Below, piece after piece: positions 1-53,168 of a stretch of 53,168 nt of DNA. The stretch is from contig JAFGKM010000083.1 of assembly GCA_016928555.1 (NCBI GenBank), positions 1 through 53,168 on the forward strand. Direction: 5' to 3'. The stretch comes from Candidatus Omnitrophota bacterium. GTDB lineage: Bacteria; Ratteibacteria; UBA8468; B48-G9; JAFGKM01. Position 1 is the first letter of the stretch, and each line of letters starts with the position of its first letter. A program made the position numbers and the translations under genes. Below the pieces are notes generated by a model, which ran no database searches, was not told where the DNA came from, and saw only the letters and a program-made list of their open reading frames with translations.

Positions 1-68
1 GCGGCCAATATCGCGATTATCGCGATGACCACCAGCAGCTCTATCAGCGTGAATCCCTGTCTTTTCAT
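1..68 (-). CDS. Type IV prepilin / pseudopilin, N-terminus only
   Basis: The first 22 codons of a gene running off the left edge are visible. They read MKRQGFTLIELLVVIAII followed by more hydrophobic residues. This is the class III prepilin signature: a short basic leader, cleavage after the glycine by prepilin peptidase, N-methylated Phe, Glu at position +5, and a hydrophobic spine helix. The product would be an inner-membrane pilin or pseudopilin of a type IV pilus or type II secretion system. A very strong Shine-Dalgarno sequence (AAGGAGGTGAG, about 73-85) fixes the start, and a consensus promoter lies about 80 nt upstream. Which pilin it is cannot be told without the rest of the gene. Confidence 0.85.
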   Translation of the reverse strand, partial: MKRQGFTLIELLVVIAIIAILA

Positions 69-155
69 ACTTTCTCACCTCCTTTTTGGTTTGTTTGCGT
101 TAGAAAGTATGACTTCACTTTCATTGCTCTTTATACTCTTTATATATACTGTAAA

Positions 156-184
156 AATATATCACGCTTTTTCAATTCTGTCAA
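156..184 (-). promoter_or_regulatory. Sigma70-type promoter for the prepilin gene
   Basis: Read on the minus strand there is a TTGACA -35 box (179-184), a 17-nt spacer and a TATATT -10 box (156-161). Predicted transcription start is near 149, giving an 80-nt AT-rich leader before the SD of the prepilin gene. It separates the prepilin from the ribosomal-protein cluster upstream. Confidence 0.75.
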
Positions 185-216
185 GTAATTTGATTTGAAT
201 GTAAAGGCAAGTCTGG

Positions 217-567
217 TTAGAATTCCAGAGGCAGGACATCTACAGCATAACGGCTTCCGGTTTTCAGTAAGCTTACGACTTCAAAACGGAAGGGTATATT
301 ATCCATACGGTTTGTCATAAGGTAGTACAGAGCGGTTTTTCTTATCCGCTCGGCTTTCTGGCGGGTTACAGCTTCGGAGGGATATCCGAAATCAGGGGAA
401 GTTCTGGTTTTCACTTCTATAAAAACGAGATACTGGCCGTCTTTTGCAACTATATCTATCTCTCCTCTGCGGCTTGTGAAATTCCTGCAGACGATTTTAT
501 ACCCGTGTTTTTTCAGGAATTCCACAGCGAGGGCTTCTCCGTCATTTCCCCTTTTTCGGGTGTTCAT
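217..567 (-). CDS. yraN: UPF0102 / YraN family nuclease-like protein
   Basis: A 116-residue protein covering the whole YraN (UPF0102) family, a small PD-(D/E)XK-like fold of unsettled function. Visible motifs are the N-terminal GNDGEALAVEFLKKHGY helix, RRGEIDIVAKDG and the central FIEVKTRTS, which supply the Glu, Asp and Glu-x-Lys residues of the nuclease-like core. Its ATG overlaps the rplS stop as TAATG, so the two are translationally coupled, and YraN follows L19 in many bacteria. The cellular role is not established; DNA or RNA processing is inference from the fold. Confidence 0.9.
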   Translation of the reverse strand: MNTRKRGNDGEALAVEFLKKHGYKIVCRNFTSRRGEIDIVAKDGQYLVFIEVKTRTSPDFGYPSEAVTRQKAERIRKTALYYLMTNRMDNIPFRFEVVSLLKTGSRYAVDVLPLEF

Positions 568-911
568 TATTTCCCGGCATCTCTTTTCTTCAGGTAATAC
601 ATCTTGGCGCGGGGCGCCAGTTTGTTTTTCTCCCGCGTTTTCCCGATTTCTATTTTGGCAACATTTGGAGAATAGAGGGGGAATGTCCGTTCAACGCCTT
701 CGCCGTAAGAAACCTTTCTGACGGTAAACGTTTCCTTTACCCCCTTGCCCTGCCTGCCTATGCAGAGGCCGTTGAAAGTTTGTATTCTTTCTTTGTCTCC
801 CTCTTTCAGTTTGACGTGCACAGTCAACTCGTCTCCGGGCCAAAACTCGGGAATCTCTTTTTGAGGAGTCATTTTCTTTTCAAGTTCTTCAACAATTTTA
901 TGCTTGCCCAT
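567..911 (-). CDS. rplS: 50S ribosomal protein L19
   Basis: A 114-residue L19 of normal length. It has the canonical [20 protein letters not shown] stretch, [21 protein letters not shown] and C-terminal RAKMYYLK. L19 sits at the 30S-50S interface. An SD (AAGGAGAGAAC) precedes the ATG. It is the third gene of rpsP-trmD-rplS and overlaps yraN by one base. The 294-nt gap to trmD is filled with palindromic repeats, so co-transcription with trmD would have to cross them. Confidence 0.97.
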
Positions 912-934
912 TTTTGTTCTCTCCTTTAAAAACT

Positions 935-959
935 CGCAGGCTGAAGACCTGCGGCTACC
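935..959 (-). repeat. REP-like hairpin, GTAG type
   Basis: Plus strand shows stem CGCAGG, loop CTGAAGA, stem CCTGCG, then GCTACC. Read on the minus strand this is GGTAGC followed by the hairpin, i.e. a GTAG foot as in bacterial REP elements. Near-identical copies occur at 2316-2340, 20083-20107, 20179-20203 and 27991-28015. Confidence 0.85.
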
Positions 960-970
960 GGTTTTCGTTA

Positions 971-1039
971 GTGCGACCTGCCCCGTTCTACGGGGTTAAT
1001 CCCTGTCCGCCTGCGTATTAGTGGCGGAGCACCGCTACA
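971..1039 (-). repeat. Composite REP-like element
   Basis: Outer GTGC and GCAC arms enclose two further hairpins (CCCCG/CGGGG at 981-995 and a TCCGCC/GGCGGA pair ending near 1028) and are followed by CGCTACA, the same tail as the simple copies at 2286-2308 and 12080-12102. It looks like a simple hairpin enlarged by insertion of other hairpins. Confidence 0.65.
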
Positions 1040-1046
1040 TTGTTTT

Positions 1047-1196
1047 GTCATTGCGAGCGGGGAAAGATTGCCCCCCCACCTATCTTCCTCCCCCTCGAGG
1101 GGGGAGGATAAAAGGAGGGGGTGAATATTTAGCGGCAATCCCAACCATGCTTCTCATTGAGATTGCTTCGGCTAAAACAACAAGCCTCGCAATGAC
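1047..1196. repeat. Dispersed GTCATTGCGAG repeat pair with G/C-run palindrome inside
   Basis: GTCATTGCGAG at 1047 and its inverse CTCGCAATGAC ending at 1196 bracket a palindrome of C and G runs (about 1071-1122). Further copies of the ends are at 1943-1979, 8701-8740 and 11092-11119. With the REP elements on its left it fills the gap between rplS and trmD; no gene is credible here. Confidence 0.75.
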
Positions 1197-1205
1197 AATT
1201 CAGGG

Positions 1206-1892
1206 TTAAGATTTCTCTTTCAGGTATTTCTTATATAAGTCGGGCCTTTTTTTGCGCGTCCTTTCTTCCGCCTGCTTACAGCGCCATTCCGCAATCTTTT
1301 TATGGTTGCCCGACAACAAAATTTCGGGAACGCGCAGGCCGTTGAAAACCTCAGGTTTCGTATAACACGGCCAGTCAAGCAGGCATCCGTTAAAACTGTC
1401 ATCAACCGACGCTTCTTTTGGCAGAACCCCGGGTATAAGGCGGGCGACGCAATCCGTGATTACCATCGCAGGCAGTTCCCCGCCGGTCAGGACGTAATCG
1501 CCTATGGAAACCTCGTAATCCACGATTGAAAAAACGCGTTCGTCAATACCCTCGTAATGTCCGCATATTATTATAAGCCCTTGCTCCCTGCTGAACTTTT
1601 TTGCGGCCTCCTGCGTAAAGAGCGAACCCTGAGGCGAGGTAATTATTACCTTGCCGCAGGGGTTTTCATTCTTTGCCCGGCTTACGGCGTTGAAGACAGG
1701 TTCGCACCTGAAAACCATGCCTTTTCCCCCGCCGTAGGCGGTGTCGTCAACCTTCCTGTGCTTATCCTGCGTAAAATCTCTCAAGTCCCAGAGTTTTATT
1801 TCCAGCAGTTTTTTTTCCGCCGCCCTCTTAAGTATGCTCTGCTCAAGGGGCGCAAACATCCCGGGGAATATGGTTATTATGTCTATCCTCAT
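1206..1892 (-). CDS. trmD: tRNA (guanine-N1)-methyltransferase
   Basis: A 228-residue TrmD, which methylates G37 of tRNAs with a G at position 36 using S-adenosylmethionine and prevents +1 frameshifting. The start MRIDIITIFPGMF is typical. The trefoil-knot SAM site is seen as ICGHYEGIDERV and SIGDYVLTGGELPA, followed by the family's PGVL and LLDWPCYTKPEVFNG segments. Length and motifs are complete. The usual partner rimM is not between rpsP and trmD, where only 107 nt remain. Confidence 0.97.
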   Translation of the reverse strand: MRIDIITIFPGMFAPLEQSILKRAAEKKLLEIKLWDLRDFTQDKHRKVDDTAYGGGKGMVFRCEPVFNAVSRAKNENPCGKVIITSPQGSLFTQEAAKKFSREQGLIIICGHYEGIDERVFSIVDYEVSIGDYVLTGGELPAMVITDCVARLIPGVLPKEASVDDSFNGCLLDWPCYTKPEVFNGLRVPEILLSGNHKKIAEWRCKQAEERTRKKRPDLYKKYLKEKS

Positions 1893-1942
1893 TTACTTCC
1901 AAATAAAGCCTTTTATCGTTACGATCGTTTGCTAAGCAAGCT

Positions 1943-1979
1943 CTGAGATAGCCGCGTCGCTTCGCTCCTCGCAATGACA
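1943..1979 (-). repeat. Dispersed CTCGCAATGAC repeat
   Basis: A short copy of the family whose end reads CTCGCAATGAC, with the characteristic GCTTCGCTC inner part. It lies between trmD and rpsP, close to the trmD start. Confidence 0.7.
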
Positions 1980-1999
1980 ATCTATACAGGTTCCTGTTT

Positions 2000-2260
2000 T
2001 TACTCTACGTTGGGAGGGATGAGAATCCCCTTCTTTTTCAGAAGCCCCTTCACGGTTTCGGAAGGCCTTGCTCCTACGCTGAACCAGTACTGCACCCTGT
2101 CTTCCTTGACTTCAACCGCCGCCTCTTTCGGAAGCGGGTCGTAATGTCCCAGGATTTCAAGCACGTTTCCCCTGCCGTCCTTTTCCTTGCTTACCGCCAC
2201 AATCCTGAAAAAAGGTCTGTTCCTTTTTCCTTTTCTTACCAGTTTTATTGTTGCCGCCAT
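2000..2260 (-). CDS. rpsP: 30S ribosomal protein S16
   Basis: An 86-residue S16 with the conserved start (ATIKLVRKGKRNRPFFRIV), LGHYDPLP and a final WFSVGARPSETV segment. S16 is a 30S assembly protein of the 5' domain. SD AAAGGAGAAAACAACAAA lies before the ATG. It heads rpsP-trmD-rplS-yraN. In many genomes a KH-domain protein and rimM sit beside rpsP; neither is here. Confidence 0.97.
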   Translation of the reverse strand: MAATIKLVRKGKRNRPFFRIVAVSKEKDGRGNVLEILGHYDPLPKEAAVEVKEDRVQYWFSVGARPSETVKGLLKKKGILIPPNVE

Positions 2261-2285
2261 TTTGTTGTTTTCTCCTTTAAAAACC

Positions 2286-2340
2286 GTGCGATGAATCGCA
2301 CCGCTACAAGACTTACGCAGGCTGAAGACCTGCGGCTACC
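2286..2340 (-). repeat. Two adjacent REP-like hairpins
   Basis: First copy 2286-2308: stem GTGCGA, loop TGAA, stem TCGCAC, tail CGCTACA. Second copy 2316-2340: stem CGCAGG, loop CTGAAGA, stem CCTGCG, tail GCTACC. They have different stems and loops but the same tail logic (GCTAC, i.e. GTAG on the other strand) and the same orientation. A degenerate third piece lies near 2363-2378. Confidence 0.8.
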
Positions 2341-2388
2341 ATTTGTTATAATTCGTTTTACGGGATGAATAGCACCGCTGCATTGTCG

Positions 2389-3462
2389 CTATACCAATTC
2401 TATTTTGCCGCTGTCAAGGGATTTATGGACAGCAACCGCTATCTTGGTGACCTCTAAACCGTCTTCTCCGAGCCCGGTCACGCCTCCCTCCAGTTTATCA
2501 AGGGAACCTCCCCCTGCAAGATATTCAAGATTATACACGAAATCGGCAATGCTTTCAATTCCGTACCCGGAATACCTTGTTCCGCCTGTTTTAGCATCCC
2601 TGCTCTCATTGAGAAAAACAGGGTTATACGTCATTACGCCCTGTTTTTCATAAGAAGCCCTCGTCCCTCTGTCCTGGCTGTCGCATTCCACAAGCCCCTT
2701 TTCTCCGACAAGGCGGAATCCCTGATTGACGATTGCCTCAAAATCCTCCGGCAGAATCCACGAGACGTCAAAGCTCACAACCGCTCCGTTTTCAAATTCC
2801 ACCATGGAAGATATGGAGTCATAGGTGTCTATCCCCAGCGATTTAAGTTTCAGTTTCCTGCCTCTTGCGTACACCTGCTTGCCGTTGCTTCCCATTATCC
2901 ATCTTATAAGGTCAAACATGTGAACGCCGAGAAACCATGCGGGAGAACTTTTGGAGGCCCAGCCGGGAAACCAGTCCCGCGGTACGATTATCTTGTCTTC
3001 CATGTACGCATAGCCGTATTCTATTTCGCCCGCCCTGCCTTCTCTTATTTCGTTTCTCACCGCAATGTGGAACGGGTCAAACCGCTTATGAAAATCCACC
3101 TGCAGAAGAACTTTGTTCTTTTTGCAGGCATCCAGCATCTCTTTGCATCCCTCAACGGTAATATCCATCGGCTTTTCCACGAAAATATGCTTTCCCGCTC
3201 CTGCCGCATATAACACCGGTTCCCTGTGGAATGGGTCGGGAGTCGCCACGGCTATGCCGTAAATATCCTTCTCCCTGTCAATCATTTCCTTATAATCCGC
3301 ATATCCCTTAACGCTGTATTTCTTAGCCTGGTTTTCCAGCAGTTCCTTGTTTATGTCGCATATGGCCGCCAGTTTGCACTTGCCTTCCGATTCCAGCTGT
3401 TTAAATGCGTTCAGGATATTGGTCCCGAACTTTCCCGCGCCCACAACCCCCAGCTTAATCAT
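2389..3462 (-). CDS. Gfo/Idh/MocA-family oxidoreductase
   Basis: A 357-residue NAD(P)-dependent sugar or polyol dehydrogenase of the Gfo/Idh/MocA family. The N-terminal Rossmann fold has GVVGAGKFGTNILNAF, then ATPDPFHREPV and the family motif VEKPMD, whose Lys is catalytic. The second domain carries VDFHKRFDP and a GVHMFDLIRW helix with the expected His and Asp. The substrate cannot be read from sequence; inositol or another cyclic or sugar alcohol is typical. It is the last gene of a tight three-gene set with the M20 hydrolase (13-nt gap) and the aminotransferase, suggesting a pathway acting on an amino sugar or acylated amino compound (inference). Confidence 0.88.
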   Translation of the reverse strand: MIKLGVVGAGKFGTNILNAFKQLESEGKCKLAAICDINKELLENQAKKYSVKGYADYKEMIDREKDIYGIAVATPDPFHREPVLYAAGAGKHIFVEKPMDITVEGCKEMLDACKKNKVLLQVDFHKRFDPFHIAVRNEIREGRAGEIEYGYAYMEDKIIVPRDWFPGWASKSSPAWFLGVHMFDLIRWIMGSNGKQVYARGRKLKLKSLGIDTYDSISSMVEFENGAVVSFDVSWILPEDFEAIVNQGFRLVGEKGLVECDSQDRGTRASYEKQGVMTYNPVFLNESRDAKTGGTRYSGYGIESIADFVYNLEYLAGGGSLDKLEGGVTGLGEDGLEVTKIAVAVHKSLDSGKIELV

Positions 3463-3475
3463 CTTCCCCCTCCTG

Positions 3476-4705
3476 TTATACTCCGCACCAGTTTATTATC
3501 GTTCTTGTCAAAATCTCGCCCGCTGCCCTTATCTCCTCCGTATCTATTTTTTCCGTGTCCGAGTGGGCATCCCCAAGGCTGCCCGGCCCGAAAACCACTA
3601 CGGGCATCCTGCCGACCTTGTTGAACAGCCGGGCATCACAGCTGGCTATAAACCCTTCAACCTCCGGTGTTCTGCCGGAGTCCGATGCCGCCTGCTTCAT
3701 CGTCTCCACCAGAGGGTGGTCCGCAGGTATGGCATATGCATCATTGTGAAGCTTGGGAAAAGAGAGCTTATAGTGGTTCGTAATCCAGTCATCCCCGCTG
3801 TTCTCTATCACGTCCGCCAATTCTTTTTTTATTCCTTTCAGGTCCTTATTGGGCAGAAAACCGACCCCTCCTTCCATTGTAACGCCGCCGCATACCATTG
3901 AAGGCCAGCCGTCTCCCAGGATTGTCCCAAAGTTAACCTGAACAGGCTGGCGGAATTTTTGAAAAAGAGGAACGTTTTTACTTTCCTCAATCAGACGCCG
4001 TTCGTATTCCTTCATCCGACGCATAAGAAAACAGGTTTTTTCTATCGCATTCACGCCTTCCGTTATTTTGCCCATGTGCACGGACTTGCCCTCAACGTCC
4101 AGCTTGAACCACACCGCACCCCTGTTTGCAGGCGCTATCTTCAATTCCGTAGATTCAAGGACAATAACTGCGTCCGCTTTATAACCCTGTCTTATAAGGG
4201 CAAGCGCGCCGTTGCCTCCTACTTCTTCCTCTATAACCGATTCAACAATGAGCTTCCCCTTCAACGAAACGCCGAGATGTTTCAACGCAAGCAAAGCCAG
4301 GTACATTACGGCAATGTGTCCCTTCGCATCGCATGCGCCTCTGCCGTAAATAATGTTCCCTTCTTCCCTGGGCGAAAAAGCTTCCGTCCATTTTTCTGCG
4401 GGCACCACATCGGAATGTGAGTTGATAATAAGAGAACGGCCTCCTTCGGCAGAAGGGCATTCCAGAACGAGGTTTTTCCTGCGGCTGTAGTCCAGTTCCT
4501 TTGCGGCGAAGGTGTATTCCGGGTCTTTTTTCAACTCCGCAGGCAGGGCAACGAGCTTCGCCTCGCCGAAGACTGATAATTTCTCCTTAAAGAATTCCTG
4601 TACATCCTCTTCGCCTTCTCCGGAAATGCTCCGGAACCTTATGGATTCCTTCAGGAAGTCCAGCGCCTCCCTCAGATTCCCGTCTACAGCCTCCCGTATA
4701 TTCAC
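3476..4705 (-). CDS. M20-family metallo-hydrolase (ArgE/DapE/ACY1 type)
   Basis: A 409-residue dizinc amidohydrolase or peptidase. Metal-site motifs are in order: SHSDVVPAEK (first His and Asp), YGRGACDAKGH (bridging Asp), SVIEEEVGGNGA (general-base Glu plus ligand Glu), and near the C-terminus GPGSLGDAHSDTEKI (last His). The middle third is the dimerisation domain inserted between the two metal-binding halves. Relatives are acetylornithine deacetylase, succinyl-diaminopimelate desuccinylase and carboxypeptidases; I cannot choose among them. Its ATG overlaps the stop of the aminotransferase by four bases, so they are co-translated and plausibly consecutive in one pathway. Confidence 0.88.
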   Translation of the reverse strand: MNIREAVDGNLREALDFLKESIRFRSISGEGEEDVQEFFKEKLSVFGEAKLVALPAELKKDPEYTFAAKELDYSRRKNLVLECPSAEGGRSLIINSHSDVVPAEKWTEAFSPREEGNIIYGRGACDAKGHIAVMYLALLALKHLGVSLKGKLIVESVIEEEVGGNGALALIRQGYKADAVIVLESTELKIAPANRGAVWFKLDVEGKSVHMGKITEGVNAIEKTCFLMRRMKEYERRLIEESKNVPLFQKFRQPVQVNFGTILGDGWPSMVCGGVTMEGGVGFLPNKDLKGIKKELADVIENSGDDWITNHYKLSFPKLHNDAYAIPADHPLVETMKQAASDSGRTPEVEGFIASCDARLFNKVGRMPVVVFGPGSLGDAHSDTEKIDTEEIRAAGEILTRTIINWCGV

Positions 4706-6057
4706 GCCGCCACCTCCCTTATGGTTTCATCAAGGACACTGCAACCTTCTCTCACAGCTTCTTCGTTTATCATAAGCGGCGGGTTTAACTTTACCGTTCC
4801 GCCTCCGAGTCCCACAGGGGCAAACAACAGAAGTCCTTTTTCAACGCACCTGCCCACAATCTTATGTGCGGTGTCAGGGTCCGGCTTTTCCGTACCCCTT
4901 TTGCCTATCTGCACACCCCAGACAAGTCCCTTGCCGCATAAAAATTGTATGCAGTCGTATTTTTTTTCCATCTTCCGCAGTTCCTCCTCAAAAACCTTTC
5001 CCATCTCCGCCGCGTTCTCCACAAGTTTGTTTTTCTGTATGGCCTCTATGCTTCCCAGAGCCGCGGCGCAGGAGAGGGGGTTGCCCGTATGCGTGCTGGT
5101 CATTGCACCAGGCTCATACATGTCCATGAATTCTTTCCTGCCGACAACCGCTGACAAAGGAAGGGAGCTTGTAATCCCCTTCCCGAGGCAAAATATATCC
5201 GGCAGTATGCCGTAATGAAGAAACCCGAACATCTTTCCGGTCCTGCCCAAGCCAGCCTGCACCTCGTCAAATATAAGGGCGGCTCCGTTTTTATCGCACC
5301 ATTTTCTCAAGCTCTTCGCAAAATCTTCCGGCATAAGGGCGGCGCTAACCCCCTGGTATGTCTCCGAGACAACGCCGCAGACGTTTTTCGGGTTTATTCC
5401 GAGCTCGTCTATCCGTTGTTCAAAAAAAGCGAAACTTTTATCTTTGCACCTGGGCTCTCCGGGAAAAGGCAGATGGTAAATATCCGGGTCGGGATGGAGA
5501 ATCCAGTCTTTCTGGACAGGCATGCCGCCGAGCATCTGTGCGCCGAGCGTTCTTCCGTGGAATGACCCCTCAAAGGAAATCATAACTTTCTTGTTATTTT
5601 TCTTTCCGTAGGTTCTCGCCAGTTTCAAAGCGCACTCAAGGGATTCAGCGCCGGTTGTAAGGAGAAAAACCTTCTTCAACGTCCCGGGCGAAATTGAAGC
5701 AATTTTTTCAACAAGATTTGCCCGTATCTCAGAAGGGAAACAGTAGTTGTGAAGGAGAGGCTTCTCTATCTGTTTCTTTATACCCGCCAGTACCTCCGGA
5801 GCGGCATGCCCCGCGTTTATTACAAGCACTCCCGAACTGAAATCAAGCCACTTATTGCCGTATCTGTCGTAAACGTTGACCCCTTCAGCCCTGTCCCAGA
5901 CGACAAGAGGCTGTCCGCTCATGGAAATCGGCTCGTACTTTCTCAACTTTTCAAGCACGGGCATTGATTCAGGAACCGGAATCTCCGTTTTGATTGTCCT
6001 GTATTTTGTTTTTACCTGCGGCACCTTCCTAGGCGCCATCTCATAACTCTTGCCCAT
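4702..6057 (-). CDS. Class III PLP aminotransferase (GabT/ArgD-like)
   Basis: A 451-residue fold-type I aminotransferase of class III. Seen are the GAESLECALKLARTYG phosphate-binding turn, the SFEGSFHGRT segment, LIFDEVQAGLGRTG (Asp pairing with the pyridine nitrogen) and LGKGITSSLPLSAV, in which Lys forms the Schiff base. The STHTGNPLSCAAAL region is complete. The family uses omega-amino donors such as 4-aminobutyrate or acetylornithine. An N-terminal extension of about 35 residues resembles GabT-type enzymes of archaea and Thermotogales. SD AAAAGGAGAATGAAGAA precedes the ATG; the downstream M20 gene overlaps by ATGA. Exact substrate unknown. Confidence 0.88.
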   Translation of the reverse strand: MGKSYEMAPRKVPQVKTKYRTIKTEIPVPESMPVLEKLRKYEPISMSGQPLVVWDRAEGVNVYDRYGNKWLDFSSGVLVINAGHAAPEVLAGIKKQIEKPLLHNYCFPSEIRANLVEKIASISPGTLKKVFLLTTGAESLECALKLARTYGKKNNKKVMISFEGSFHGRTLGAQMLGGMPVQKDWILHPDPDIYHLPFPGEPRCKDKSFAFFEQRIDELGINPKNVCGVVSETYQGVSAALMPEDFAKSLRKWCDKNGAALIFDEVQAGLGRTGKMFGFLHYGILPDIFCLGKGITSSLPLSAVVGRKEFMDMYEPGAMTSTHTGNPLSCAAALGSIEAIQKNKLVENAAEMGKVFEEELRKMEKKYDCIQFLCGKGLVWGVQIGKRGTEKPDPDTAHKIVGRCVEKGLLLFAPVGLGGGTVKLNPPLMINEEAVREGCSVLDETIREVAA

Positions 6058-6076
6058 TTCTTCATTCTCCTTTTTC

Positions 6077-6168
6077 GTGCGATGAATCCGTCAGTCCGCC
6101 TAAGCTTTGTGGCGGAGCACCGCTACATTGTCGGATAAATCCGACCGCTACAAAACCGTTTCTGTAGC
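6077..6168. repeat. Cluster of REP-like hairpins in direct and inverted order
   Basis: Three units lie between coaC and the aminotransferase. 6077-6127 is a composite (GTGC...GCAC with an inner CCGCC/GGCGG hairpin, tail CGCTACA), nearly identical to 47463-47513. 6130-6152 has stem GTCGGA, loop TAAA, stem TCCGAC, tail CGCTACA. 6162-6168 starts an inverted copy (TGTAGCG) whose hairpin runs into the coaC stop codon. The GTCGGA stem compared with GTGCGA elsewhere shows paired changes. Confidence 0.8.
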
Positions 6169-6176
6169 GATAGCAT

Positions 6177-6710
6177 TCATGCCACGGTTTTTTCCACAAA
6201 CGACACTATCTTTGCAATCTGTGCCAGCCGGCCTGTGCCTTTTTTCCCTGAAGCAAGCTCTCCCTTTTCTGGAGAAACAAAATGATAACCGAATTTCTTT
6301 AACTTTTCAACATTGCCCCGGACTATCCTGTTATTCCACATGTTTTCATTCATGGCGGGCGCCAGAACAACCGGCCCCTTGAAAGCGCAAACCGCGCACG
6401 TAAGCAGGTCGTCGCATATGCCTCCCGCAATTTTCCCTATAATATTGGCGGTTGCAGGCGCTACAAGCATTATGTCCGCAAACTCTGATATAGAAATATG
6501 GCTCTCCTGAAAATGCGTCGCTTCAAACATATCCGAGTATACCGGCCTTCCGGAAAGGGCGGCAAGAGTCAGCGGAGTGGTGAACTGCATGGAATCTTCA
6601 GTCATAACAACCTGCACGCACCACTTTTTCTTTTTGAATTCCCGCACAATCTCTGCGCTCTTGTAAGCCGCTATTGAACCGCATACCCCTATGAGAATAT
6701 TTTTTTTCAT
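6177..6710 (-). CDS. coaC: Phosphopantothenoylcysteine decarboxylase-type flavoprotein, CoaC domain only
   Basis: A 177-residue HFCD flavoprotein. GVCGSIAAYKSAEIVREF begins the FMN-binding fold, HISISEFADIMLVAPATAN carries the active-site His, and PAMNENMW is the substrate-clamp motif. In most bacteria this is the N-terminal half of CoaBC, which makes 4'-phosphopantetheine for coenzyme A. Here the protein ends at about the domain boundary, so the synthetase half (CoaB) must be encoded elsewhere. The downstream stop lies in a REP-like repeat, but the flavoprotein domain looks complete, so a split gene is more likely than a truncation. Other HFCD enzymes (UbiX-like, peptide cysteine decarboxylases) are less likely given the PxMNxxMW motif. 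Confidence 0.8.
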   Translation of the reverse strand: MKKNILIGVCGSIAAYKSAEIVREFKKKKWCVQVVMTEDSMQFTTPLTLAALSGRPVYSDMFEATHFQESHISISEFADIMLVAPATANIIGKIAGGICDDLLTCAVCAFKGPVVLAPAMNENMWNNRIVRGNVEKLKKFGYHFVSPEKGELASGKKGTGRLAQIAKIVSFVEKTVA

Positions 6711-6729
6711 TCTACACCCCTTTATCCCC

Positions 6730-8676
6730 TCACCTTGTATCTCCCTCGCCCCTTGCGGGTTTATCCCCGCGGGAAGAGGGGTGGGGCGAGGGGTTAAAAT
6801 CCTTCCTTGAAATCTTCATGCTGATAAATTCAAAAACCTTTGCAGTCAGCTCTTCTTTTTTAAGCTCCATAAGCCATTCGTTGTTAAAATCCGGGTCCTC
6901 TATCATGTTTACAAAATATCCCAGCATCTTCAAATGCAGATGCCTCCTGTCAAAAGAACTTACTACGACAATGGCGGTATGCGCCGTGTTGCCGTCGGGA
7001 AACACCGCTCCCTGTCCGGCTCTTACAAAAAGAACTTTCAGGATATTTTTTCCTTCTATGATAAGATGCGGTATGGCAATGCCCTTCTCCACTACTGTTG
7101 AAGAAGTTTCTTCTCTTTCCATGAATTTCCTTAAAAGAGAAAGTTTATCCAGAGAGAATTCCTTTGCGAGAACCTCGGAAATCCTTCTGAAGAGCGGTTC
7201 CGCCTTCACCTTTTCTTCTATGTCCAGCACACTGCTTTTGCTAAGAATTTCGTCAAAAATTTCATGCTTAAGTTTTTGATAGTAAGTATCGTCCTCAAGA
7301 TTGTCCCTTGAAAGAACTATCTCCTTCAATTCCGTTGAAACGTCAACGCCGGTTAGCTCCTTGTCAGCGCTTACCAGGCGGCTCAATATATGTTCCAGCG
7401 CCGAGTCCCTGACAATCTTTTTATGTAACGTGAATTTATAAACAATCGCAGATACGCAGAGCAAAAGCATTGTAAGGAATAACACCCCTGTCGCCACCTC
7501 AAGGAGCAGAAAAAGGGTTATAACGATACCTGCTATATGCAGATAGGGATAGAACGGAGAGCGGAAAGTCGGGCGGTAATTGGCAATTCTGCTCTGTCTG
7601 AATAAAACCACCGCCGCATTGGTAAATATGTAGAGAAGGAGAAAAATCACCGAACCCATCTTGACCAGCATTTCCAAAGGCAAGCGAAGAATTGCAAGGG
7701 TCATGAATACTCCTGTTGCAATTATCGCAACATATGGTGTCTTGAAACGGAGGCTTATCCTCTGAAACGCATGGGGCAGGTGTCCATCCCTGCTCATGCC
7801 CAGAAGATATCGCGAAGCGCTCATAATGCCTGCATTAGCCGTGGTAAGAAATGCAAGCGAAGCTCCCAAGCCGATTAAATTCCGGAAAGTCTTTCCCGAG
7901 AAGGTTTCAGCCCCCTTGGACAGCGGCATAAGTGTTCCGGCAAGCACTTCTGCATCCACAACTCCAACGGTGACAAAAACCACCAGAACATATAATAACG
8001 TGACAACGGATAATGACAGCACCATGCTGAAAAGAAGATTTCTTTCAGGCCTTTCTATCTCTTCCGCCACGGCAACTATTTTTGTAAGTCCGCCGTATGA
8101 GACAAAGACAAAACTCGCCGTTGCGAACATCGCAAGATGCCCTCTGGAGAAAAAGGGAGTCAGCCTTGCAGGTTCAACATACATGCCTCCCCATATTATG
8201 TAAACGGCGAGGATAGTTATCAGACCGGCAACAAGAATAACCTGAAATTTGCTTGCTTCTTTTACGCCTATGATATTAAGGACCACAAAAAAAGCGCAGA
8301 GGCCGACCGCTATCTGCTGGATGGATAAAGGGAGAAGCAAGCTGAGGTATACCCCCATGCCAATCAATGCCCATGCGCTCTTGAAGCTTAGTGCAAACCA
8401 TGAGCCGAAGCCGGAAAGCGTTCCCACAAACGGCCCGAACCCCCTTGCTATGTAAAAATAATCTCCCCCCGCTTTAGGCATTGCCGAAGCCAGTTCCGCC
8501 ATGCTCATCACCGTGGGTATGCAGGCTAAACCCGCTATCAGATATGAAATGATAACCGCAGGCCCCGCATAAGCAAACGCAAGCCCCGGGAGAATAAAAA
8601 GACCCGAGCTTATCATGGCGCCGCTGGCAATGCAGAAAACCTCCGGCAATCCCAGTTTACGTTTTAATTGCTCCAT
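6730..8676 (-). CDS. APC-family amino acid permease fused to a PTS EIIA (PtsN-like) domain
   Basis: A protein of 648 residues. Residues 1 to about 430 are an APC-superfamily permease with about 12 membrane helices; ASGAMISSGLFILPG in helix 1 is the substrate-binding GxG-type break. A cytoplasmic linker (about 430-510) leads to a PTS_EIIA type 2 domain (about 510-625). VEKGIAIPHL holds the phospho-accepting His near residue 537, and the VVVSSFDRRHLHLKMLG stretch is typical. The fusion suggests transport gated by nitrogen-PTS phosphorylation or by a ligand (inference). The frame opens 60 nt earlier, but those codons lie in a dispersed repeat, so I start at the ATG before EQLKRKLGLPEVF; its SD is weak. 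The last 20 or so residues, rich in Pro, Ser and Gly, are encoded by a G/C-run palindrome. Confidence 0.85.
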   Translation of the reverse strand: MEQLKRKLGLPEVFCIASGAMISSGLFILPGLAFAYAGPAVIISYLIAGLACIPTVMSMAELASAMPKAGGDYFYIARGFGPFVGTLSGFGSWFALSFKSAWALIGMGVYLSLLLPLSIQQIAVGLCAFFVVLNIIGVKEASKFQVILVAGLITILAVYIIWGGMYVEPARLTPFFSRGHLAMFATASFVFVSYGGLTKIVAVAEEIERPERNLLFSMVLSLSVVTLLYVLVVFVTVGVVDAEVLAGTLMPLSKGAETFSGKTFRNLIGLGASLAFLTTANAGIMSASRYLLGMSRDGHLPHAFQRISLRFKTPYVAIIATGVFMTLAILRLPLEMLVKMGSVIFLLLYIFTNAAVVLFRQSRIANYRPTFRSPFYPYLHIAGIVITLFLLLEVATGVLFLTMLLLCVSAIVYKFTLHKKIVRDSALEHILSRLVSADKELTGVDVSTELKEIVLSRDNLEDDTYYQKLKHEIFDEILSKSSVLDIEEKVKAEPLFRRISEVLAKEFSLDKLSLLRKFMEREETSSTVVEKGIAIPHLIIEGKNILKVLFVRAGQGAVFPDGNTAHTAIVVVSSFDRRHLHLKMLGYFVNMIEDPDFNNEWLMELKKEELTAKVFEFISMKISRKDFNPSPHPSSRGDKPARGEGDTR

Positions 8677-8700
8677 TATTTTGTCGCCAAACAGGCTTAT

Positions 8701-8740
8701 GTCATTGCGAGAGCCATTTTCCATGGCTCGCGGCAATCTC
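8701..8740. repeat. Dispersed GTCATTGCGAG repeat overlapping lplA-like 3' end
   Basis: GTCATTGCGAG, then a hairpin built of GAGCCAT / ATGGCTC, then GCGGCAATCTC. The element covers the last dozen codons of the lipoyl/octanoyl transferase gene, including its stop at 8702, and the 5' side of the permease gene. Confidence 0.75.
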
Positions 8741-9460
8741 GTCTCCCGTCAATTCTCCTTCTTCAAAAACAACGCCGAACGCTTCTTCAAATCCTTCACT
8801 TAAAATTTGTATCAGGTATTCCGGGGATATCTTTTCCGCCAGCATTTCGTCGAGCGGAACTATTTTGGAAAAGTCTGTCTCTTCAAGGAATATATTCTCC
8901 CATAAATCTCTTCTTATATCAAGCAGGATTGAGCCGTGCTGAAGAAAAGCGGCCCCGTTCCGTCTCTGGGCAGAACCTACAACTTTTCTGTTGTTGCACA
9001 CAATGTCGTGCCTTGAGGAGAGGGAAAAACAGTCTCTTGCCGTAAAAGACGGCTCCTTGCCCTCGGAAAATCCTCTTATCTCAAGGGACGCTCCGACTTT
9101 CTTCATCCCTTTTATAATGCCCCCGCATACCGCAAAATAGGAGCCCAGAGGGGAGGCAAATGAGGGATGGCCGTTGAAATTGCCGCTGAAAGAATATGTC
9201 AGTTCAATGTCGTGGAATATGGCGCTGCCGCCGGTAGGCCTTTTGACTATGGGAATATTGCCGGCTTTACAGAATTCCGTATTTATTACTCTGTGAGCGC
9301 TCTGGTTATACCCGAAAGAAACCGAGGAAGGATTCCATTGGTAAAAACGAAGCGTCGGAGGAGCAACGCCGCGGAAAGCCGACTGCCACAGGGCATAATC
9401 TATCCCCATATTGTCTTCCGGAGCCTTTGCCCCCGATATTATAATTCTCCATTTCTCCAT
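8702..9460 (-). CDS. Lipoate-protein ligase A / LipM-type octanoyltransferase
   Basis: A 252-residue member of the biotin/lipoate A/B protein ligase fold. KRPTGGSAIFHDIELTYSF is the RRxxGGGxVxHD lipoyl-binding signature and VVGSAQRRNGAAFLQHGSILL the following conserved block. A Cys in the ARDCFS segment matches the position of the acyl-carrying Cys of LipM-type octanoyltransferases, so transfer of octanoate from ACP to GcvH or E2 proteins is at least as likely as ATP-dependent lipoate ligation. Residues after about 238 (DEIAASHGK and beyond) are encoded by a dispersed repeat rather than by family sequence. Confidence 0.8.
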   Translation of the reverse strand: MEKWRIIISGAKAPEDNMGIDYALWQSAFRGVAPPTLRFYQWNPSSVSFGYNQSAHRVINTEFCKAGNIPIVKRPTGGSAIFHDIELTYSFSGNFNGHPSFASPLGSYFAVCGGIIKGMKKVGASLEIRGFSEGKEPSFTARDCFSLSSRHDIVCNNRKVVGSAQRRNGAAFLQHGSILLDIRRDLWENIFLEETDFSKIVPLDEMLAEKISPEYLIQILSEGFEEAFGVVFEEGELTGDEIAASHGKWLSQ

Positions 9461-9572
9461 AGCTTCCCACTGCCCTCTCCGTTACAAATACGGGGTTCGG
9501 GGTCCGGGTTAGAGAAAGACATTAAATCTTTCTTTTTCACAATTCCCGGATCCCGAGTCCCTGTATTCCAAG

Positions 9573-9645
9573 TACCCCTGGCCCGACTCGAACGGGCGAC
9601 ACACGGTTTAGGAAACCGTTGCTCTATCCTCTGAGCTACAGGGGC
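9573..9645 (-). tRNA. tRNA-Arg (anticodon CCU)
   Basis: A complete 73-nt cloverleaf on the minus strand. Acceptor GCCCCTG pairs with CAGGGGT (first pair G-U), discriminator A. The D arm has GCTC/GAGC with AGAGGATA loop. Anticodon arm ACGGT / ACCGT encloses TTCCTAA, giving anticodon CCU, which reads AGG. The T arm is GCCCG / CGGGC with loop TTCGAGT. CCA is not encoded. A TATAAT box lies 10 nt upstream. Confidence 0.95.
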
Positions 9646-9655
9646 AGTGTTGTAT

Positions 9656-9684
9656 ATTATATGATATCCGGCGCAAATTGGAAA
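9656..9684 (-). promoter_or_regulatory. Probable promoter of tRNA-Arg
   Basis: On the minus strand a perfect TATAAT (9656-9661) lies 10 nt before the mature tRNA 5' end. A weak -35 (TTTCCA, 9679-9684) is 17 nt further up. The tRNA would be an independent transcription unit. Confidence 0.5.
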
Positions 9685-9698
9685 GGGAGCGAATCCGG

Positions 9699-11066
9699 TT
9701 ATTTTAAAAGCGCTTTTACGGTTTTAAGGATGGCCTTTTCGGCGGATTTGCCGACATTGCAGGCAAGAGGAGAGGTCTCGTAACTGCAGTCTATCCCTAT
9801 CGCCTCCGCCAGATTGTGTGTTCCATATCCGGGCTTTATGGATTTGTTGCGTTCGTCATGGATAAAAGCCGTTTCTGACGGAACGTAGCCGAGTTGCGCA
9901 TTTGAATTTTGGGCGATGAGGGTGTGCTTGAACGGCGACAGCTTTTTTATCTGCAGAGATATGTCCGTAAAAATCTCCCCGGGCAAACCCAGCACCAACA
10001 GGTCTCTGCCGATTGAAAAGCCGTTTATTTCAAGCATTTTGTTTCTTTTGCCCTTCTGCTCCCGTGCAATCTGCACAAGCGACGCGGATACCATATACTG
10101 CAGAGAGTCTTCGGACAATTTTTTCTTTTTCAAAACCTCTCTTGCGGATTTCAGCTCGGACGGCGACACTTGTATGGCAGGCATCGCAAATTTTTTCCCG
10201 TATGCGCGCATGCCTGAAGCTTTATCGGTTTTAATGCGCCCCAAAAGCCGGACCGTCTTGTTTTTCAGAGTCTCGGCTATATGGTCGGGAACTTCAAGAC
10301 CGCGCCTGCCCGGGTTCTCCGGATTGATGTGGTTTATGTCGCCCGAGGGACCGTTCAGAACAAGGACCTCCGCACATGGAAATTGTTTTTTGAGCTTGTT
10401 CCTTAGCATCCCGGGCCAGTCGGCGGAAATAAGGTTATCGCCGAGAGTGTCGGGATGGCATGCAAAGTTTACTATGATGCCTGTGAGCATGCCGGTTTTC
10501 TTATCCGTTACTTTCACCGCGCTCAGAGTATTGTCAACCGGACCTGCGCTCTTTATTATATCTTTTGTTCTGTTCCACGGGTTTGTTATCACCCTGCCGT
10601 CTTTAAGAAGATACCGCCTGTTGAATGCAAGCCCTTCCGCCTGCGTTGAGGATGCTCCGGACAGAGACTCCTTTCTGCTTTCGTAAGCCGCTTTTATGCT
10701 GCCCGCTATATAAAAGGGGAGCATCTCAATATAACAAGGTTCTGAATAAAAACGCCTTTTATAAACATCCCTGCCGGAATTGCCGGAGATAGGGCCCGTA
10801 TGGGTATGGGTTGCGTGGATAAGTATGTTGGAAGCCGGTATATCAATAGTTTTGCGGACAATCTCCCTGACACTGTTTACCGTCGCGCTGTCAATCCACA
10901 CTAACTCGACGGAAGCGACCGCAAAAAGAGTCCCCCCGTCCTCTATCAAGCAGGCGGTGGAATAGAGCTCGTCCCTTATGCCCGTTGACCTGCGGTCGTG
11001 GAAATATCCCACGAGAGAAAAGCCCACCGGCGGGGTGATTACCGCCTTTCCGAATCCTATTTTCAT
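9699..11066 (-). CDS. Neutral/alkaline ceramidase-like amidase
   Basis: A 455-residue protein of the neutral/alkaline non-lysosomal ceramidase superfamily. The N-terminal GFGKAVITPPVGFSLVGY is the family opening, and HATHTHTGP holds the His-x-His zinc ligands. VNFACHPDTLGDNLISADWP gives a further His and the catalytic-loop region, and LNGPSGDINHINP follows. No signal peptide is evident, so it is probably cytoplasmic, and at 455 residues it lacks the C-terminal immunoglobulin-like domain of true ceramidases. Bacterial relatives of this short type are usually uncharacterised; ceramide is not implied as substrate. Neighbour is an oxidoreductase gene 75 nt upstream in the same direction. Confidence 0.8.
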   Translation of the reverse strand: MKIGFGKAVITPPVGFSLVGYFHDRRSTGIRDELYSTACLIEDGGTLFAVASVELVWIDSATVNSVREIVRKTIDIPASNILIHATHTHTGPISGNSGRDVYKRRFYSEPCYIEMLPFYIAGSIKAAYESRKESLSGASSTQAEGLAFNRRYLLKDGRVITNPWNRTKDIIKSAGPVDNTLSAVKVTDKKTGMLTGIIVNFACHPDTLGDNLISADWPGMLRNKLKKQFPCAEVLVLNGPSGDINHINPENPGRRGLEVPDHIAETLKNKTVRLLGRIKTDKASGMRAYGKKFAMPAIQVSPSELKSAREVLKKKKLSEDSLQYMVSASLVQIAREQKGKRNKMLEINGFSIGRDLLVLGLPGEIFTDISLQIKKLSPFKHTLIAQNSNAQLGYVPSETAFIHDERNKSIKPGYGTHNLAEAIGIDCSYETSPLACNVGKSAEKAILKTVKALLK

Positions 11067-11091
11067 TTACCCCGAACCGACGTTGTTTGTC

Positions 11092-11119
11092 GGATTGCTT
11101 CGCATCCGCTCGCAATGAC
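11092..11119 (-). repeat. Dispersed CTCGCAATGAC repeat
   Basis: Copy of the ATTGCTTCGC...GCTCGCAATGAC family between the ceramidase-like gene and the oxidoreductase gene. Confidence 0.7.
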
Positions 11120-11141
11120 AAACATAATGATATTGCTGACG

Positions 11142-12053
11142 TTATTTCACTTCAGACAGCAGTACTTCCTTACCTTTCTTTTCGCTTAAAATGGCCGCCT
11201 GCATAAACTGCATTATTTCAAGCGTCTCCTCATTGGAAACAGGGGGCCTGCCTGTTTTGAAAAACGGGATTATCTGTTTCAAAAGCTGTGCGTATATGGG
11301 AATTTCCGTTGAATACATAACCTGAACTATTTTCTTCTCTCCGAATACCCTTGCCCCGTAGCTGTGCATCCCTTTTCTGGTGCCTCTCAGCGTTCCTATG
11401 CGGCCGTCTTCCCATTCCCCCGTTACAAAGTCCGCACCTTCGGTCTTTTTGGAAAAGAGCTTTTTACATCCTGCACCCATAAAGGTGTATAGTATCTCCG
11501 CGCCGTGCACCCCGTACCAGAAAAGGCCCGGGTTTGTAGGGTCCTGTGAAGCAGGGCTGAAGGCATCGCATCCCACTATATTTCCCAGTTCGGCATCTTG
11601 GCGTGCAGCGCTTATGTTGTGGTCAAACCTTAAGGAAGAGGAGGAAAAAACGGGAGTGTTGTTTTTTGCCGCAAGGGCGATTATCTTTTTCGCTTCTTTG
11701 AAGCTTGCCGCCAGCGGTTTGTCTATGAACAGCGGCTTCTTTGCCGCAAGTACCGGCGCGGCTTCTTTCAGGTGGCGCCTGCCGTCAACGCTTTCAAGAA
11801 GGACTGCATCCACACACTTAAGCAGTTCTTTTATGGAAGAAACTATCTTTATGTTCCACTTTTCCGCCATCTCCTTCTTATATTCTTCAACCCTGGACGA
11901 ACTTGACGGAAGGTCAGGGCTGAACGAAGGGAAACCCGCCACAACCCTGCCTCCCTGCACGTGAAACGGGTCGTTTGCATCATTAAGCAGTCTTGTAAAT
12001 GCCGGCACATGCGACGTGTCAAACCCTATAATCCCTATTTTCAGCTCTTCCAT
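11142..12053 (-). CDS. Gfo/Idh/MocA-family oxidoreductase
   Basis: A 303-residue protein opening MEELKIGIIGFDTSHVPAFTRL, a Rossmann strand-turn-helix in which the glycine motif is altered (GFDTSH). Further on come VLLESVDGRRHLKEA and FIDKPLAASFKEA, the family's (E/D)KP motif with catalytic Lys. The C-terminal domain is short (GVHGAEILYTFMG, HSYGARVFGEK). This altered N-terminus is typical of putative oxidoreductases from PVC-like bacteria with unknown substrate. The start follows a clear SD (AAAGGAG). An in-frame ATG 42 nt upstream lies in a REP-like hairpin and was rejected. Confidence 0.82.
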   Translation of the reverse strand: MEELKIGIIGFDTSHVPAFTRLLNDANDPFHVQGGRVVAGFPSFSPDLPSSSSRVEEYKKEMAEKWNIKIVSSIKELLKCVDAVLLESVDGRRHLKEAAPVLAAKKPLFIDKPLAASFKEAKKIIALAAKNNTPVFSSSSLRFDHNISAARQDAELGNIVGCDAFSPASQDPTNPGLFWYGVHGAEILYTFMGAGCKKLFSKKTEGADFVTGEWEDGRIGTLRGTRKGMHSYGARVFGEKKIVQVMYSTEIPIYAQLLKQIIPFFKTGRPPVSNEETLEIMQFMQAAILSEKKGKEVLLSEVK

Positions 12054-12079
12054 CCTTTTTTCTCCTTTGATAAAAAACC

Positions 12080-12102
12080 GTGCAATGAATTGCACCGCTA
12101 CA
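12080..12102 (-). repeat. REP-like hairpin with substituted stem
   Basis: Stem GTGCAA, loop TGAA, stem TTGCAC, tail CGCTACA. Compared with 2286-2308 (GTGCGA / TCGCAC) the sixth pair changed from A-T neighbours G-C to A-T with both strands altered together, so pairing is kept. Confidence 0.85.
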
Positions 12103-12108
12103 CATATT

Positions 12109-13164
12109 TCACTGTGTTTTAAGGATATCTTCTAACGCACTGATTAGTTTCTCCACTATCACTTCCTGGTTATAACTGCCAATTATACCGCCTTTTTTAA
12201 ACAAAGCAAATTTTTTCTTTCCGCCCGCTATCCCTGCATCAGCCTGTCTTGCCTCTCCCGGTCCGTTTACACTGCAGCCCATAACTGCAATCTTGAGGTT
12301 TTTTGCCGCAGGGTACCGTATTGCCAGTTTTTTCATCTCCCCTTCAACCTTTTTCAAAACGGCGTTCAAATCAACCTGCGTTCTGCCGCAGGCCGGACAT
12401 GAAATAATTTCGGGCGCAAATTTTCTGATTCCAAGGGACTGCAGTATCGCCTTGCCCGCCTCTATCTCTTTCCATGGCGGCTCGGTAAGCGATACCCTGA
12501 CGGTATCTCCTATGCCTTCCGAAAGAAGCATCCCTATCCCCAGTATTGATTTGCTTTCTGCAAGAAGCCCCCTGCCTGCTTCGGTTATCCCCAGATGCAA
12601 AGGATAATCATAGAGCGCGGATATCCTCCTGTAACAGTCTGCGGTATCCTTTACGAAAGGGGTTTTCAGAGATAGAACTATTGAGTGGAAATCCAGATCC
12701 TGAAAAATCTTTATGGAATCCGAGGCGGATTTCACCATGCTGTCCGCAAGTGAGCCCTTTATCTCAACCGAGCCGGAGTTGATGCCCAGCCGGATGGGAA
12801 TGCCGTACTCTCTTGCCGCCTTAACGGTTGCTTTTATATCCTGCCGGGAGATGTTGCCCGGATTTATCCGTATCTTGTCTGCACCCTTTTCCATTGCAAG
12901 CAGGGCGAGTTTGCGGCTGTAGTGGATATCCGCAACAACCGGCACGCTGACTTTGCCTTTCAAAATTTTCAAAGCCTCCGCATCCTCTTCGTCCAGTACG
13001 GCAACCCTTATAAGCTCCGCCCCGCAATCAACCATCTTTTTTGCTTCTTTTAACAGCTTTTTTATATCGGCGGTGCGGACCTTCGTCATCCCCTGCACGG
13101 AGACAGGAGCATCCCCTCCTATCTCCATACATCCGACCTTTATCTTTTTTGTTTTTCTTCTCAT
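12109..13164 (-). CDS. ispG: 4-hydroxy-3-methylbut-2-enyl diphosphate synthase (flavodoxin/ferredoxin type)
   Basis: A 351-residue IspG (GcpE), the penultimate MEP-pathway enzyme, converting methylerythritol cyclodiphosphate to HMBPP with a [4Fe-4S] cluster. The TIM-barrel half shows PVSVQGMTKVRTAD, PVVADIHYSRKLAL and IRINPGNIS. The iron-sulfur half shows ISCPACGRTQVDL and VMGCSVNGPGEA, giving three cluster Cys plus the following Glu. Length matches the short bacterial form. It ends the uppS-dxr-rseP-ispG set, so two MEP genes and the polyprenyl synthase share one neighbourhood. Confidence 0.97.
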   Translation of the reverse strand: MRRKTKKIKVGCMEIGGDAPVSVQGMTKVRTADIKKLLKEAKKMVDCGAELIRVAVLDEEDAEALKILKGKVSVPVVADIHYSRKLALLAMEKGADKIRINPGNISRQDIKATVKAAREYGIPIRLGINSGSVEIKGSLADSMVKSASDSIKIFQDLDFHSIVLSLKTPFVKDTADCYRRISALYDYPLHLGITEAGRGLLAESKSILGIGMLLSEGIGDTVRVSLTEPPWKEIEAGKAILQSLGIRKFAPEIISCPACGRTQVDLNAVLKKVEGEMKKLAIRYPAAKNLKIAVMGCSVNGPGEARQADAGIAGGKKKFALFKKGGIIGSYNQEVIVEKLISALEDILKTQ

Positions 13165-13200
13165 TAGTCTTTAACTGTCGGGACTCGTAGACCTTTTCAG

Positions 13201-13250
13201 AAATCCCCTCTTAATCCCCCCCTTTGCAAAGGGGGGTATGGGGGGATTTT
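13201..13250. repeat. C/G-run palindrome (copy 1, downstream of rseP)
   Basis: AAATCCCC, then runs of C, a TTTGCAAA centre, runs of G and GGGGATTTT. It forms a long hairpin between ispG and rseP. The reverse complement is nearly identical to 14396-14445 on the other side of rseP. Confidence 0.8.
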
Positions 13251-13292
13251 CCCGGTTACCGATTTCAGGGTTATCAACCCCGTTTTTTTTAC

Positions 13293-14375
13293 CTACTTTT
13301 TCACCATGTTTTCCAGAAGCCTCATGACATCGTTATATGTTACGAAAAGCGCAAGGCCTATTATAAGGAAAAAGCCGACATATCCCGTCCACTCAAGAAC
13401 CTTTTTGGAAGGACGCCTTCGCAGAACCCTCTCTCCTGCAAGCCCGACAAGATGGCCTCCGTCAAAAACGGGAACAGGCATAAGATTTATAATTCCGAGG
13501 TTAACGCTGATGAACGCCACAAAATATAGAAATCTGCCTAAACCGTGATGCGCAAGTTCGGCGCCCCACGTGGCAATACCCACCGGACCTGCCAGCTGGC
13601 TGGCAGAAACCTGTTTTGTAACGAGCATTTTCAGCGCAAGAAAGATACCGAAGACCATCCTGCGGAATTCCTTTCCCGCCCTTATAACAGCTCCGGGCAG
13701 AGCATATCTTTCGTTTTTTTCCATGGGCGATATGCCGAGTATATAAACGGGCTTTACCTGCTCTTCCGCTTCCTCGTCTTCAAAAAGCCCCGGTATAACG
13801 CTGAAAACAAGATTTTCTCCGTCTCTTCTTACTTTAAGCTCCACGGGTTTTTGGGCGTCCTCTTCAATGGAACTGCGTATATTCATTAAAACGTTAAACC
13901 ATTCCCTGCATTTAACCCCGTTGACCTCAAGAACCTCGTCGCCTGCCATGAGTCCGGATTTTTCCGCAGGCAGGCCTTCAACAAAAGAACCGATTTTCGT
14001 ACCGTCGTACCCAGGCACCCCTATCATGAAAACAGGAATAAGCATTACAAAAGCCAGGATAAGATTGTTTAGGGAACCGGCGACGAGAACCTGGCTCCTG
14101 TGACCGGGAGACTTGCCCATATATTCCCAATTTTCAAAGTCCTTCTTATCGCTTTCATATTCATCTCCGGCCATCTTCACAAACCCGCCGAAAGGCAGAA
14201 GGCATACCTGATACAAAGTGTCTCCTCTTTTGACGGAAAAAAGTTTAGGCCCGAAGCCGAGAGAGAATTTCTCAACCCTTATGCCGACCCTTTTTGCGGC
14301 AAAAAAATGCCCCGCCTCATGGATAAGTATAATGATTGAAAAAAGAGCGGCCACCGATATTATTGATAGAATCAT
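13293..14375 (-). CDS. rseP: Site-2 intramembrane zinc protease RseP
   Basis: A 360-residue inner-membrane metalloprotease. HEAGH in the first membrane helix gives two zinc ligands and the catalytic Glu. The third ligand is the Asp of the PVPVFDGGHL motif in a C-terminal helix. One PDZ domain (about residues 115-185, SFVEGLPAEKSGLMAGDEVLEVNG) lies between; E. coli RseP has two. The enzyme cuts anti-sigma factors or remnant signal peptides. It sits between dxr and ispG as in many bacteria. Inverted copies of a 50-bp palindrome lie just before and just after the gene. Confidence 0.95.
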   Translation of the reverse strand: MILSIISVAALFSIIILIHEAGHFFAAKRVGIRVEKFSLGFGPKLFSVKRGDTLYQVCLLPFGGFVKMAGDEYESDKKDFENWEYMGKSPGHRSQVLVAGSLNNLILAFVMLIPVFMIGVPGYDGTKIGSFVEGLPAEKSGLMAGDEVLEVNGVKCREWFNVLMNIRSSIEEDAQKPVELKVRRDGENLVFSVIPGLFEDEEAEEQVKPVYILGISPMEKNERYALPGAVIRAGKEFRRMVFGIFLALKMLVTKQVSASQLAGPVGIATWGAELAHHGLGRFLYFVAFISVNLGIINLMPVPVFDGGHLVGLAGERVLRRRPSKKVLEWTGYVGFFLIIGLALFVTYNDVMRLLENMVKK

Positions 14376-14395
14376 TTTTTTCCTTCCTTTCTCCG

Positions 14396-14445
14396 AAATC
14401 CCCCCATACCCCCCTTTTGCAAAGGGGGGATTAAGGGGGGATTTT
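14396..14445. repeat. C/G-run palindrome (copy 2, upstream of rseP)
   Basis: Same family as 13201-13250 in the opposite orientation. It fills the dxr-rseP gap. Confidence 0.8.
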
Positions 14446-14449
14446 GCAT

Positions 14450-15586
14450 TTACAGTTTTGTCCTCACCAATTCTCTTACCTTGTTTTTTGCCCGGCGGTC
14501 AATTTCAAATATATCTTCCAGAGACACATGTTTTTTTATCCGGTGTGAACGTACAGCCTTCTGCACGATATCAATTATGCCGTTAAATTTTATTTTCCCC
14601 TGCAGGAAAAGGTTCACCGCTTCTTCATTTGCGGCGTTCAGCACGACGGGTAAAGACCCGTTTTTCTCAATCGCCTCCGCCGCAAGCGAAAACCATGCTG
14701 AATTTCTGTCGGCAGAAGAGAACGTAAGCTTTTTCATACTGCTGAAATCTATCGGCCGCCAGGGAGTTTCTTTCCTCCGGGGGTAGTCCAGAACGAAGTT
14801 TATGGGAAATTTCATGTCCGGAGACGAAAATACGCCCTTAATAGTCCCGTCATTCAGTTCAACCATGCCGTGGATGAACGCTTCCGGATGGATAAGGACG
14901 CCTATTTTCTCCGCAGGCAGTCCGAAAAGATAGTGCGCCTCTATAATTTCAAACGCCTTGTTCATCATGGTCGCCGAGTCAACCGTTATCTTTTTGCCCA
15001 TCTTCCACACAGGGTGTTTCAGAACATCCTTCAAAGTCGCATTTTTGCCCGCCGGCCTGCCGCCGAAAGGCCCGCCGGAAGCGGTAAGATATATCTTTTT
15101 TACATCTTCCTTTTTTATGCCTTCCAGCGCCTGAAAAACCGCATTGTGCTCGCTGTCTACGGGCAGTATGCAGGCGCCGTATTTTCTGCTAAGCCGGTTA
15201 ATGATGTGCCCTGCAACGACAAGAATTTCCTTTGTCGCAAGCCCTATTACCTTTTTGCTGCGTATCGCAGAGCAAACCGCTTTCAGCGTACTGATTCCCG
15301 GGATGGCGCAGATGATGATATCAGCCTTTTTCAATGAGGCAATCTTTTCAAGCCCTTTGTCCCCGCATAAGATTTTCACGCGGGGAAACCGCCGCTCAAA
15401 AACCGTGTCGACTTTCTCAAAATAGACGTATTCCGGCCTGAATTCCCTTATCTGCCGGGCAAGCAGGTCTTTATTCTCCCTGCAGGCAAGTCCAATGACG
15501 TTAAACCTATCCCTGCCCTTTCTTATGACCTCAAGGGTATTTTGTCCTATCGTCCCCGTACTGCCCAGTATTACGATGTTTTTCAT
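14450..15586 (-). CDS. dxr: 1-deoxy-D-xylulose 5-phosphate reductoisomerase
   Basis: A 378-residue DXR, the committed MEP-pathway enzyme using NADPH and a divalent metal. GSTGTIGQNTLEVI is the NADPH-binding turn, and PVDSEHNAVFQAL holds the metal-binding Asp and Glu. TASGGPFGG is the flexible loop region, and KMGKKITVDSATMMNKAFEIIEAH carries the catalytic and phosphate-binding residues. The C-terminal helical domain is present. uppS lies 57 nt upstream, leaving no room for cdsA, which is often found between the two. Confidence 0.97.
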   Translation of the reverse strand: MKNIVILGSTGTIGQNTLEVIRKGRDRFNVIGLACRENKDLLARQIREFRPEYVYFEKVDTVFERRFPRVKILCGDKGLEKIASLKKADIIICAIPGISTLKAVCSAIRSKKVIGLATKEILVVAGHIINRLSRKYGACILPVDSEHNAVFQALEGIKKEDVKKIYLTASGGPFGGRPAGKNATLKDVLKHPVWKMGKKITVDSATMMNKAFEIIEAHYLFGLPAEKIGVLIHPEAFIHGMVELNDGTIKGVFSSPDMKFPINFVLDYPRRKETPWRPIDFSSMKKLTFSSADRNSAWFSLAAEAIEKNGSLPVVLNAANEEAVNLFLQGKIKFNGIIDIVQKAVRSHRIKKHVSLEDIFEIDRRAKNKVRELVRTKL

Positions 15587-15601
15587 TTGTCTTTAAAGAC
15601 A

Positions 15602-15624
15602 GTGCCATAAATCGCACCGCTACA
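15602..15624 (-). repeat. REP-like hairpin, imperfect
   Basis: GTGCCA, loop TAAA, TCGCAC, tail CGCTACA. One mismatch (C opposite C) in the stem. Lies between dxr and uppS. Confidence 0.7.
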
Positions 15625-15643
15625 ATTTGCCGAATGCTGCATA

Positions 15644-16369
15644 CTAATTGCCGTTCTTTATACCTCCGAATCTTCTTTTCCTTCGTCCGTAAGCCCCAAC
15701 CGCCTTGAGAAAATCTTCTTCGCCGAAATCAGGCCATAGCACAGGAGTAAAATAAAACTCAGCATAAGCCGCCTGCCACAAGAGAAAATTGCTTATCCTC
15801 TTTTCGCCGGACGTCCTGATAATAAGGTCTGGCGGGGGGATTTTCCCAGTATAAAGATTTTTTTCAATCAATTCTTCGGTTACGTCTTTTTCCGGCACAC
15901 CTGAACGGACAATTTTTTTAACCGCATCCGTTATTTCCTGGCGGCTGCCGTAGTTAATGGCGAAAACAAGGTTCAACCCCGTATTTTTCCCCGTCATCTT
16001 TTCAATGTCCGCCATAGTCTTTTTAAGAACCTGCGGAAGCTGTCCCCTCCTGCCTATAAAATTCACCTTCACATTGTTTTTGCAGAGATTTTTGCACTCT
16101 GTTCTCAGCCTATGCTCCATAAGACGGAAGAGAAACTCCACCTCGACACGGGGCCTTTTCCAGTTTTCCGTTGAGAAAGAGTAGAGCGTAAGGCATTTCA
16201 CCCCGCATTTATCCGCCGCCTTTACAATCTTTCTGACAGATTCAAGTCCCGCCCTGTGCCCTTCAATCCGCGGAAGGTTTTTCTTCTGGGCCCACCTTCC
16301 GTTCCCGTCCATGACAATTGCTATATGAACAGGCATGATTTCCTTTTTCTTGTTTTTTTCTCTTTTCAT
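15644..16369 (-). CDS. uppS: Isoprenyl transferase (undecaprenyl diphosphate synthase)
   Basis: A 241-residue cis-prenyltransferase that elongates farnesyl diphosphate with isopentenyl diphosphate to the lipid carrier for peptidoglycan. IVMDGNGRWAQKK holds the catalytic Asp and phosphate loop. LTLYSFSTENWKRP, LVFAINYGSRQEI and LIIRTSGEKRISNFLLWQAAYAEFYF are conserved regions III-V. It starts the uppS-dxr-rseP-ispG run. Between it and lptB lies the 125-nt structured element at 16390-16514. Confidence 0.96.
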   Translation of the reverse strand: MKREKNKKKEIMPVHIAIVMDGNGRWAQKKNLPRIEGHRAGLESVRKIVKAADKCGVKCLTLYSFSTENWKRPRVEVEFLFRLMEHRLRTECKNLCKNNVKVNFIGRRGQLPQVLKKTMADIEKMTGKNTGLNLVFAINYGSRQEITDAVKKIVRSGVPEKDVTEELIEKNLYTGKIPPPDLIIRTSGEKRISNFLLWQAAYAEFYFTPVLWPDFGEEDFLKAVGAYGRRKRRFGGIKNGN

Positions 16370-16389
16370 AACTTAGTTCATCCTGCCTA

Positions 16390-16514
16390 ATACCGAGTTG
16401 AGTTCGCAAGAAAGCAAGGCGGCCAGAAGGAGGCAACGAGGCGTATGTAAAAAATACGCCGAGGAAGCCGACGACGCAGCCAACGATGCTCTGTTGATGA
16501 AATCAGCTCGGTAT
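16390..16514 (+). ncRNA. Structured 125-nt element, copy A (candidate RNA or mobile hairpin)
   Basis: Ends pair as ATACCGAGTTGA (16390-16401) with TCAGCTCGGTAT (16503-16514), 12 pairs including one T-G. Inside, GGCGTAT (16440-16446) pairs perfectly with ATACGCC (16454-16460). Unpaired blocks shared with copy B at 23104-23228 are AGGCGG, AAGGAGG, GAGGAAG, CGACGCA and CCAACGA. Copy B is also exactly 125 nt, and its stems differ in a compensatory way. The non-Watson-Crick pairs in both copies are G-T only when read on the plus strand, which is why that strand is given. It is antisense to the lptB-uppS transcript, and its right end shares a base with the lptB stop codon. Function unknown. Confidence 0.6.
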
Positions 16515-17230
16515 CATATCTGAAAATTTTCGCCGAAATACACCTTTCTGGAATCAGGGTGCGAAAGGATTTCTTCCGGAGTTCCTTCTATGAGTATTTC
16601 GCCTTTATTTATCAGGTAAGCCCTGTCGGTAATTCTCAGGGCGTCCCGGACATTGTGGTCGGTCAGCAGTATACCTATACCGTCTTTTTTCAGTCCCACT
16701 ATTGTCTCCTGCAATTCGTAAACCGTCTTGGGGTCGATGCCGGAGAAAGGCTCGTCCAGCAGAAAGTACTTCGGGTTAAGAGTCAGGCTTCTTCCTATCT
16801 CAAGACGCCGCTTTTCGCCGCCCGAAAGGGTGCCGGCCGTATTTTTTCTCATTTCGTAAAGCCCAACTTTCAACAGGGCTTTGCGGCATACCTCTTCCAT
16901 TGCCGTTCTGTCCCTGTAATAGTCTTCCAGAACGATGTATATGTTATCCTCTACGGTAAGCCTGTTGAAGAGCGATATCTCCTGTGGAAGATAGAGCATG
17001 CCCGCCCGCGCCCTTTTCCATACGGGCAGGGAAGTTATATCCGTTTCGTCAAGGAGAATTTTCCCTTTATCCTGAAGGAGAAACCCGAGTATCATTTCAA
17101 AGGTCGTGGTCTTGCCGGCGCCGTTGGGTCCGAGCAAGCCTACCACTTCCCCTTTCTCCACGCTTATGGAGATGTCCGCAACCGCGGTTTTTCTGCCGAA
17201 ATTCTTTTTGAGGTTTATTGCTTTAAGCAT
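16514..17230 (-). CDS. lptB: LPS-export ABC transporter ATP-binding protein
   Basis: A 238-residue ABC ATPase. Walker A is GLLGPNGAGKTTTFEMI, the signature is TLSGGEKRRLEIGRSL, Walker B is FLLDEPFSGIDP and the switch is LLTDHNVRDALRI. The combination GPNGAGKTT, LPQE in the Q-loop and TDHNVR is diagnostic for LptB, which powers lipopolysaccharide movement through LptFG. LptFG and LptAC are not in the window. It begins 3 nt after ruvB ends. The last codon and stop (Ile then TGA) lie in an 18-mer that also overlaps the stop of the DUF6785-like gene near 30910. Confidence 0.95.
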   Translation of the reverse strand: MLKAINLKKNFGRKTAVADISISVEKGEVVGLLGPNGAGKTTTFEMILGFLLQDKGKILLDETDITSLPVWKRARAGMLYLPQEISLFNRLTVEDNIYIVLEDYYRDRTAMEEVCRKALLKVGLYEMRKNTAGTLSGGEKRRLEIGRSLTLNPKYFLLDEPFSGIDPKTVYELQETIVGLKKDGIGILLTDHNVRDALRITDRAYLINKGEILIEGTPEEILSHPDSRKVYFGENFQI

Positions 17231-17233
17231 CTT

Positions 17234-18250
17234 TTAAAAAAGGTTCGTGCTTCCGGGATTGATGTTTATGCCCATATGTTTATAGGCAAGCGCTGTAGCC
17301 GTCCTGCCCTGTGCAGTTTTCTTTATAAAACCCTTTCTCACCAGAAAACTTTCATAAACCTCTTCTATGGTGTCGGATTCCTCTCCCACCGCTATGGACA
17401 GGCTCTTAAGCCCCACAGGACCCCCAGCAAACTTGGTGATGATAACCTCCAGTATGTTTTTATCCATCTCGTCAAGACCTTCTTCGTCAACATCCATCCT
17501 GTCAAGGGCGTGCCTTGAAATCTCCATGTCTATAACCCCTTTTCCCTTCACCTGCGCGTAATCTCTTATTCTCCTTAGAAGCCGGTTTGCAACCCTGGGG
17601 GTTCCCCTTGAGCGTTTTGCTATCTCCGCGGCTCCCTCTTCTGTTATCCCGGTATTGATCAGCCTGGCGGCCCTCTCTATAATCGCCTTTAGCTCTTCGG
17701 AAGAGTAGTAATCCAGCCGGTGCATGATGCCGAACCTGTTTCTTAAGGGAGAGGTAAGCAGTCCGACTCTCGTTGTCGCCCCCACAAGAGTGAAGCGCTT
17801 CAAAGGAATCTTTACTGACTTTGCCTTGGGCCCCTCGCCTATCATTATGTCTATGCAGAAATCTTCCATCCCGCTGTATAGGTATTCTTCAATGTTTCTG
17901 GAAAGCCGGTGAATCTCATCTATGAAAAGGATATCCCCTTCATCAAGGTTGGTAAGTATTCCCGCAAGGTCGCCCGCTCTTTCAATTACGGGGCCCGACG
18001 TGGCTTTTATGTTGACCCCCATCTCATTGGCAAGGATATATGCAAGAGTCGTCTTGCCTATCCCGGGAGGTCCGTGAAAAAGTACATGGTCAAGAACGTC
18101 TCCTCTTTCCTTTGCGGCTTTGATAAAAACTCCGAGGTTTTCTTTCACTTTGTTCTGGCCGACAAACTCGGAAAATCCTTTGGGCCTGAGGGTATTTTCG
18201 TATTTTATATCCTCGCCGGCAGCAATCGGAGACGTTATTCTCTCTTCCAT
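17234..18250 (-). CDS. ruvB: Holliday junction branch-migration ATPase RuvB
   Basis: A 338-residue AAA+ motor. It has [19 protein letters not shown], Walker [15 protein letters not shown], Walker [10 protein letters not shown], sensor 1 [21 protein letters not shown] with the arginine finger, sensor 2 [12 protein letters not shown], and the winged helix ending [12 protein letters not shown]. With RuvA it drives branch migration and with RuvC it resolves junctions. Gap to ruvA is 4 nt. Confidence 0.98.
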
Positions 18251-18254
18251 TTTG

Positions 18255-18842
18255 TTATCCCTTTTTAAGGGCTTCTTTTATAATCTCCTCTATGGACATC
18301 TTGCGTCCTTTTTCCTTCATTATCTTGCCTACGCTGACCGCCGCCTCTCTTCTCTTATAGCCGAGAACGGTCAATGCCTCAACCGCGCTTGCAAAAATCT
18401 CCCTTTCGCTGTCTTCCTGCCTCTCTTCCGAAACAGGAAGCTTTTCAACCTTCTGTTTCAATTCAACTATCAGCCGCTCCCCCGTTTTTTTCCCGACTCC
18501 GGGAACATTGGTGAAAACAGAGGCGTCGTCGGAAAGAATGGCATTATACAACTCGTCTGTTCTCAGCCCGGATAGAATCCTCATTGCCACCTTCGGACCG
18601 ATTCCCGGGACGGAAAGAAGCATAAGGAAGGTTTCTCTCTCCCGTTCCGTTGAAAAACCGAAAAGATTTATTTCTTCCTCCCTTATCTGCTGGAAGGTGA
18701 ACAGTCTGATATTTTCGCCTTCTTCTCCTATGGATTGTGAGGTTTCAAGAGAGACGTTCAAAGTATAACCTACGCCGTTATTCTCTAAAACAACCCTGGC
18801 GGGCGATTTAAAGACCAGTTTGCCCTGAATGTAATAAATCAT
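18255..18842 (-). CDS. ruvA: Holliday junction DNA helicase subunit RuvA
   Basis: A 195-residue RuvA. Domain I (about 1-65) opens [23 protein letters not shown] with the VGYTLNVS strand. Domain II has two helix-hairpin-helix motifs, [16 protein letters not shown] and [18 protein letters not shown]. Domain III (about 150-195) is the RuvB-binding three-helix bundle with [13 protein letters not shown] start at the internal ATG that matches the family; the gene then overlaps the ruvC end by 35 nt. Confidence 0.96.
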
Positions 18843-19311
18843 GCTCTTTTTTATAGTGGAGGTATGCCACCGCCGCTGCGACGGCATCGCTTTCATCAAG
18901 GCTTTTGAACCCTTTATGCCCGGTCATGTGCTCTATCATAAACTGCACCTGTTCTTTTGTCGCAGAACCCTGTCCCGTAATACTCTGTTTTATCTCCCTG
19001 GCCGGCAGAAGACAGAACCCTGTCCCTTTCCTTATTGCGGAACCGATAATAACCCCGGTAACCTGTCCTATTTTTAACGCAATCCGGACATTTTTGCCGA
19101 GATATATTTCTTCAACGGCGACTATATCCGGAGCTGTTTCATCCATCAGGACATCAAATTTTTCAATTATGGCCAGTATTTTTTTTTCATAAGAGGCTCC
19201 CGCGGCAGGAACAATTGCCCCGGACCTAAGCACCGTCTGGCTTCTTTCACTGCCTTCAACAAGTCCGTAACCCACCCTGTTAACACCCGGGTCGACCCCT
19301 AATATTTTCAT
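18808..19311 (-). CDS. ruvC: Holliday junction resolvase RuvC
   Basis: A 167-residue RNase H-fold nuclease. The start MKILGVDPGVNRVGYGLVE carries the first catalytic Asp. VAVEEIYLGKN supplies the second acidic residue, and the C-terminal KSLDESDAVAAAVAYLH the last two. The upstream in-frame extension of 31 codons overlaps the yebC end and does not match the family. Order yebC-ruvC-ruvA-ruvB is the classical one. Confidence 0.96.
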   Translation of the reverse strand: MKILGVDPGVNRVGYGLVEGSERSQTVLRSGAIVPAAGASYEKKILAIIEKFDVLMDETAPDIVAVEEIYLGKNVRIALKIGQVTGVIIGSAIRKGTGFCLLPAREIKQSITGQGSATKEQVQFMIEHMTGHKGFKSLDESDAVAAAVAYLHYKKEHDLLHSGQTGL

Positions 19312-19321
19312 GCTTTTACTG

Positions 19322-20065
19322 TTAGGCGGCGCCGGCCACATCGTCAGGGATGTCAAAATTTGCATAGGCGCCCTGAACGTCATCGTGGTCTTCAAGCGTC
19401 TCAAGCAGTTTAAGAACCTGTTCGGCCGTTTTCCCCTCTACCTTAACGGTGTTTTTGGGGACTAAAGTGACGTTTGCATCCGCCGGCTCAATGCTCTTAT
19501 CTGCAAGAGCTTTTTTTACGTTTTCAAAATTTTCCGGAAGGACTGTTATTTCGTAAACGTCATCTTCGTTTGTCATATCTTCGGCGCCCGCTTCAAGTAT
19601 CATGTCGAGAAGTTCGTCCTCTTTAACCTTTTCCCTGCTTACGGAGATGACTCCCTTTCTTTCAAATATCCATGCCACACTTCCGGCTCCTCCGAGATTG
19701 CCGTTATGCTTGGAAAAAATCGAGCGTATCTCTGAAGCGCTTCTGTTTTTGTTGTCCGTCAGAACTTCAACGTATATGGCCACTCCCCCGGGCCCGTATC
19801 CTTCATAGGTAACCTGCTCAAATTGCACGCCGCCTTCTTCCCCCATCCCTTTCTTTATGGCGCGCTGGATATTGTCGTTCGGCATATTGAAACTCTTCGC
19901 CTTGTCTATAACCATCCTCAGGCGGGGGTTGGTATCAGGGTTGCCTCCTCCGGTCTTTGCGGCCATCATTATTTCCCTGATAAACTTCGTGAACATCTTG
20001 CCTCTTTTTGCATCCGTCGCCATCTTCTTATGCTTGATACTGTGCCATTTGGAATGTCCCGACAT
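19322..20065 (-). CDS. yebC: YebC/PmpR-family DNA-binding / translation factor
   Basis: A 247-residue protein opening MSGHSKWHSIKHKKMATDAKRGK, the invariant YebC/PmpR start. Three-domain architecture is complete, with GGNPDTNPRLRMVIDKAK and the YEGYGPGGVAIYVE block. YebC proteins have been described as regulators and more recently as factors easing ribosome stalling. SD AAGGAGGG decides the start; the longer frame passes through a REP-like cluster. Gap to ruvC is 10 nt. Confidence 0.96.
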   Translation of the reverse strand: MSGHSKWHSIKHKKMATDAKRGKMFTKFIREIMMAAKTGGGNPDTNPRLRMVIDKAKSFNMPNDNIQRAIKKGMGEEGGVQFEQVTYEGYGPGGVAIYVEVLTDNKNRSASEIRSIFSKHNGNLGGAGSVAWIFERKGVISVSREKVKEDELLDMILEAGAEDMTNEDDVYEITVLPENFENVKKALADKSIEPADANVTLVPKNTVKVEGKTAEQVLKLLETLEDHDDVQGAYANFDIPDDVAGAA

Positions 20066-20082
20066 TGTACCCTCCTTATCAT

Positions 20083-20203
20083 CGCAGGCTGAAGACCTGC
20101 AGCTACCCTTGAATTTATTGATAACCGGTAGCCGCAACTCTTTAGGTTGCGCTGTCATGAGTGCGCAGGTTTTCTTTTCGCAGGCTGAAAACCTGCGGCT
20201 ACC
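20083..20203. repeat. BIME-like cluster of three REP-like hairpins
   Basis: Copy 1, 20083-20107 (CGCAGG/CCTGCA stem, tail GCTACC). Copy 2 inverted, 20127-20151 (GGTAGC, stem CGCAAC, loop TCTTTAG, stem GTTGCG). Copy 3, 20179-20203 (CGCAGG, loop CTGAAAA, CCTGCG, tail GCTACC). Reversed, copy 2 has loop CTAAAGA and tail GCTACC with a different but still paired stem. It occupies the gap between the BFN gene and yebC. Confidence 0.85.
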
Positions 20204-20236
20204 CGTTCAGAAATCCGAACGCAAAGACGGATTTCT

Positions 20237-20764
20237 TTACTCTTTTTTCATTTTCGCCCAGAAGTCCTTTGCGCTGATACTCTCTATGTTTTTTCTGAAA
20301 TCCTCCGCTTCCTTCCTGCTGATAGGCCCTGAAAGGTCGCCGGTTTTCAGAAATTCCTTCCCTCCGTAATTTTTAACTATCTTAACGTCCTCCAGAAGCG
20401 TCTCTTCGGCAAAAATCGGCGCCTTAAACCTCAAGGCAAGCGCTATGCCGTCGCTCGGCCGGCAGTCTATCGTTTCTTCTTTCCCGCCGCGCTGAACTAT
20501 CATATTTGCATAATAGGTGTTGTTCTTTACGGTGTAAATTTCCAGCCTCGCAAACTCATACCCTGCTGAAACCATGACATTTTTCATAAGGTCATGCGTA
20601 AGAGGCCTGGAGGAAGCCGATTCTTCCAGCACAAAAAGTATGGACTGCGCCTCAAAAATTCCCACCGCTATGGGCAATATCTTCCCCTTTCTGCTTTTAA
20701 GTATTATAACGGGGAGTTCGTGCAAAAGATTAAGAACAATGCCCGCTATCTCAACTTTTTCCAT
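20237..20764 (-). CDS. Bifunctional-nuclease (BFN, DUF151) domain protein
   Basis: A 175-residue protein starting MEKVEIAGIVLNLLHELPVIILK. The BFN/DUF151 domain spans about residues 1-130: ILPIAVGIFEAQSILF, then RPLTHDLMKNVM, then TIDCRPSDGIALALRFKAPIFAEE, the most conserved block. The C-terminal 40 residues are charged and helical, with a UVR-like flavour but no clear motif. Family members bind or cut nucleic acid; their cellular role is poorly defined. The gene starts 4 nt after the EF-G-like gene ends, so the two are co-transcribed. Confidence 0.85.
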   Translation of the reverse strand: MEKVEIAGIVLNLLHELPVIILKSRKGKILPIAVGIFEAQSILFVLEESASSRPLTHDLMKNVMVSAGYEFARLEIYTVKNNTYYANMIVQRGGKEETIDCRPSDGIALALRFKAPIFAEETLLEDVKIVKNYGGKEFLKTGDLSGPISRKEAEDFRKNIESISAKDFWAKMKKE

Positions 20765-20768
20765 GTGT

Positions 20769-22787
20769 TTACTGCTGCTCCTTCTCTTTTTTTCTCTCAT
20801 CTATTATCTTCTGGGCTATATGAGCCGGCACAACCTCATAGTGGGAGAAGAGCATCGTATATGTCCCCTGTCCGCTGGTTATGGACCTTAACTCATTGGT
20901 ATAATTCGCCATCTCGGCGAGAGGAACCTGCGATTTCACAACCTGCGTCCTGCCGGAGGAAATCATATCCAGAACCTTGCCCCTTTTTGCGTTAACGGTG
21001 CCTATAACGTCTCCCACAAAATCCTGGGGGACCCTTATCTCAACGTTGACAATCGGCTCAAGAAGTATGGGACTGCCCTGCTGAAGCGCCTTCTGCAAAG
21101 CAAGGATGCCCGCAAGCTGGAAGGCGATATCCGACGAGTCAACGGTATGGTATGTCCCGTCGTAAAGCCTCACCCGTATGTCAACCACGGGATAGTATGC
21201 AAGAGAGCCCTTTTTCATGCCCTCCTTTATCCCCTTTTCCACCGAAGGGATAAACTGCCTCGGGATGGCTCCTCCGACAACTTCGTCAACGAACTCAAAA
21301 CCGCCCCCTCTCGGAAGAGGCTCAACCTTGATATAGCAGTGTCCATATTGGCCTCTGCCGCCCGTCTGTTTCTTGTGCTTCCCCTCCGCATCCGCGGGAG
21401 AGGTGATTGTTTCCTTATAAGCTATCTTGGGAATCCCTTTCTCCACCTCGACGCCAAACTTGTTTTTGAACTTGTTTATCGCTATGTCTATGTGGAGGTC
21501 TCCCATGCCGGCAATGATAGTCTCTCCCGTTTCGTCATCCCTGAAAACCTTTATGGTAGGATCCTCTTCGGCTATCTTGTTTATGGCGTTGCCGAGCTTA
21601 TCTTCGGTCCCCTTGACCTTCGGCTTTATGGAATAGGAAACTGCCCCTTCCGGCGGCCTTGTCACAGCAAACGTGAGCGGATTTCCCTGTTCGCAGAATA
21701 TGTCAAACGCCTCAGCGCTGGAGAGTTTGGCAACCGCAACCACTTCTCCCGAAATGGCTTCGGGTACAGACTCCTGTTTCTTGCCCTGCATCCTGAGAAG
21801 CTGTCCCACCCTTTCCTTGGTGTTCTTTGTAACATTCAGGAACTGGGAATTTGATTTAAGTTTGCCTGAAAAGACTCTCAGGTACGAAAGCTTGCCGGCA
21901 AACGGGTCGAAAACAGTCTTTACGACAATTCCGAGCAGAGGCTGACCTTCGTTCCTTGCAACCTCTTTATCCTGTCCGTCCGAAGCCGACGCTTTTAACG
22001 GAGCCAGCTCTTCGGACGAAGGCATATAGTCAAATATAAACTGCGTAAACTCCTTAATTCCAGTCTGGCTCATTGCGGAGCCGGAAAGAACGGGTATCAC
22101 CCTGCCTTCAATAACTCCCTGCTTTATATGCTTTAATATCTCCTCAAAAGGAATTTCCTCCCCCTCCAGGTACTTTTCCATCAGGGCGTCGTCCAGTTCG
22201 GCAATCACGTCCATTGACCGCTGGATATATTTCTGAAAAGACTGATCATTCGTCTGTTTCCCGTCAAGAAGATTTGCGACGCCGGCCAACTTTCCATTTT
22301 CATACAGCGGGCAGGTCACAAGAAGCAGTTTTTTCCCGAATGCGGACTCCATTTCATCCCAGAGCTTGTCAAAGGAGATATCCGGCATATCAAGTTTGTT
22401 AATAAACATGCATGCGGGCTTTCCCTTCCCTGAGATAATCTCCCAGAGCTTTTCGTCTCCGGAAGAAACGCCTTCGTCAGCGGATATGTTCAATGCGGCG
22501 TTATCCGCGGCTTCAACGCCCGCAATCTGCTCTCCTATGAAATCCATGTACCCCGGAGTGTCAACGATGCACATAACCTTGTTCTTGCCGCCCTTTATAT
22601 AGCCGGTGCTCAAGCTTATGCTCATCTGCCTCTTAATTTCTTCTTCATCGAAATCCATGGTTGTACTGCCTTCGCTCACCGCTCCCATCCTGTCAATCAT
22701 GCCCGCGCCGTACAGCATCGCTTCAGCAAGCAGTGTTTTACCAGTCTTGTTTCCTCCGAAAATCCCCAGGTTGTAAATACTCCCCAT
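20769..22787 (-). CDS. Elongation factor G-like GTPase (EF-G paralogue)
   Basis: A 672-residue five-domain translational GTPase. The P-loop is IFGGNKTGKTLLAEAML, G3 VDTPGYMDF, G4 INKLDMPD. The switch I region reads DFDEEEIKRQMSISLS instead of the EF-G RGITI element. This marks the EF-G-like subgroup, not the canonical translocase. Domains II-V follow, with GRGQYGHCYIKVEPL in domain IV and GTYTMLFSHYEVVP at the end. The canonical fusA is expected elsewhere. Proposed roles in the subgroup include translation under stress, but none is established here. Start chosen by SD AAGGAGG; the extra 22 codons upstream are not conserved. Confidence 0.88.
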   Translation of the reverse strand: MGSIYNLGIFGGNKTGKTLLAEAMLYGAGMIDRMGAVSEGSTTMDFDEEEIKRQMSISLSTGYIKGGKNKVMCIVDTPGYMDFIGEQIAGVEAADNAALNISADEGVSSGDEKLWEIISGKGKPACMFINKLDMPDISFDKLWDEMESAFGKKLLLVTCPLYENGKLAGVANLLDGKQTNDQSFQKYIQRSMDVIAELDDALMEKYLEGEEIPFEEILKHIKQGVIEGRVIPVLSGSAMSQTGIKEFTQFIFDYMPSSEELAPLKASASDGQDKEVARNEGQPLLGIVVKTVFDPFAGKLSYLRVFSGKLKSNSQFLNVTKNTKERVGQLLRMQGKKQESVPEAISGEVVAVAKLSSAEAFDIFCEQGNPLTFAVTRPPEGAVSYSIKPKVKGTEDKLGNAINKIAEEDPTIKVFRDDETGETIIAGMGDLHIDIAINKFKNKFGVEVEKGIPKIAYKETITSPADAEGKHKKQTGGRGQYGHCYIKVEPLPRGGGFEFVDEVVGGAIPRQFIPSVEKGIKEGMKKGSLAYYPVVDIRVRLYDGTYHTVDSSDIAFQLAGILALQKALQQGSPILLEPIVNVEIRVPQDFVGDVIGTVNAKRGKVLDMISSGRTQVVKSQVPLAEMANYTNELRSITSGQGTYTMLFSHYEVVPAHIAQKIIDERKKEKEQQ

Positions 22788-22917
22788 TCTTTTATCCTCC
22801 TTAAAAACAACAAAATAGACCCAATTCCCGCCTCTCCATGCAAAGACGGGCAAAAAGGATTGATTAAGACTGCCTCAAAACCGGTATTTAGCCCGGCGTT
22901 TCTGAATTTGCGGGATT

Positions 22918-22946
22918 ATTATATCAGATTTTCCCGCTTCTGGGAA
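22918..22946 (-). promoter_or_regulatory. Possible promoter for the EF-G-like/BFN operon
   Basis: Minus strand TATAAT (22918-22923), 17-nt spacer and a weak -35 TTCCCA (22941-22946). Predicted leader about 125 nt. The stretch 22788-23240 otherwise holds only this, a C/G-run palindrome and the 125-nt element. Confidence 0.45.
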
Positions 22947-22998
22947 ATCTATAGTATTGCGGGAGATTGCTTATAGGGATAAAAACACCGCAGAGATA

Positions 22999-23075
22999 AA
23001 TCCCCCTCAGTCCCCCTTTTTCAAAGGGGGAGAGATTGCCTTCCCCCTCCTTAGAAAAAGGAAGGTCGGGGTGGA
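22999..23075. repeat. C/G-run palindromes
   Basis: AAATCCCC and runs of C, TTTTTCAAA centre, runs of G, followed by a second CCCCCTCC...AAGGTCGGGG hairpin. Same family as those flanking rseP. Confidence 0.65.
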
Positions 23076-23103
23076 TTTGAAAGAAGAAGCAAGGAAGATA
23101 GTA

Positions 23104-23228
23104 CCCTCTTTCAAGACACCCGGAGAGTGAGGCGGTAAGGAGGAAACAACGCAGGCATACGTGTAAAAGGTATGTCGAGGAAGTTTCCGACGCAACCAAC
23201 GAAACTATCGGGGTGTCTTGGAAGAGGG
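23104..23228 (+). ncRNA. Structured 125-nt element, copy B (candidate RNA or mobile hairpin)
   Basis: The ends form an 18-pair stem: CCCTCTTTCAAGACACCC (23104-23121) with GGGTGTCTTGGAAGAGGG (23211-23228), one T-G pair. The inner hairpin pairs GGCATAC (23154-23160) with GTATGTC (23170-23176), starting at exactly the same offset as in copy A. A GGAAAC / GTTTCC pair may add a third helix. The conserved single-strand blocks match copy A while the stems differ. It starts 13 nt beyond the 5S rRNA 3' end. Confidence 0.6.
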
Positions 23229-23240
23229 GAAATAAAAATG

Positions 23241-23357
23241 TCCCTGGCAACACCTACTCTCCCACACCCTTTCGAATGCAGTACCATTGGCGCTGAAAGG
23301 CTTAACGGCCGTGTTCGGGATGGGAACGGGTGTTTCCCCTTCGCCATGGTTGCCAGA
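23241..23357 (-). rRNA. rrf: 5S ribosomal RNA
   Basis: About 117 nt on the minus strand. Helix I pairs CTGGCAACC with GGTGTTGCCAG. The conserved CCCATCCCGAACACGG loop region, the TTAAGCC segment and the loop E/helix IV part (GGTACTGC, GGGAGAGTAGG) are present. No 16S or 23S sequence lies on either side, so this is an unlinked 5S gene with its own promoter. Ends are accurate to a few bases. Confidence 0.95.
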
Positions 23358-23367
23358 GACGGGTGAG

Positions 23368-23396
23368 ATTATACCTCATAAAAAAATCCCTGTCAA
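23368..23396 (-). promoter_or_regulatory. Consensus sigma70 promoter of the 5S rRNA gene
   Basis: Minus strand TTGACA (23391-23396), 17-nt spacer with a T run, TATAAT (23368-23373). Both hexamers are perfect. Predicted start about 23361, only a few bases before the mature 5S. Confidence 0.9.
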
Positions 23397-23634
23397 CACT
23401 TCCCAAAAATTTCTAAAACACCTTATGTTTGGCACGGCCTAGCGATTGGCAGAAATGTCAGCTAACAGCCTGTCAACTTCTTTCGGGTATCTAACGGCAT
23501 GACTTTAAACCCTGTCTGCCAGTTTTGTCATGGTTTCAGCTACTTAACGGAAAAAAGAGCTGTTTTTTGAAGTCGTAGGAAAACCAGTAAAAAATCCACA
23601 CTCGCTCTTTCTCCCTGCAAGATGAAAACATCAT

Positions 23635-23675
23635 GACAGGATATCCGATTCGCAGGGATCTCCCTGTCCTTTTTT
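23635..23675 (+). terminator. Possible leader hairpin with T-run
   Basis: GACAGG (23635-23640) pairs with CCTGTC (23663-23668), with an inner ATCC/GGAT pair, followed by C and six T. On the plus strand it could end or attenuate a transcript before the UROD-like gene, but I see no promoter upstream for such a transcript. Nothing else is evident in 23397-23634. Confidence 0.3.
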
Positions 23676-23686
23676 CAGAGAGATAG

Positions 23687-23747
23687 TTTCATATAGATTC
23701 TTATTTGGCGCAACGATTCACTTTCATATAGATTTATTATGGCGCAA
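23687..23747 (+). promoter_or_regulatory. Two direct repeats, candidate operator
   Basis: TTTCATATAGATT followed by a TTAT and GGCGCAA block occurs at 23687-23713 and again at 23722-23747, with start points 35 bp apart. They lie 66-126 bp before the UROD-like gene. Repeats of this size upstream of a metabolic gene suggest a binding site for a dimeric regulator, or just a local duplication. Confidence 0.4.
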
Positions 23748-23812
23748 TTCGGTATATAGCAAGGTTGTCTGAAATAATGTAAAATATACCCGTTCGTCGT
23801 TAAAGGAGGTTT

Positions 23813-24862
23813 ATGCCGTTTCAGCCTGATTTCAGACATTTTGTCACGGTTATGCAGAATCAGCGCCCTGCGAGGCTTACGCTGTATGAGCATATCTTCA
23901 GCGACAGGATAATGGAGCAGATACTCAAGATTGACTTTGCGGGGTTGAAAGAGGGGAGCTGGATAGACAAAGAAGAGTATTTTCATCATTACTGCCGGTT
24001 CTTCCGGGAAATGCAATACGACATAGTCCCTTACGAGTTCGGCATTTGCGGGATACTTCCGGGACCGGCGGCCATCTGCGGAGGAAAAGGGCCCATACAG
24101 TCCCGCCGGGATTTTGAAAATTACCCGTGGAAGGAACTCCCGCAACTTTACTGGAAGTCTGCACAACCCTTAATGGACGCTCTTGTTTCCGCTCTTCCCG
24201 CCGGCATGAAAGCAGTGGGGGGCATAGGATACGGCGTTTTTGAAACGGCTGAAGCGCTGGTAGGTTTGGAGTATCTTCCGTTTATTCAGGCTGACGACCC
24301 CGCCCTTTATGACTCTTTGTTCACCTCCATAGGCAGTTTTATGCTGGAACTCTGGGAAAGATTCACGGAAAGGTACGGAAGCCATTTCGCCGCATGCCGA
24401 TTCGGAGACGATTTGGGTTTTAAATCTTCCCTGCTGACAAATCCTGCGACCGTCAGGAAAAATGTCATTCCGCAATACAAAAGGATAATAGATGCTGTGC
24501 ATTCCTCAGGGCATCGTTTTCTCTGGCATTCATGCGGCTGCATCTTCGAAATCATGGATGATGTGATAGCTGCAGGCATTGATGCCAAGCATTCAAATGA
24601 AGACGCCATAGCGCCTTTTGAAAAGTGGATAGCAGACTACGGCGAACGAATAGCGCTTCTTGGAGGTTTCGACATGAATTTCCTGTGCACCGCCGGCGAA
24701 TCGGAAATTTACGAAACAGTGCTCCGCCGAGGCGCTGAATACCGCGCCATGTGCAGGGGATATGCGCTGGGCTCCGGCAATTCCATACCCGATTATATGC
24801 CTGTTGAAAACTACCTTGCGATGATTAGAGCGGCTCAGCAAATACAAAAACAGCGTGCGTAA
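23813..24862 (+). CDS. Uroporphyrinogen decarboxylase-family protein (methyltransferase-like)
   Basis: A 349-residue TIM-barrel protein of the UROD/MtaA/CmuA superfamily. The FLWHSCGCIFEIMDDVIAAGID segment holds His-x-Cys as in the zinc-dependent corrinoid methyltransferases, and the following LLGGFDMNFLC strand is typical. It lacks the N-terminal Arg-rich motif of true HemE, so haem synthesis is unlikely. Many genomes of candidate phyla carry paralogues of unknown substrate next to sugar genes, as here. SD AAAGGAGGTTT precedes the ATG. A pair of direct repeats upstream may be regulatory. Confidence 0.8.
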   Translation: MPFQPDFRHFVTVMQNQRPARLTLYEHIFSDRIMEQILKIDFAGLKEGSWIDKEEYFHHYCRFFREMQYDIVPYEFGICGILPGPAAICGGKGPIQSRRDFENYPWKELPQLYWKSAQPLMDALVSALPAGMKAVGGIGYGVFETAEALVGLEYLPFIQADDPALYDSLFTSIGSFMLELWERFTERYGSHFAACRFGDDLGFKSSLLTNPATVRKNVIPQYKRIIDAVHSSGHRFLWHSCGCIFEIMDDVIAAGIDAKHSNEDAIAPFEKWIADYGERIALLGGFDMNFLCTAGESEIYETVLRRGAEYRAMCRGYALGSGNSIPDYMPVENYLAMIRAAQQIQKQRA

Positions 24863-24980
24863 CAGTCGCTAATAGTATCTGAAGCAACAATTCAAAATTT
24901 TGTATTATTATCTTGCGCTTCTTCAACTCTCCTGCTTAAAGCCGATTGATGTGCATGACAAACGGGTTTTAACCGGAAGT

Positions 24981-25009
24981 TTGACAGGATGGAAGAATAA
25001 TTTTACAAT
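24981..25009 (+). promoter_or_regulatory. Sigma70 promoter for the phosphoesterase-PHP gene
   Basis: TTGACA (24981-24986), 17-nt spacer, TACAAT (25004-25009). Predicted start about 25016. Confidence 0.7.
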
Positions 25010-25057
25010 CTCCCGTAAAATTCATTATTCAATCCGTTGCCCAATGTGCAAATTGAA

Positions 25058-26566
25058 ATGAAAGACAATCTTAAAATGCTGGTTATAGGGGATATTCACT
25101 ATAGCGCGGCGGAGGAAGCGGCGGCTTCCGCTCCCGGCAGGCATGCCAAATACGGGCTGGAACTCCTGACAAGGGCGCTCAGGCGCTTTGCCGGGGAAGA
25201 AAAACCGGACGTTCTTGTTATTCTCGGAGATGTTACCGACAGCGGCGGCAGACAGGAAGCGAATGATGCAATGATAGCGGTTGAAAAATCCGGCATACCG
25301 GCGGTCATTATCCCTGGCAACCACGACGCACCTGGAGGCAGGCCGAAACCCCTGCCGATAAAAAACTTTCTTCTCTACCCTTTCGTTGACAGTTACCAAG
25401 AAGATGACAAATGCACACGCAGGGAAGAGGACATTGAAAAATTCCGACTTGCGGTTAAAAACAATCCGGGTAAAAAAATCATAGCCCTTCAACATAACCC
25501 CGTTTACCCCATGATAGAAGACGATTATCCCTATAACCTGCGTAATGCGTACAGTGTTCACAGGGCTTATGCGGAAAACAACGTAATCCTTTCTTTGAGC
25601 GGACACTACCACCCGGGAAAGAATTTGACATATAAAAGCGGTGAATCAAAAACCCTCACGTTGAAAGCATTTCAAGGAAGAGTTCAGGGTAAAAACGGAG
25701 TCGGATACTTTACGGTGCCAGCACTCTGCGAATCTCCTTTCCGGTATGCCGTGATTGAAGTGCGGGGCGATAAAATCAGCGCGGATGAATACGCCTTGAG
25801 AAACCCCGTGCCTTTATGCGATAACCACTGCCATACGCAGTTTGCCTACTGCGCGGAAGACGTTACCGTAGAGAAAGTGCTTGAAAGAGCTTCTCTTCTG
25901 GGGATGGACTACGTCTGTTTTACCGAGCATGCAGACCAGCTGTATCTTACCCGCGAGGAATACAGCCGTATGAAATACCTGCAGGACGCCGGCATACTTA
26001 TCTCTGCCCGCAAGAATGGAACCGACAGGGTGAAAGCGTTCCGCGAAGCGGTTAAACAAAGCGGCTCTGCAATGGCGAAGGCGGGCCTTGAGGTTTGCCC
26101 CGACGCTTCGGGAGGCATCACCCTCCTGCCGGAGGACAGAGAAGGGCTGGATATGGTCATAGGCGCAATACACTTTCTACCGGGGGATTTTTCACATGCG
26201 GATGAAAAAGAGGTGCAGAGAGGTTTTATGCAGGCGTTTGAAACTCTTGTAAACAATGACATAGACGTGCTTGCACATCCGTTCCGCCTGTTTTCACGGA
26301 GCGGATTGAAACCGCCAAGAGATCTCTTCAGGCCGGTTGCCGGCATGCTGAAAAACTTCGGGGTGGCGGCGGAGCTTAATTTCCATACAAATAAACCTTC
26401 TCCGGAGTTTTTTGAAATTTGTCTGCGGGAGGGAATAAAGATATCATTAGGGACGGATACCCATAACCTCTTGCAGGCAGGGGAGTTTTGTAAGCATCTT
26501 GAGTTCTTGAAAATGCTGGGTATTTCAACGGAGCAAATAGGAAAGATATTGTATCTGTTATCCTGA
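25058..26566 (+). CDS. Metallophosphoesterase-PHP domain fusion
   Basis: About 502 residues with two different metal-dependent phosphatase domains. N-terminal calcineurin-like domain (about 1-260): VIGDIHYS, VILGDVTDSGG, IIPGNHDAPGG, ALQHNPVYP and SGHYHPG give the full set of metal ligands. C-terminal PHP domain (about 265-500): DNHCHTQFAY, CFTEHADQLY, IGAIHFLPGD, VLAHPFRLF and LGTDTHNL, resembling histidinol-phosphatase-type PHP proteins. Both sites look intact, so two hydrolytic steps on one phosphorylated compound are possible (inference). The start is uncertain: no SD is seen; a TTG at 25037 and an ATG at 25076 are alternatives. Confidence 0.82.
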   Translation: MKDNLKMLVIGDIHYSAAEEAAASAPGRHAKYGLELLTRALRRFAGEEKPDVLVILGDVTDSGGRQEANDAMIAVEKSGIPAVIIPGNHDAPGGRPKPLPIKNFLLYPFVDSYQEDDKCTRREEDIEKFRLAVKNNPGKKIIALQHNPVYPMIEDDYPYNLRNAYSVHRAYAENNVILSLSGHYHPGKNLTYKSGESKTLTLKAFQGRVQGKNGVGYFTVPALCESPFRYAVIEVRGDKISADEYALRNPVPLCDNHCHTQFAYCAEDVTVEKVLERASLLGMDYVCFTEHADQLYLTREEYSRMKYLQDAGILISARKNGTDRVKAFREAVKQSGSAMAKAGLEVCPDASGGITLLPEDREGLDMVIGAIHFLPGDFSHADEKEVQRGFMQAFETLVNNDIDVLAHPFRLFSRSGLKPPRDLFRPVAGMLKNFGVAAELNFHTNKPSPEFFEICLREGIKISLGTDTHNLLQAGEFCKHLEFLKMLGISTEQIGKILYLLS

Positions 26567-26591
26567 GAAAAACGGTAAACAATTTGCGGCC

Positions 26592-26645
26592 TGTAGCGGT
26601 GCGATTCATCGCACGGCTTTTAGCGGCATAAATGCCACCGCTACA
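26592..26645. repeat. BIME: inverted pair of REP-like hairpins
   Basis: TGTAGCG followed by GTGCGA, loop TTCA, TCGCAC; then a short spacer; then GGCA, loop TAAA, TGCC, ACCGCTACA. The two GTAG feet face outwards, the arrangement of bacterial interspersed mosaic elements. Confidence 0.85.
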
Positions 26646-26683
26646 ATTTATCCATGAAATTGTTTTTGAGGAAAGGAGAAAAA

Positions 26684-27847
26684 ATGGGAAAGATAAGAGC
26701 GGCTGTTATAGGATGCGGCAAATTTGCGGAAGCACAGCATCTGCCCAACTGCGAATGGTCGGACAAGGTTGAGCTCTATTATTGTTCCTCGAGAAGTGAA
26801 AAGGGCAGAAAGACGGCGGAAAGGTTCGGCTCAGAAAAGATTACAGCGGATTACAAGGACATACTGAAAGACCCGAAGGTAGATATGGTGATACTGAGCG
26901 TACCCCACGACCAACACATGTTCTACATCAGGGAAACCCTCAACGCTGGTAAAAACGTCCTGTGCGAAAAACCCATGACAATGACTATGGAAGAAGCATA
27001 CGAGGTCATTAAGCTCGTTCGGACAAAGGGTGTGAAGTTATGCGTGGATTACAACCGCAGGCGCAGTCCCGCGATGCTGGACCTTAAAAAGAATTTCATG
27101 GCTCACAGTGACAATCCCAAGGGGAAAGCCAGGGTATATACGCAGGAGCTCAACAGGCCGTTATGGGCCGAAGAGCAGAGAACCATGGTACTGATAAGAG
27201 TAAACGACGAAAGCCTGACCTACGGCGGCGTACATATAGACTGGAAGGAGGGCGGCGGGCTCATCATCGGCGAAGGATGCCACTGGGTTGACCTGATGTC
27301 ATGGCTGATTGAAGAGCGGCCTGTGAGGATTTACGGGAGCGGCAGTACCCGGATGAATTACGTCTTAACCGTTGAATTCTCAAACGGAGCTCTCGGATGC
27401 CTCTTTTTCTCCGCGGCCGGTTCTTTCGAATATCCCAAGGAATTGATAGAGATACAGCACAGGGGCAAGATTTTCAGAAGTGAATGTTTCGTTGAAAACC
27501 ATTATTTCGGCTTAGGCGAACGGACGGTAAAAACCTTCCCCCTCCAGTTTGATTTCCAGCCGGACCATGGAAATGAGGGAGGTCTCGCCGGATACCTGAA
27601 GAAGATAGACGCCATGGGCGCGGAATATGTAAAAAGGGGAGTGTTTAACTATGTTTTCCCAGACAAAGGGCACAGGGGCCTGCTTAATTCCTTTGCCGAA
27701 GCGATTATCAACAACACCCCTTCGCCGGCAGACGAAATTGCGGGCATGCGCGCGACGTACCTATCTTTGAGGGGTATGGACTCAATCCGGACAGGAACAG
27801 CCCTTCCGGTCAACACTGAAGAGTGGGAAATGTACGTCCATATGTAA
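26684..27847 (+). CDS. Gfo/Idh/MocA-family oxidoreductase
   Basis: A 387-residue dehydrogenase. AAVIGCGKFAEAQHLPN is the Rossmann glycine motif, VPHDQHMFYI follows and CEKPMTMTMEEA holds the catalytic Lys. VDYNRRRSPAM and the EGCHWVDLMSWL helix are in the second domain. The larger C-terminal part (to 387) resembles bi-domain dehydrogenases acting on inosose or sugar-nucleotide substrates. Substrate unknown. SD AAAGGAGAAAAA fixes the ATG; an earlier ATG 30 nt upstream is ignored. Confidence 0.88.
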   Translation: MGKIRAAVIGCGKFAEAQHLPNCEWSDKVELYYCSSRSEKGRKTAERFGSEKITADYKDILKDPKVDMVILSVPHDQHMFYIRETLNAGKNVLCEKPMTMTMEEAYEVIKLVRTKGVKLCVDYNRRRSPAMLDLKKNFMAHSDNPKGKARVYTQELNRPLWAEEQRTMVLIRVNDESLTYGGVHIDWKEGGGLIIGEGCHWVDLMSWLIEERPVRIYGSGSTRMNYVLTVEFSNGALGCLFFSAAGSFEYPKELIEIQHRGKIFRSECFVENHYFGLGERTVKTFPLQFDFQPDHGNEGGLAGYLKKIDAMGAEYVKRGVFNYVFPDKGHRGLLNSFAEAIINNTPSPADEIAGMRATYLSLRGMDSIRTGTALPVNTEEWEMYVHM

Positions 27848-27913
27848 ATATATGCGTGAAGCGGAATCGTATCGCCCGCTTCTAATTAATGCATAGAGCA
27901 AGGTAACAAAACA

Positions 27914-28015
27914 GGTAGTCGCAACTCTTTCGATAGTCCGCCAACTCTTTAGTGGAGGAAGGTTGCGTCTGGAGAAGAGCGTAAAAGGACCGCAGGCTGA
28001 AGACCTGCGGCTACC
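27914..28015. repeat. REP-like cluster with an expanded inverted copy
   Basis: 27914-27967: GGTAGT, CGCAAC ... GGTTGCG with an inserted CCGCCAACTCTTTAGTGG hairpin. 27991-28015: stem CGCAGG, loop CTGAAGA, CCTGCG, tail GCTACC. It fills the convergent gap between the oxidoreductase and dppA-like genes. A further sequence of note: none seen. Confidence 0.75.
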
Positions 28016-28037
28016 GCAAAGAATTGGAAGCGGGATA

Positions 28038-28886
28038 TTATTTAGGTTTTTTGCCTGAGAGGTTGGAGGGATACCTGTACCAGTCCATTTTCGTTTTCCC
28101 GTAATGCGCCCAGGGAAACTTCACCAGAGCTTTTTCAAACACTTCGGTTATATTTTTTCCTTTAACCGGTTTTTTAAGGACAGGTTCTAAGGGAGGGATA
28201 TGGCCGGGGGCATCAAGAAGATTCAGGTTTACCGGCCCTTTGATAACGTAAGGCTTTATTTTTCTTCTTCCTTCGATACCCTTGCGGACGCCTTCCCTGA
28301 TTATCTCCTGCGCCCTTGCCGGAAGAACCGATCGGCAAAAATTCGGCCCGTAGCTGTGTTTGACAACACCGGTAACAATATCCGGATTTTTCTCTTTCAC
28401 TTCTCCCGTGATTACCTGGTCGCCGCTTACAAAAACCGCCGGGATGCCGAGGTCTCCCGCCAGAGCCATTGCCATGGATGCTTCGCTCATGTATATCCTT
28501 CCTCCATTAACTTCCCACTTGCTATGGGGGCATACCGCTCCCAACTCTCCGCCCATTGCATGCATGCCTACAAGCACCATCGCATCCCATCCCTGTTTCA
28601 ATTCAGTCAGCCATTCGGGGGAGTGTCCGCCCCTGCCGTGAAGAATCTCGCAGCCGCCTTCAAGTTCTTCAAAAAGGATGTTGTATGCCGAACCGTGGTT
28701 GTCATTAACGTAAATAGTGTCCGCGCCTGCGTCCTTTGCTCCCTTTACCGCGGCGCTGACCTCTCCGGTAAGCAGACGGTACATCCTCTGACGGTGGTGA
28801 AAATTCTCAAGGGTTTGCGTATCCCTGTCCTCAAAAGAAAAAAAACCTGCAACGCCTTCAATATCTGTCTGAATGTATATCTTCAT
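28038..28886 (-). CDS. M55-family D-aminopeptidase (DppA-like)
   Basis: A 282-residue zinc peptidase. The start KIYIQTDIEGVAGF gives the Asp-x-Glu ligands. NDNHGSAYN and LVGMHAMGG hold further His ligands, and FVSGDQVITGE is the active-site region. DppA of Bacillus releases D-Ala from D-Ala dipeptides. Here it overlaps the upstream lipoprotein gene by one base (TAATG), so the pair is translationally coupled; a link to cell-wall peptide recycling is inference. Confidence 0.85.
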   Translation of the reverse strand: MKIYIQTDIEGVAGFFSFEDRDTQTLENFHHRQRMYRLLTGEVSAAVKGAKDAGADTIYVNDNHGSAYNILFEELEGGCEILHGRGGHSPEWLTELKQGWDAMVLVGMHAMGGELGAVCPHSKWEVNGGRIYMSEASMAMALAGDLGIPAVFVSGDQVITGEVKEKNPDIVTGVVKHSYGPNFCRSVLPARAQEIIREGVRKGIEGRRKIKPYVIKGPVNLNLLDAPGHIPPLEPVLKKPVKGKNITEVFEKALVKFPWAHYGKTKMDWYRYPSNLSGKKPK

Positions 28887-29365
28887 TATCTCACGTCCCT
28901 TTCAAGAGGCAACTGCTTGAAAGTGCTCTGCGAATTCATCCTCCCGCTGCGGTCAAAGGTGATGCTCCCCATGCCGAAATAATACCATACGTCGCTGTTT
29001 CCAAGCATTTCCATTCTTTCCGGATTGCCAAGCAGGTTCAGAACCTCGTCGTAAGACATTCCTTTCTTGACCTTTTTCCATGTATCCATGTCGGGCCTTG
29101 TGGTGGCAGAGAACTGGGTCGCCAGCTCAAGATTCCTGAGCCCTTTGGCAAGCCTTCCGTTTGACTCTGCAAGCTTGTCAATCTGTTCCTGCATCTCCTC
29201 CGCTCCCTTCGCAAGTTTCTCCAGTTTCCCTTCAAGTTCCGCCACTTTCGCGGATAGACCTGCGGCATCCGCTCCAGCACCTACTGTTTTCTGTTCCTCT
29301 GCATAACAGCCCAGAGCCATAAAAACAATCGCAAAAAGCACAATAATTTTCCGTAGAGCAGCCAT
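28886..29365 (-). CDS. Putative lipoprotein with coiled coil and SmpA/OmlA-like C-terminus
   Basis: 159 residues. A signal peptide of about 19 residues ends ALGC, a slightly atypical lipobox, so acylation at Cys20 is likely. Residues about 35-85 form a coiled coil of heptads rich in Ala, Leu, Glu and Lys (AELEGKLEKLAKGAEEMQ). The last 65 residues (WKKVKKGMSYDEVLNLLGNP and VWYYFGMGSITFD) resemble the SmpA/OmlA (BamE) fold, a small envelope domain. A role in outer-membrane or cell-wall assembly is plausible. Coupled to the DppA-like gene. Confidence 0.7.
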   Translation of the reverse strand: MAALRKIIVLFAIVFMALGCYAEEQKTVGAGADAAGLSAKVAELEGKLEKLAKGAEEMQEQIDKLAESNGRLAKGLRNLELATQFSATTRPDMDTWKKVKKGMSYDEVLNLLGNPERMEMLGNSDVWYYFGMGSITFDRSGRMNSQSTFKQLPLERDVR

Positions 29366-29380
29366 CTTTTCTCCCCTCCC

Positions 29381-29430
29381 AAATCCCCTTTAAATTCCCC
29401 CTTTGACAAAGGGGGAAATAGGGGGATTTT
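29381..29430. repeat. C/G-run palindrome
   Basis: AAATCCCC, C runs, TTTGACAAA centre, G runs, GGGGATTTTT, between uxaC and the lipoprotein gene. The T run on the plus strand gives it a terminator look, but flanking genes read the other way. Confidence 0.7.
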
Positions 29431-30797
29431 TAAAGATTGAAAAACTCTTTCGGGTTAGTATAGCACATTCTTTTCGCAAGCGCCTCCGCCGTCTCTTCAG
29501 TCATCTGCCCCATCTCTGCCATGCCGCCCAGAACATCGGAAAGAACGCGGCGGAACATCTCAAACCTTGAGCCGTAAGAGAGAATCTTCCGCGAATCGGA
29601 GACCATTCCCGCAAACGCGGAGAGAAGGTCAACCGAACCGATGTATTCAAGCTGTCTTTTCATACCTATGGGGTTGTCGCAAAGCCACCAGGCCGACCCC
29701 AGCCGGACTTTTGCGCCGAACGCCCTTGCTGTAGAAGCAAGCGTTGCATAGTGAACGGCATCCAGACAGTAAAGAACCGTTTTCAGCCTGTTGTCAAAGC
29801 GGTTCAGAAAGGATGTGAGCGGAGGCAGGATATCAATAAAATGGCTGGAAACGTCTCCTCCGGAATCCGCTCCCAGTGTTTCGAACAGCGTCTTCCCGAC
29901 ATCCCTGACTGCACCGATGTGAAGCTGGAAAACCCAGTCTTTTTCAGCATCAAGTTCGCCCATAAACCCGAACAGATAGCCGGCAAAGACGTTTGCCTCT
30001 CCGGAAGATATTGTACCTCCCTGCAATGCTTTCATAAACACCCTGTTCGCATCCTTCCTGTCTTCTGTTCCGGCCAAAGGCCGTTCAACTCCGTGGTCGC
30101 TTGCCCTGCATCCGCACTCGGCGAAATAATCATGCGACCTTCTGAGAACGTCCTCAACATCCTTTATTGAGCGGCACTTTACGGCAAACCGCCCTGCAAG
30201 TCTTTCAATATACCGCCTCCAGCCCGTAGAAGTTATCTTAATTGCCCTGTCAGGCCGCCATGTAGGCCTTATTATGGTACTGCCCATCACGCGGTTAATC
30301 TGCATATGAACATCCAGGATATCCGCCGGGTCGTCGGTAGAGCACATAACCTCCACGTTTGTTCTGCGGAGAATCTCCCGGGGCCGGTTGCAGGGCAATT
30401 TGAGTTTTTCGGCAACTGCTTTCCATGTCTTTTTTCCCGTGGATTTGCAAAGCGGCTCATCTATCCCGAAACATCTTTGGAGGTCAAGGTGCACCCATTC
30501 ATAGACAGGGTTGCCCGCAATAAGAGGGAACGCCTCCGCCATCTTCCGCCATTTTTCTTCGGCAGGGGCATTTCCCGTAATGTACACTTCAGGCACTCCG
30601 CATTTCCTGAGCATCTCCCACACATAGTGGTCGGTTGCGGCAAATACCTGCCACGGATTTATATAATTCTTGTTCTCGGCGATCTCCTTCACGTCGGCAT
30701 GGTTATGCGGGTCAACAACGGGAAGAGAAGCAACTTTTTTGAATATCTTTACCGCGGTTTTATTCCCCAGAAGATACTTTTTATCCAGAAACCCCAT
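29430..30797 (-). CDS. uxaC: Uronate isomerase (glucuronate/galacturonate isomerase family)
   Basis: A 455-residue amidohydrolase-fold isomerase of the UxaC family, which converts glucuronate to fructuronate and galacturonate to tagaturonate. VVDPHNHADVKEI gives the metal His-x-His, EVMCSTDDPADILDVH the strand after the bound substrate, FQLHIGAVRDVG the central His, and SAWWLCDNPIGMKRQL the C-terminal core, all in family order. The rest of the uronate pathway (uxaB, uxuA, kdgK) is not in the window. The DUF6785-like membrane protein just upstream might be a partner (inference). SD AGGGGGGAAAG before the ATG. Confidence 0.88.
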   Translation of the reverse strand: MGFLDKKYLLGNKTAVKIFKKVASLPVVDPHNHADVKEIAENKNYINPWQVFAATDHYVWEMLRKCGVPEVYITGNAPAEEKWRKMAEAFPLIAGNPVYEWVHLDLQRCFGIDEPLCKSTGKKTWKAVAEKLKLPCNRPREILRRTNVEVMCSTDDPADILDVHMQINRVMGSTIIRPTWRPDRAIKITSTGWRRYIERLAGRFAVKCRSIKDVEDVLRRSHDYFAECGCRASDHGVERPLAGTEDRKDANRVFMKALQGGTISSGEANVFAGYLFGFMGELDAEKDWVFQLHIGAVRDVGKTLFETLGADSGGDVSSHFIDILPPLTSFLNRFDNRLKTVLYCLDAVHYATLASTARAFGAKVRLGSAWWLCDNPIGMKRQLEYIGSVDLLSAFAGMVSDSRKILSYGSRFEMFRRVLSDVLGGMAEMGQMTEETAEALAKRMCYTNPKEFFNL

Positions 30798-30823
30798 CTT
30801 TCCCCCCTGACCTTATTAAACGT

Positions 30824-30888
30824 GAGAAAGGGAAGCGCGGACGTGCGAGTGCTGAAACCCCCGAGCACTGAAACTGCTTTCCTTTCTC
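30824..30888. repeat. Nested hairpin element
   Basis: Outer stem GAGAAAGGGAAGC (30824-30836) with GCTTTCCTTTCTC (30876-30888), one G-T. Inner hairpin AGTGCT (30848-30853) with AGCACT (30864-30869). Lies between the DUF6785-like gene and uxaC. Confidence 0.55.
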
Positions 30889-30909
30889 TATACTTAAGTC
30901 AACTCGGTA

Positions 30910-32844
30910 TCATATCCAGAAAACCTGGTTCCCCGTCCTACCCGTAAACAAATCAATAATAAACCATATCCCTGCGGCTGAATAAAGCCCGAGAGGCAGC
31001 CCGAGGAAAAATGGTTTTAACTTATCATAAACCTGCGCCCCCCCGTACCTCATGATTATTGATTTTACAAGCCATACGAGGAATATGGAAAACCAGAGGG
31101 CGTCAATCCATGCCACGGGCGCAATGACAATCCCTATTGGATGGAACGGCCACCAGAGAAAATTCTGCCGCATGAAAAGAAAAACGCCCATGGTAAGGGC
31201 TCCGATTCCCTTGCTTATCCATCCTATCGCATTGGGAGCGGTCTGATACCGTATCATCTCGGTCGCGTAATTGTAAGGCGCCGTAACGTTGCCCCGGAAA
31301 TACCAGTCGTTCAGGTTGATGCCCCCGTATTTATATCCCAGCTTCAACTGCAGGATAATGGTAACTATTATATTCAACACTATGGCTCCCATTATCGCCC
31401 ATACAAGAGGTTTCCTGTTCCCTCTCATGCCTTCCGAAACCTTCAGCCCCATGGAAATAGAGGAGAGAGGGAAGGTCCTGAGGTCGGCGGCATAGACATA
31501 GGTCATGCTTAAAGCTGCTATTGTCATAGGGGCAAGGTGCGCCGAACCCATGGATGATACTATCTGCGCCGATGCGATGGAGGTGGCGACAAGAGTCGGA
31601 ACCCCTCCTTCGCATACAACGCGGGTAATGGTAATCCATATTACAAAAGCGATGACAAGAAACATCAGGGAGACATACCAGGCCATGCCGGATACCGTCA
31701 GCCATCCTGTAAGGAAAAGGGAGCCGAATACAAGCCCCCAGAATGCGGCCTTGTAGGACATTATTTCACCGGAATCGTCCACCCGCCTTTTCCCCGTTGC
31801 GCCGTGCCACACATCTTTAAGGTGAGCCCTGGCAATCCACAGGCTGTAAGCCACCATAACAATCATAGCTCCCATGCCGAAGTGGTTGAAGAGCGGCTCT
31901 CCGGAACAACCGTAAATACCTACATTCTCGGCACTCGCTATGCCCATGATATTGAAACTGCCCCGTATAATCTTGAACAGAACGTTGAAGAACCATATGG
32001 AAAATAGAACATTAAGGTTAACGAAATATATGAACCCTATTACAGGAAAACTGATCCTGAATGCCAGATTTACTGTCCTGCGAAATATCTGGACACTTTG
32101 TGCAAGAGGAACCTGCGGCACCATGGGGAAATAGAAATGGAGCGCGGCAAGCGTTCCCAGAAGAAAAGCTATTGAAAACCCGAGCCACATGAGCGGATTC
32201 TTGAAGAACGGCGCTATCCTTCCCTGTTTGCCGGCTTCGGAACTTTCCTTTACCATCTCTCTCGGCAGTATTGTGAGCGGATAGACAAACCGCTCCCTCT
32301 CCATCCACTGTTTTCTTAATATCGAAGCGGCGCAAAACATGACATAGTACAGTACAAAGATGAAGGAAAGCCAGACAGCCAGCGGACTGAGCCATGCGGA
32401 CCACGGTATTTTCATGCCTGCCGGCAGTCCTTCAAAAAAATACCTGGAGGCATTCGCGTCCGTCACTATCAGAAATTTTTTCACATTGGGGAGAAGGAAA
32501 GAACCCCACTGGTTTTCGGGAGAAGCATAATAAAGCGGACCGGAAATGATGGGAAGAAGCTGACTGCCTAAACCCATCTCGGTAACTGAAGATGCGACAA
32601 GCATCATTATGTAAATCAGCAGAAGCTCTCCCTGCGCAAATCCCAGCCTTCTGTTAATCAGCTTCAGGAAGGAATTGACAAGAAACACCAGTATAAAGAA
32701 TATGAAGATAGCGCCCGCAGGCATATGGTCTATAGCCATATAAGAGCTGTGAGTAACGTTTACCGAGTACTGGGAGACGAAAGCGACAAGCACCGAAAGA
32801 AGCAATCCTGCAATAAATGCCCGTTTGGTCAGAAATTTATCCAC
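30910..32844 (-). CDS. Large polytopic membrane protein, DUF6785/DUF6784-like
   Basis: 644 residues with about 12-14 hydrophobic membrane segments. The sequence (RLGFAQGELLLIYIMMLVASSVTEMG near residue 70, ERERFVYPLTILPREM, and a WWPFHPIGIVIA segment near 570) is that of the DUF6785/6784 proteins common in Planctomycetes-, Lentisphaerae- and Armatimonadetes-like genomes and related to OPT-type transporters. Substrate unknown. It overlaps gatA by 8 nt and precedes uxaC, so transport of a sugar acid or peptide is a guess. The last codon and stop lie in an 18-mer shared with the lptB end. Confidence 0.7.
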   Translation of the reverse strand: MDKFLTKRAFIAGLLLSVLVAFVSQYSVNVTHSSYMAIDHMPAGAIFIFFILVFLVNSFLKLINRRLGFAQGELLLIYIMMLVASSVTEMGLGSQLLPIISGPLYYASPENQWGSFLLPNVKKFLIVTDANASRYFFEGLPAGMKIPWSAWLSPLAVWLSFIFVLYYVMFCAASILRKQWMERERFVYPLTILPREMVKESSEAGKQGRIAPFFKNPLMWLGFSIAFLLGTLAALHFYFPMVPQVPLAQSVQIFRRTVNLAFRISFPVIGFIYFVNLNVLFSIWFFNVLFKIIRGSFNIMGIASAENVGIYGCSGEPLFNHFGMGAMIVMVAYSLWIARAHLKDVWHGATGKRRVDDSGEIMSYKAAFWGLVFGSLFLTGWLTVSGMAWYVSLMFLVIAFVIWITITRVVCEGGVPTLVATSIASAQIVSSMGSAHLAPMTIAALSMTYVYAADLRTFPLSSISMGLKVSEGMRGNRKPLVWAIMGAIVLNIIVTIILQLKLGYKYGGINLNDWYFRGNVTAPYNYATEMIRYQTAPNAIGWISKGIGALTMGVFLFMRQNFLWWPFHPIGIVIAPVAWIDALWFSIFLVWLVKSIIMRYGGAQVYDKLKPFFLGLPLGLYSAAGIWFIIDLFTGRTGNQVFWI

Positions 32845-34282
32845 TGATTCCTCCTTTTAAGCTTTGTTCTATGGTATAGGCTGTTTCAATGATTTTCTCT
32901 TCTCTGAAATGCGGGGCTATAATCTGCAGTCCTGCCGGCAGAGAAGAAACAAAGCCGGCGGGGATGCTCATTGCAGGCAGTCCTGCAAGATTGACGTTGG
33001 CGGTAAAAATGTCCGAAAGATACATCTTAATGGGGTCTTCCTTTTTCTCCCCGAGCTTAAAAGGCAATTCGGGGGCGGTCGGGGTGATAATTACGTCTGC
33101 TTCCTTGAATGCCTCCGTAAAATCCTTCCTGATGAGAGCCCTGACCTTCTGCGCTTTTATGTAATAAGCATCATAGTAACCGGAAGAGAGCACGTATGTG
33201 CCGAGGATTATCCTTCTCTTTGCCTCCGCCCCGAACCCCTCCCCCCTTGTGTTCATGTACATCTCCCGCAGGTTTTTATAGTTTCCCGTCCTGAAACCGT
33301 ATTTCACCCCGTCAAACCTCGCAAGGTTGGAACTTGCTTCCGCAGTGGCAAGTATGTAATACACGGCTATCCCGTATTTTGTGTGCGGCAGGGAAATCCG
33401 CTTTACTTCCGCTCCCTGTTTTTCAATGAGGCGTATTGCCTCCATAACCCTGTTTTTTACCGGTTCTTCTATTCCCGAAGCAAAATATTCTTCAGGAATG
33501 CCTACCCGCAATCCCTTAATATCATCCTTCAGAAAATCCGTATAATCGGGAATTTTTATCTCCACGGAGGTGGAATCTTTTTCGTCTCTGCCTGAAATAA
33601 CGTTCATCAACATGCAGGCATCTCTTACATCCTTTGTTATCGGCCCTATCTGGTCCAGGGATGAAGCAAAAGCTATCAAACCGTACCTGGAAACCCTGCC
33701 GTACGTAGGCTTTAAACCCACAACCCCGCAGAACGCCGCCGGCTGTCTTATCGACCCGCCGGTATCGGAACCGAGCGCGCCGAAGCACAGATTCGCACCC
33801 GCCGCTGACGCAGAGCCGCCGGAAGACCCGCCAGGCACGCGCATTTCGTCAAAGGGGTTTCTGGTGGGGCCGAATGCGGAACTTTCGGTTGATGAGCCGA
33901 AAGCAAATTCGTCCATATTGGTTTTTCCTATAATCAGGGCGCCGGACTGCTTTAGCTTTTCTATTACCGTCGCGTCATAAGGAGGGTAAAAGTTCTCAAG
34001 CATCCTGGAAGCGCATGTTGCGGGCATGTTTTTTATGCAGATATTGTCCTTCACGGCGACCGGTACGCCTTCAAGATATCCCAGCCGCCCGCCGGACGCT
34101 ATTTTTTTATCAACCTTTTTTGCATCTTCAATAACACCGGGGTTCAGATAAAGGTAGCTGTGAAGGCTTTTGTCTTTTTTTTCTATTGCCGCAAGCAGTA
34201 ATTTTACGGCTTCAACGCAGGATATCTCTTTTTTTGCAAGCAGTTCTTTCAACTGCCACGCTGTTAATTTGAGTATATCCAT
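32837..34282 (-). CDS. gatA: Asp/Glu-tRNA(Asn/Gln) amidotransferase subunit A
   Basis: A 481-residue amidase-signature protein. VAVKDNICIK holds the catalytic Lys, PGGSSGGSASAAGANLC and LGSDTGGSIRQPAAF give the cis-Ser and nucleophile Ser, and VGLKPTYGRVSRYGL follows. Length and the TNMDEFAFGSSTESSAFGPTRNP segment are specific for GatA rather than other amidases. It supplies ammonia to GatB for charging Gln- or Asn-tRNA. GatB and GatC are not adjacent. Downstream the DUF6785-like gene overlaps by 8 nt, an odd operon partner. Confidence 0.95.
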   Translation of the reverse strand: MDILKLTAWQLKELLAKKEISCVEAVKLLLAAIEKKDKSLHSYLYLNPGVIEDAKKVDKKIASGGRLGYLEGVPVAVKDNICIKNMPATCASRMLENFYPPYDATVIEKLKQSGALIIGKTNMDEFAFGSSTESSAFGPTRNPFDEMRVPGGSSGGSASAAGANLCFGALGSDTGGSIRQPAAFCGVVGLKPTYGRVSRYGLIAFASSLDQIGPITKDVRDACMLMNVISGRDEKDSTSVEIKIPDYTDFLKDDIKGLRVGIPEEYFASGIEEPVKNRVMEAIRLIEKQGAEVKRISLPHTKYGIAVYYILATAEASSNLARFDGVKYGFRTGNYKNLREMYMNTRGEGFGAEAKRRIILGTYVLSSGYYDAYYIKAQKVRALIRKDFTEAFKEADVIITPTAPELPFKLGEKKEDPIKMYLSDIFTANVNLAGLPAMSIPAGFVSSLPAGLQIIAPHFREEKIIETAYTIEQSLKGGISG

Positions 34283-34290
34283 CGTATTTT

Positions 34291-34320
34291 AGCGTTCAGC
34301 GTATAGCGTTTAGCGTATAG
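34291..34320. repeat. Heptamer tandem repeat
   Basis: Four units of AGCGTWY (AGCGTTC, AGCGTAT, AGCGTTT, AGCGTAT), between gatA and the aconitase-family gene. Confidence 0.65.
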
Positions 34321-34384
34321 TGAAAAACTGTTTAGTCTTAATCGTTTCCTATACGCCCTGCGCTATCCGCTTCACGCCTGCTTT

Positions 34385-35638
34385 TCATAGATATTTTCGC
34401 GGGTCCGCTATTTTCCCTTCAATACTGCTTGCCGCAACCGTTGCGGGAGATGCGAGGTATATGAAAGCATTCTGGTTGCCCATCCTGCCCTTGAAATTTC
34501 TGTTTGCGGTTGATATCACGTTTTCACCGTCGGAAGGAATCCCCTGGTGCGTTCCCACACAGGGACCGCATCCAGGATTTGTGACGCATCCGCCCGCTGC
34601 CGTTATGGCCTGGATATATCCTTTTTTCATGCACTCAAGGTAAATCTGTCTTGAACCGGGAGCGCATATAAGCCGCACCCCGCGCTTAATTCTTTTTCCC
34701 TTCAGGATTTTTGCCGCAATTTCAAAATCTTCCGTTCTGCCGTTGGTGCATGTTCCTATAAACGCCTGCTGTATCTTTGTCCCTTCCGCCTTCTCAATAT
34801 CCGCTACATTATCAACCGTATGGGGCATGGCCACCTGAGGAGGCAGTTTGGAAATATTTATCTCTGCCTCTCTTTCATAAACAGCGTCCCTGTCGGCAAA
34901 AACGGGTTTCGCTTTTTTCGCGTTATGCTCTTTGAGCCACCTTGCAGTTTTATCATCCGCCTCCATTATCCCGCACTTTGCTCCGACTTCAGTAGTCAGG
35001 TTGCATATTGTAAACCGTGCACTCATTGAGAGCAGGGAGGCCGCCTCTCCTGTTATTTCCACACTTTTATAAAGAGCCCCTTGGGCCGTAAGTGTTTTCA
35101 CTATCGCAAGCGCGACGTCCTTGCCGAAGACGCCGCGCGGCATCTTCCCTTTCAAAACAACCTTTACGGTCTGCGGAACCTTGAACCATAAACTGCCTGT
35201 CAGAAGCGCTATCGCAAGGTCTGTCGACCCCACGCCCGAAGACATGACGTTAAGCGCTCCGTAAGTAGGAGTGTGGCTGTCCGCTCCGAGTACCAGATTC
35301 CCGCATGTCACAAGGCCTTTTTCCGGCAGGAGCACATGGCAGACGCCCTCTCCGATGTCAAAAAGGGTTATCCCGTATTTTGAAGCAAAATCCCTCATCA
35401 TTTTGTGGAGAGCCGATACCCCCTGGGACTGACTTGGGCTGTTATGGTCAATGACAAATACCGCCTTCTTTTTGTCAAAAACCTTCTCGGCGCCGAACTT
35501 TTCAAACGCCTTTATAACAAGAGGCGCCGTCCCGTCCTGCGCCATCACAAAATCAACCTTTGCAAGGGTTATATCCCCTGCGCATACCTTTTTAGCCGAA
35601 TGTGCGGAAAGAATTTTTTCAGCTATTGTCTGTCCCAT
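34385..35638 (-). CDS. Aconitase/3-isopropylmalate dehydratase-family large subunit
   Basis: 417 residues, the length of LeuC2/HacA-type large subunits. [4Fe-4S] ligands are CTNGR (IGTCTNGRTEDFEI) and NPGCGPCVGTHQG. The N-terminal MGQTIAEKILSAH, VIDHNSPS and VLGADSHTPTYGALN are diagnostic. These enzymes need a small subunit (LeuD-like), which is not beside it. The neighbour, a homocitrate/Re-citrate-synthase-like enzyme, suggests it isomerises the product of that enzyme: citrate, homocitrate or isopropylmalate. SD AAAGGA fixes the ATG. Confidence 0.88.
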   Translation of the reverse strand: MGQTIAEKILSAHSAKKVCAGDITLAKVDFVMAQDGTAPLVIKAFEKFGAEKVFDKKKAVFVIDHNSPSQSQGVSALHKMMRDFASKYGITLFDIGEGVCHVLLPEKGLVTCGNLVLGADSHTPTYGALNVMSSGVGSTDLAIALLTGSLWFKVPQTVKVVLKGKMPRGVFGKDVALAIVKTLTAQGALYKSVEITGEAASLLSMSARFTICNLTTEVGAKCGIMEADDKTARWLKEHNAKKAKPVFADRDAVYEREAEINISKLPPQVAMPHTVDNVADIEKAEGTKIQQAFIGTCTNGRTEDFEIAAKILKGKRIKRGVRLICAPGSRQIYLECMKKGYIQAITAAGGCVTNPGCGPCVGTHQGIPSDGENVISTANRNFKGRMGNQNAFIYLASPATVAASSIEGKIADPRKYL

Positions 35639-35709
35639 GTGCAATCCTTTTAAATGCCGGGGTTCGGGAAATACTTTTTCCCGGATACCGGGTCCCTAAC
35701 CCCTGTTTT

Positions 35710-36942
35710 TCAGGGGGTTAACGTCAAAAGCTCCCTTACTTCCTCGGGATGATTGGCGATGAATATCAGTTCCTCGTCCGTCAAAGGCAGCTGGTTAGCA
35801 ACGTTGGCGTATCTGGCAAGCGTGAGTATCTCTCTGGCTTCCTCGTCATCCTTGAATTTAACTTCCAGCTTGCCGTAGACATTCCTCAAACCTTTTATGC
35901 CGCTGTATTCTCCCAGCAGTATCATTCTGCCGCTTTCAACAACCTCGGGAACTCCCCTCCCAAGCTCCTCAAAATCGTACAACTCATAATTTCTCCGGTC
36001 TTTAAGGGCTCCGTCCACGTGTATGCCGGAGGAGTGTGCAAAAGCATTCTTTCCCACACCCACCTGGTTTATGGGGATAGGGACACCGAAAGCATAAGAA
36101 GCATAATGAGCTATTTTCCACGCCATCTTAAGGTTAATCCCCGGATCAAGTTCATACTTGCCTGTAAAACCCTCGGCATATTTTATTGCAAGGATAACGG
36201 AAACAAGGTCTGCATTGCCTGCTCTTTCTCCCATGCCGTTGACCGTCGTATTGATATAAGCGTCCACCCCTGCGTCAACAGCGGCCTTTGCGCCAGAAAC
36301 CGAAACGGCAACTACCATTCCAAGGTCATTATGGCAGTGAAGCTCAATCGGGAGCTTCACCTCTTTTGCAATCTTATGTATCCTGTCATAAACAGTAAAG
36401 GGTGAATCGCATCCTAAAGTATCGCAGTAGCGTATCCTGTCTGCGCCGTTATCTTTCGCCGCCAGAGCAAACTCAATCAGACGGCTGACTTTTGTCCTTG
36501 ATGCATCCTCGGCGTTAACGCCTATGGACTTTATTCCTTTCTGCTTTGCAAGTTTCAAAGCCGCCTTCATCTCGTTAACAACGTCTCGGAACTTCATTTT
36601 TCCCTGAAACTTGCCCACAATCATCTGCTCGGAAGTGGAGATTGATATATTGGCATGTTCAAGACCTGTTATATTTTTGAACGCTTCCTCAACGTCCTGG
36701 GGTATCGCCCTCATCCATCCCGAAATCCGTATGGGGTATAAAACCTTCTGCTTTGCAAGCTTTATATTGGCATTCAGGTAGTTTATCTCATGAGCGGTTA
36801 CGGGAAACCCCGCCTCGCTCTGAAAAACGCCCATCTGATTAAGATAGTGGTTAATCATCGTCTTCTGCAGTTTTGAAAGCCCCAGATGCGCGGTCTGCAC
36901 CCCGTCCCTGTTCGTTACGTCAATTATGTGTATCCTGTTCAT
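35710..36942 (-). CDS. Homocitrate synthase-family enzyme, possibly Re-citrate synthase
   Basis: 410 residues of the DRE-TIM metallolyase family. DVTNRDGVQTAHLGLSKLQK replaces the usual DxTLRDGxQ opening. IELHCHNDLGMVVA gives the metal His-x-His, VNGMGERAGNADL follows, and a HSSGIHVDGALKDRRNYE segment is in the second domain. The NRDGVQTA opening and SGWMRAI/SISTSEQMI segments resemble the anaerobe proteins shown to be Re-citrate synthases, from memory of that family; homocitrate synthase remains possible. It lacks the C-terminal LeuA allosteric domain. Its stop is 72 nt before the aconitase-type gene in the same direction. Confidence 0.75.
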   Translation of the reverse strand: MNRIHIIDVTNRDGVQTAHLGLSKLQKTMINHYLNQMGVFQSEAGFPVTAHEINYLNANIKLAKQKVLYPIRISGWMRAIPQDVEEAFKNITGLEHANISISTSEQMIVGKFQGKMKFRDVVNEMKAALKLAKQKGIKSIGVNAEDASRTKVSRLIEFALAAKDNGADRIRYCDTLGCDSPFTVYDRIHKIAKEVKLPIELHCHNDLGMVVAVSVSGAKAAVDAGVDAYINTTVNGMGERAGNADLVSVILAIKYAEGFTGKYELDPGINLKMAWKIAHYASYAFGVPIPINQVGVGKNAFAHSSGIHVDGALKDRRNYELYDFEELGRGVPEVVESGRMILLGEYSGIKGLRNVYGKLEVKFKDDEEAREILTLARYANVANQLPLTDEELIFIANHPEEVRELLTLTP

Positions 36943-36965
36943 TGTATCTCCGTAAGTGCCGGTTT

Positions 36966-37391
36966 TTAAAGCGCCGTCGGATTCTGCGCCTCGTGCGGAT
37001 GCTCACTGCCCTTGTAAACCTTGAGCTTCTTGAGCATCTGCTTTCCAAGCTTGGTTTTCGGAAGCATCCCCGCTACCGCAAGCGTGAAAACGGTCTCCGG
37101 CTTCCTGTTAAGAAGAGACATCATTGACTCTTTCTTCAGCCCTCCCATGTATCCCGTATGCCGGTAATAGGTCTTATCCTTAAGTTTATTGCCGGTAACC
37201 TTTATCTTGTCCGCATTAATAACGATGACAAAATCTCCGGTGTCAACGTTGGGAGTCCATATGGTTTTATGCTTGCCCATAAGCACCCTCGCCGTTTTCG
37301 TGGCAACCCTGCCGAGAATCTGGCCTGAGGCGTTTATGAGATACCACTTTTTTTCAATATTCTGCTTTTTTGCCGCTTCTGTTTTAGGCAT
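36966..37391 (-). CDS. rplM: 50S ribosomal protein L13
   Basis: A 141-residue L13: KKWYLINASGQILGRVATKTARVLMGKHK, DTGDFVIVINADKI and MLPKTKLGKQMLKKLKVY. It binds 23S rRNA early in assembly. It is normally followed by rpsI (S9); here a citrate-synthase-like gene follows instead. Promoter with near-consensus boxes 51 nt upstream and SD GGAGGGG. Confidence 0.97.
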   Translation of the reverse strand: MPKTEAAKKQNIEKKWYLINASGQILGRVATKTARVLMGKHKTIWTPNVDTGDFVIVINADKIKVTGNKLKDKTYYRHTGYMGGLKKESMMSLLNRKPETVFTLAVAGMLPKTKLGKQMLKKLKVYKGSEHPHEAQNPTAL

Positions 37392-37441
37392 TTTTCCCCT
37401 CCATACTGATTTATTGTCAACCGGTAATATAATAACTTAAA

Positions 37442-37470
37442 ATTATAACATCTGTTGGTATGTGCGTCAA
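37442..37470 (-). promoter_or_regulatory. Sigma70 promoter of rplM
   Basis: Minus strand TTGACG (37465-37470), 17-nt spacer, TATAAT (37442-37447). Predicted start about 37435. Confidence 0.8.
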
Positions 37471-37473
37471 AAA

Positions 37474-38625
37474 TCAGAAAAAAACGGAGGCGCTGGAGAG
37501 AAAATAAGGAAGATATTGAGCTATTGCGGAATTGGTAAAGTCGTCAACGAAGGGCTGTCCGCTCTTGTTCATCTCCGTGCCGCAGACAACCGGCATTCTT
37601 CTCTTCATACATACATTCATAAAACTATCAAGTTTTTCCAGCTTTCTTTTCTTCTCCTTCTCATCGGCAATATTATAGTTCCTGTCGGGTATAACCGTTA
37701 CCGCCCTTATCCCTTTGCCCTCCAGAAAATCAATCAAGGCGTCCGGATTTTCTTCCCCGGGGCTTGTCCCGTCAAGCCAAGTGCCCGTGGGAACGCCGCC
37801 TCCTGATTCTATCATCCGCACCGTCTCGTCAAAAAGAGGGAAATGCTTCTGCTCGGGCGGCACGTATCCCGGGCCGCCGTACTTTATAAGCTTTCCCCTT
37901 AAAATCTCCTGAAAACCGGCTCTGCCTTTAATCCTCCTGCTCCTTATGTCCTCCTCAAGCATTCCGAGGATCCCCGCCCAGAAACTGTCTGCCCCATCCC
38001 CGGGAATCTCCTCTGCCTTTTTCCGGTACGCCTCTATAATGTGCCGTTCCGTGGGATTTCCCGAAGGCGTCAGCGGCAGAATGTCTGTTTCATAATCAAC
38101 CCTGACTTTGTCAAGGCAGCCGTTGAGCTTATCCACAACCTGCCTGTTTCTCCGCTGTGCCGTCTCCCTCATAAAATTGAAAAACCTGCCTGCGTCGGAC
38201 TGTTCATCAGGCTTCTTTTTAAAACCCTTCCCGCAGAGATAATATATCCCCGGCTCTTTAGGAGAGTTGATAACCGTGTCTTTCATCTCCGGGATAAAAA
38301 CCCTTGATTCAAAACCGCCGGCGGCTTTTATGCCCAGACACTTCCCGGCGGAAAGGGTTTCCTCAAGTCCTGCAAGCGTGTCAAAATCAACCGTGCCGAC
38401 GTACTCCAACCCGGTTTTCCATCCTTCAAAGACCACCCTTGAAGGCGACCAGTTATTGCAGTTGTAGGAGTGGAACGTATGAATATGGAGGTTAATCCAT
38501 GGCTTGAGGTCTTTCTGCTTGGCGATTTTGCCGTTTTTAACCATTCCGGCAATATCGGCAAGGGCGCTGTCTCTTATGCCGCGGTCAAATTCAGAGAGAT
38601 TATTTATTGCCTGTTCCGCCTTCAT
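37474..38625 (-). CDS. PHP-domain-like protein, unknown function
   Basis: 383 residues. WINLHIHTFHSYNCNNWSP near residue 45 is a PHP first motif (His-x-His). The second, where TDHD is usual, reads GTVDFDTLAG, so one metal ligand is changed. Later parts include GGGVPTGTWLDGTSPGEEN and VVCGTEMNKSGQPFVDDF, which could supply remaining ligands. Residues about 140-270 form a charged helical insert. It overlaps hisD by four bases (ATGA), and hisD in turn overlaps rpe, so the three are one unit. A phosphatase or lyase acting with them is inference. Confidence 0.6.
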   Translation of the reverse strand: MKAEQAINNLSEFDRGIRDSALADIAGMVKNGKIAKQKDLKPWINLHIHTFHSYNCNNWSPSRVVFEGWKTGLEYVGTVDFDTLAGLEETLSAGKCLGIKAAGGFESRVFIPEMKDTVINSPKEPGIYYLCGKGFKKKPDEQSDAGRFFNFMRETAQRRNRQVVDKLNGCLDKVRVDYETDILPLTPSGNPTERHIIEAYRKKAEEIPGDGADSFWAGILGMLEEDIRSRRIKGRAGFQEILRGKLIKYGGPGYVPPEQKHFPLFDETVRMIESGGGVPTGTWLDGTSPGEENPDALIDFLEGKGIRAVTVIPDRNYNIADEKEKKRKLEKLDSFMNVCMKRRMPVVCGTEMNKSGQPFVDDFTNSAIAQYLPYFLSSASVFF

Positions 38626-39830
38626 TTCGCCGCCTTTCTTCTGCGGATGTTTATGGAATTGCAGTGGCAGGAAAGCCTTTCAGCCTGCGGCAGGACTTCC
38701 ATCATCTTCCCGTACCTGCCGTAAAACCCCGCGCCTGCCGAAATCACGGCATGACTGCGAAGGAACGTGTAAACGGAAAGCCCTGAAGAAAACCTCGCCG
38801 CCCTCCCCGTAGGCAGTACATGGCTGGGACCCGCAAAGTAATCCCCTAAAACTGCAGGAGAATAGTCCCCGAAGAAGACCGCTCCGGCAATAACGATGCT
38901 GGCGATAAGATGGGGATTTCTGCACATAACCTGCAGGTGTTCCGGAGCAATGTAATTTATTATTTCAACCGCTTCTTTTATGTTCTTCGCAACAAGAATG
39001 TACCCCCCCTTAATCCTGCCGCTCAACAGTCTGCCTTCTTTTTCCGAGGTCGTCACAACTATCCCCAGTCCGTCCGTATGCTCAATCTGCGCCTCAATGT
39101 CAGCCGCTATAAAATCCGCATTTCCCGAACCGTCCGAAAAAACGACCAGCTCGCTTGGTCCTGCAAGCAGGTCTATCCCTACTTTCCCGCACAACAGCCG
39201 TTTGGCGGCATTGACATACTTATTGCCCGGTCCCGCTATAATATCCACCGCCGGAACCGTTCCCGTCCCATAAGCAAAAGCAGCTATTGACTGGGCGCCT
39301 CCTACGGCAAAAACATCCTTTATTCCGAGATAATCAAGAACGCCCAGAATTAAAGGATGCACCTTGCCCTTGCAGGACGGGGGGCTTGCGGCATAAATCT
39401 TTTTCACTCCCGCAACCTGCGCGGGAATAACGGTCATCAGTGCCGTTGACACAAGGGGCGACTGCCCCGCAGGTATATAGATGCCAGCTTTTTCAACCGG
39501 AGAAAAGATATATTCGACGGAGAAATCCTTCTCCTTGAAATCAAATTTTTCCGGTATCTGTCCGTCATGGTATTTTTTTATGCGTTTTTCCGCCTCTTTG
39601 ACAACCTTCAGGACCTCCCTGTCTATCTTTTTGCCTGCATATGCAAGTTCTTTTGCCGGAACCTTCAAACTCACATTCCTTGCTCCGTCAAATTCTTCCG
39701 TAAACTTTATAAGCGCCCTGTCCCCGTTTTTCCTTACCGCCTCAATAATAGAAACGACCCTCTTTTCCGCCCCGCTGTCGTCCCTTGCCTCCAATGCCTG
39801 CTTTAATTTGCCGAAAGATATCTTTTCCAT
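38622..39830 (-). CDS. hisD: Histidinol dehydrogenase-family protein
   Basis: 402 residues, slightly shorter than the usual 425-440. It has GGAQSIAAFAYGT and IAGPGNKYVNAAKRLL, and AQIEHTDGLGIVV holds the zinc Gln and His. YIAPEHLQVM has the catalytic Glu-His, SPAVLGDYFAGPSHVLPT the zinc Asp, and LSCHCNSI the last His. All catalytic positions appear conserved, so oxidation of histidinol to histidine via the aldehyde is feasible. No other his gene is in the window; paralogues acting on other substrates exist. Overlaps the PHP-like gene (ATGA) and rpe (one base). Confidence 0.85.
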   Translation of the reverse strand: MEKISFGKLKQALEARDDSGAEKRVVSIIEAVRKNGDRALIKFTEEFDGARNVSLKVPAKELAYAGKKIDREVLKVVKEAEKRIKKYHDGQIPEKFDFKEKDFSVEYIFSPVEKAGIYIPAGQSPLVSTALMTVIPAQVAGVKKIYAASPPSCKGKVHPLILGVLDYLGIKDVFAVGGAQSIAAFAYGTGTVPAVDIIAGPGNKYVNAAKRLLCGKVGIDLLAGPSELVVFSDGSGNADFIAADIEAQIEHTDGLGIVVTTSEKEGRLLSGRIKGGYILVAKNIKEAVEIINYIAPEHLQVMCRNPHLIASIVIAGAVFFGDYSPAVLGDYFAGPSHVLPTGRAARFSSGLSVYTFLRSHAVISAGAGFYGRYGKMMEVLPQAERLSCHCNSINIRRRKAAK

Positions 39831-40486
39831 TATCTCAACCCTTCAATGACACTCTTATAATCCCTGCCGTTAAAGACAAACGAGCCGGCTATGAGAATAT
39901 CTGCTCCGGCCTTCTTGACGATTTTCGCGGTCTCGCTGTTTATCCCGCCGTCAACGGAAATCTCAAAAGAGAGCTTCTCTTTTTCCCTTCTCTCCGCAAG
40001 TTGTTCAATCTTGGGAACAACCTCCCCCATAAAAGACTGCCCGCCGAATCCCGGATTGACGGTCATAACAAGAACCTGTTCCACGTCCGCAAGGTAAGGA
40101 TAGATTGTCTTTACGTCCGTGGGGGGATTTATCACCATGCAAACCTTTTTGCCTGCTTTATGGATTTCTGTAATTAAAGAATTCTGGTCAACCCTGCATT
40201 CTATGTGTATTCCTATGATATCTCCGCCGGCATCTGCAAATTCCTTCCAGTATTTATCCGGGCGGGAAATCATTAGGTGCGCCTCAAACGGCAAAGGGGA
40301 AAACCTTCTTATGGCTTTAATAACCATCGGCCCGAAGGTTATGTTCGGTACGAAATCCCCGTCCATAACATCGCAGTGTATAAAATCCGCTCCGGCTTCC
40401 GTAACCGCAACAACCTCCTCTCCCAGCCGGCTGAAATCCGCAGAAAGGAGCGACGGCGATATCTTCATTTTCTTCATTATTCCCAT
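39830..40486 (-). CDS. rpe: Ribulose-phosphate 3-epimerase
   Basis: A 218-residue TIM barrel interconverting ribulose 5-phosphate and xylulose 5-phosphate. ISPSLLSADFSRLGEEV, HCDVMDGDFVPNITFGP (His and Asp for metal and acid/base), FEAHLMISRP, TVNPGFGGQSF and EISVDGGIN complete the family set. The first ATG of the frame (40486) coincides with the predicted transcription start, so the message may be leaderless; ATGs at 40477 and 40468 are alternatives and no SD is seen. Confidence 0.95.
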   Translation of the reverse strand: MGIMKKMKISPSLLSADFSRLGEEVVAVTEAGADFIHCDVMDGDFVPNITFGPMVIKAIRRFSPLPFEAHLMISRPDKYWKEFADAGGDIIGIHIECRVDQNSLITEIHKAGKKVCMVINPPTDVKTIYPYLADVEQVLVMTVNPGFGGQSFMGEVVPKIEQLAERREKEKLSFEISVDGGINSETAKIVKKAGADILIAGSFVFNGRDYKSVIEGLR

Positions 40487-40492
40487 TATTTA

Positions 40493-40520
40493 AGTATATC
40501 AGGAACCGCCTTCTTGTCAA
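40493..40520 (-). promoter_or_regulatory. Sigma70 promoter of the rpe-hisD-PHP unit
   Basis: Minus strand TTGACA (40515-40520), 16-nt spacer, TATACT (40493-40498). Seven bases below the -10 is the A of the rpe ATG at 40486. Confidence 0.8.
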
Positions 40521-40714
40521 ACCTGCGTGCGTATGCATCTTTTCCAATACAAGATGGGACTGGAGGAATAACGAATCATGCTGAAAAGGATAGCTGTAAC
40601 GTACGAAGATAAATGACGCGACAGCGATATAAATCCAGATTAGTATTGCATCAATATTGCTAAATATTTCAATCGGACAGAAAAAATTTCAGAAAGAATC
40701 CAGATGCATCCCTG

Positions 40715-42025
40715 CTATTTTCTGTCAAGGTTGTACCAGTCAATCTTCCTTGTCAGGTACATAAAAACTGCGAGGATAACAAACAGCCCGATACTGCCTA
40801 TCAGCAATGAATAATCCTGCAGTTGCAGGATAATAAAGAAGAACGTGTAGAACACGGTAAGTATCAGCGCAATCAAAAACGTCAGCAATTTACTTAAAAG
40901 TATGCTCCTGGTGTAACCCGCAATTAACAAAATCGTGCTTACGCTTGCGATTAAATAGGCATTATTGAAAGAAACATGCTCCGAAAACGCCAGAAGAAGC
41001 GTATAGAAGATAACCAACGCGATTCCAATGAGAAGGTACTGGATGGGATGAAGAAGTTTTTTGTTCAACAACTCAATAATAAAGAAAGACAGGAACGTCA
41101 AAACAATAAACATGCTGGCGTATTTTGAGGTCCTCTCCGATTTCTGATATTCGTCCACCGGCACTAAAAGCTCGGTACCAAAAGCAGAGGATATAACCTG
41201 CTGTTGATACGTGCTTCCTATCCATTTCTGGGGATAGTCCCTGTTAAAATCAAGTATCTTCCATTCCGCATTGAACCCGCTCTCGTTAACCTCCCTTTTC
41301 TCCGGCAAAAATGCTCCTGTGAAACTCGGATTATTCCAGGAAGAGGACATCTTAACAACCGTTTTTTTGCCCACCGGAACAAAATTAACGGTCTTCCCAC
41401 CGTTAAGTTTTATATCCATGGCAAACTTAAATTGCGCCGAAGAAGCCCTTATCTCCGGCCGCACGCTGATTCCCGACGCAACCACTTCGTTGCCTCCCAC
41501 TCCCGGCTCGGCGGTCAACTCGCTGTCATTCCACATGATTTTTATAACTTCCTTCACGCCCCTTAAGCTGGAAATCCCCACAACAAGGCCGGCGTCTTTC
41601 CAGACGACGTCTTCCGGGGGTACGGATAAACTTTCAAAATCCGGCTTTATGAAATAACCGTCCAGATGCAACCGGGCGGCGTACACTACAACCTTGTAGA
41701 TGCCCCGGTATCTTATTTCAGGGTTAAGTTCACTCTTAACGGATAACTCCTCGGGTAGAAAATAGGCATTTTGCGTAATGGTTGTTAAAACACCTTTGTC
41801 GTCCTTCACCTTCTTGGTGAACGGGACGGTCAAGACAAGACCGGTGATTACCTGCTCGCCTCCCCACATATCGCTTATTTCCTGAATGACGTCTCGCTGT
41901 CTATGCTCCCTCTCCCTTATAAGTGACTTTATTGCGTTGGCGGGAACCAGCAGAAGCCCGATTAAAACCGCTATGGCAATCAACTTCAGTCCAGCTGAAT
42001 TCTTCCATTTATTGTCGCTCGTCAT
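40715..42025 (-). CDS. creD: CreD-family inner membrane protein
   Basis: 436 residues. Residues about 10-30 are a first membrane helix (GLKLIAIAVLIGLLLVPANAIKSLI), then RQRDVIQEISDMWGGEQVITGLVLTVPF, the conserved CreD opening of a large periplasmic beta-rich domain (about 40-290). LLNKKLLHPIQYLLIGIALVIFY begins five or so C-terminal helices. In enterobacteria CreD is part of the CreBC regulon and affects envelope integrity; no CreBC homologue is seen here. Own promoter and SD (GAAGGAGAG) upstream. The 228 nt between it and rpe show nothing further. Confidence 0.88.
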   Translation of the reverse strand: MTSDNKWKNSAGLKLIAIAVLIGLLLVPANAIKSLIREREHRQRDVIQEISDMWGGEQVITGLVLTVPFTKKVKDDKGVLTTITQNAYFLPEELSVKSELNPEIRYRGIYKVVVYAARLHLDGYFIKPDFESLSVPPEDVVWKDAGLVVGISSLRGVKEVIKIMWNDSELTAEPGVGGNEVVASGISVRPEIRASSAQFKFAMDIKLNGGKTVNFVPVGKKTVVKMSSSWNNPSFTGAFLPEKREVNESGFNAEWKILDFNRDYPQKWIGSTYQQQVISSAFGTELLVPVDEYQKSERTSKYASMFIVLTFLSFFIIELLNKKLLHPIQYLLIGIALVIFYTLLLAFSEHVSFNNAYLIASVSTILLIAGYTRSILLSKLLTFLIALILTVFYTFFFIILQLQDYSLLIGSIGLFVILAVFMYLTRKIDWYNLDRK

Positions 42026-42060
42026 GGTTTTTTCTCTCCTTCGCCCAGCCTTAATTTATC

Positions 42061-42088
42061 ATTTTACCCTGTTTTATCCCCCTGTCAA
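42061..42088 (-). promoter_or_regulatory. Sigma70 promoter of creD
   Basis: Minus strand TTGACA (42083-42088), 16-nt spacer, TAAAAT (42061-42066). Confidence 0.75.
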
Positions 42089-42133
42089 TTTAATCAAAGG
42101 AATCAGCTCCCGTCGTATCTTCTTTGTTTGACT

Positions 42134-42161
42134 TTGACTTTTCAATGTGAAGGGTTAAAAT
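42134..42161 (+). promoter_or_regulatory. Promoter of the nuclease-like orphan gene
   Basis: TTGACT (42134-42139), 16-nt spacer, TAAAAT (42156-42161), with a strong SD (AAGGAGGG) 3 nt before the ATG at 42210. Confidence 0.6.
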
Positions 42162-42209
42162 TAAACTGGAATTCCCATCGGCAGAATTTAAGAATGCACA
42201 AGGAGGGAC

Positions 42210-43529
42210 ATGAAAAAATTGAGATTTTTGAATGTTGGCTGTGGTTGGTTCTCCAACAAAGACAAAAATGTAATTGTTCATAATGCAAATGCAACAATAA
42301 CAACCTCTTTCTCGGATTATGATGTAGTAATTATCGATCCATTGTTCATCCCAAAGCAATTGTGGTTAGGAAGAGTAAAATATAATAATGGTAAATTATT
42401 CACGGATAGAGACAATGATGGAGGTTTGGGAAATTCTCTAATTTCCCTCTTTGAAACAAAGAGAGAAGAAACTAAAATACTAATAGAACAATCGGGAGGA
42501 AGAATAATATGCTTTGCGAGACTAATTAACTCCTCTCTTTATGTAGCAAGCAGGAATTTTCCCTCTGTATATTTGAACGAGTACAGCTGGTTGCCTGACT
42601 CTTATGAACCTTATTTTGATTCAAGAAAAGGGGAAACTGTTTCAGCGGTGGATAGCAAAAATCCCTTTTCCAATTATTTTGAGATTTTCAGCAACTCGAT
42701 AGATTTTGAGGTAGTTATTAGAAAGAAATACTTAATGGAAAAAATACTTGCAAGGAATAAAGGGAACGAAATTATTTCAGCTGAATTCCTAAAAGATAGT
42801 GGGAAGATAATATTCTTGCCACCACTCAAAAATTTCTCTGCCGTTGGAAATGCCTTGTCTGAAGTTATTACTAACTCTGCAAGAGAAAGTTTAGGATGGT
42901 CTCCATCTCTCACTATACCTGAATGGATTAGTACGTATAAACTCCCATCAGAAGAAAAAACTCAAAAAGAGAAAGACGATTTAGAAACGAAAAAAAGGGA
43001 AATGGAACAGTTGGAAAATGCTATATTAGAAAAAGAGAAAAAAATTGATATGTTTAAAAGTCTATTGTATGGACAGGGGAAGTTCGTATTAGAATCTGCA
43101 GTGAAAAGAGCGTTTAAGCTTGTTGGTTTTAATATCATCCCCGATGATAAATATGAAGTTGATTGTGATTTATACATAGAAGAGGATAAATATATAATCG
43201 TTGGAGAAATACAAGGAACGAAAAATCAGATAGACCAAAAAAAATATCGCCAACTTTTAGACTATGTAGAAGATTTACGACTCAAGAAAGAAAAAGAAGT
43301 GATGGGAATCCTTATAGGAAATGGTTTAATCGATACAGAACCAGAGAAACGCGGCGAACAGTTTACATCACATGCTATTAAAGGTTGTGAAAAACAGAGT
43401 TATTGTCGAATGACCACATTTGAACTTTTCAAGACTGTGAAGAAAATTCTTGATAAACCAGAAGATAACAAATTGAAAAATTCCATAAAACAAAAAATAA
43501 TTGATTGTAAAAGTGAATTCAAAGCATAA
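42210..43529 (+). CDS. Orphan protein with C-terminal PD-(D/E)XK-nuclease-like domain
   Basis: 439 residues, clearly AT-richer than its neighbours. N-terminal half (about 1-240) is alpha/beta, with SDYDVVIIDPLFI and EQSGGRIICFARL recalling a glutamine-amidotransferase-like or flavodoxin-like fold; I cannot assign it. Residues about 255-290 are a coiled coil. The C-terminal 150 residues run KFVLESAVKRAFKLVGFNI, DCDLYIEEDKYIIVGEIQGTKN, then RQLLDYVEDL and VMGILIGN. That order (helix Glu, Asp, Glu-x-Lys, helix) is restriction-endonuclease-like, except that the usual Glu-x-Lys reads Glu-x-Gln. A defence or DNA-damage role is inference. It stands alone with its own promoter beside a decayed MNT/HEPN pair. 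Confidence 0.65.
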   Translation: MKKLRFLNVGCGWFSNKDKNVIVHNANATITTSFSDYDVVIIDPLFIPKQLWLGRVKYNNGKLFTDRDNDGGLGNSLISLFETKREETKILIEQSGGRIICFARLINSSLYVASRNFPSVYLNEYSWLPDSYEPYFDSRKGETVSAVDSKNPFSNYFEIFSNSIDFEVVIRKKYLMEKILARNKGNEIISAEFLKDSGKIIFLPPLKNFSAVGNALSEVITNSARESLGWSPSLTIPEWISTYKLPSEEKTQKEKDDLETKKREMEQLENAILEKEKKIDMFKSLLYGQGKFVLESAVKRAFKLVGFNIIPDDKYEVDCDLYIEEDKYIIVGEIQGTKNQIDQKKYRQLLDYVEDLRLKKEKEVMGILIGNGLIDTEPEKRGEQFTSHAIKGCEKQSYCRMTTFELFKTVKKILDKPEDNKLKNSIKQKIIDCKSEFKA

Positions 43530-43542
43530 ATGGTAAAGAGAT

Positions 43543-43605
43543 TTAAAAAGAGTTTTTGATTGATGCGAGCAGTTCTGACGGGGGAGGGCCGAAGCGGTCG
43601 GTCAT
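43543..43605 (-). pseudogene. Second, diverged copy of the mfd 3' end
   Basis: Read on the minus strand: MTDRFGPPPSELLASIKNSF then TAA. The intact mfd gene ends MTDRFGPPPSALLSAIKKGS then TAA (44312-44250). A 27-bp stretch (43580-43606 versus 44287-44313) is identical but for one base; the rest differs but encodes similar residues. There is no upstream mfd sequence attached; a HEPN remnant lies directly before it. Confidence 0.75.
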
Positions 43606-43606
43606 C
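43580..43606. repeat. Direct repeat flanking the MNT/HEPN cassette (left)
   Basis: 27 bp, begins GGGGGAGGGCC, 26 of 27 bases identical to 44287-44313. The two enclose about 680 bp carrying the nucleotidyltransferase and the HEPN remnant. Confidence 0.8.
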
Positions 43607-43610
43607 AGAG

Positions 43611-43776
43611 TTAATCGCGTTCTTTAAGGATATTTTTTACTTCCTCTTTCAGTTGAGGCAATTTTTCTTTCGCTGTTTGCCAGACAATATCCCAGTTGAC
43701 CCCAAAATAAAAGTGGTTTTCTCCTGATTGCTTCCTGAATGTCAAACAGAAATTCCTTATCTGTCCTTTTAGACAT
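43611..43776 (-). pseudogene. Remnant of a HepT (HEPN, DUF86) toxin gene
   Basis: The first codons (43776 downwards) read MSKRTDKEFLFDIQEAIRR, the usual HepT start. In another frame the last 34 codons before TAA (43611) read HFYFGVNWDIVWQTAKEKL and on to ILKERD, the usual HepT end, next to where the Arg-Asn-x4-His active site should be. About 60 codons between them, including that site, are missing and the frames do not match. The start overlaps the MNT stop by 8 nt, as in intact MNT/HEPN operons. Confidence 0.8.
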
Positions 43777-44083
43777 AAGCAATGCTCCTTTTAATCTCCT
43801 CCTTTATTTGCTTTATTCTGATACTTTCAACGCCGGCAGGGGTTAAAATTTCTATCTTTCTGCCGAACAACTCTTCAAGAGAAGAAGAAAATCCCATGAA
43901 ATTATCAAAAGATGGGTTTTCAAACTCCACAAACAGGTCTATATCGCTTTTTGGCTTTTGCTCATTCCTGACAAAAGAACCAAAGAGTCCGATTTTTTTC
44001 ACACTGTATTTCAATAACAGCTCTCTGTTTTTGTCTAGAATCTCTATTATCTCTTTTTGCGATAAAGATTTTTGCTTTTTCAT
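43769..44083 (-). CDS. MNT-type nucleotidyltransferase (MntA antitoxin-like)
   Basis: About 104 residues. LFGSFVRNEQKPKSDIDLFVEF is the minimal nucleotidyltransferase motif (Gly-Ser, then Asp-x-Asp), and FGRKIEILTPAGVESI the third acidic strand region. In MNT/HEPN toxin-antitoxin pairs this enzyme AMPylates and silences the HepT ribonuclease. Here the toxin gene directly downstream is broken, so the antitoxin is an orphan. I start at the ATG before KKQKSLSQKEI; a longer frame from 44203 adds 40 unconserved residues. No good SD is seen. Confidence 0.85.
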   Translation of the reverse strand: MKKQKSLSQKEIIEILDKNRELLLKYSVKKIGLFGSFVRNEQKPKSDIDLFVEFENPSFDNFMGFSSSLEELFGRKIEILTPAGVESIRIKQIKEEIKRSIAYV

Positions 44084-44249
44084 GTTTGATGCCCCGTGCA
44101 ACCGTTGAAATTTCGACCACAATACTTTATTTCTGCAATATGGCAATATGTTACCATAGATACTATAACCTCTCAATTTTTTGTCATCAAATGCCCTGTA
44201 CAAAAAAAAGTGCTGCTTCCGGGTTGAAAACTTACCAATAGAAAGAATT

Positions 44250-47207
44250 TTAAGAACCCTTTTTGATTGCAGAGAGGAGGGCGGAGGGGGGAGGGCCGAA
44301 GCGGTCAGTCATCTCTTCAATCAGGGCTTTTGCATCCCCTTTGCCGGTTATGCCTGCTATGCGCTGGTAGAGGTAGAACCTCAATGAGGGATTCTGCACA
44401 TATTCCGAAGGGATGTTTGCCGCCATCTCCTTTGCCGCGGCAACGGGATGCCTGACACCTTTCATCTCCTCCATAATCTCCTTCCAGAACCGGCAGTAGA
44501 GATTAAAGCCCACCTGCTCCACAAAACCGTGCTGTTCCCTGCCCAGGATATTGCCCGCCCCGCGTATCTCAAGGTCTTTCAGGGCAACCCTGTACCCGCT
44601 TCCCGGCTTGCTCAATTCCTGAAGAGCGGAGAGCCGCTCCCTTGCTATATCCGTCAGAAGCGCCTCGCCGGGTATCAGGAAATAGGCATATGCCCTCCAT
44701 TTATACCTGCCGACTCTGCCCCGCAGCTGGTAAAGGTCGGAGAGTCCGAAGGTGTGCGCATTGTCAACTATGAGGGTGTTCGCCCTCGGGATGTCTATGC
44801 CGTTTTCCACGATGGTGGTGGCGACGAGCACGTCTATATCTCCGGATGAAAACCTCTTCATGATTGAGGCGAGTTTTTCCGGCTCCATCCTGCCGTGCGC
44901 AAACTCTATCCTCGGGGCGAAAGGGAGCATCTGCTTCAGCCTGTTTGTGACCTTTTCAATGTCGTATATGCGGTTGTGCAGATAGAAAACCTGCCCTTTC
45001 CTTTCCACTTCCCTCAACACGGCTTCCTTTATAAGTTTTTCGTTGTATCTGCCGGCATAGGTGATAACCGAAAGCCGCCCCTGCGGGGGAGTCTCTATCA
45101 TGCTTATATCCCTTAGGCCGGATACCGCCATGTAAAGGGTCCTCGGGATGGGAGTGGCGGTAAGAGTCAGCACGTCTATCTTCCTGAACATATTCTTTAT
45201 CTTCTCTTTGTGGACAACGCCGAACCTCTGCTCCTCGTCAACCATGAGAAGCCCGGGTTTGCTGAATTTCACGTCCGCCTGAAGCAGTCTGTGCGTCCCT
45301 ATGACGATGTCAACCTTACCCTTTGCAACGTCCGCAATTATCTCTTTCTGTTTAGACGGCTGAACCAGCCGTGAAAGCATCTCCACCCTTACGGGGAAAT
45401 CCGCAAACCGCTCTTTGAAGGTTAAAAAATGCTGTAAGGCAAGAACAGTAGTTGGCACCAGCACCACCGCCTGAGTCCCGCTGATTACCGCCTTGCATGC
45501 CGCCCTCAGAGCCACTTCCGTCTTGCCGTAACCCGAATCCCCGCAGACTATCCTGTCCATAATCCCGTCCGAGACCATATCTTCCTTAACCTCGTTTATT
45601 ACCCTTAACTGGTCATCTGTCTCGCGGTATATAAAACCGCCGTCAAATTCCCTCTGGAACTCCTCGTCGGGCAAAAACCCGAACCCTTTTTCTTTCTTTC
45701 GTTCCAGATAAAGAGCATAGAGGTCGCCGGCAAGGTCCCTGATGGCATTTTTCACCTTGTCCCGGACCTTCAGCCAGTTTTTGCCGGCCAGTACGGAGAG
45801 CCGGGGAGTCTCGGAACCTATGTACTTGTGAATAAGTTCCACCTGGTTTAACGGGACGTACAGTTTATCTCCGCCTTCATACTCAAGCACGGCAAACTCC
45901 TCTTTTTTCTCCGCTCCCCTGACCGCAACTTCCCGCATGCCCAGAAATCTTCCTATGCCTTCGTTGTAATGCACAACGTAGTCGCCTTCCTTTATGCCCG
46001 CGGAACTGCTAAGGGGCATGCTTTCGGCGTAAACCCTGCGTGACTGCCTTCTTGTCTTGTACCTTGAGAAAAGCTCGTCGTTGCTTAGAACCGTCAGGTT
46101 TGCTTCGGGGAAGGAAAAACCGGATGAAAGCATCCCTCTGAAAAACCCTGCGCAGCTTGTATCCGCCCCTTTTTCTTCAAGTATTTCCTTAAGGCGTTTC
46201 TCCTGCGCAGGGGTATCGGAGAATACGGCGAGCTTTTCCCCTTCAAAAGGGTTCCAGATAAAGGAGGAGTCCGACCTGAACCTGCCGGCTGGAGGGAAAA
46301 CGTTGAAAAGAAAACGGGGTCCTTTCACTTCCGGCGAAGGCAGTCCCTCCTGTAAAACAACGGCTCTTTCCATCGCCTTTTTGAAATCCTCTTCTTTGTA
46401 CAAACCCCTGTTTTCCAACTCTTTCAGCATGGGCGAGAGATAAAACCTGCCCGGCTCAATGAAAAAAAGAGCCGCTTCCTTCAATTGGGTTATCGCACCT
46501 GCGGATTCATGGCCGGCAAATGTCTCATTTAAGGGCAGGAGCATAAATCCCTGTATCTTCTCAAAGGAAATCTGGTTGGCGGGCTCAAACTTCCGAACGG
46601 AGTTTATCCTGTTGCCGAGAAATTCCACCCTAAGGGGAAACTGCGAATCCAGAGGAAAGACGTCCACTATCCCGCCGCGCCTTGCAAACTCCCCGGGCTC
46701 CTCGACAACCCCCGCCTCGTTATACCCGTAACCGAGAAGGCGCTCTATGAAAACATCCCGCCTGAGGGAACCGCCGGCATTAACGGACACGGCGCTTTTG
46801 CCGAATTCCTTCAGCTCGGGGATTTTCTTGAGGAGGGCGGCCGGCTGTGATACGATTATCAGGGGCTTTTTGGATGCGGCTATCTCCGTAAACGCCGTTA
46901 CTCGGTCGAACATAACCGCAGAGACGCTCTGCTCACTGCCTGAAAAAAACTCCGGGGAAGGGAGGTGCCTGACATTTTCTCCGCCGGAAAAACTTACAAT
47001 GTCCTGGAAAAACGTCTCGGCAGACTCTTCCTCCGGCAGAATAACCATAAAATTCTTGCGCACTTTTGCAAACATACACGCGAGCAGACAAGAAAAAAAA
47101 GAGGTTCCTGCCCCGCCGCTTACAAAATATTTCTCCCTTTTTCCCGTAAGATTGATTAAAGCCGGGAATTTCTCCGGCATTGAAGAGAAATCAAAGAATT
47201 CAAGCAT
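44250..47207 (-). CDS. mfd: Transcription-repair coupling factor, C-terminally short
   Basis: 985 residues against about 1,100-1,170 in most bacteria. The N-terminal UvrB-like domains are present (PEEESAETFFQDIV, EEPGEFARRGGIVDVFPL). The CarD-like RNA polymerase-interacting domain is at about 395-480 (EGDYVVHYNEGIGRFLG). The translocase has Walker A GDSGYGKTEVALRAA, DEEQ (VDEEQRFGV), TATPIPRTLYMA, and LVATTIVENGIDIPRANT; the YQLRGRVGR motif and relay helix region follow. The D7 domain starts (NIPSEYVQNPSLRFYLYQRIA) but stops soon after MTDRFGPPP, about 70 residues early, at the edge of the MNT/HEPN island. It starts 3 nt after xseB. Confidence 0.93.
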   Translation of the reverse strand: MLEFFDFSSMPEKFPALINLTGKREKYFVSGGAGTSFFSCLLACMFAKVRKNFMVILPEEESAETFFQDIVSFSGGENVRHLPSPEFFSGSEQSVSAVMFDRVTAFTEIAASKKPLIIVSQPAALLKKIPELKEFGKSAVSVNAGGSLRRDVFIERLLGYGYNEAGVVEEPGEFARRGGIVDVFPLDSQFPLRVEFLGNRINSVRKFEPANQISFEKIQGFMLLPLNETFAGHESAGAITQLKEAALFFIEPGRFYLSPMLKELENRGLYKEEDFKKAMERAVVLQEGLPSPEVKGPRFLFNVFPPAGRFRSDSSFIWNPFEGEKLAVFSDTPAQEKRLKEILEEKGADTSCAGFFRGMLSSGFSFPEANLTVLSNDELFSRYKTRRQSRRVYAESMPLSSSAGIKEGDYVVHYNEGIGRFLGMREVAVRGAEKKEEFAVLEYEGGDKLYVPLNQVELIHKYIGSETPRLSVLAGKNWLKVRDKVKNAIRDLAGDLYALYLERKKEKGFGFLPDEEFQREFDGGFIYRETDDQLRVINEVKEDMVSDGIMDRIVCGDSGYGKTEVALRAACKAVISGTQAVVLVPTTVLALQHFLTFKERFADFPVRVEMLSRLVQPSKQKEIIADVAKGKVDIVIGTHRLLQADVKFSKPGLLMVDEEQRFGVVHKEKIKNMFRKIDVLTLTATPIPRTLYMAVSGLRDISMIETPPQGRLSVITYAGRYNEKLIKEAVLREVERKGQVFYLHNRIYDIEKVTNRLKQMLPFAPRIEFAHGRMEPEKLASIMKRFSSGDIDVLVATTIVENGIDIPRANTLIVDNAHTFGLSDLYQLRGRVGRYKWRAYAYFLIPGEALLTDIARERLSALQELSKPGSGYRVALKDLEIRGAGNILGREQHGFVEQVGFNLYCRFWKEIMEEMKGVRHPVAAAKEMAANIPSEYVQNPSLRFYLYQRIAGITGKGDAKALIEEMTDRFGPPPSALLSAIKKGS
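44287..44313. repeat. Direct repeat flanking the MNT/HEPN cassette (right, inside mfd)
   Basis: Partner of 43580-43606; it encodes the MTDRFGPP part of the mfd end. Confidence 0.8.
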
Positions 47208-47210
47208 CGG

Positions 47211-47432
47211 TCACTCCTGCTCTTTTGCCTCCCCGTTTTCCTGAGCGGCAAGAACCTTGCGGACCTCGGCTTCCGTGTCCCGCAGTTTCTCCTTGCAGTA
47301 TTTTATCAGAAACGAAGCGCGCTTGACCTTCTCAAGCAGGTGGTCCACTTCAACGTCCTCCTCCTCTATCTCTTTTACTATTGATTCAATCTCGGCAGCC
47401 GCCTGCGAATAGGTAAGTTTTTTTTCCGCCAT
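47211..47432 (-). CDS. xseB: Exodeoxyribonuclease VII small subunit
   Basis: 73 residues: KKLTYSQAAAEIESIVKEIEE, VEVDHLLEKVKRASFLIKYC and KEKLRDTEAEVRKVL, the full-length XseB three-helix protein that binds XseA. SD AAAGGAG precedes the ATG at 47432; the frame upstream runs through a REP-like repeat. It lies between xseA and mfd. Confidence 0.92.
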   Translation of the reverse strand: MAEKKLTYSQAAAEIESIVKEIEEEDVEVDHLLEKVKRASFLIKYCKEKLRDTEAEVRKVLAAQENGEAKEQE

Positions 47433-47462
47433 TGTTTTTCTCCTTTGCTTTTGTTCAAAACA

Positions 47463-47513
47463 GTGCGATGAATCCGTCAGTCCGCCAACGCTTTGTGGCG
47501 GAGCACCGCTACA
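47463..47513 (-). repeat. Composite REP-like element
   Basis: GTGC...GCAC arms enclosing a CCGCCAACG...TGGCGG hairpin, tail CGCTACA. It is almost identical to 6077-6127, 41 kb away. Lies between xseB and xseA. Confidence 0.8.
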
Positions 47514-47522
47514 ATTCATTCT

Positions 47523-48827
47523 TCACGTTTCACTTTTCTCAATAATGCTTGTTATCGTGCCTTTGTACAGCCGGGTTGCTATCCTGTCGCCGTTTTTCAC
47601 CGTATCCGCGTCTTTTACAGCTTTTCCGTTGCTGAAGGTAATGCTGTAACCTCTTTTAAGAACCTTGAGAGGATTCATAAGCTCCATCCTGTCACCGTTT
47701 CTTTCCAGCATATTGAGACGCCCTTTTATGAATGCACGGGCCGCTCCTGCAAGCGCAACAGGCGACTGCTTCAGAAAAAATTCTGCCGAAGCGGTGTTCC
47801 GTGCAACGTTATTTCTGAAATCCGAGATGAGCGTTTTGAAAACCTGCGTTCTTTTACGGAAGAAAAAATCCGTGAAGATGCGCAGATGTTTTTCCGCCTC
47901 CTCCAGCGAACCCCTTTCTGAAAAAAGAATATTGCCCGCAATGTCTGCAAGAACCCTGCTCTCCCCGTTAATCCGGTCTTCAAAATCCTTCATGCGGCCT
48001 ATGATGAACTCCGCCGCCGCGGTCGGGCTTATCAGTCTTTTGTGAGCCACGATATCCACAACCGTCTCGTCCCTCCTGTGCCCTATGCCCGAAAGAACGG
48101 GTATGGGAAATTTTGCAACGGCCGCTCCTATGTTATAGTTGTCAAAACTGTGCAGGTCTACCTGGTCGCCGCCGCCTCTGATAATCACTGCAACGTCATA
48201 ATTCTTAATCTTGCCGAGGCATTTGCCCAGAGCGAGAATAACGGATTGTTCTGTCTGCCCTCCCTGCATGTACGCGGGAAAAAGCGTCACAGACACTGCA
48301 TATCCGTAAGGGTTGTTCTGCAGGGTATTCAGGAAATCCTCGTATCCTGCGGCGGAGGCGGATGAGATGACGGCTATTCTCTGCGGTACAAGAGGAAAAG
48401 GCAGTTGCTTGTTATTATCCAGCACCCCCTCTTTTTCAAGCCGTTCAATTATCTTCTTGCGGTGAAGGGCAAATTCGCCTATCGTGTAAGAAGGGTCTAT
48501 ATCTATAATGTTGAGCTTGAAACCGTATACCTCATGAAAACTGACTTCGGCAACAAGAAGAACCTTCAGCCCTTCTTTCAACTGCTGGCCGGTATCCCTG
48601 CTGAATTTCTGCCGTATATAATCGAGCCGCCCCTTCCATATAACCGCTCCCGTTTTTGCAGTAACGGCATTTTCTTCTTTTTCAACAAGGTCTACGTAGC
48701 AGTGCCCTGAATTGGGATTCACCCTGAATGAGGCTATCTCCGCCGTAACGCGGTACTGCATGGGAAACCCGGCCTGCAGGGCATCGCGTATTACCTCCAG
48801 GAATTGTTTAAGCGTCACCGTTTCCAT
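47523..48827 (-). CDS. xseA: Exodeoxyribonuclease VII large subunit
   Basis: 434 residues. An N-terminal OB-fold (VTAEIASFRVNPNSGHCYVDLVE) precedes the catalytic domain: IAVISSASAAGYEDFLNTL, VAVIIRGGGDQVDLHSFDNYNIGAAVAKFPIPVLSGIGHRRDETVVDIVAH with the conserved GGG, Asp and GHxxD motifs, and a coiled-coil C-terminal region. ExoVII degrades single-stranded DNA in repair and forms a complex with XseB. Start overlaps the GGQ protein gene by 20 nt. Confidence 0.95.
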   Translation of the reverse strand: METVTLKQFLEVIRDALQAGFPMQYRVTAEIASFRVNPNSGHCYVDLVEKEENAVTAKTGAVIWKGRLDYIRQKFSRDTGQQLKEGLKVLLVAEVSFHEVYGFKLNIIDIDPSYTIGEFALHRKKIIERLEKEGVLDNNKQLPFPLVPQRIAVISSASAAGYEDFLNTLQNNPYGYAVSVTLFPAYMQGGQTEQSVILALGKCLGKIKNYDVAVIIRGGGDQVDLHSFDNYNIGAAVAKFPIPVLSGIGHRRDETVVDIVAHKRLISPTAAAEFIIGRMKDFEDRINGESRVLADIAGNILFSERGSLEEAEKHLRIFTDFFFRKRTQVFKTLISDFRNNVARNTASAEFFLKQSPVALAGAARAFIKGRLNMLERNGDRMELMNPLKVLKRGYSITFSNGKAVKDADTVKNGDRIATRLYKGTITSIIEKSET

Positions 48828-49143
48828 AGCCGTTTATTACATTCCTCCTCATCCATTTTTTTTCACTGCGCTTTTTTTTTGCGGTCAGCTCCTTCTCCCT
48901 CGCATAACGGGGTTTCCGGGTAGCTATGCGCTTTTTTTGCGGCTCTCTCAAAACCCTCAGTTTTTCCTCCAGCCGCTCCATCGCAAGCTGTCTGTTCTGA
49001 TGCTGAAACCTGTGCTCCGTCGCCCTTGCCGTTACGCCCGTGGGGACGTGGAGTATTTTAACGGCGGTTTCCTTCCTGTTTTTCCTCTGCCCGCCCGGCC
49101 CCCTGCTGCGATAGAAGTATATTTTCACCTCTTCCGGCTTCAT
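48808..49143 (-). CDS. GGQ-motif peptidyl-tRNA hydrolase (release factor-like, ArfB/RF-H type)
   Basis: 111 residues. YRSRGPGGQRKNRKETAVKILHVPTGV contains the GGQ loop of class I release factors, which triggers peptidyl-tRNA hydrolysis at the ribosome. It lacks codon-recognition domains. The basic C-terminal tail (KKRIATRKPRYAREKELTAKKKRSEKKW) resembles ArfB, which inserts in the mRNA channel of stalled ribosomes. So a ribosome-rescue role is likely. It overlaps xseA by 20 nt and is divergent from the operon at 49239. Confidence 0.88.
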   Translation of the reverse strand: MKPEEVKIYFYRSRGPGGQRKNRKETAVKILHVPTGVTARATEHRFQHQNRQLAMERLEEKLRVLREPQKKRIATRKPRYAREKELTAKKKRSEKKWMRRNVINGYGNGDA

Positions 49144-49204
49144 AATTCAATGTTACCATACTTCCCCCGCGTTGCGCCAAAAAGACCGGAAAAACCCTTT
49201 ATTA

Positions 49205-49232
49205 TTGACAAATCCGGAGGAGGGAGTATAAT
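49205..49232 (+). promoter_or_regulatory. Consensus promoter whose start point falls on the next ATG
   Basis: TTGACA (49205-49210), 16-nt spacer, TATAAT (49227-49232); both hexamers perfect. Predicted start is at about 49239, which is the ATG itself. An SD-like GGAGGAGGG lies inside the spacer and would not be transcribed from this promoter. Confidence 0.85.
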
Positions 49233-49238
49233 GTTCAT

Positions 49239-49799
49239 ATGAAATCCCCGGGAAGATTGAAGCTGTGGATTGACAGGGAAATTCAACTGAAACTGGTCGT
49301 GTATGCGCTCGTATCTCTTGCCGTCGCGTGCGCAATAGTCAGCATAGCCTCTTTCTACATTATATGGAACGACGTTGCCGAAAGGGTTCTCCGCGCAGGG
49401 GAGTTTTCAAACCTATATGCCGCTTCTCTGAGAAAATTCACAATTTTCAACATTATCCTTATATTGTTCCTGGCGGTTCTTGTAACTCTGGGGATGCTTC
49501 TCCTTTCCCATAAAGTAGCCGGTCCCGCATACCGGATAAGAAAAATACTTAAGGACCTCCAGGAAGGTAAAAAGCCGGCTTTCTCTTTGCGGAAAGGGGA
49601 TTCCCTGAAACCAATGCTGGAAGAACTTGAAAAACTTTCCGCCCGTTATACGGATATAGGAGAAAGCGCCCTAAGCGTTGTTGAGCGGTGGAAGAACACC
49701 GAGGTTAAGGATATGAGTTTAACCCTTGCGCTGAAAGAACTTGAAAACAAGCTTGTTTATCTGACCGTCTCTCAGGAGAGGGAAGAGGAGAACAAATGA
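49239..49799 (+). CDS. Small two-helix membrane protein with HAMP-like region
   Basis: 186 residues. Membrane helices at about 17-42 and 66-90 with a short periplasmic loop (WNDVAERVLRAGEFSNLYAAS). The second helix is followed by LLSHKVAGPAYRIRKILKDLQEGK, the pattern of a HAMP linker, then a charged helical tail to the end. No kinase or output domain is present. It could be an accessory sensor or membrane anchor for the operon. Overlaps the next gene by four bases (ATGA). Confidence 0.7.
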   Translation: MKSPGRLKLWIDREIQLKLVVYALVSLAVACAIVSIASFYIIWNDVAERVLRAGEFSNLYAASLRKFTIFNIILILFLAVLVTLGMLLLSHKVAGPAYRIRKILKDLQEGKKPAFSLRKGDSLKPMLEELEKLSARYTDIGESALSVVERWKNTEVKDMSLTLALKELENKLVYLTVSQEREEENK

Positions 49800-50689
49800 G
49801 CGGGAAAAAAGGGTTTACCTTCATAGAAGTAGTAATATTCTGCTTTATAGCAATAACACTGCTTACTCTTGTCATCGGACTCGGGTTTAATTCGCGGGAA
49901 TTTGCAAGGACGATTGGATGCGTAAACAATATGAAGAATATTGCGCAGGCGGTTGAAAATTTCCAGGCGGACCACAAAACAACGCCTTCCAGCATCGCCG
50001 ATTTGTATCCTGCCTACATTGAAAGCGAGAAAGCATTGGTATGCCCCTCTGACAGGAAGTCAAACGGCAACAGCTACGACGCTTTTTACATCGGGCGGTT
50101 TATTGACGAAGGGGATGCCAACAAGATATTTCTCGCCTGCCCGCGCCACCACAGGAGAAGCAAAACCGTAGCCGCCTATCTTTCTTACGCAGTTGACATA
50201 GGGAGAAGCCAGAAGGTGCAGTGGAGCGGGACCAATGCGGAATTCGGGGAAGTGTACAGCGGCGGAGAGCTTTCATTTGCGGACGGCACCACAGTGCAGA
50301 TAAACTCAGGGAAGGTCGGGCTTCTTTCTTCTTTCGTGGACAACGAAAACAAAATCTACGGCATCGTATATACGCTGGACGGAGCGGAAAGCACGCTGAC
50401 GGTCACCCACGAGGGAGAATCAAAGTTTGAGATTATCACTCCTGCCGTCATCGCTGGAGTGGAAGGAACCAAGTTTGCCGTCCGGAACTGGCTGACCGAA
50501 AACAAGATACAATCTTACGTTTCCGTTTCTGATGGAGCGGTAGCCGTAGAAGACAGAAGCATGGATGTAAAAGCCTCTGTCGTTCAGCCGAACCAGGTAT
50601 TTTCTGTTGCCGTGCCGGTCGCTTTGGAAGATGCGGATTCAGTAAAAATAAGAAATAGAGTTCCCAGAAAACCGTCCAGGCGCAAATAA
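49796..50689 (+). CDS. Prepilin-like N-terminus fused to a FecR domain
   Basis: 297 residues. The start KKGFTFIEVVIFCFIAITLL is a prepilin signature with cleavage after Gly and Glu at +5. Residues about 40-110 (GCVNNMKNIAQAVENFQADH, LVCPSDRKSNG, ACPRHHR) resemble the pseudopilin head with its usual Cys pair. From about 145, GEVYSGGELSFADGTTVQINSG and FEIITPAVIAGVEGTKFAVR form a FecR-like domain, usually periplasmic. If both parts are real, a pilus-type protein displays a FecR sensor outside the cell. It lies between a HAMP-like protein and a CHASE2/HD-GYP protein. Confidence 0.75.
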   Translation: MSGKKGFTFIEVVIFCFIAITLLTLVIGLGFNSREFARTIGCVNNMKNIAQAVENFQADHKTTPSSIADLYPAYIESEKALVCPSDRKSNGNSYDAFYIGRFIDEGDANKIFLACPRHHRRSKTVAAYLSYAVDIGRSQKVQWSGTNAEFGEVYSGGELSFADGTTVQINSGKVGLLSSFVDNENKIYGIVYTLDGAESTLTVTHEGESKFEIITPAVIAGVEGTKFAVRNWLTENKIQSYVSVSDGAVAVEDRSMDVKASVVQPNQVFSVAVPVALEDADSVKIRNRVPRKPSRRK

Positions 50690-50710
50690 CCGGAAGGCCG
50701 CTGAAGATGC

Positions 50711-53005
50711 ATGAAACCAACCACTGTCATAAAACTTGTCGCGGGATGTTTGATTGCCCTCTCTGTCGGTATCCTCTTTTTAATCAAATCGTTTGAAAAA
50801 TCCGAGCTCACGCTGTATGACTGGCGTATTCACCGCTCATATGCGCCGCAGGCAATTCCGGTTCCCGTTGCAATAGTCGGGTTGACCGAACATTTTGAAT
50901 CAGACGTGGGAGAACCTTTTTCGCGCAAATTTTACACTCAACTGCTTGAAATTATGGAAAAAGAAGAGGCCTCCGTAGTGGGCTTTGATATCTTCTTCCC
51001 GCAGGTAACCGACAGCGCCGTTGATGCAGAGTTCATAAAAGCCATCAAAAAAAACGGCAAAGTCATACTTCCCGTCTTCTCTCCTACGCGGCTTACCGAA
51101 AGAAAAGGAGCGTTTTATCCGGCGCCTTCGGTGAGAGGGAGCTCCGAGGAATTTAATAATGCCGCCTTTTCGCTAGGGCATATAAACACGCTGTCAGGAG
51201 AGGACCAGGTTGTAAGAAAGATACCTGTATTTATCAAGGCGAAGGATACGGACTACCCCCAGATTTCCCTTGAAATGGCGAGGATTTATCAAAACCGGAA
51301 GGAAATAAGCGTACCTTTCAGGATAGACTCTCCGCTTGTCTCGTTCATCCCGGTAAGAGCAGACGGCAGTATATACATAAAACTTCTCCCGCCCGACGAG
51401 CTGGCAAAAAAGCACTTCATCTCCTTTGAAGACGTTATACTCGGCAGGTTCCCGGACGGTTTTTTTAAAAACAAGGCGGTTATCGTCGGGCAGACGATAG
51501 TAGGAGCGAAAAATGCAGACCTTGTCCCGACGCCGTGGGGAACGCAGTTCGGGGTCTTGCTTCAGGCGGGGATTTTGCACAACGTGCTTTCCGGGCAGTA
51601 TGTACACCGGATTGACGATAAAGCTGTCTTAATAGCGCTCTTGTTGCTCGGCTCCGTCCTGGGTATTATTGTATTCTCCAGCGGCGCCGCAGGCAATACT
51701 CTGTTGCTGGGGGGATTTTCGGCGCTGTCTGTTCTCTTCTCTTTTTATGCGATGAAACATGCCTGCCTTTTTATCGACATCGTCCCTTTCTTTTTCCTTT
51801 TTTTATTTCTTTATTTTGCTTCCCTCGTCTATTCTCTGGCGAAGGCCGTTAAACAGCTCTTCAGAAGAGAAAGCGCAATAAAAATCATGAGGGATGTTGA
51901 AAGAGAGATTACAGGCATTCTCAACCCTGCCGAGATTCCCGGCATTACGGGGGATTTTTCATCCTCGGTATGGGGAGGGTCCGTACTGATTGAACAGACC
52001 CCCGAAATAACCATGCGCACACTGCTTGTTTCTCTCGGCATTGAAACGGGAGCTTTTCTCCTTGTGCAAATTCCGGGAAAGCTTCAGATAATAGCACAGC
52101 ACGGAGAGCCGCTATTCAAGAAAATTGACATGGACAAGCTGACACGGAGAGTAATGGCGGCAAACCGTCCCGTAATGCTTAACCGCAACCAGCTAAAAAA
52201 CGAATGGGGAGCCGGAGCTCTGCGAAACCTGATACTTTTGCCCGTCATTGTGCAGCCTACATACAGGATATCTGGGCTTTTTATAAATAAATACCCCGCC
52301 CCATTCTCAAAATCCTCTCATTTCTCAAGAGACGACATACCTCTAATCCATACCCTTTCCATGCAGGCACTGATAGCGATACAAAACGCCCGTCTTAACC
52401 TCGCTCTGAAAGACACGCAGATGGAAAGCATTTTCCGTCTGTCCGTGGCAATTGAATACAGGGACAGGGAAACAGGCATGCACATACACCGGGTGAGCGA
52501 ATATTCAGGGCTCATCGCGCAGAATATCGGATTAAAGAAAAGCGAGGCGGAACTGATAAAAAGCGCCATGCCTCTGCACGACATAGGAAAGATAGCAATC
52601 CCGGACCATATCCTGCTTAAGCCGGGGAAACTTACCCCAGAAGAAAGAAAAATAGTCGAACAGCATCCCATAATAGGCGCCAAAATGCTTGAAGGCTCGG
52701 ATTCCCTGCTGTTGCAGGTATCGGGAACAATCGCCCTCTACCATCATGAAAAATATGACGGCTCGGGATACCCCTTTCACCTGAAAGGCGTCGGCATACC
52801 GCTTTACGGCAGAATTGCGGCTATCGCGGATATTTTTGACGCAATCTCCTCAAAGAGGGTGTACAAAAAGGCTGAGAGCATACAGACCGGGTTTGCCTTC
52901 GTCAGGGAAGCGTCCGGGACAATTTTCGACCCGCTGATGACAGAAGCTTTCATCAGGCAGGAAGAGGAAATTAAAAAGATACGTGATAAGTATAAAGACG
53001 TATAA
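50711..53005 (+). CDS. CHASE2-HD-GYP signalling protein (putative cyclic-di-GMP phosphodiesterase)
   Basis: 764 residues. Helix about 7-26, then a CHASE2 extracellular sensor (about 27-290: LTLYDWRIHRSYAPQAIP, VVGFDIFFPQ, FKNKAVIVGQT). Several membrane helices (about 297-380), a GAF-like region (about 400-560), and a C-terminal HD-GYP domain. The last carries PLHDIGKIAIPDHILLKPG near residue 620 and HHEKYDGSGYP near 677, the full metal and GYP motifs for cyclic-di-GMP hydrolysis. CHASE2 and FecR domains often occur together, fitting the upstream gene. Ordinary start; gap 21 nt. Confidence 0.93.
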   Translation: MKPTTVIKLVAGCLIALSVGILFLIKSFEKSELTLYDWRIHRSYAPQAIPVPVAIVGLTEHFESDVGEPFSRKFYTQLLEIMEKEEASVVGFDIFFPQVTDSAVDAEFIKAIKKNGKVILPVFSPTRLTERKGAFYPAPSVRGSSEEFNNAAFSLGHINTLSGEDQVVRKIPVFIKAKDTDYPQISLEMARIYQNRKEISVPFRIDSPLVSFIPVRADGSIYIKLLPPDELAKKHFISFEDVILGRFPDGFFKNKAVIVGQTIVGAKNADLVPTPWGTQFGVLLQAGILHNVLSGQYVHRIDDKAVLIALLLLGSVLGIIVFSSGAAGNTLLLGGFSALSVLFSFYAMKHACLFIDIVPFFFLFLFLYFASLVYSLAKAVKQLFRRESAIKIMRDVEREITGILNPAEIPGITGDFSSSVWGGSVLIEQTPEITMRTLLVSLGIETGAFLLVQIPGKLQIIAQHGEPLFKKIDMDKLTRRVMAANRPVMLNRNQLKNEWGAGALRNLILLPVIVQPTYRISGLFINKYPAPFSKSSHFSRDDIPLIHTLSMQALIAIQNARLNLALKDTQMESIFRLSVAIEYRDRETGMHIHRVSEYSGLIAQNIGLKKSEAELIKSAMPLHDIGKIAIPDHILLKPGKLTPEERKIVEQHPIIGAKMLEGSDSLLLQVSGTIALYHHEKYDGSGYPFHLKGVGIPLYGRIAAIADIFDAISSKRVYKKAESIQTGFAFVREASGTIFDPLMTEAFIRQEEEIKKIRDKYKDV

Positions 53006-53168
53006 AACATGGCTAATAGCTGATGGCCAATCGCTAATGGGTACTGTCAAAAAACAGATGAAAAAGGCAGGCGGAGAGGCAGAGAGCGAATTGCGGAGGG
53101 ACAGCAGCGAAACAAGCAAAACGAAGCAATGAGTAGCCGGGGCTCCACGCGGTTGTGCATGGAGAACA
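53006..53168. other. Intergenic end of window
   Basis: No gene is credible. GGCTAATAGCTGATGGCCAAT-type words occur at 53010-53040. Near 53130 GTAG precedes a CTCCACGC / GCATGGAG hairpin, which may be another REP-like element cut by the window edge. Confidence 0.4.

Follow-up and report, generated by a model that had tools for sequence, protein, structure and literature searches.

The window studied here is a stretch of 53,168 nt, contig C12 of a 1.95 Mb Candidatus Omnitrophota genome in 94 contigs (GCA_016928555.1, JAFGKM010000083.1:1-53168), and it carries two predicted hairpins, A and B. Are these hairpins structured RNAs maintained at each locus for the benefit of the host, or the bodies of small mobile elements? 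A first inspection (the sequence-only reading) had named both options and knew no described family for either. Here we provide evidence that A and B are probably copies of a small non-autonomous, MITE-like DNA element, the body of which is one conserved rod-shaped hairpin.

Both hairpins are indeed 125 nt long, and the positions proposed for them are correct when read from the sequence (Table 1). Their terminal stems, although unrelated in sequence, do pair, over 12 bp in A and 18 bp in B, and pairing of the inner hairpin is preserved between A and B via paired changes. A and B share the same rod, which comprises an outer stem, short stems alternating with 2x2 and 2x3 internal loops in which tandem G.A is frequent, and the inner hairpin. 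The conserved sequence blocks that had been proposed are present, however they are not unpaired as had been thought: most are tandem G.A/A.G internal loops between single G-C pairs, so that the element forms a continuous rod. The predicted fold of the plus strand RNA has a free energy of -53.1 kcal/mol for A (z = -7.1) and -63.8 kcal/mol for B (z = -10.4), and none of 200 shuffled sequences folds as well as A or B. The minus strand folds are weaker (-44.0 and -47.6 kcal/mol, respectively).

Table 1. Positions of elements A and B and of neighbouring features, counted from the first letter of the window.
Feature	Position	Strand	Remarks
Element A hairpin	16390..16514	+	Outer stem 16390-16401/16503-16514, core with tandem G.A loops, inner hairpin GGCGTAT/ATACGCC
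Element B hairpin	23104..23228	+	18-bp outer stem, sequence unrelated to other copies
Left target-site duplication TCA of A	16366..16368	.	Read directly; minus strand TGA overlaps the uppS start codon
Degenerate 5' leader (left transposon end) of A, TAACTTAGTTCATCCTGCCTA	16369..16389	+	Assigned by the duplication and spacing
Right target-site duplication TCA of A	16514..16516	.	Is the lptB stop codon TGA on the minus strand
lptB (LPS export ABC transporter ATP-binding protein)	16514..17230	-	ORF list; upstream operon neighbour of A
uppS (polyprenyl diphosphate synthase)	15644..16369	-	ORF list; downstream neighbour of A
5S rRNA gene	23242..23357	-	Rfam RF00001, 101.4 bits; 3' end faces B, 13 bp apart

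Further copies with compensatory changes, which the sequence-only reading had proposed to look for, are found in numbers in the same genome, in relatives and in distant lineages. Using A as query, blastn identified 22 dispersed places in its own genome. A covariance model (R1) built from 20 copies of this genome returned 31 matches there (about 30 copies), forming classes with very different outer stems, each of which is intact. A and B, both part of the training set, score 130.8 and 102.2 bits, respectively, and among the 36 well-kept pairs, A has no broken pair and B has one. The alignment of the 20 copies shows two-sided changes in 33 of 42 pairs, compared to 17.3 in shuffles, with 91.5% of the pair cells being standard pairs (32-39% with the partners slid) and a covariation score of 0.432 versus 0.191. 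The structure was derived from these same copies, and the independent test is therefore the search of other genomes.

Within the phylum, 11 of 35 genomes, the own genome and 10 others, carry the family in a patchy pattern. We also searched a sample of 386 genomes (cut-off E <= 1e-5) with R1, which was trained without any sequence from outside the phylum, and obtained full-length matches in 17 of the roughly 350 genomes that lie outside the phylum, several of them with 3-9 copies. One full-length member (62.1 bits) is found at 26215-26337 of plasmid pGLOV01 of Trichlorobacter lovleyi SZ, a cultured carrier. The outside alignment, 24 distinct sequences (L205-L224 and L090) fitted to R1, has two-sided changes in 35 of 41 pairs; 89.4% of its cells are paired, 300 cells show two-sided changes versus 89 in shuffles, and the covariation is 0.787 versus 0.194. 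Furthermore, nearly all outside sequences adopt this rod also when folded independently by minimum energy. The outer stems differ completely from genome to genome and also between neighbouring copies (L217, L206), and AAGGCG, AAGGAG, GAGGCGTAY, GAGGA, CGACGA and GCCAACG persist; the conserved core reads AAGGCG..AAGGAG..GACGAGGCGTAY loop RTACGYCGAGGA..CGACGAAGCCAACGCAG. These results demonstrate that paired substitutions preserve the fold in very distant bacteria, including in copies with diverged terminal sequences.

Several other candidates were rejected. Pattern matches in IMG/VR (L091-L093) and a Microseira match (L081) are not members according to the model, and a BLAST match in Halobaculum, located inside a coding sequence, was considered a chance match. 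Searching phages and plasmids for A returned nothing. A protein-coding reading was also discarded: some copies have one open frame, but the loop lengths vary by 1-5 nt and class-2 copies contain stops.

Next we examined which strand is constrained. G-U pairs outnumber A-C pairs by 136 to 41 within the phylum, by 52 to 12 when leaderless copies alone are counted, and by 51 to 5 outside the phylum. Mutation bias does not account for this excess, as unpaired positions have no surplus of C>T changes (4%, versus 13% for G>A). The covariance model rates G-U above A-C, and part of the bias may stem from detection; the bias is also seen in the copies found by blastn. With G-U far above A-C, the plus strand is the constrained fold, which bears out the strand assignment that had been made from A and B. 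This strand bias also speaks to the idea that the pairing is a by-product of template-switch repair, in which one arm of the palindrome is copied onto the other without any selection on the fold. The often near-perfect outer stems of arbitrary sequence are what such arm-to-arm copying would give, but it predicts no strand bias, contrary to the ratios of 136 to 41 and 51 to 5, and it predicts that mismatched loops are lost, whereas the core sequence and the loops with tandem G.A are retained from lineage to lineage. We consider this explanation very unlikely.

The mobility of the family is most apparent in its young copies. The elements are non-coding and 120-150 bp in size; those that are young end in TA...TA and have 3-bp duplications of a TNA target. 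The family is distributed patchily between species, and within some genomes its copies are nearly identical. One relative (G025) has 11 near-identical copies at unrelated sites, each starting with a 27-nt leader, (TAC)TAATTTGCCGTCAAAATTGTAGGAA, that occurs in this genome only with the element, and most of them are flanked by a TNA repeat (TTA, TGA, TAA, TCA). A 3-mer match at a leader offset of 27-29 nt is also present in the own genome and in G001, G028, G020 and G033; offset 28 alone gives a match in 13 of 62 copies, the top score over all offsets tried. The leader copies have an imperfect terminal repeat, of which the left part is TACTAATTTG.CGTCAAA and the right part is the 3' arm of the hairpin. 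Outside the phylum, the hairpin of G077 itself ends in TACTAAGTTG...CAACTTAGTA, with flush TNA repeats at five copies, and one copy in G342 has a TNA duplication flush with the hairpin. In G126, direct repeats of 8-11 bp are found in three of four copies, about ten bases beyond the modelled hairpin. Duplications of 8 to 11 bp in this genome and of TNA elsewhere indicate that at least two types of transposon carry the same core.

The leader-type end is not confined to the hairpin: in G033 and G001 it also bounds small elements with TNA repeats, the 24-bp TACTAATTTGACGTCAAATTAGTA, and in G028 it flanks bodies of a different sequence. In addition, G001:C44 and G018:C60 hold two candidate left ends of a larger element, both cut off where the contig ends; a 55-bp match past the repeat was followed up and set aside, as it reappears in unrelated fragments and does not identify any gene.

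Element A provides the clearest view of an insertion. It had been described as antisense to lptB-uppS (the name lptB is taken from the sequence-only reading and the character of the sequence), and it does lie on the opposite strand, but its placement is more exact, being precisely between both genes: A is flush with the lptB stop codon, and its terminal base is the A of the uppS ATG. The mobile unit accordingly exceeds the 125-nt hairpin and runs from 16369 to 16513 with its degenerate 5' leader. In 18 copies, a recognisable leader of type TACTAATTTGCCGTCAAAATTATAGTAA occupies this place, while the similarity of the leader of A to this type is no better than that of shuffles. Removing 16369-16516 in silico joins ttttca to tatctg and restores an ATGA overlap of the lptB stop and the uppS start, and the identical overlap is found, free of the element, in four relatives (G006, G008, G010, G014); uppS orthologues are present in 33 of 35 genomes of the phylum. 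Insertion of A at the TGA duplicated the plus strand TCA, and this duplication, together with the terminal base of the element, preserves both the lptB stop and the uppS start. Near-identical dispersed copies, target duplications and this empty site demonstrate the mobile-element branch of the sequence-only reading.

Elsewhere, copies are likewise intergenic or directly adjoin stop codons, and many besides A are flush with the stop codon of a converging gene. Such copies are expected from a TNA target and the survival of harmless insertions. On 73 of 118 gene sides the gene points towards the element, and this excess of genes pointing towards rather than away from it indicates that promoters are avoided. 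Copies occur in either orientation relative to the neighbouring genes, with none preferred. As raw counts without a fair background, 12 of 101 copies are near tRNA, 5S, RNase P or SRP RNA genes; nine of the 101 are near tRNA genes, eight of these a few bases from the 3' end of the hairpin. B, as had been stated, is beside the 5S gene, 13 bp from its 3' end.

B has no recognised target duplication or leader, and most leaderless copies, B included, show no recognisable duplication, which counts against a MITE-like explanation. We weighed whether the family is a stand-alone structured RNA that serves the host at every locus (in regulation, RNA processing or protein sequestration) and is maintained there for this reason, with mobility being ancient or incidental. 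Outer stem pairing is the same in 35 leaderless copies (9.8 of 11) and in 18 leader-bearing copies (9.9 of 11), despite leaderless arms that have diverged twice as far from the terminal repeat as leader-bearing arms. Likewise, A has no broken pair beside its decayed leader, and the G-U excess of leaderless copies and the vicinity of 12 copies to RNA genes point in the same direction, the latter as a raw count. The clear target duplications, the empty site and the patchy distribution argue against this explanation, as do the absence of a preferred orientation to genes and the fact that no insertion site common to two species was recognised among the species examined. Accordingly, we regard a host-kept RNA as unlikely, and the copies on both strands relative to genes speak also against a simple cis-acting RNA. 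A fold that stays paired where the terminal sequences look non-functional is, on the other hand, not what simple selection at the level of transposition would leave: either the fold is kept in place, or leaderless lineages use other ends.

A further point against the MITE-like element that we favour is that the 11 genomes examined, several of which are incomplete assemblies, yielded no transposase gene whose ends match those of the element. For this, we searched for PF01609, PF13586 and PF01797 and checked the surroundings of the matches for element ends. PF01609 has matches in four of the 11 genomes, none of them flanked by the terminal repeat, and PF13586 has no match in any of the 11. Overall, DDE_Tnp_1, DDE_Tnp_1_2 and Y1_Tnp matches are missing in several carriers or are without the terminal repeat.

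Y1_Tnp genes, found in six of the 11 genomes examined, bear on another explanation, that of a single-stranded DNA recombination site similar to integron attC or REP/RAYT, the folded plus strand of which is moved by an HUH or tyrosine enzyme. Recognition of the folded plus strand by such an enzyme would lead to conservation of the fold and core rather than of the ends, consistent with ends that vary around a constant core and with the plus strand bias. Integron attC sites are single-strand hairpins with conserved structure and variable stem sequence; the family here differs in consisting of dispersed single copies with target duplications, without cassette arrays. Moreover, Y1_Tnp was not found in the carriers G025, G020, G001, G012 and G027 (some of these assemblies are incomplete), and no element adjoins the Y1 genes examined elsewhere. 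REP and IS200/IS605 transposition is not known to produce target duplications, in contrast to the TNA duplications of the present family. Taken together, we give a recombination site of this kind hardly any credence.

How does the MITE-like element compare with described families? Rfam 15 (4227 families), searched at gathering and permissive thresholds, gave no match to the elements in the window or to members from other lineages, the only matches returned being tRNA, 5S, SRP and sub-threshold chance matches. Like bacterial MITEs in general, the family is under 200 bp, non-coding and dispersed in many copies, and it has a target-site duplication and an empty site (the duplication is not recognisable in most leaderless copies, B included); its terminal repeats are of a kind common to other small elements, and no transposase linked to them was found in the 11 genomes. 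In form, it is a bacterial MITE like ERIC. ERIC/IRU is a 127-bp enterobacterial MITE with a long imperfect hairpin, A-G mispairs, TA termini and a target duplication (PMC2229807). The likeness is one of form only, in size, single long imperfect hairpin, A-G mispairs, TA ends, intergenic location and lack of coding capacity, whereas the present family has another sequence, a 3-bp TNA duplication and a fold that extensive substitutions on both sides of the pairs maintain in distant lineages. Rickettsia palindromic elements are also palindromic, of 105-146 bp and in many copies (PMC2229807), but they sit in frame inside genes, unlike the present copies, which are intergenic or abut stop codons. 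Within the IS5 family, the IS1031 group makes 3-bp duplications at TNA (PMC12016507), a feature that its MITEs have in common with the family here, but the one terminal repeat quoted for comparison, GAACCTGTCTAGTATCT (PMC12016507), is unlike TACTAATTTG. An IS5-type DDE transposase with the ends of the family was not found in the 11 genomes, several of them incomplete assemblies, and we consequently do not claim membership of the IS1031 group.

The absence from Rfam agrees with the view that no described family matches, with one qualification. For Geobacter metallireducens, 24 predicted short RNA elements, intergenic and multicopy, were reported with a central palindrome GRCGTAGCGCTGCTACGCC (Aklujkar et al. 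2009, PMC2700814), which resembles the inner hairpin GGCGTAY...RTACGCC of the present family. The main text of that report describes no fold, covariation, duplication or distribution (PMC2700814). Compared by the quoted central palindrome, these elements may belong to the same family. A Geobacteraceae plasmid, pGLOV01, bears a full-length member of the present family.

The element thus inserts at a TNA trinucleotide and duplicates it, often at the stop codon at the end of a gene, which the duplication preserves. Under the MITE-like explanation, the transposase of a full-size insertion sequence would move it in trans, and this partner would be expected to end in TACTAATTTGACGTCAAA.... The core would be a module that must fold, as plus strand RNA or as single-stranded DNA, for the element to propagate or to be tolerated. 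Different transposons would have carried it, with TNA duplications in the phylum, G077 and G342 and with 8- to 11-bp duplications in G126. The role of the fold would most likely lie at the nucleic-acid level, with the folded form being bound by a protein.

Small palindromic repeats are common in bacteria, and their hairpins are usually regarded as a side effect of the ends of transposons. In this family, a single fold is kept on one strand in distant lineages, with hundreds of paired substitutions and with differing ends and duplications. We tentatively propose, at somewhat less than even confidence, that the core, which is about 70 nt long, contains tandem G.A loops and has its fold conserved in distant lineages by covariation on one strand, is an independent, horizontally spread structural module residing in elements that are moved by unrelated transposases. 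If true, this would make it a domain of RNA or single-stranded DNA that is selfish or protects the host, and not the by-product of one insertion sequence. The family thus offers a testable case of a small mobile element bearing a functional structured nucleic acid, and the covariance model now allows it to be found elsewhere.

We found that several copies of the element, a MITE-like mobile DNA with a rod-shaped hairpin body, adjoin RNA genes. A tRNA gene starts or ends a few bases from the 3′ end of the hairpin in eight copies (loci given: L030, L031, L034, L072, L212, L217 and L233), and one tRNA-adjoining copy has an additional tRNA 23 bp away on its 5′ side. Two further copies, L040 and L240, adjoin an apparent RNase P RNA gene, recognised by eye, and an SRP RNA gene, identified with Rfam, respectively. 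A 5S gene and a repeat of the AATCCCCC type, running CCCCCTTT...AAAGGGGG, were located in the window.

Features of the window around copy B
Feature	Position	Strand	Relation
Repeat of the AATCCCCC type	23000-23076		a short way upstream of B
Element copy B, hairpin	23104-23228	+	
5S gene	23242-23357		adjoins an element copy

A repeat resembling the AATCCCCC-type one upstream of B interrupts another copy of the element (L116, contig C85 of genome G000). Copy L115 (contig C51 of the same genome) is enlarged by additional sequence in both arms, with the leader, which is the left transposon end, and the inner hairpin being retained. The flanks of L038 carry a 14-base direct repeat, GAAGAGGCCGACGA, which is far longer than the usual TNA target duplication.

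The same ends were also observed around other bodies. Loci L186 and L189 of genome G028 are elements of about 110-120 bp that have the terminal repeat in common with the element, their body being CCCCC-rich and unrelated. At L168, L169 (both G033) and L172 (G001), we found minimal 24-bp palindromes, TACTAATTTGACGTCAAATTAGTA, with TNA repeats on both sides; these palindromes are joined transposon ends with hardly anything between them.

Follow-up and report, generated by a model that had tools for sequence, protein, structure and literature searches.

A pseudopilin-FecR fusion protein encoded in a conserved cassette with a HAMP-like protein and a CHASE2/HD-GYP receptor in a Candidatus Omnitrophota bacterium

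The window (the whole stretch of DNA that was analysed, 53,168 nucleotides of a Candidatus Omnitrophota contig) carries near its end a cassette of three genes. The middle gene encodes a protein in which a pseudopilin is joined to a FecR domain. The features of the cassette are as follows.

49239..49799, + strand: cassette gene 1, a 186-aa protein with two transmembrane (TM) segments and a HAMP-like cytoplasmic segment, lacking an output domain (hydropathy, orthologues, model)
49796..50689, + strand: pseudopilin-FecR fusion protein, 297 aa (open reading frame, Pfam, NCBIfam, alignment, model)
49796..49813, + strand: prepilin leader MSGKKG, with the predicted prepilin-peptidase site between G6 and F7 and with E11 as Glu+5 (invariant residues in orthologues)
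49820..50215, + strand: alpha1 helix of the pilin together with a compact globular pseudopilin part, residues 9-140 (DUF1559/GspG matches, alignment, model helix)
50267..50542, + strand: FecR domain, residues 158-249, core motif FEIITPAVIAGVEGTKF (Pfam, family search, Foldseek)
50711..53005, + strand: cassette gene 3, a 764-aa CHASE2 receptor with HD-GYP output (Pfam, motifs, hydropathy)

The fusion protein begins with MSGKKGFTFIE, a short basic class III leader followed by a Gly-Phe site and a glutamate at position 5 of the mature protein. G6, F7 and E11 are invariant in an alignment of 18 orthologues, in agreement with the prepilin leader recognized in the original prediction. Hydropathy places a TM segment at residues 9-27. 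Pfam gives a DUF1559/SBP_bac_10 match at residues 34-66 (E 6.1e-6), and DUF1559 is detected in 17 of the 18 orthologues; the NCBIfam match to GspG (E 3.6e-4, under the cut-off) spans residues 5-101. The N_methyl profile is sub-threshold in the window copy (13 bits against a Pfam cut-off of 21.2) and lies above it for the relatives L062 and L145, while in the copy from genome G240 both N_methyl and FecR exceed theirs. The pseudopilin domain extends over about residues 1-140 and is of the GspG/DUF1559 type. Thus the pseudopilin backbone of the original prediction stands, but its label "H-type" was loose, because the resemblance is not to the GspH family, and the motif quoted there as CNNMKNIAQA actually reads CVNNMKNIAQA.

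The conserved features of the pilin half are C42, CPxD (83-86), SY..FY and CPRH (115-118). C83, SY..Y and CxRH show no variation among the 18 orthologues, nor does Glu+5. An essential metal or redox site formed by C42, C83, C115 and H118 was considered and dropped: the G240 copy lacks the conserved cysteines of the pilin half, and such a site is therefore not claimed. By its leader, Glu+5 and alpha1 helix this half is a prepilin or pseudopilin whose processing is predicted. It shares these features and the CPxD and CPRH motifs with the DUF1559/GspG-type pseudopilins, but differs from them in having an extra FecR domain and in being encoded outside a pilus or secretion operon. When the pilin half is searched alone, about 30 weaker pilin-like matches are found elsewhere in the source genome. 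Many pilin-like N termini are usual for bacteria rich in DUF1559 pseudopilins.

The C-terminal half had been called FecR-like, a claim that was to fall if profile searches found no FecR there. Profile searches bear the claim out: Pfam finds FecR (PF04773) at residues 158-249 (E 5.2e-7; score 30.5 bits, cut-off 24), and a family search places it at identical coordinates. The profile is detected in all 18 orthologues with an E value of 0.01 or better. An NCBIfam match to the FecR-bearing leptospiral protein Lsa33 covers residues 158-264 (E 2.4e-8, under the cut-off).

An AlphaFold2 model of the fusion protein, calculated from 16 sequences, has a mean pLDDT of 86.7 and a pTM of 0.82. It consists of a long helix (residues 9-60), short helices and then beta strands from residue 111 to 274. 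When compared with the PDB by Foldseek, the model had four matches at E values of 0.001 or lower, all of them FecR-family structures (E 6.6e-5 to 1.2e-4, probability 1.00), among them the CSS domain of PupR (6ovk) and the putative anti-sigma factor BDI_1681 of Parabacteroides (4m0h). A sequence-profile search of the PDB reached nothing beyond the N-terminal helices of pilins. The model confidently combines a pilin helix with a FecR beta structure, and together with the Foldseek matches it shows two halves of the kind originally proposed.

The stop codon of gene 1 overlaps the start of the fusion gene by 4 nt (ATGA). The gene 1 product has predicted TM helices at residues 19-37 and 72-90, and its model, of moderate confidence, contains helices at 4-53, 59-108 and 124-152. 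Its orthologues share the invariant patterns AGP..R....G...P and ..RK.D. Pfam gives no HAMP match for the window copy, which is hence named HAMP-like only; a homologue in G262 matches positions 1-52 of the 53-position HAMP profile (E 0.0022, 18.7 bits against a cut-off of 25). A profile search of gene 1 against solved structures gave nothing reliable.

Gene 3 starts 21 nt downstream of the fusion gene. According to hydropathy and Pfam, its product has a TM segment at residues 7-25, a CHASE2 domain at 18-319 (E 2.5e-37), three C-terminal TM segments, a linker and an HD-GYP domain (HD_5, E 8.3e-32). The CHASE2 region lies between the first TM segment and the C-terminal TM cluster in the hydropathy profile, and the FecR domain of the fusion protein comes after the pilin helix. 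Both catalytic motifs of the receptor are intact (HDIGK at 623, HHEKYDGSGYP at 678), and to judge from its sequence this membrane receptor probably breaks down c-di-GMP. The linker of the homologue in G240 contains a GAF domain. The second HD-GYP motif is altered in three relatives (G014, G017 and G019). The motif is HHERYNGSGYP at the locus L048 of G014; in the CHASE2/HD-GYP genes at L054 (1545-3899) and L055 (1577-3895) it is HQERYDGSGYP, the second His being replaced by Gln.

The order HAMP-like protein, pseudopilin-FecR, CHASE2/HD-GYP receptor is kept in 18 of the 20 loci compared (the window and 19 relatives). The HAMP-like gene adjoins the fusion gene in 19 of them, the exception being L062, where the match lies about 1 kb upstream. 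The receptor is missing from two loci: in G026 the contig ends there, and in G006 the gene was lost or never present. The whole cassette also occurs in G240, the genome of another phylum. G262 has a pair formed by a HAMP-like gene and a long-tailed pseudopilin-FecR gene, as well as a lone copy of the latter, with no adjacent CHASE2 gene. Taken over all these loci, the HAMP-like and fusion genes thus form the tightest pair, and since the G006 and G262 copies lack an adjacent CHASE2/HD-GYP gene, the receptor may be optional or located elsewhere. The cassette had been overlooked in the original prediction. It gives a pointer to function.

On the opposite strand the neighbours are a release-factor-like and an exonuclease VII-like open reading frame, named by reading their sequences, and the cassette neighbours in the relatives are of the same type. 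Within the window, no pilus operon adjoins the cassette. Neither a sigma-factor gene nor a gene for a TonB-dependent receptor was found in the cassette. This bears on the idea that the protein regulates an ECF sigma factor across the membrane in the manner of FecR; the FecR profile and fold would speak for such a role, PupR and BDI_1681 being the top structural matches. Like the FecR/PupR anti-sigma regulators, the fusion protein has a FecR fold in its periplasmic half (Foldseek probability 1.00). However, only the six residues MSGKKG precede the membrane helix, leaving no cytoplasmic, sigma-binding domain; a pilin helix is present instead, and the cassette has no sigma factor or TonB-dependent receptor. 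Such a role is exceedingly improbable, and regulation of the FecI/FecR type was ruled out by topology and neighbours.

The fusion was found in 21 of the 35 genomes of the phylum that were searched, and in 18 of these it is full length, that is, it covers at least 284 of the 301 profile positions. The remaining three copies reach contig ends (G026 and G023) or are split by a frame change (G014). The split gene lies at 7073-7961 of L048, the frame change being near residue 205. Among 386 genomes of other groups, full fusions occur in G240 (one) and G262 (two); G240 is the only one of nine genomes of a second phylum to have it. One of the G262 copies (L143, 6350-8044), 564 aa in length, bears an extended tail that is rich in Ala, Gln and Asn and looks like a coiled coil. 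A pattern scan of genome contigs found this lineage only, with patterns specific to the FecR motif of the family and not to all prepilin-FecR fusions. Orthologues in public records come from metagenome-assembled genomes, most of which carry the title Candidatus Omnitrophota or unclassified bacterium. Plasmid-borne spread was considered and set aside, no plasmid match having been found. Orthologues in other phyla and in 21 of the 35 genomes searched within the phylum ruled out a chimera or assembly error; with 18 full-length copies and a confident model, the fusion is far beyond chance.

Across the phylum a FecR gene lies within 5 kb of 32 of the 38 CHASE2 genes, and the cassette itself has the conserved adjacency of a FecR gene and a CHASE2 receptor gene that identifies a FecR-CHASE2 signalling module. 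The cassette-borne CHASE2 domains group in a single clade (SH-aLRT 99), to which G240 is sister (83), apart from the CHASE2 domains of cyclases. An association of the latter kind is found on contig 72 of the same genome (L063, 14107-18426), where a GAF histidine kinase, a CHASE2 adenylate cyclase and a fusion of FecR to T2SSG are encoded in a row. In this second fusion FecR (94-195) and T2SSG (283-367) are both over their cut-offs, and the N terminus has no prepilin leader. FecR-T2SSG fusions occur beside a CHASE2 protein in at least four further genomes (G002, G006, G017 and G021). FecR and a pseudopilin-type domain have consequently been joined in two ways, each beside a different CHASE2 enzyme.

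Other FecR and CHASE2 arrangements were seen in the same survey. L038 (1051-2541, contig 51 of the same genome) encodes a LysM-FecR protein whose C-terminal part is fibronectin-type III-like, and has no CHASE2 gene within 5 kb. At L152 (3873-7454), L162 (4006-7587) and L151 (4204-7791), the gene for a protein of about 1190 aa separates a FecR gene from one for a larger CHASE2 protein of 852-864 aa, which in the L152 copy has an HD-GYP-type C terminus.

The linkage bears on whether the fusion protein might be a structural or adhesive minor pilin, with the FecR-like domain as a tip or surface module and the CHASE2 gene nearby through co-regulation only. The best NCBIfam matches, Lsa33 and LipL45, are annotated as leptospiral surface adhesins or lipoproteins, both far under cut-off, and the G262 copies, one with the coiled-coil-like tail, have no CHASE2 gene next to them. 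Nevertheless, FecR is tightly linked to CHASE2 genes throughout the phylum and, according to the parts of the literature consulted, in other phyla, and the window has no adjacent pilus genes, so that a purely structural role is unlikely.

FecR-CHASE2 signalling modules have already been described, and the FecR half of the fusion protein belongs with them. In Burkholderia and relatives a LysM-FecR protein is encoded beside a CHASE2 histidine kinase in one operon (BiofilmReg), and the signals sensed by CHASE2 domains are stated to be unknown (PMC5192318). The likeness lies in a periplasmic FecR protein encoded beside a CHASE2 membrane receptor; there, however, a signal peptide precedes a joined LysM and FecR, the receptor has a histidine kinase as its output, and the sections of the report that deal with the operon describe no pilin domain or HAMP-like protein (PMC5192318). 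In M. xanthus a FecR lipoprotein shares an operon with the HD-GYP enzyme PmxA (PMC8844925). As described in that account, pmxA likewise belongs to a three-gene operon that combines a FecR protein with an HD-GYP cyclic-dinucleotide phosphodiesterase, but the FecR protein is a lipoprotein and the middle gene encodes a LysM/fn3 protein (PMC8844925). In the Campylobacterota a CHASE2 adenylate cyclase clusters with a phosphodiesterase, a FecR outer-membrane protein and a TPR protein (PMC9239204). Here too a CHASE2 receptor is recurrently clustered with a FecR protein, but the output is a cyclase, FecR is described as an outer-membrane protein and the relevant part of the text has no pilin domain (PMC9239204). 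In magnetotactic bacteria a CHASE2 cyclase follows MtxA, which is not called FecR in the pertinent passage (PMC4439547).

A precedent for inner-membrane pilins that control a membrane sensor comes from P. aeruginosa, where pilins regulate inner-membrane sensors (PilA with PilS, and the minor pilins and PilY1 with FimS-AlgR; PMC5979040). That system differs in that, in the part of the source concerned, the sensors are histidine kinases, FecR and CHASE2 are absent, and contact is proposed within the membrane with no dedicated periplasmic domain (PMC5979040). The original prediction knew of no characterized protein with the domain pair, and the literature search agrees: none of the passages retrieved describes FecR on a prepilin or pseudopilin, FecR with either term giving unrelated co-mentions (e.g. 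Kuenenia). The pseudopilin-FecR cassette adds a new architecture to the FecR-CHASE2 signalling modules.

Since the FecR partners of CHASE2 or HD-GYP proteins elsewhere are LysM, lipoprotein or outer-membrane proteins (PMC5192318, PMC8844925, PMC9239204, as far as these describe them), the anchor seems exchangeable. The pilin part could then be a mere inner-membrane anchor that replaces a lipoprotein or Sec signal and never enters a filament, the protein being a tethered FecR ligand of CHASE2; the roughly 30 pilin-like N termini in the genome would have been available for the recombination. This is a possible, though less than probable, account. Against it, the invariance in 18 orthologues goes beyond the leader to Glu+5 and the globular pilin motifs, and in the FecR-T2SSG fusion, which is unrelated, FecR is attached to a globular pseudopilin domain without any prepilin leader at the N terminus. 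Because these motifs are kept and the second fusion exists, a role for the pilin fold itself is favoured.

The preferred reading is that the pseudopilin-FecR protein is the periplasmic partner of the adjacent CHASE2 receptor and that it is tethered or polymerized by the pilin machinery, in this way controlling c-di-GMP hydrolysis; its probability is put at roughly one half. A prepilin peptidase would remove the six-residue leader. The alpha1 helix would then hold the protein in the inner membrane, or would let it join the base of a type IV pilus or type II pseudopilus, so that FecR and CHASE2 would come to lie side by side in the periplasm. The receptor might change its state when FecR binds, is displaced or is simply present, which in turn would set, in one direction or the other, the activity of the cytoplasmic HD-GYP phosphodiesterase on c-di-GMP. 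The translationally coupled HAMP-like two-helix protein would likely serve the fusion protein as a membrane scaffold or signal adaptor.

The source genome encodes a prepilin peptidase and three GGDEF proteins, and all five PilB/GspE-type ATPases scanned in it carry MshEN, a known type of c-di-GMP receptor. Because of these MshEN domains, pilus or secretion motor activity is one possible target, through a presumed link to pili. As the fusion is nearly always found beside a probable c-di-GMP-degrading receptor, it probably links the cell envelope or the pilus machinery to c-di-GMP.

The outputs driven by CHASE2 receptors in many bacteria include kinases, cyclases and c-di-GMP enzymes. With two distinct FecR-pseudopilin fusions beside two distinct CHASE2 enzymes in one genome, the finding goes beyond a single curiosity. 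It can tentatively be extended to the view, on balance a doubtful one, that FecR-joined pseudopilins are a dedicated relay by which CHASE2 receptors are informed of the state of assembly of a pilus or of a secretion pseudopilus. A pilin-FecR subunit would either remain in the membrane, free to bind CHASE2, or be drawn into the filament, and this switch would govern the output of c-di-GMP (HD-GYP) or cAMP (adenylate cyclase). Two architectures of the relay, at least, would have arisen: one pairs pseudopilin-FecR with CHASE2/HD-GYP, and the other pairs FecR-T2SSG with CHASE2/adenylate cyclase. The fusion is more interesting in the context of its cassette than alone; the cassette offers a concrete hypothesis, testable with small soluble domains, that CHASE2 reads a FecR domain whose position would depend on the pilus machinery.
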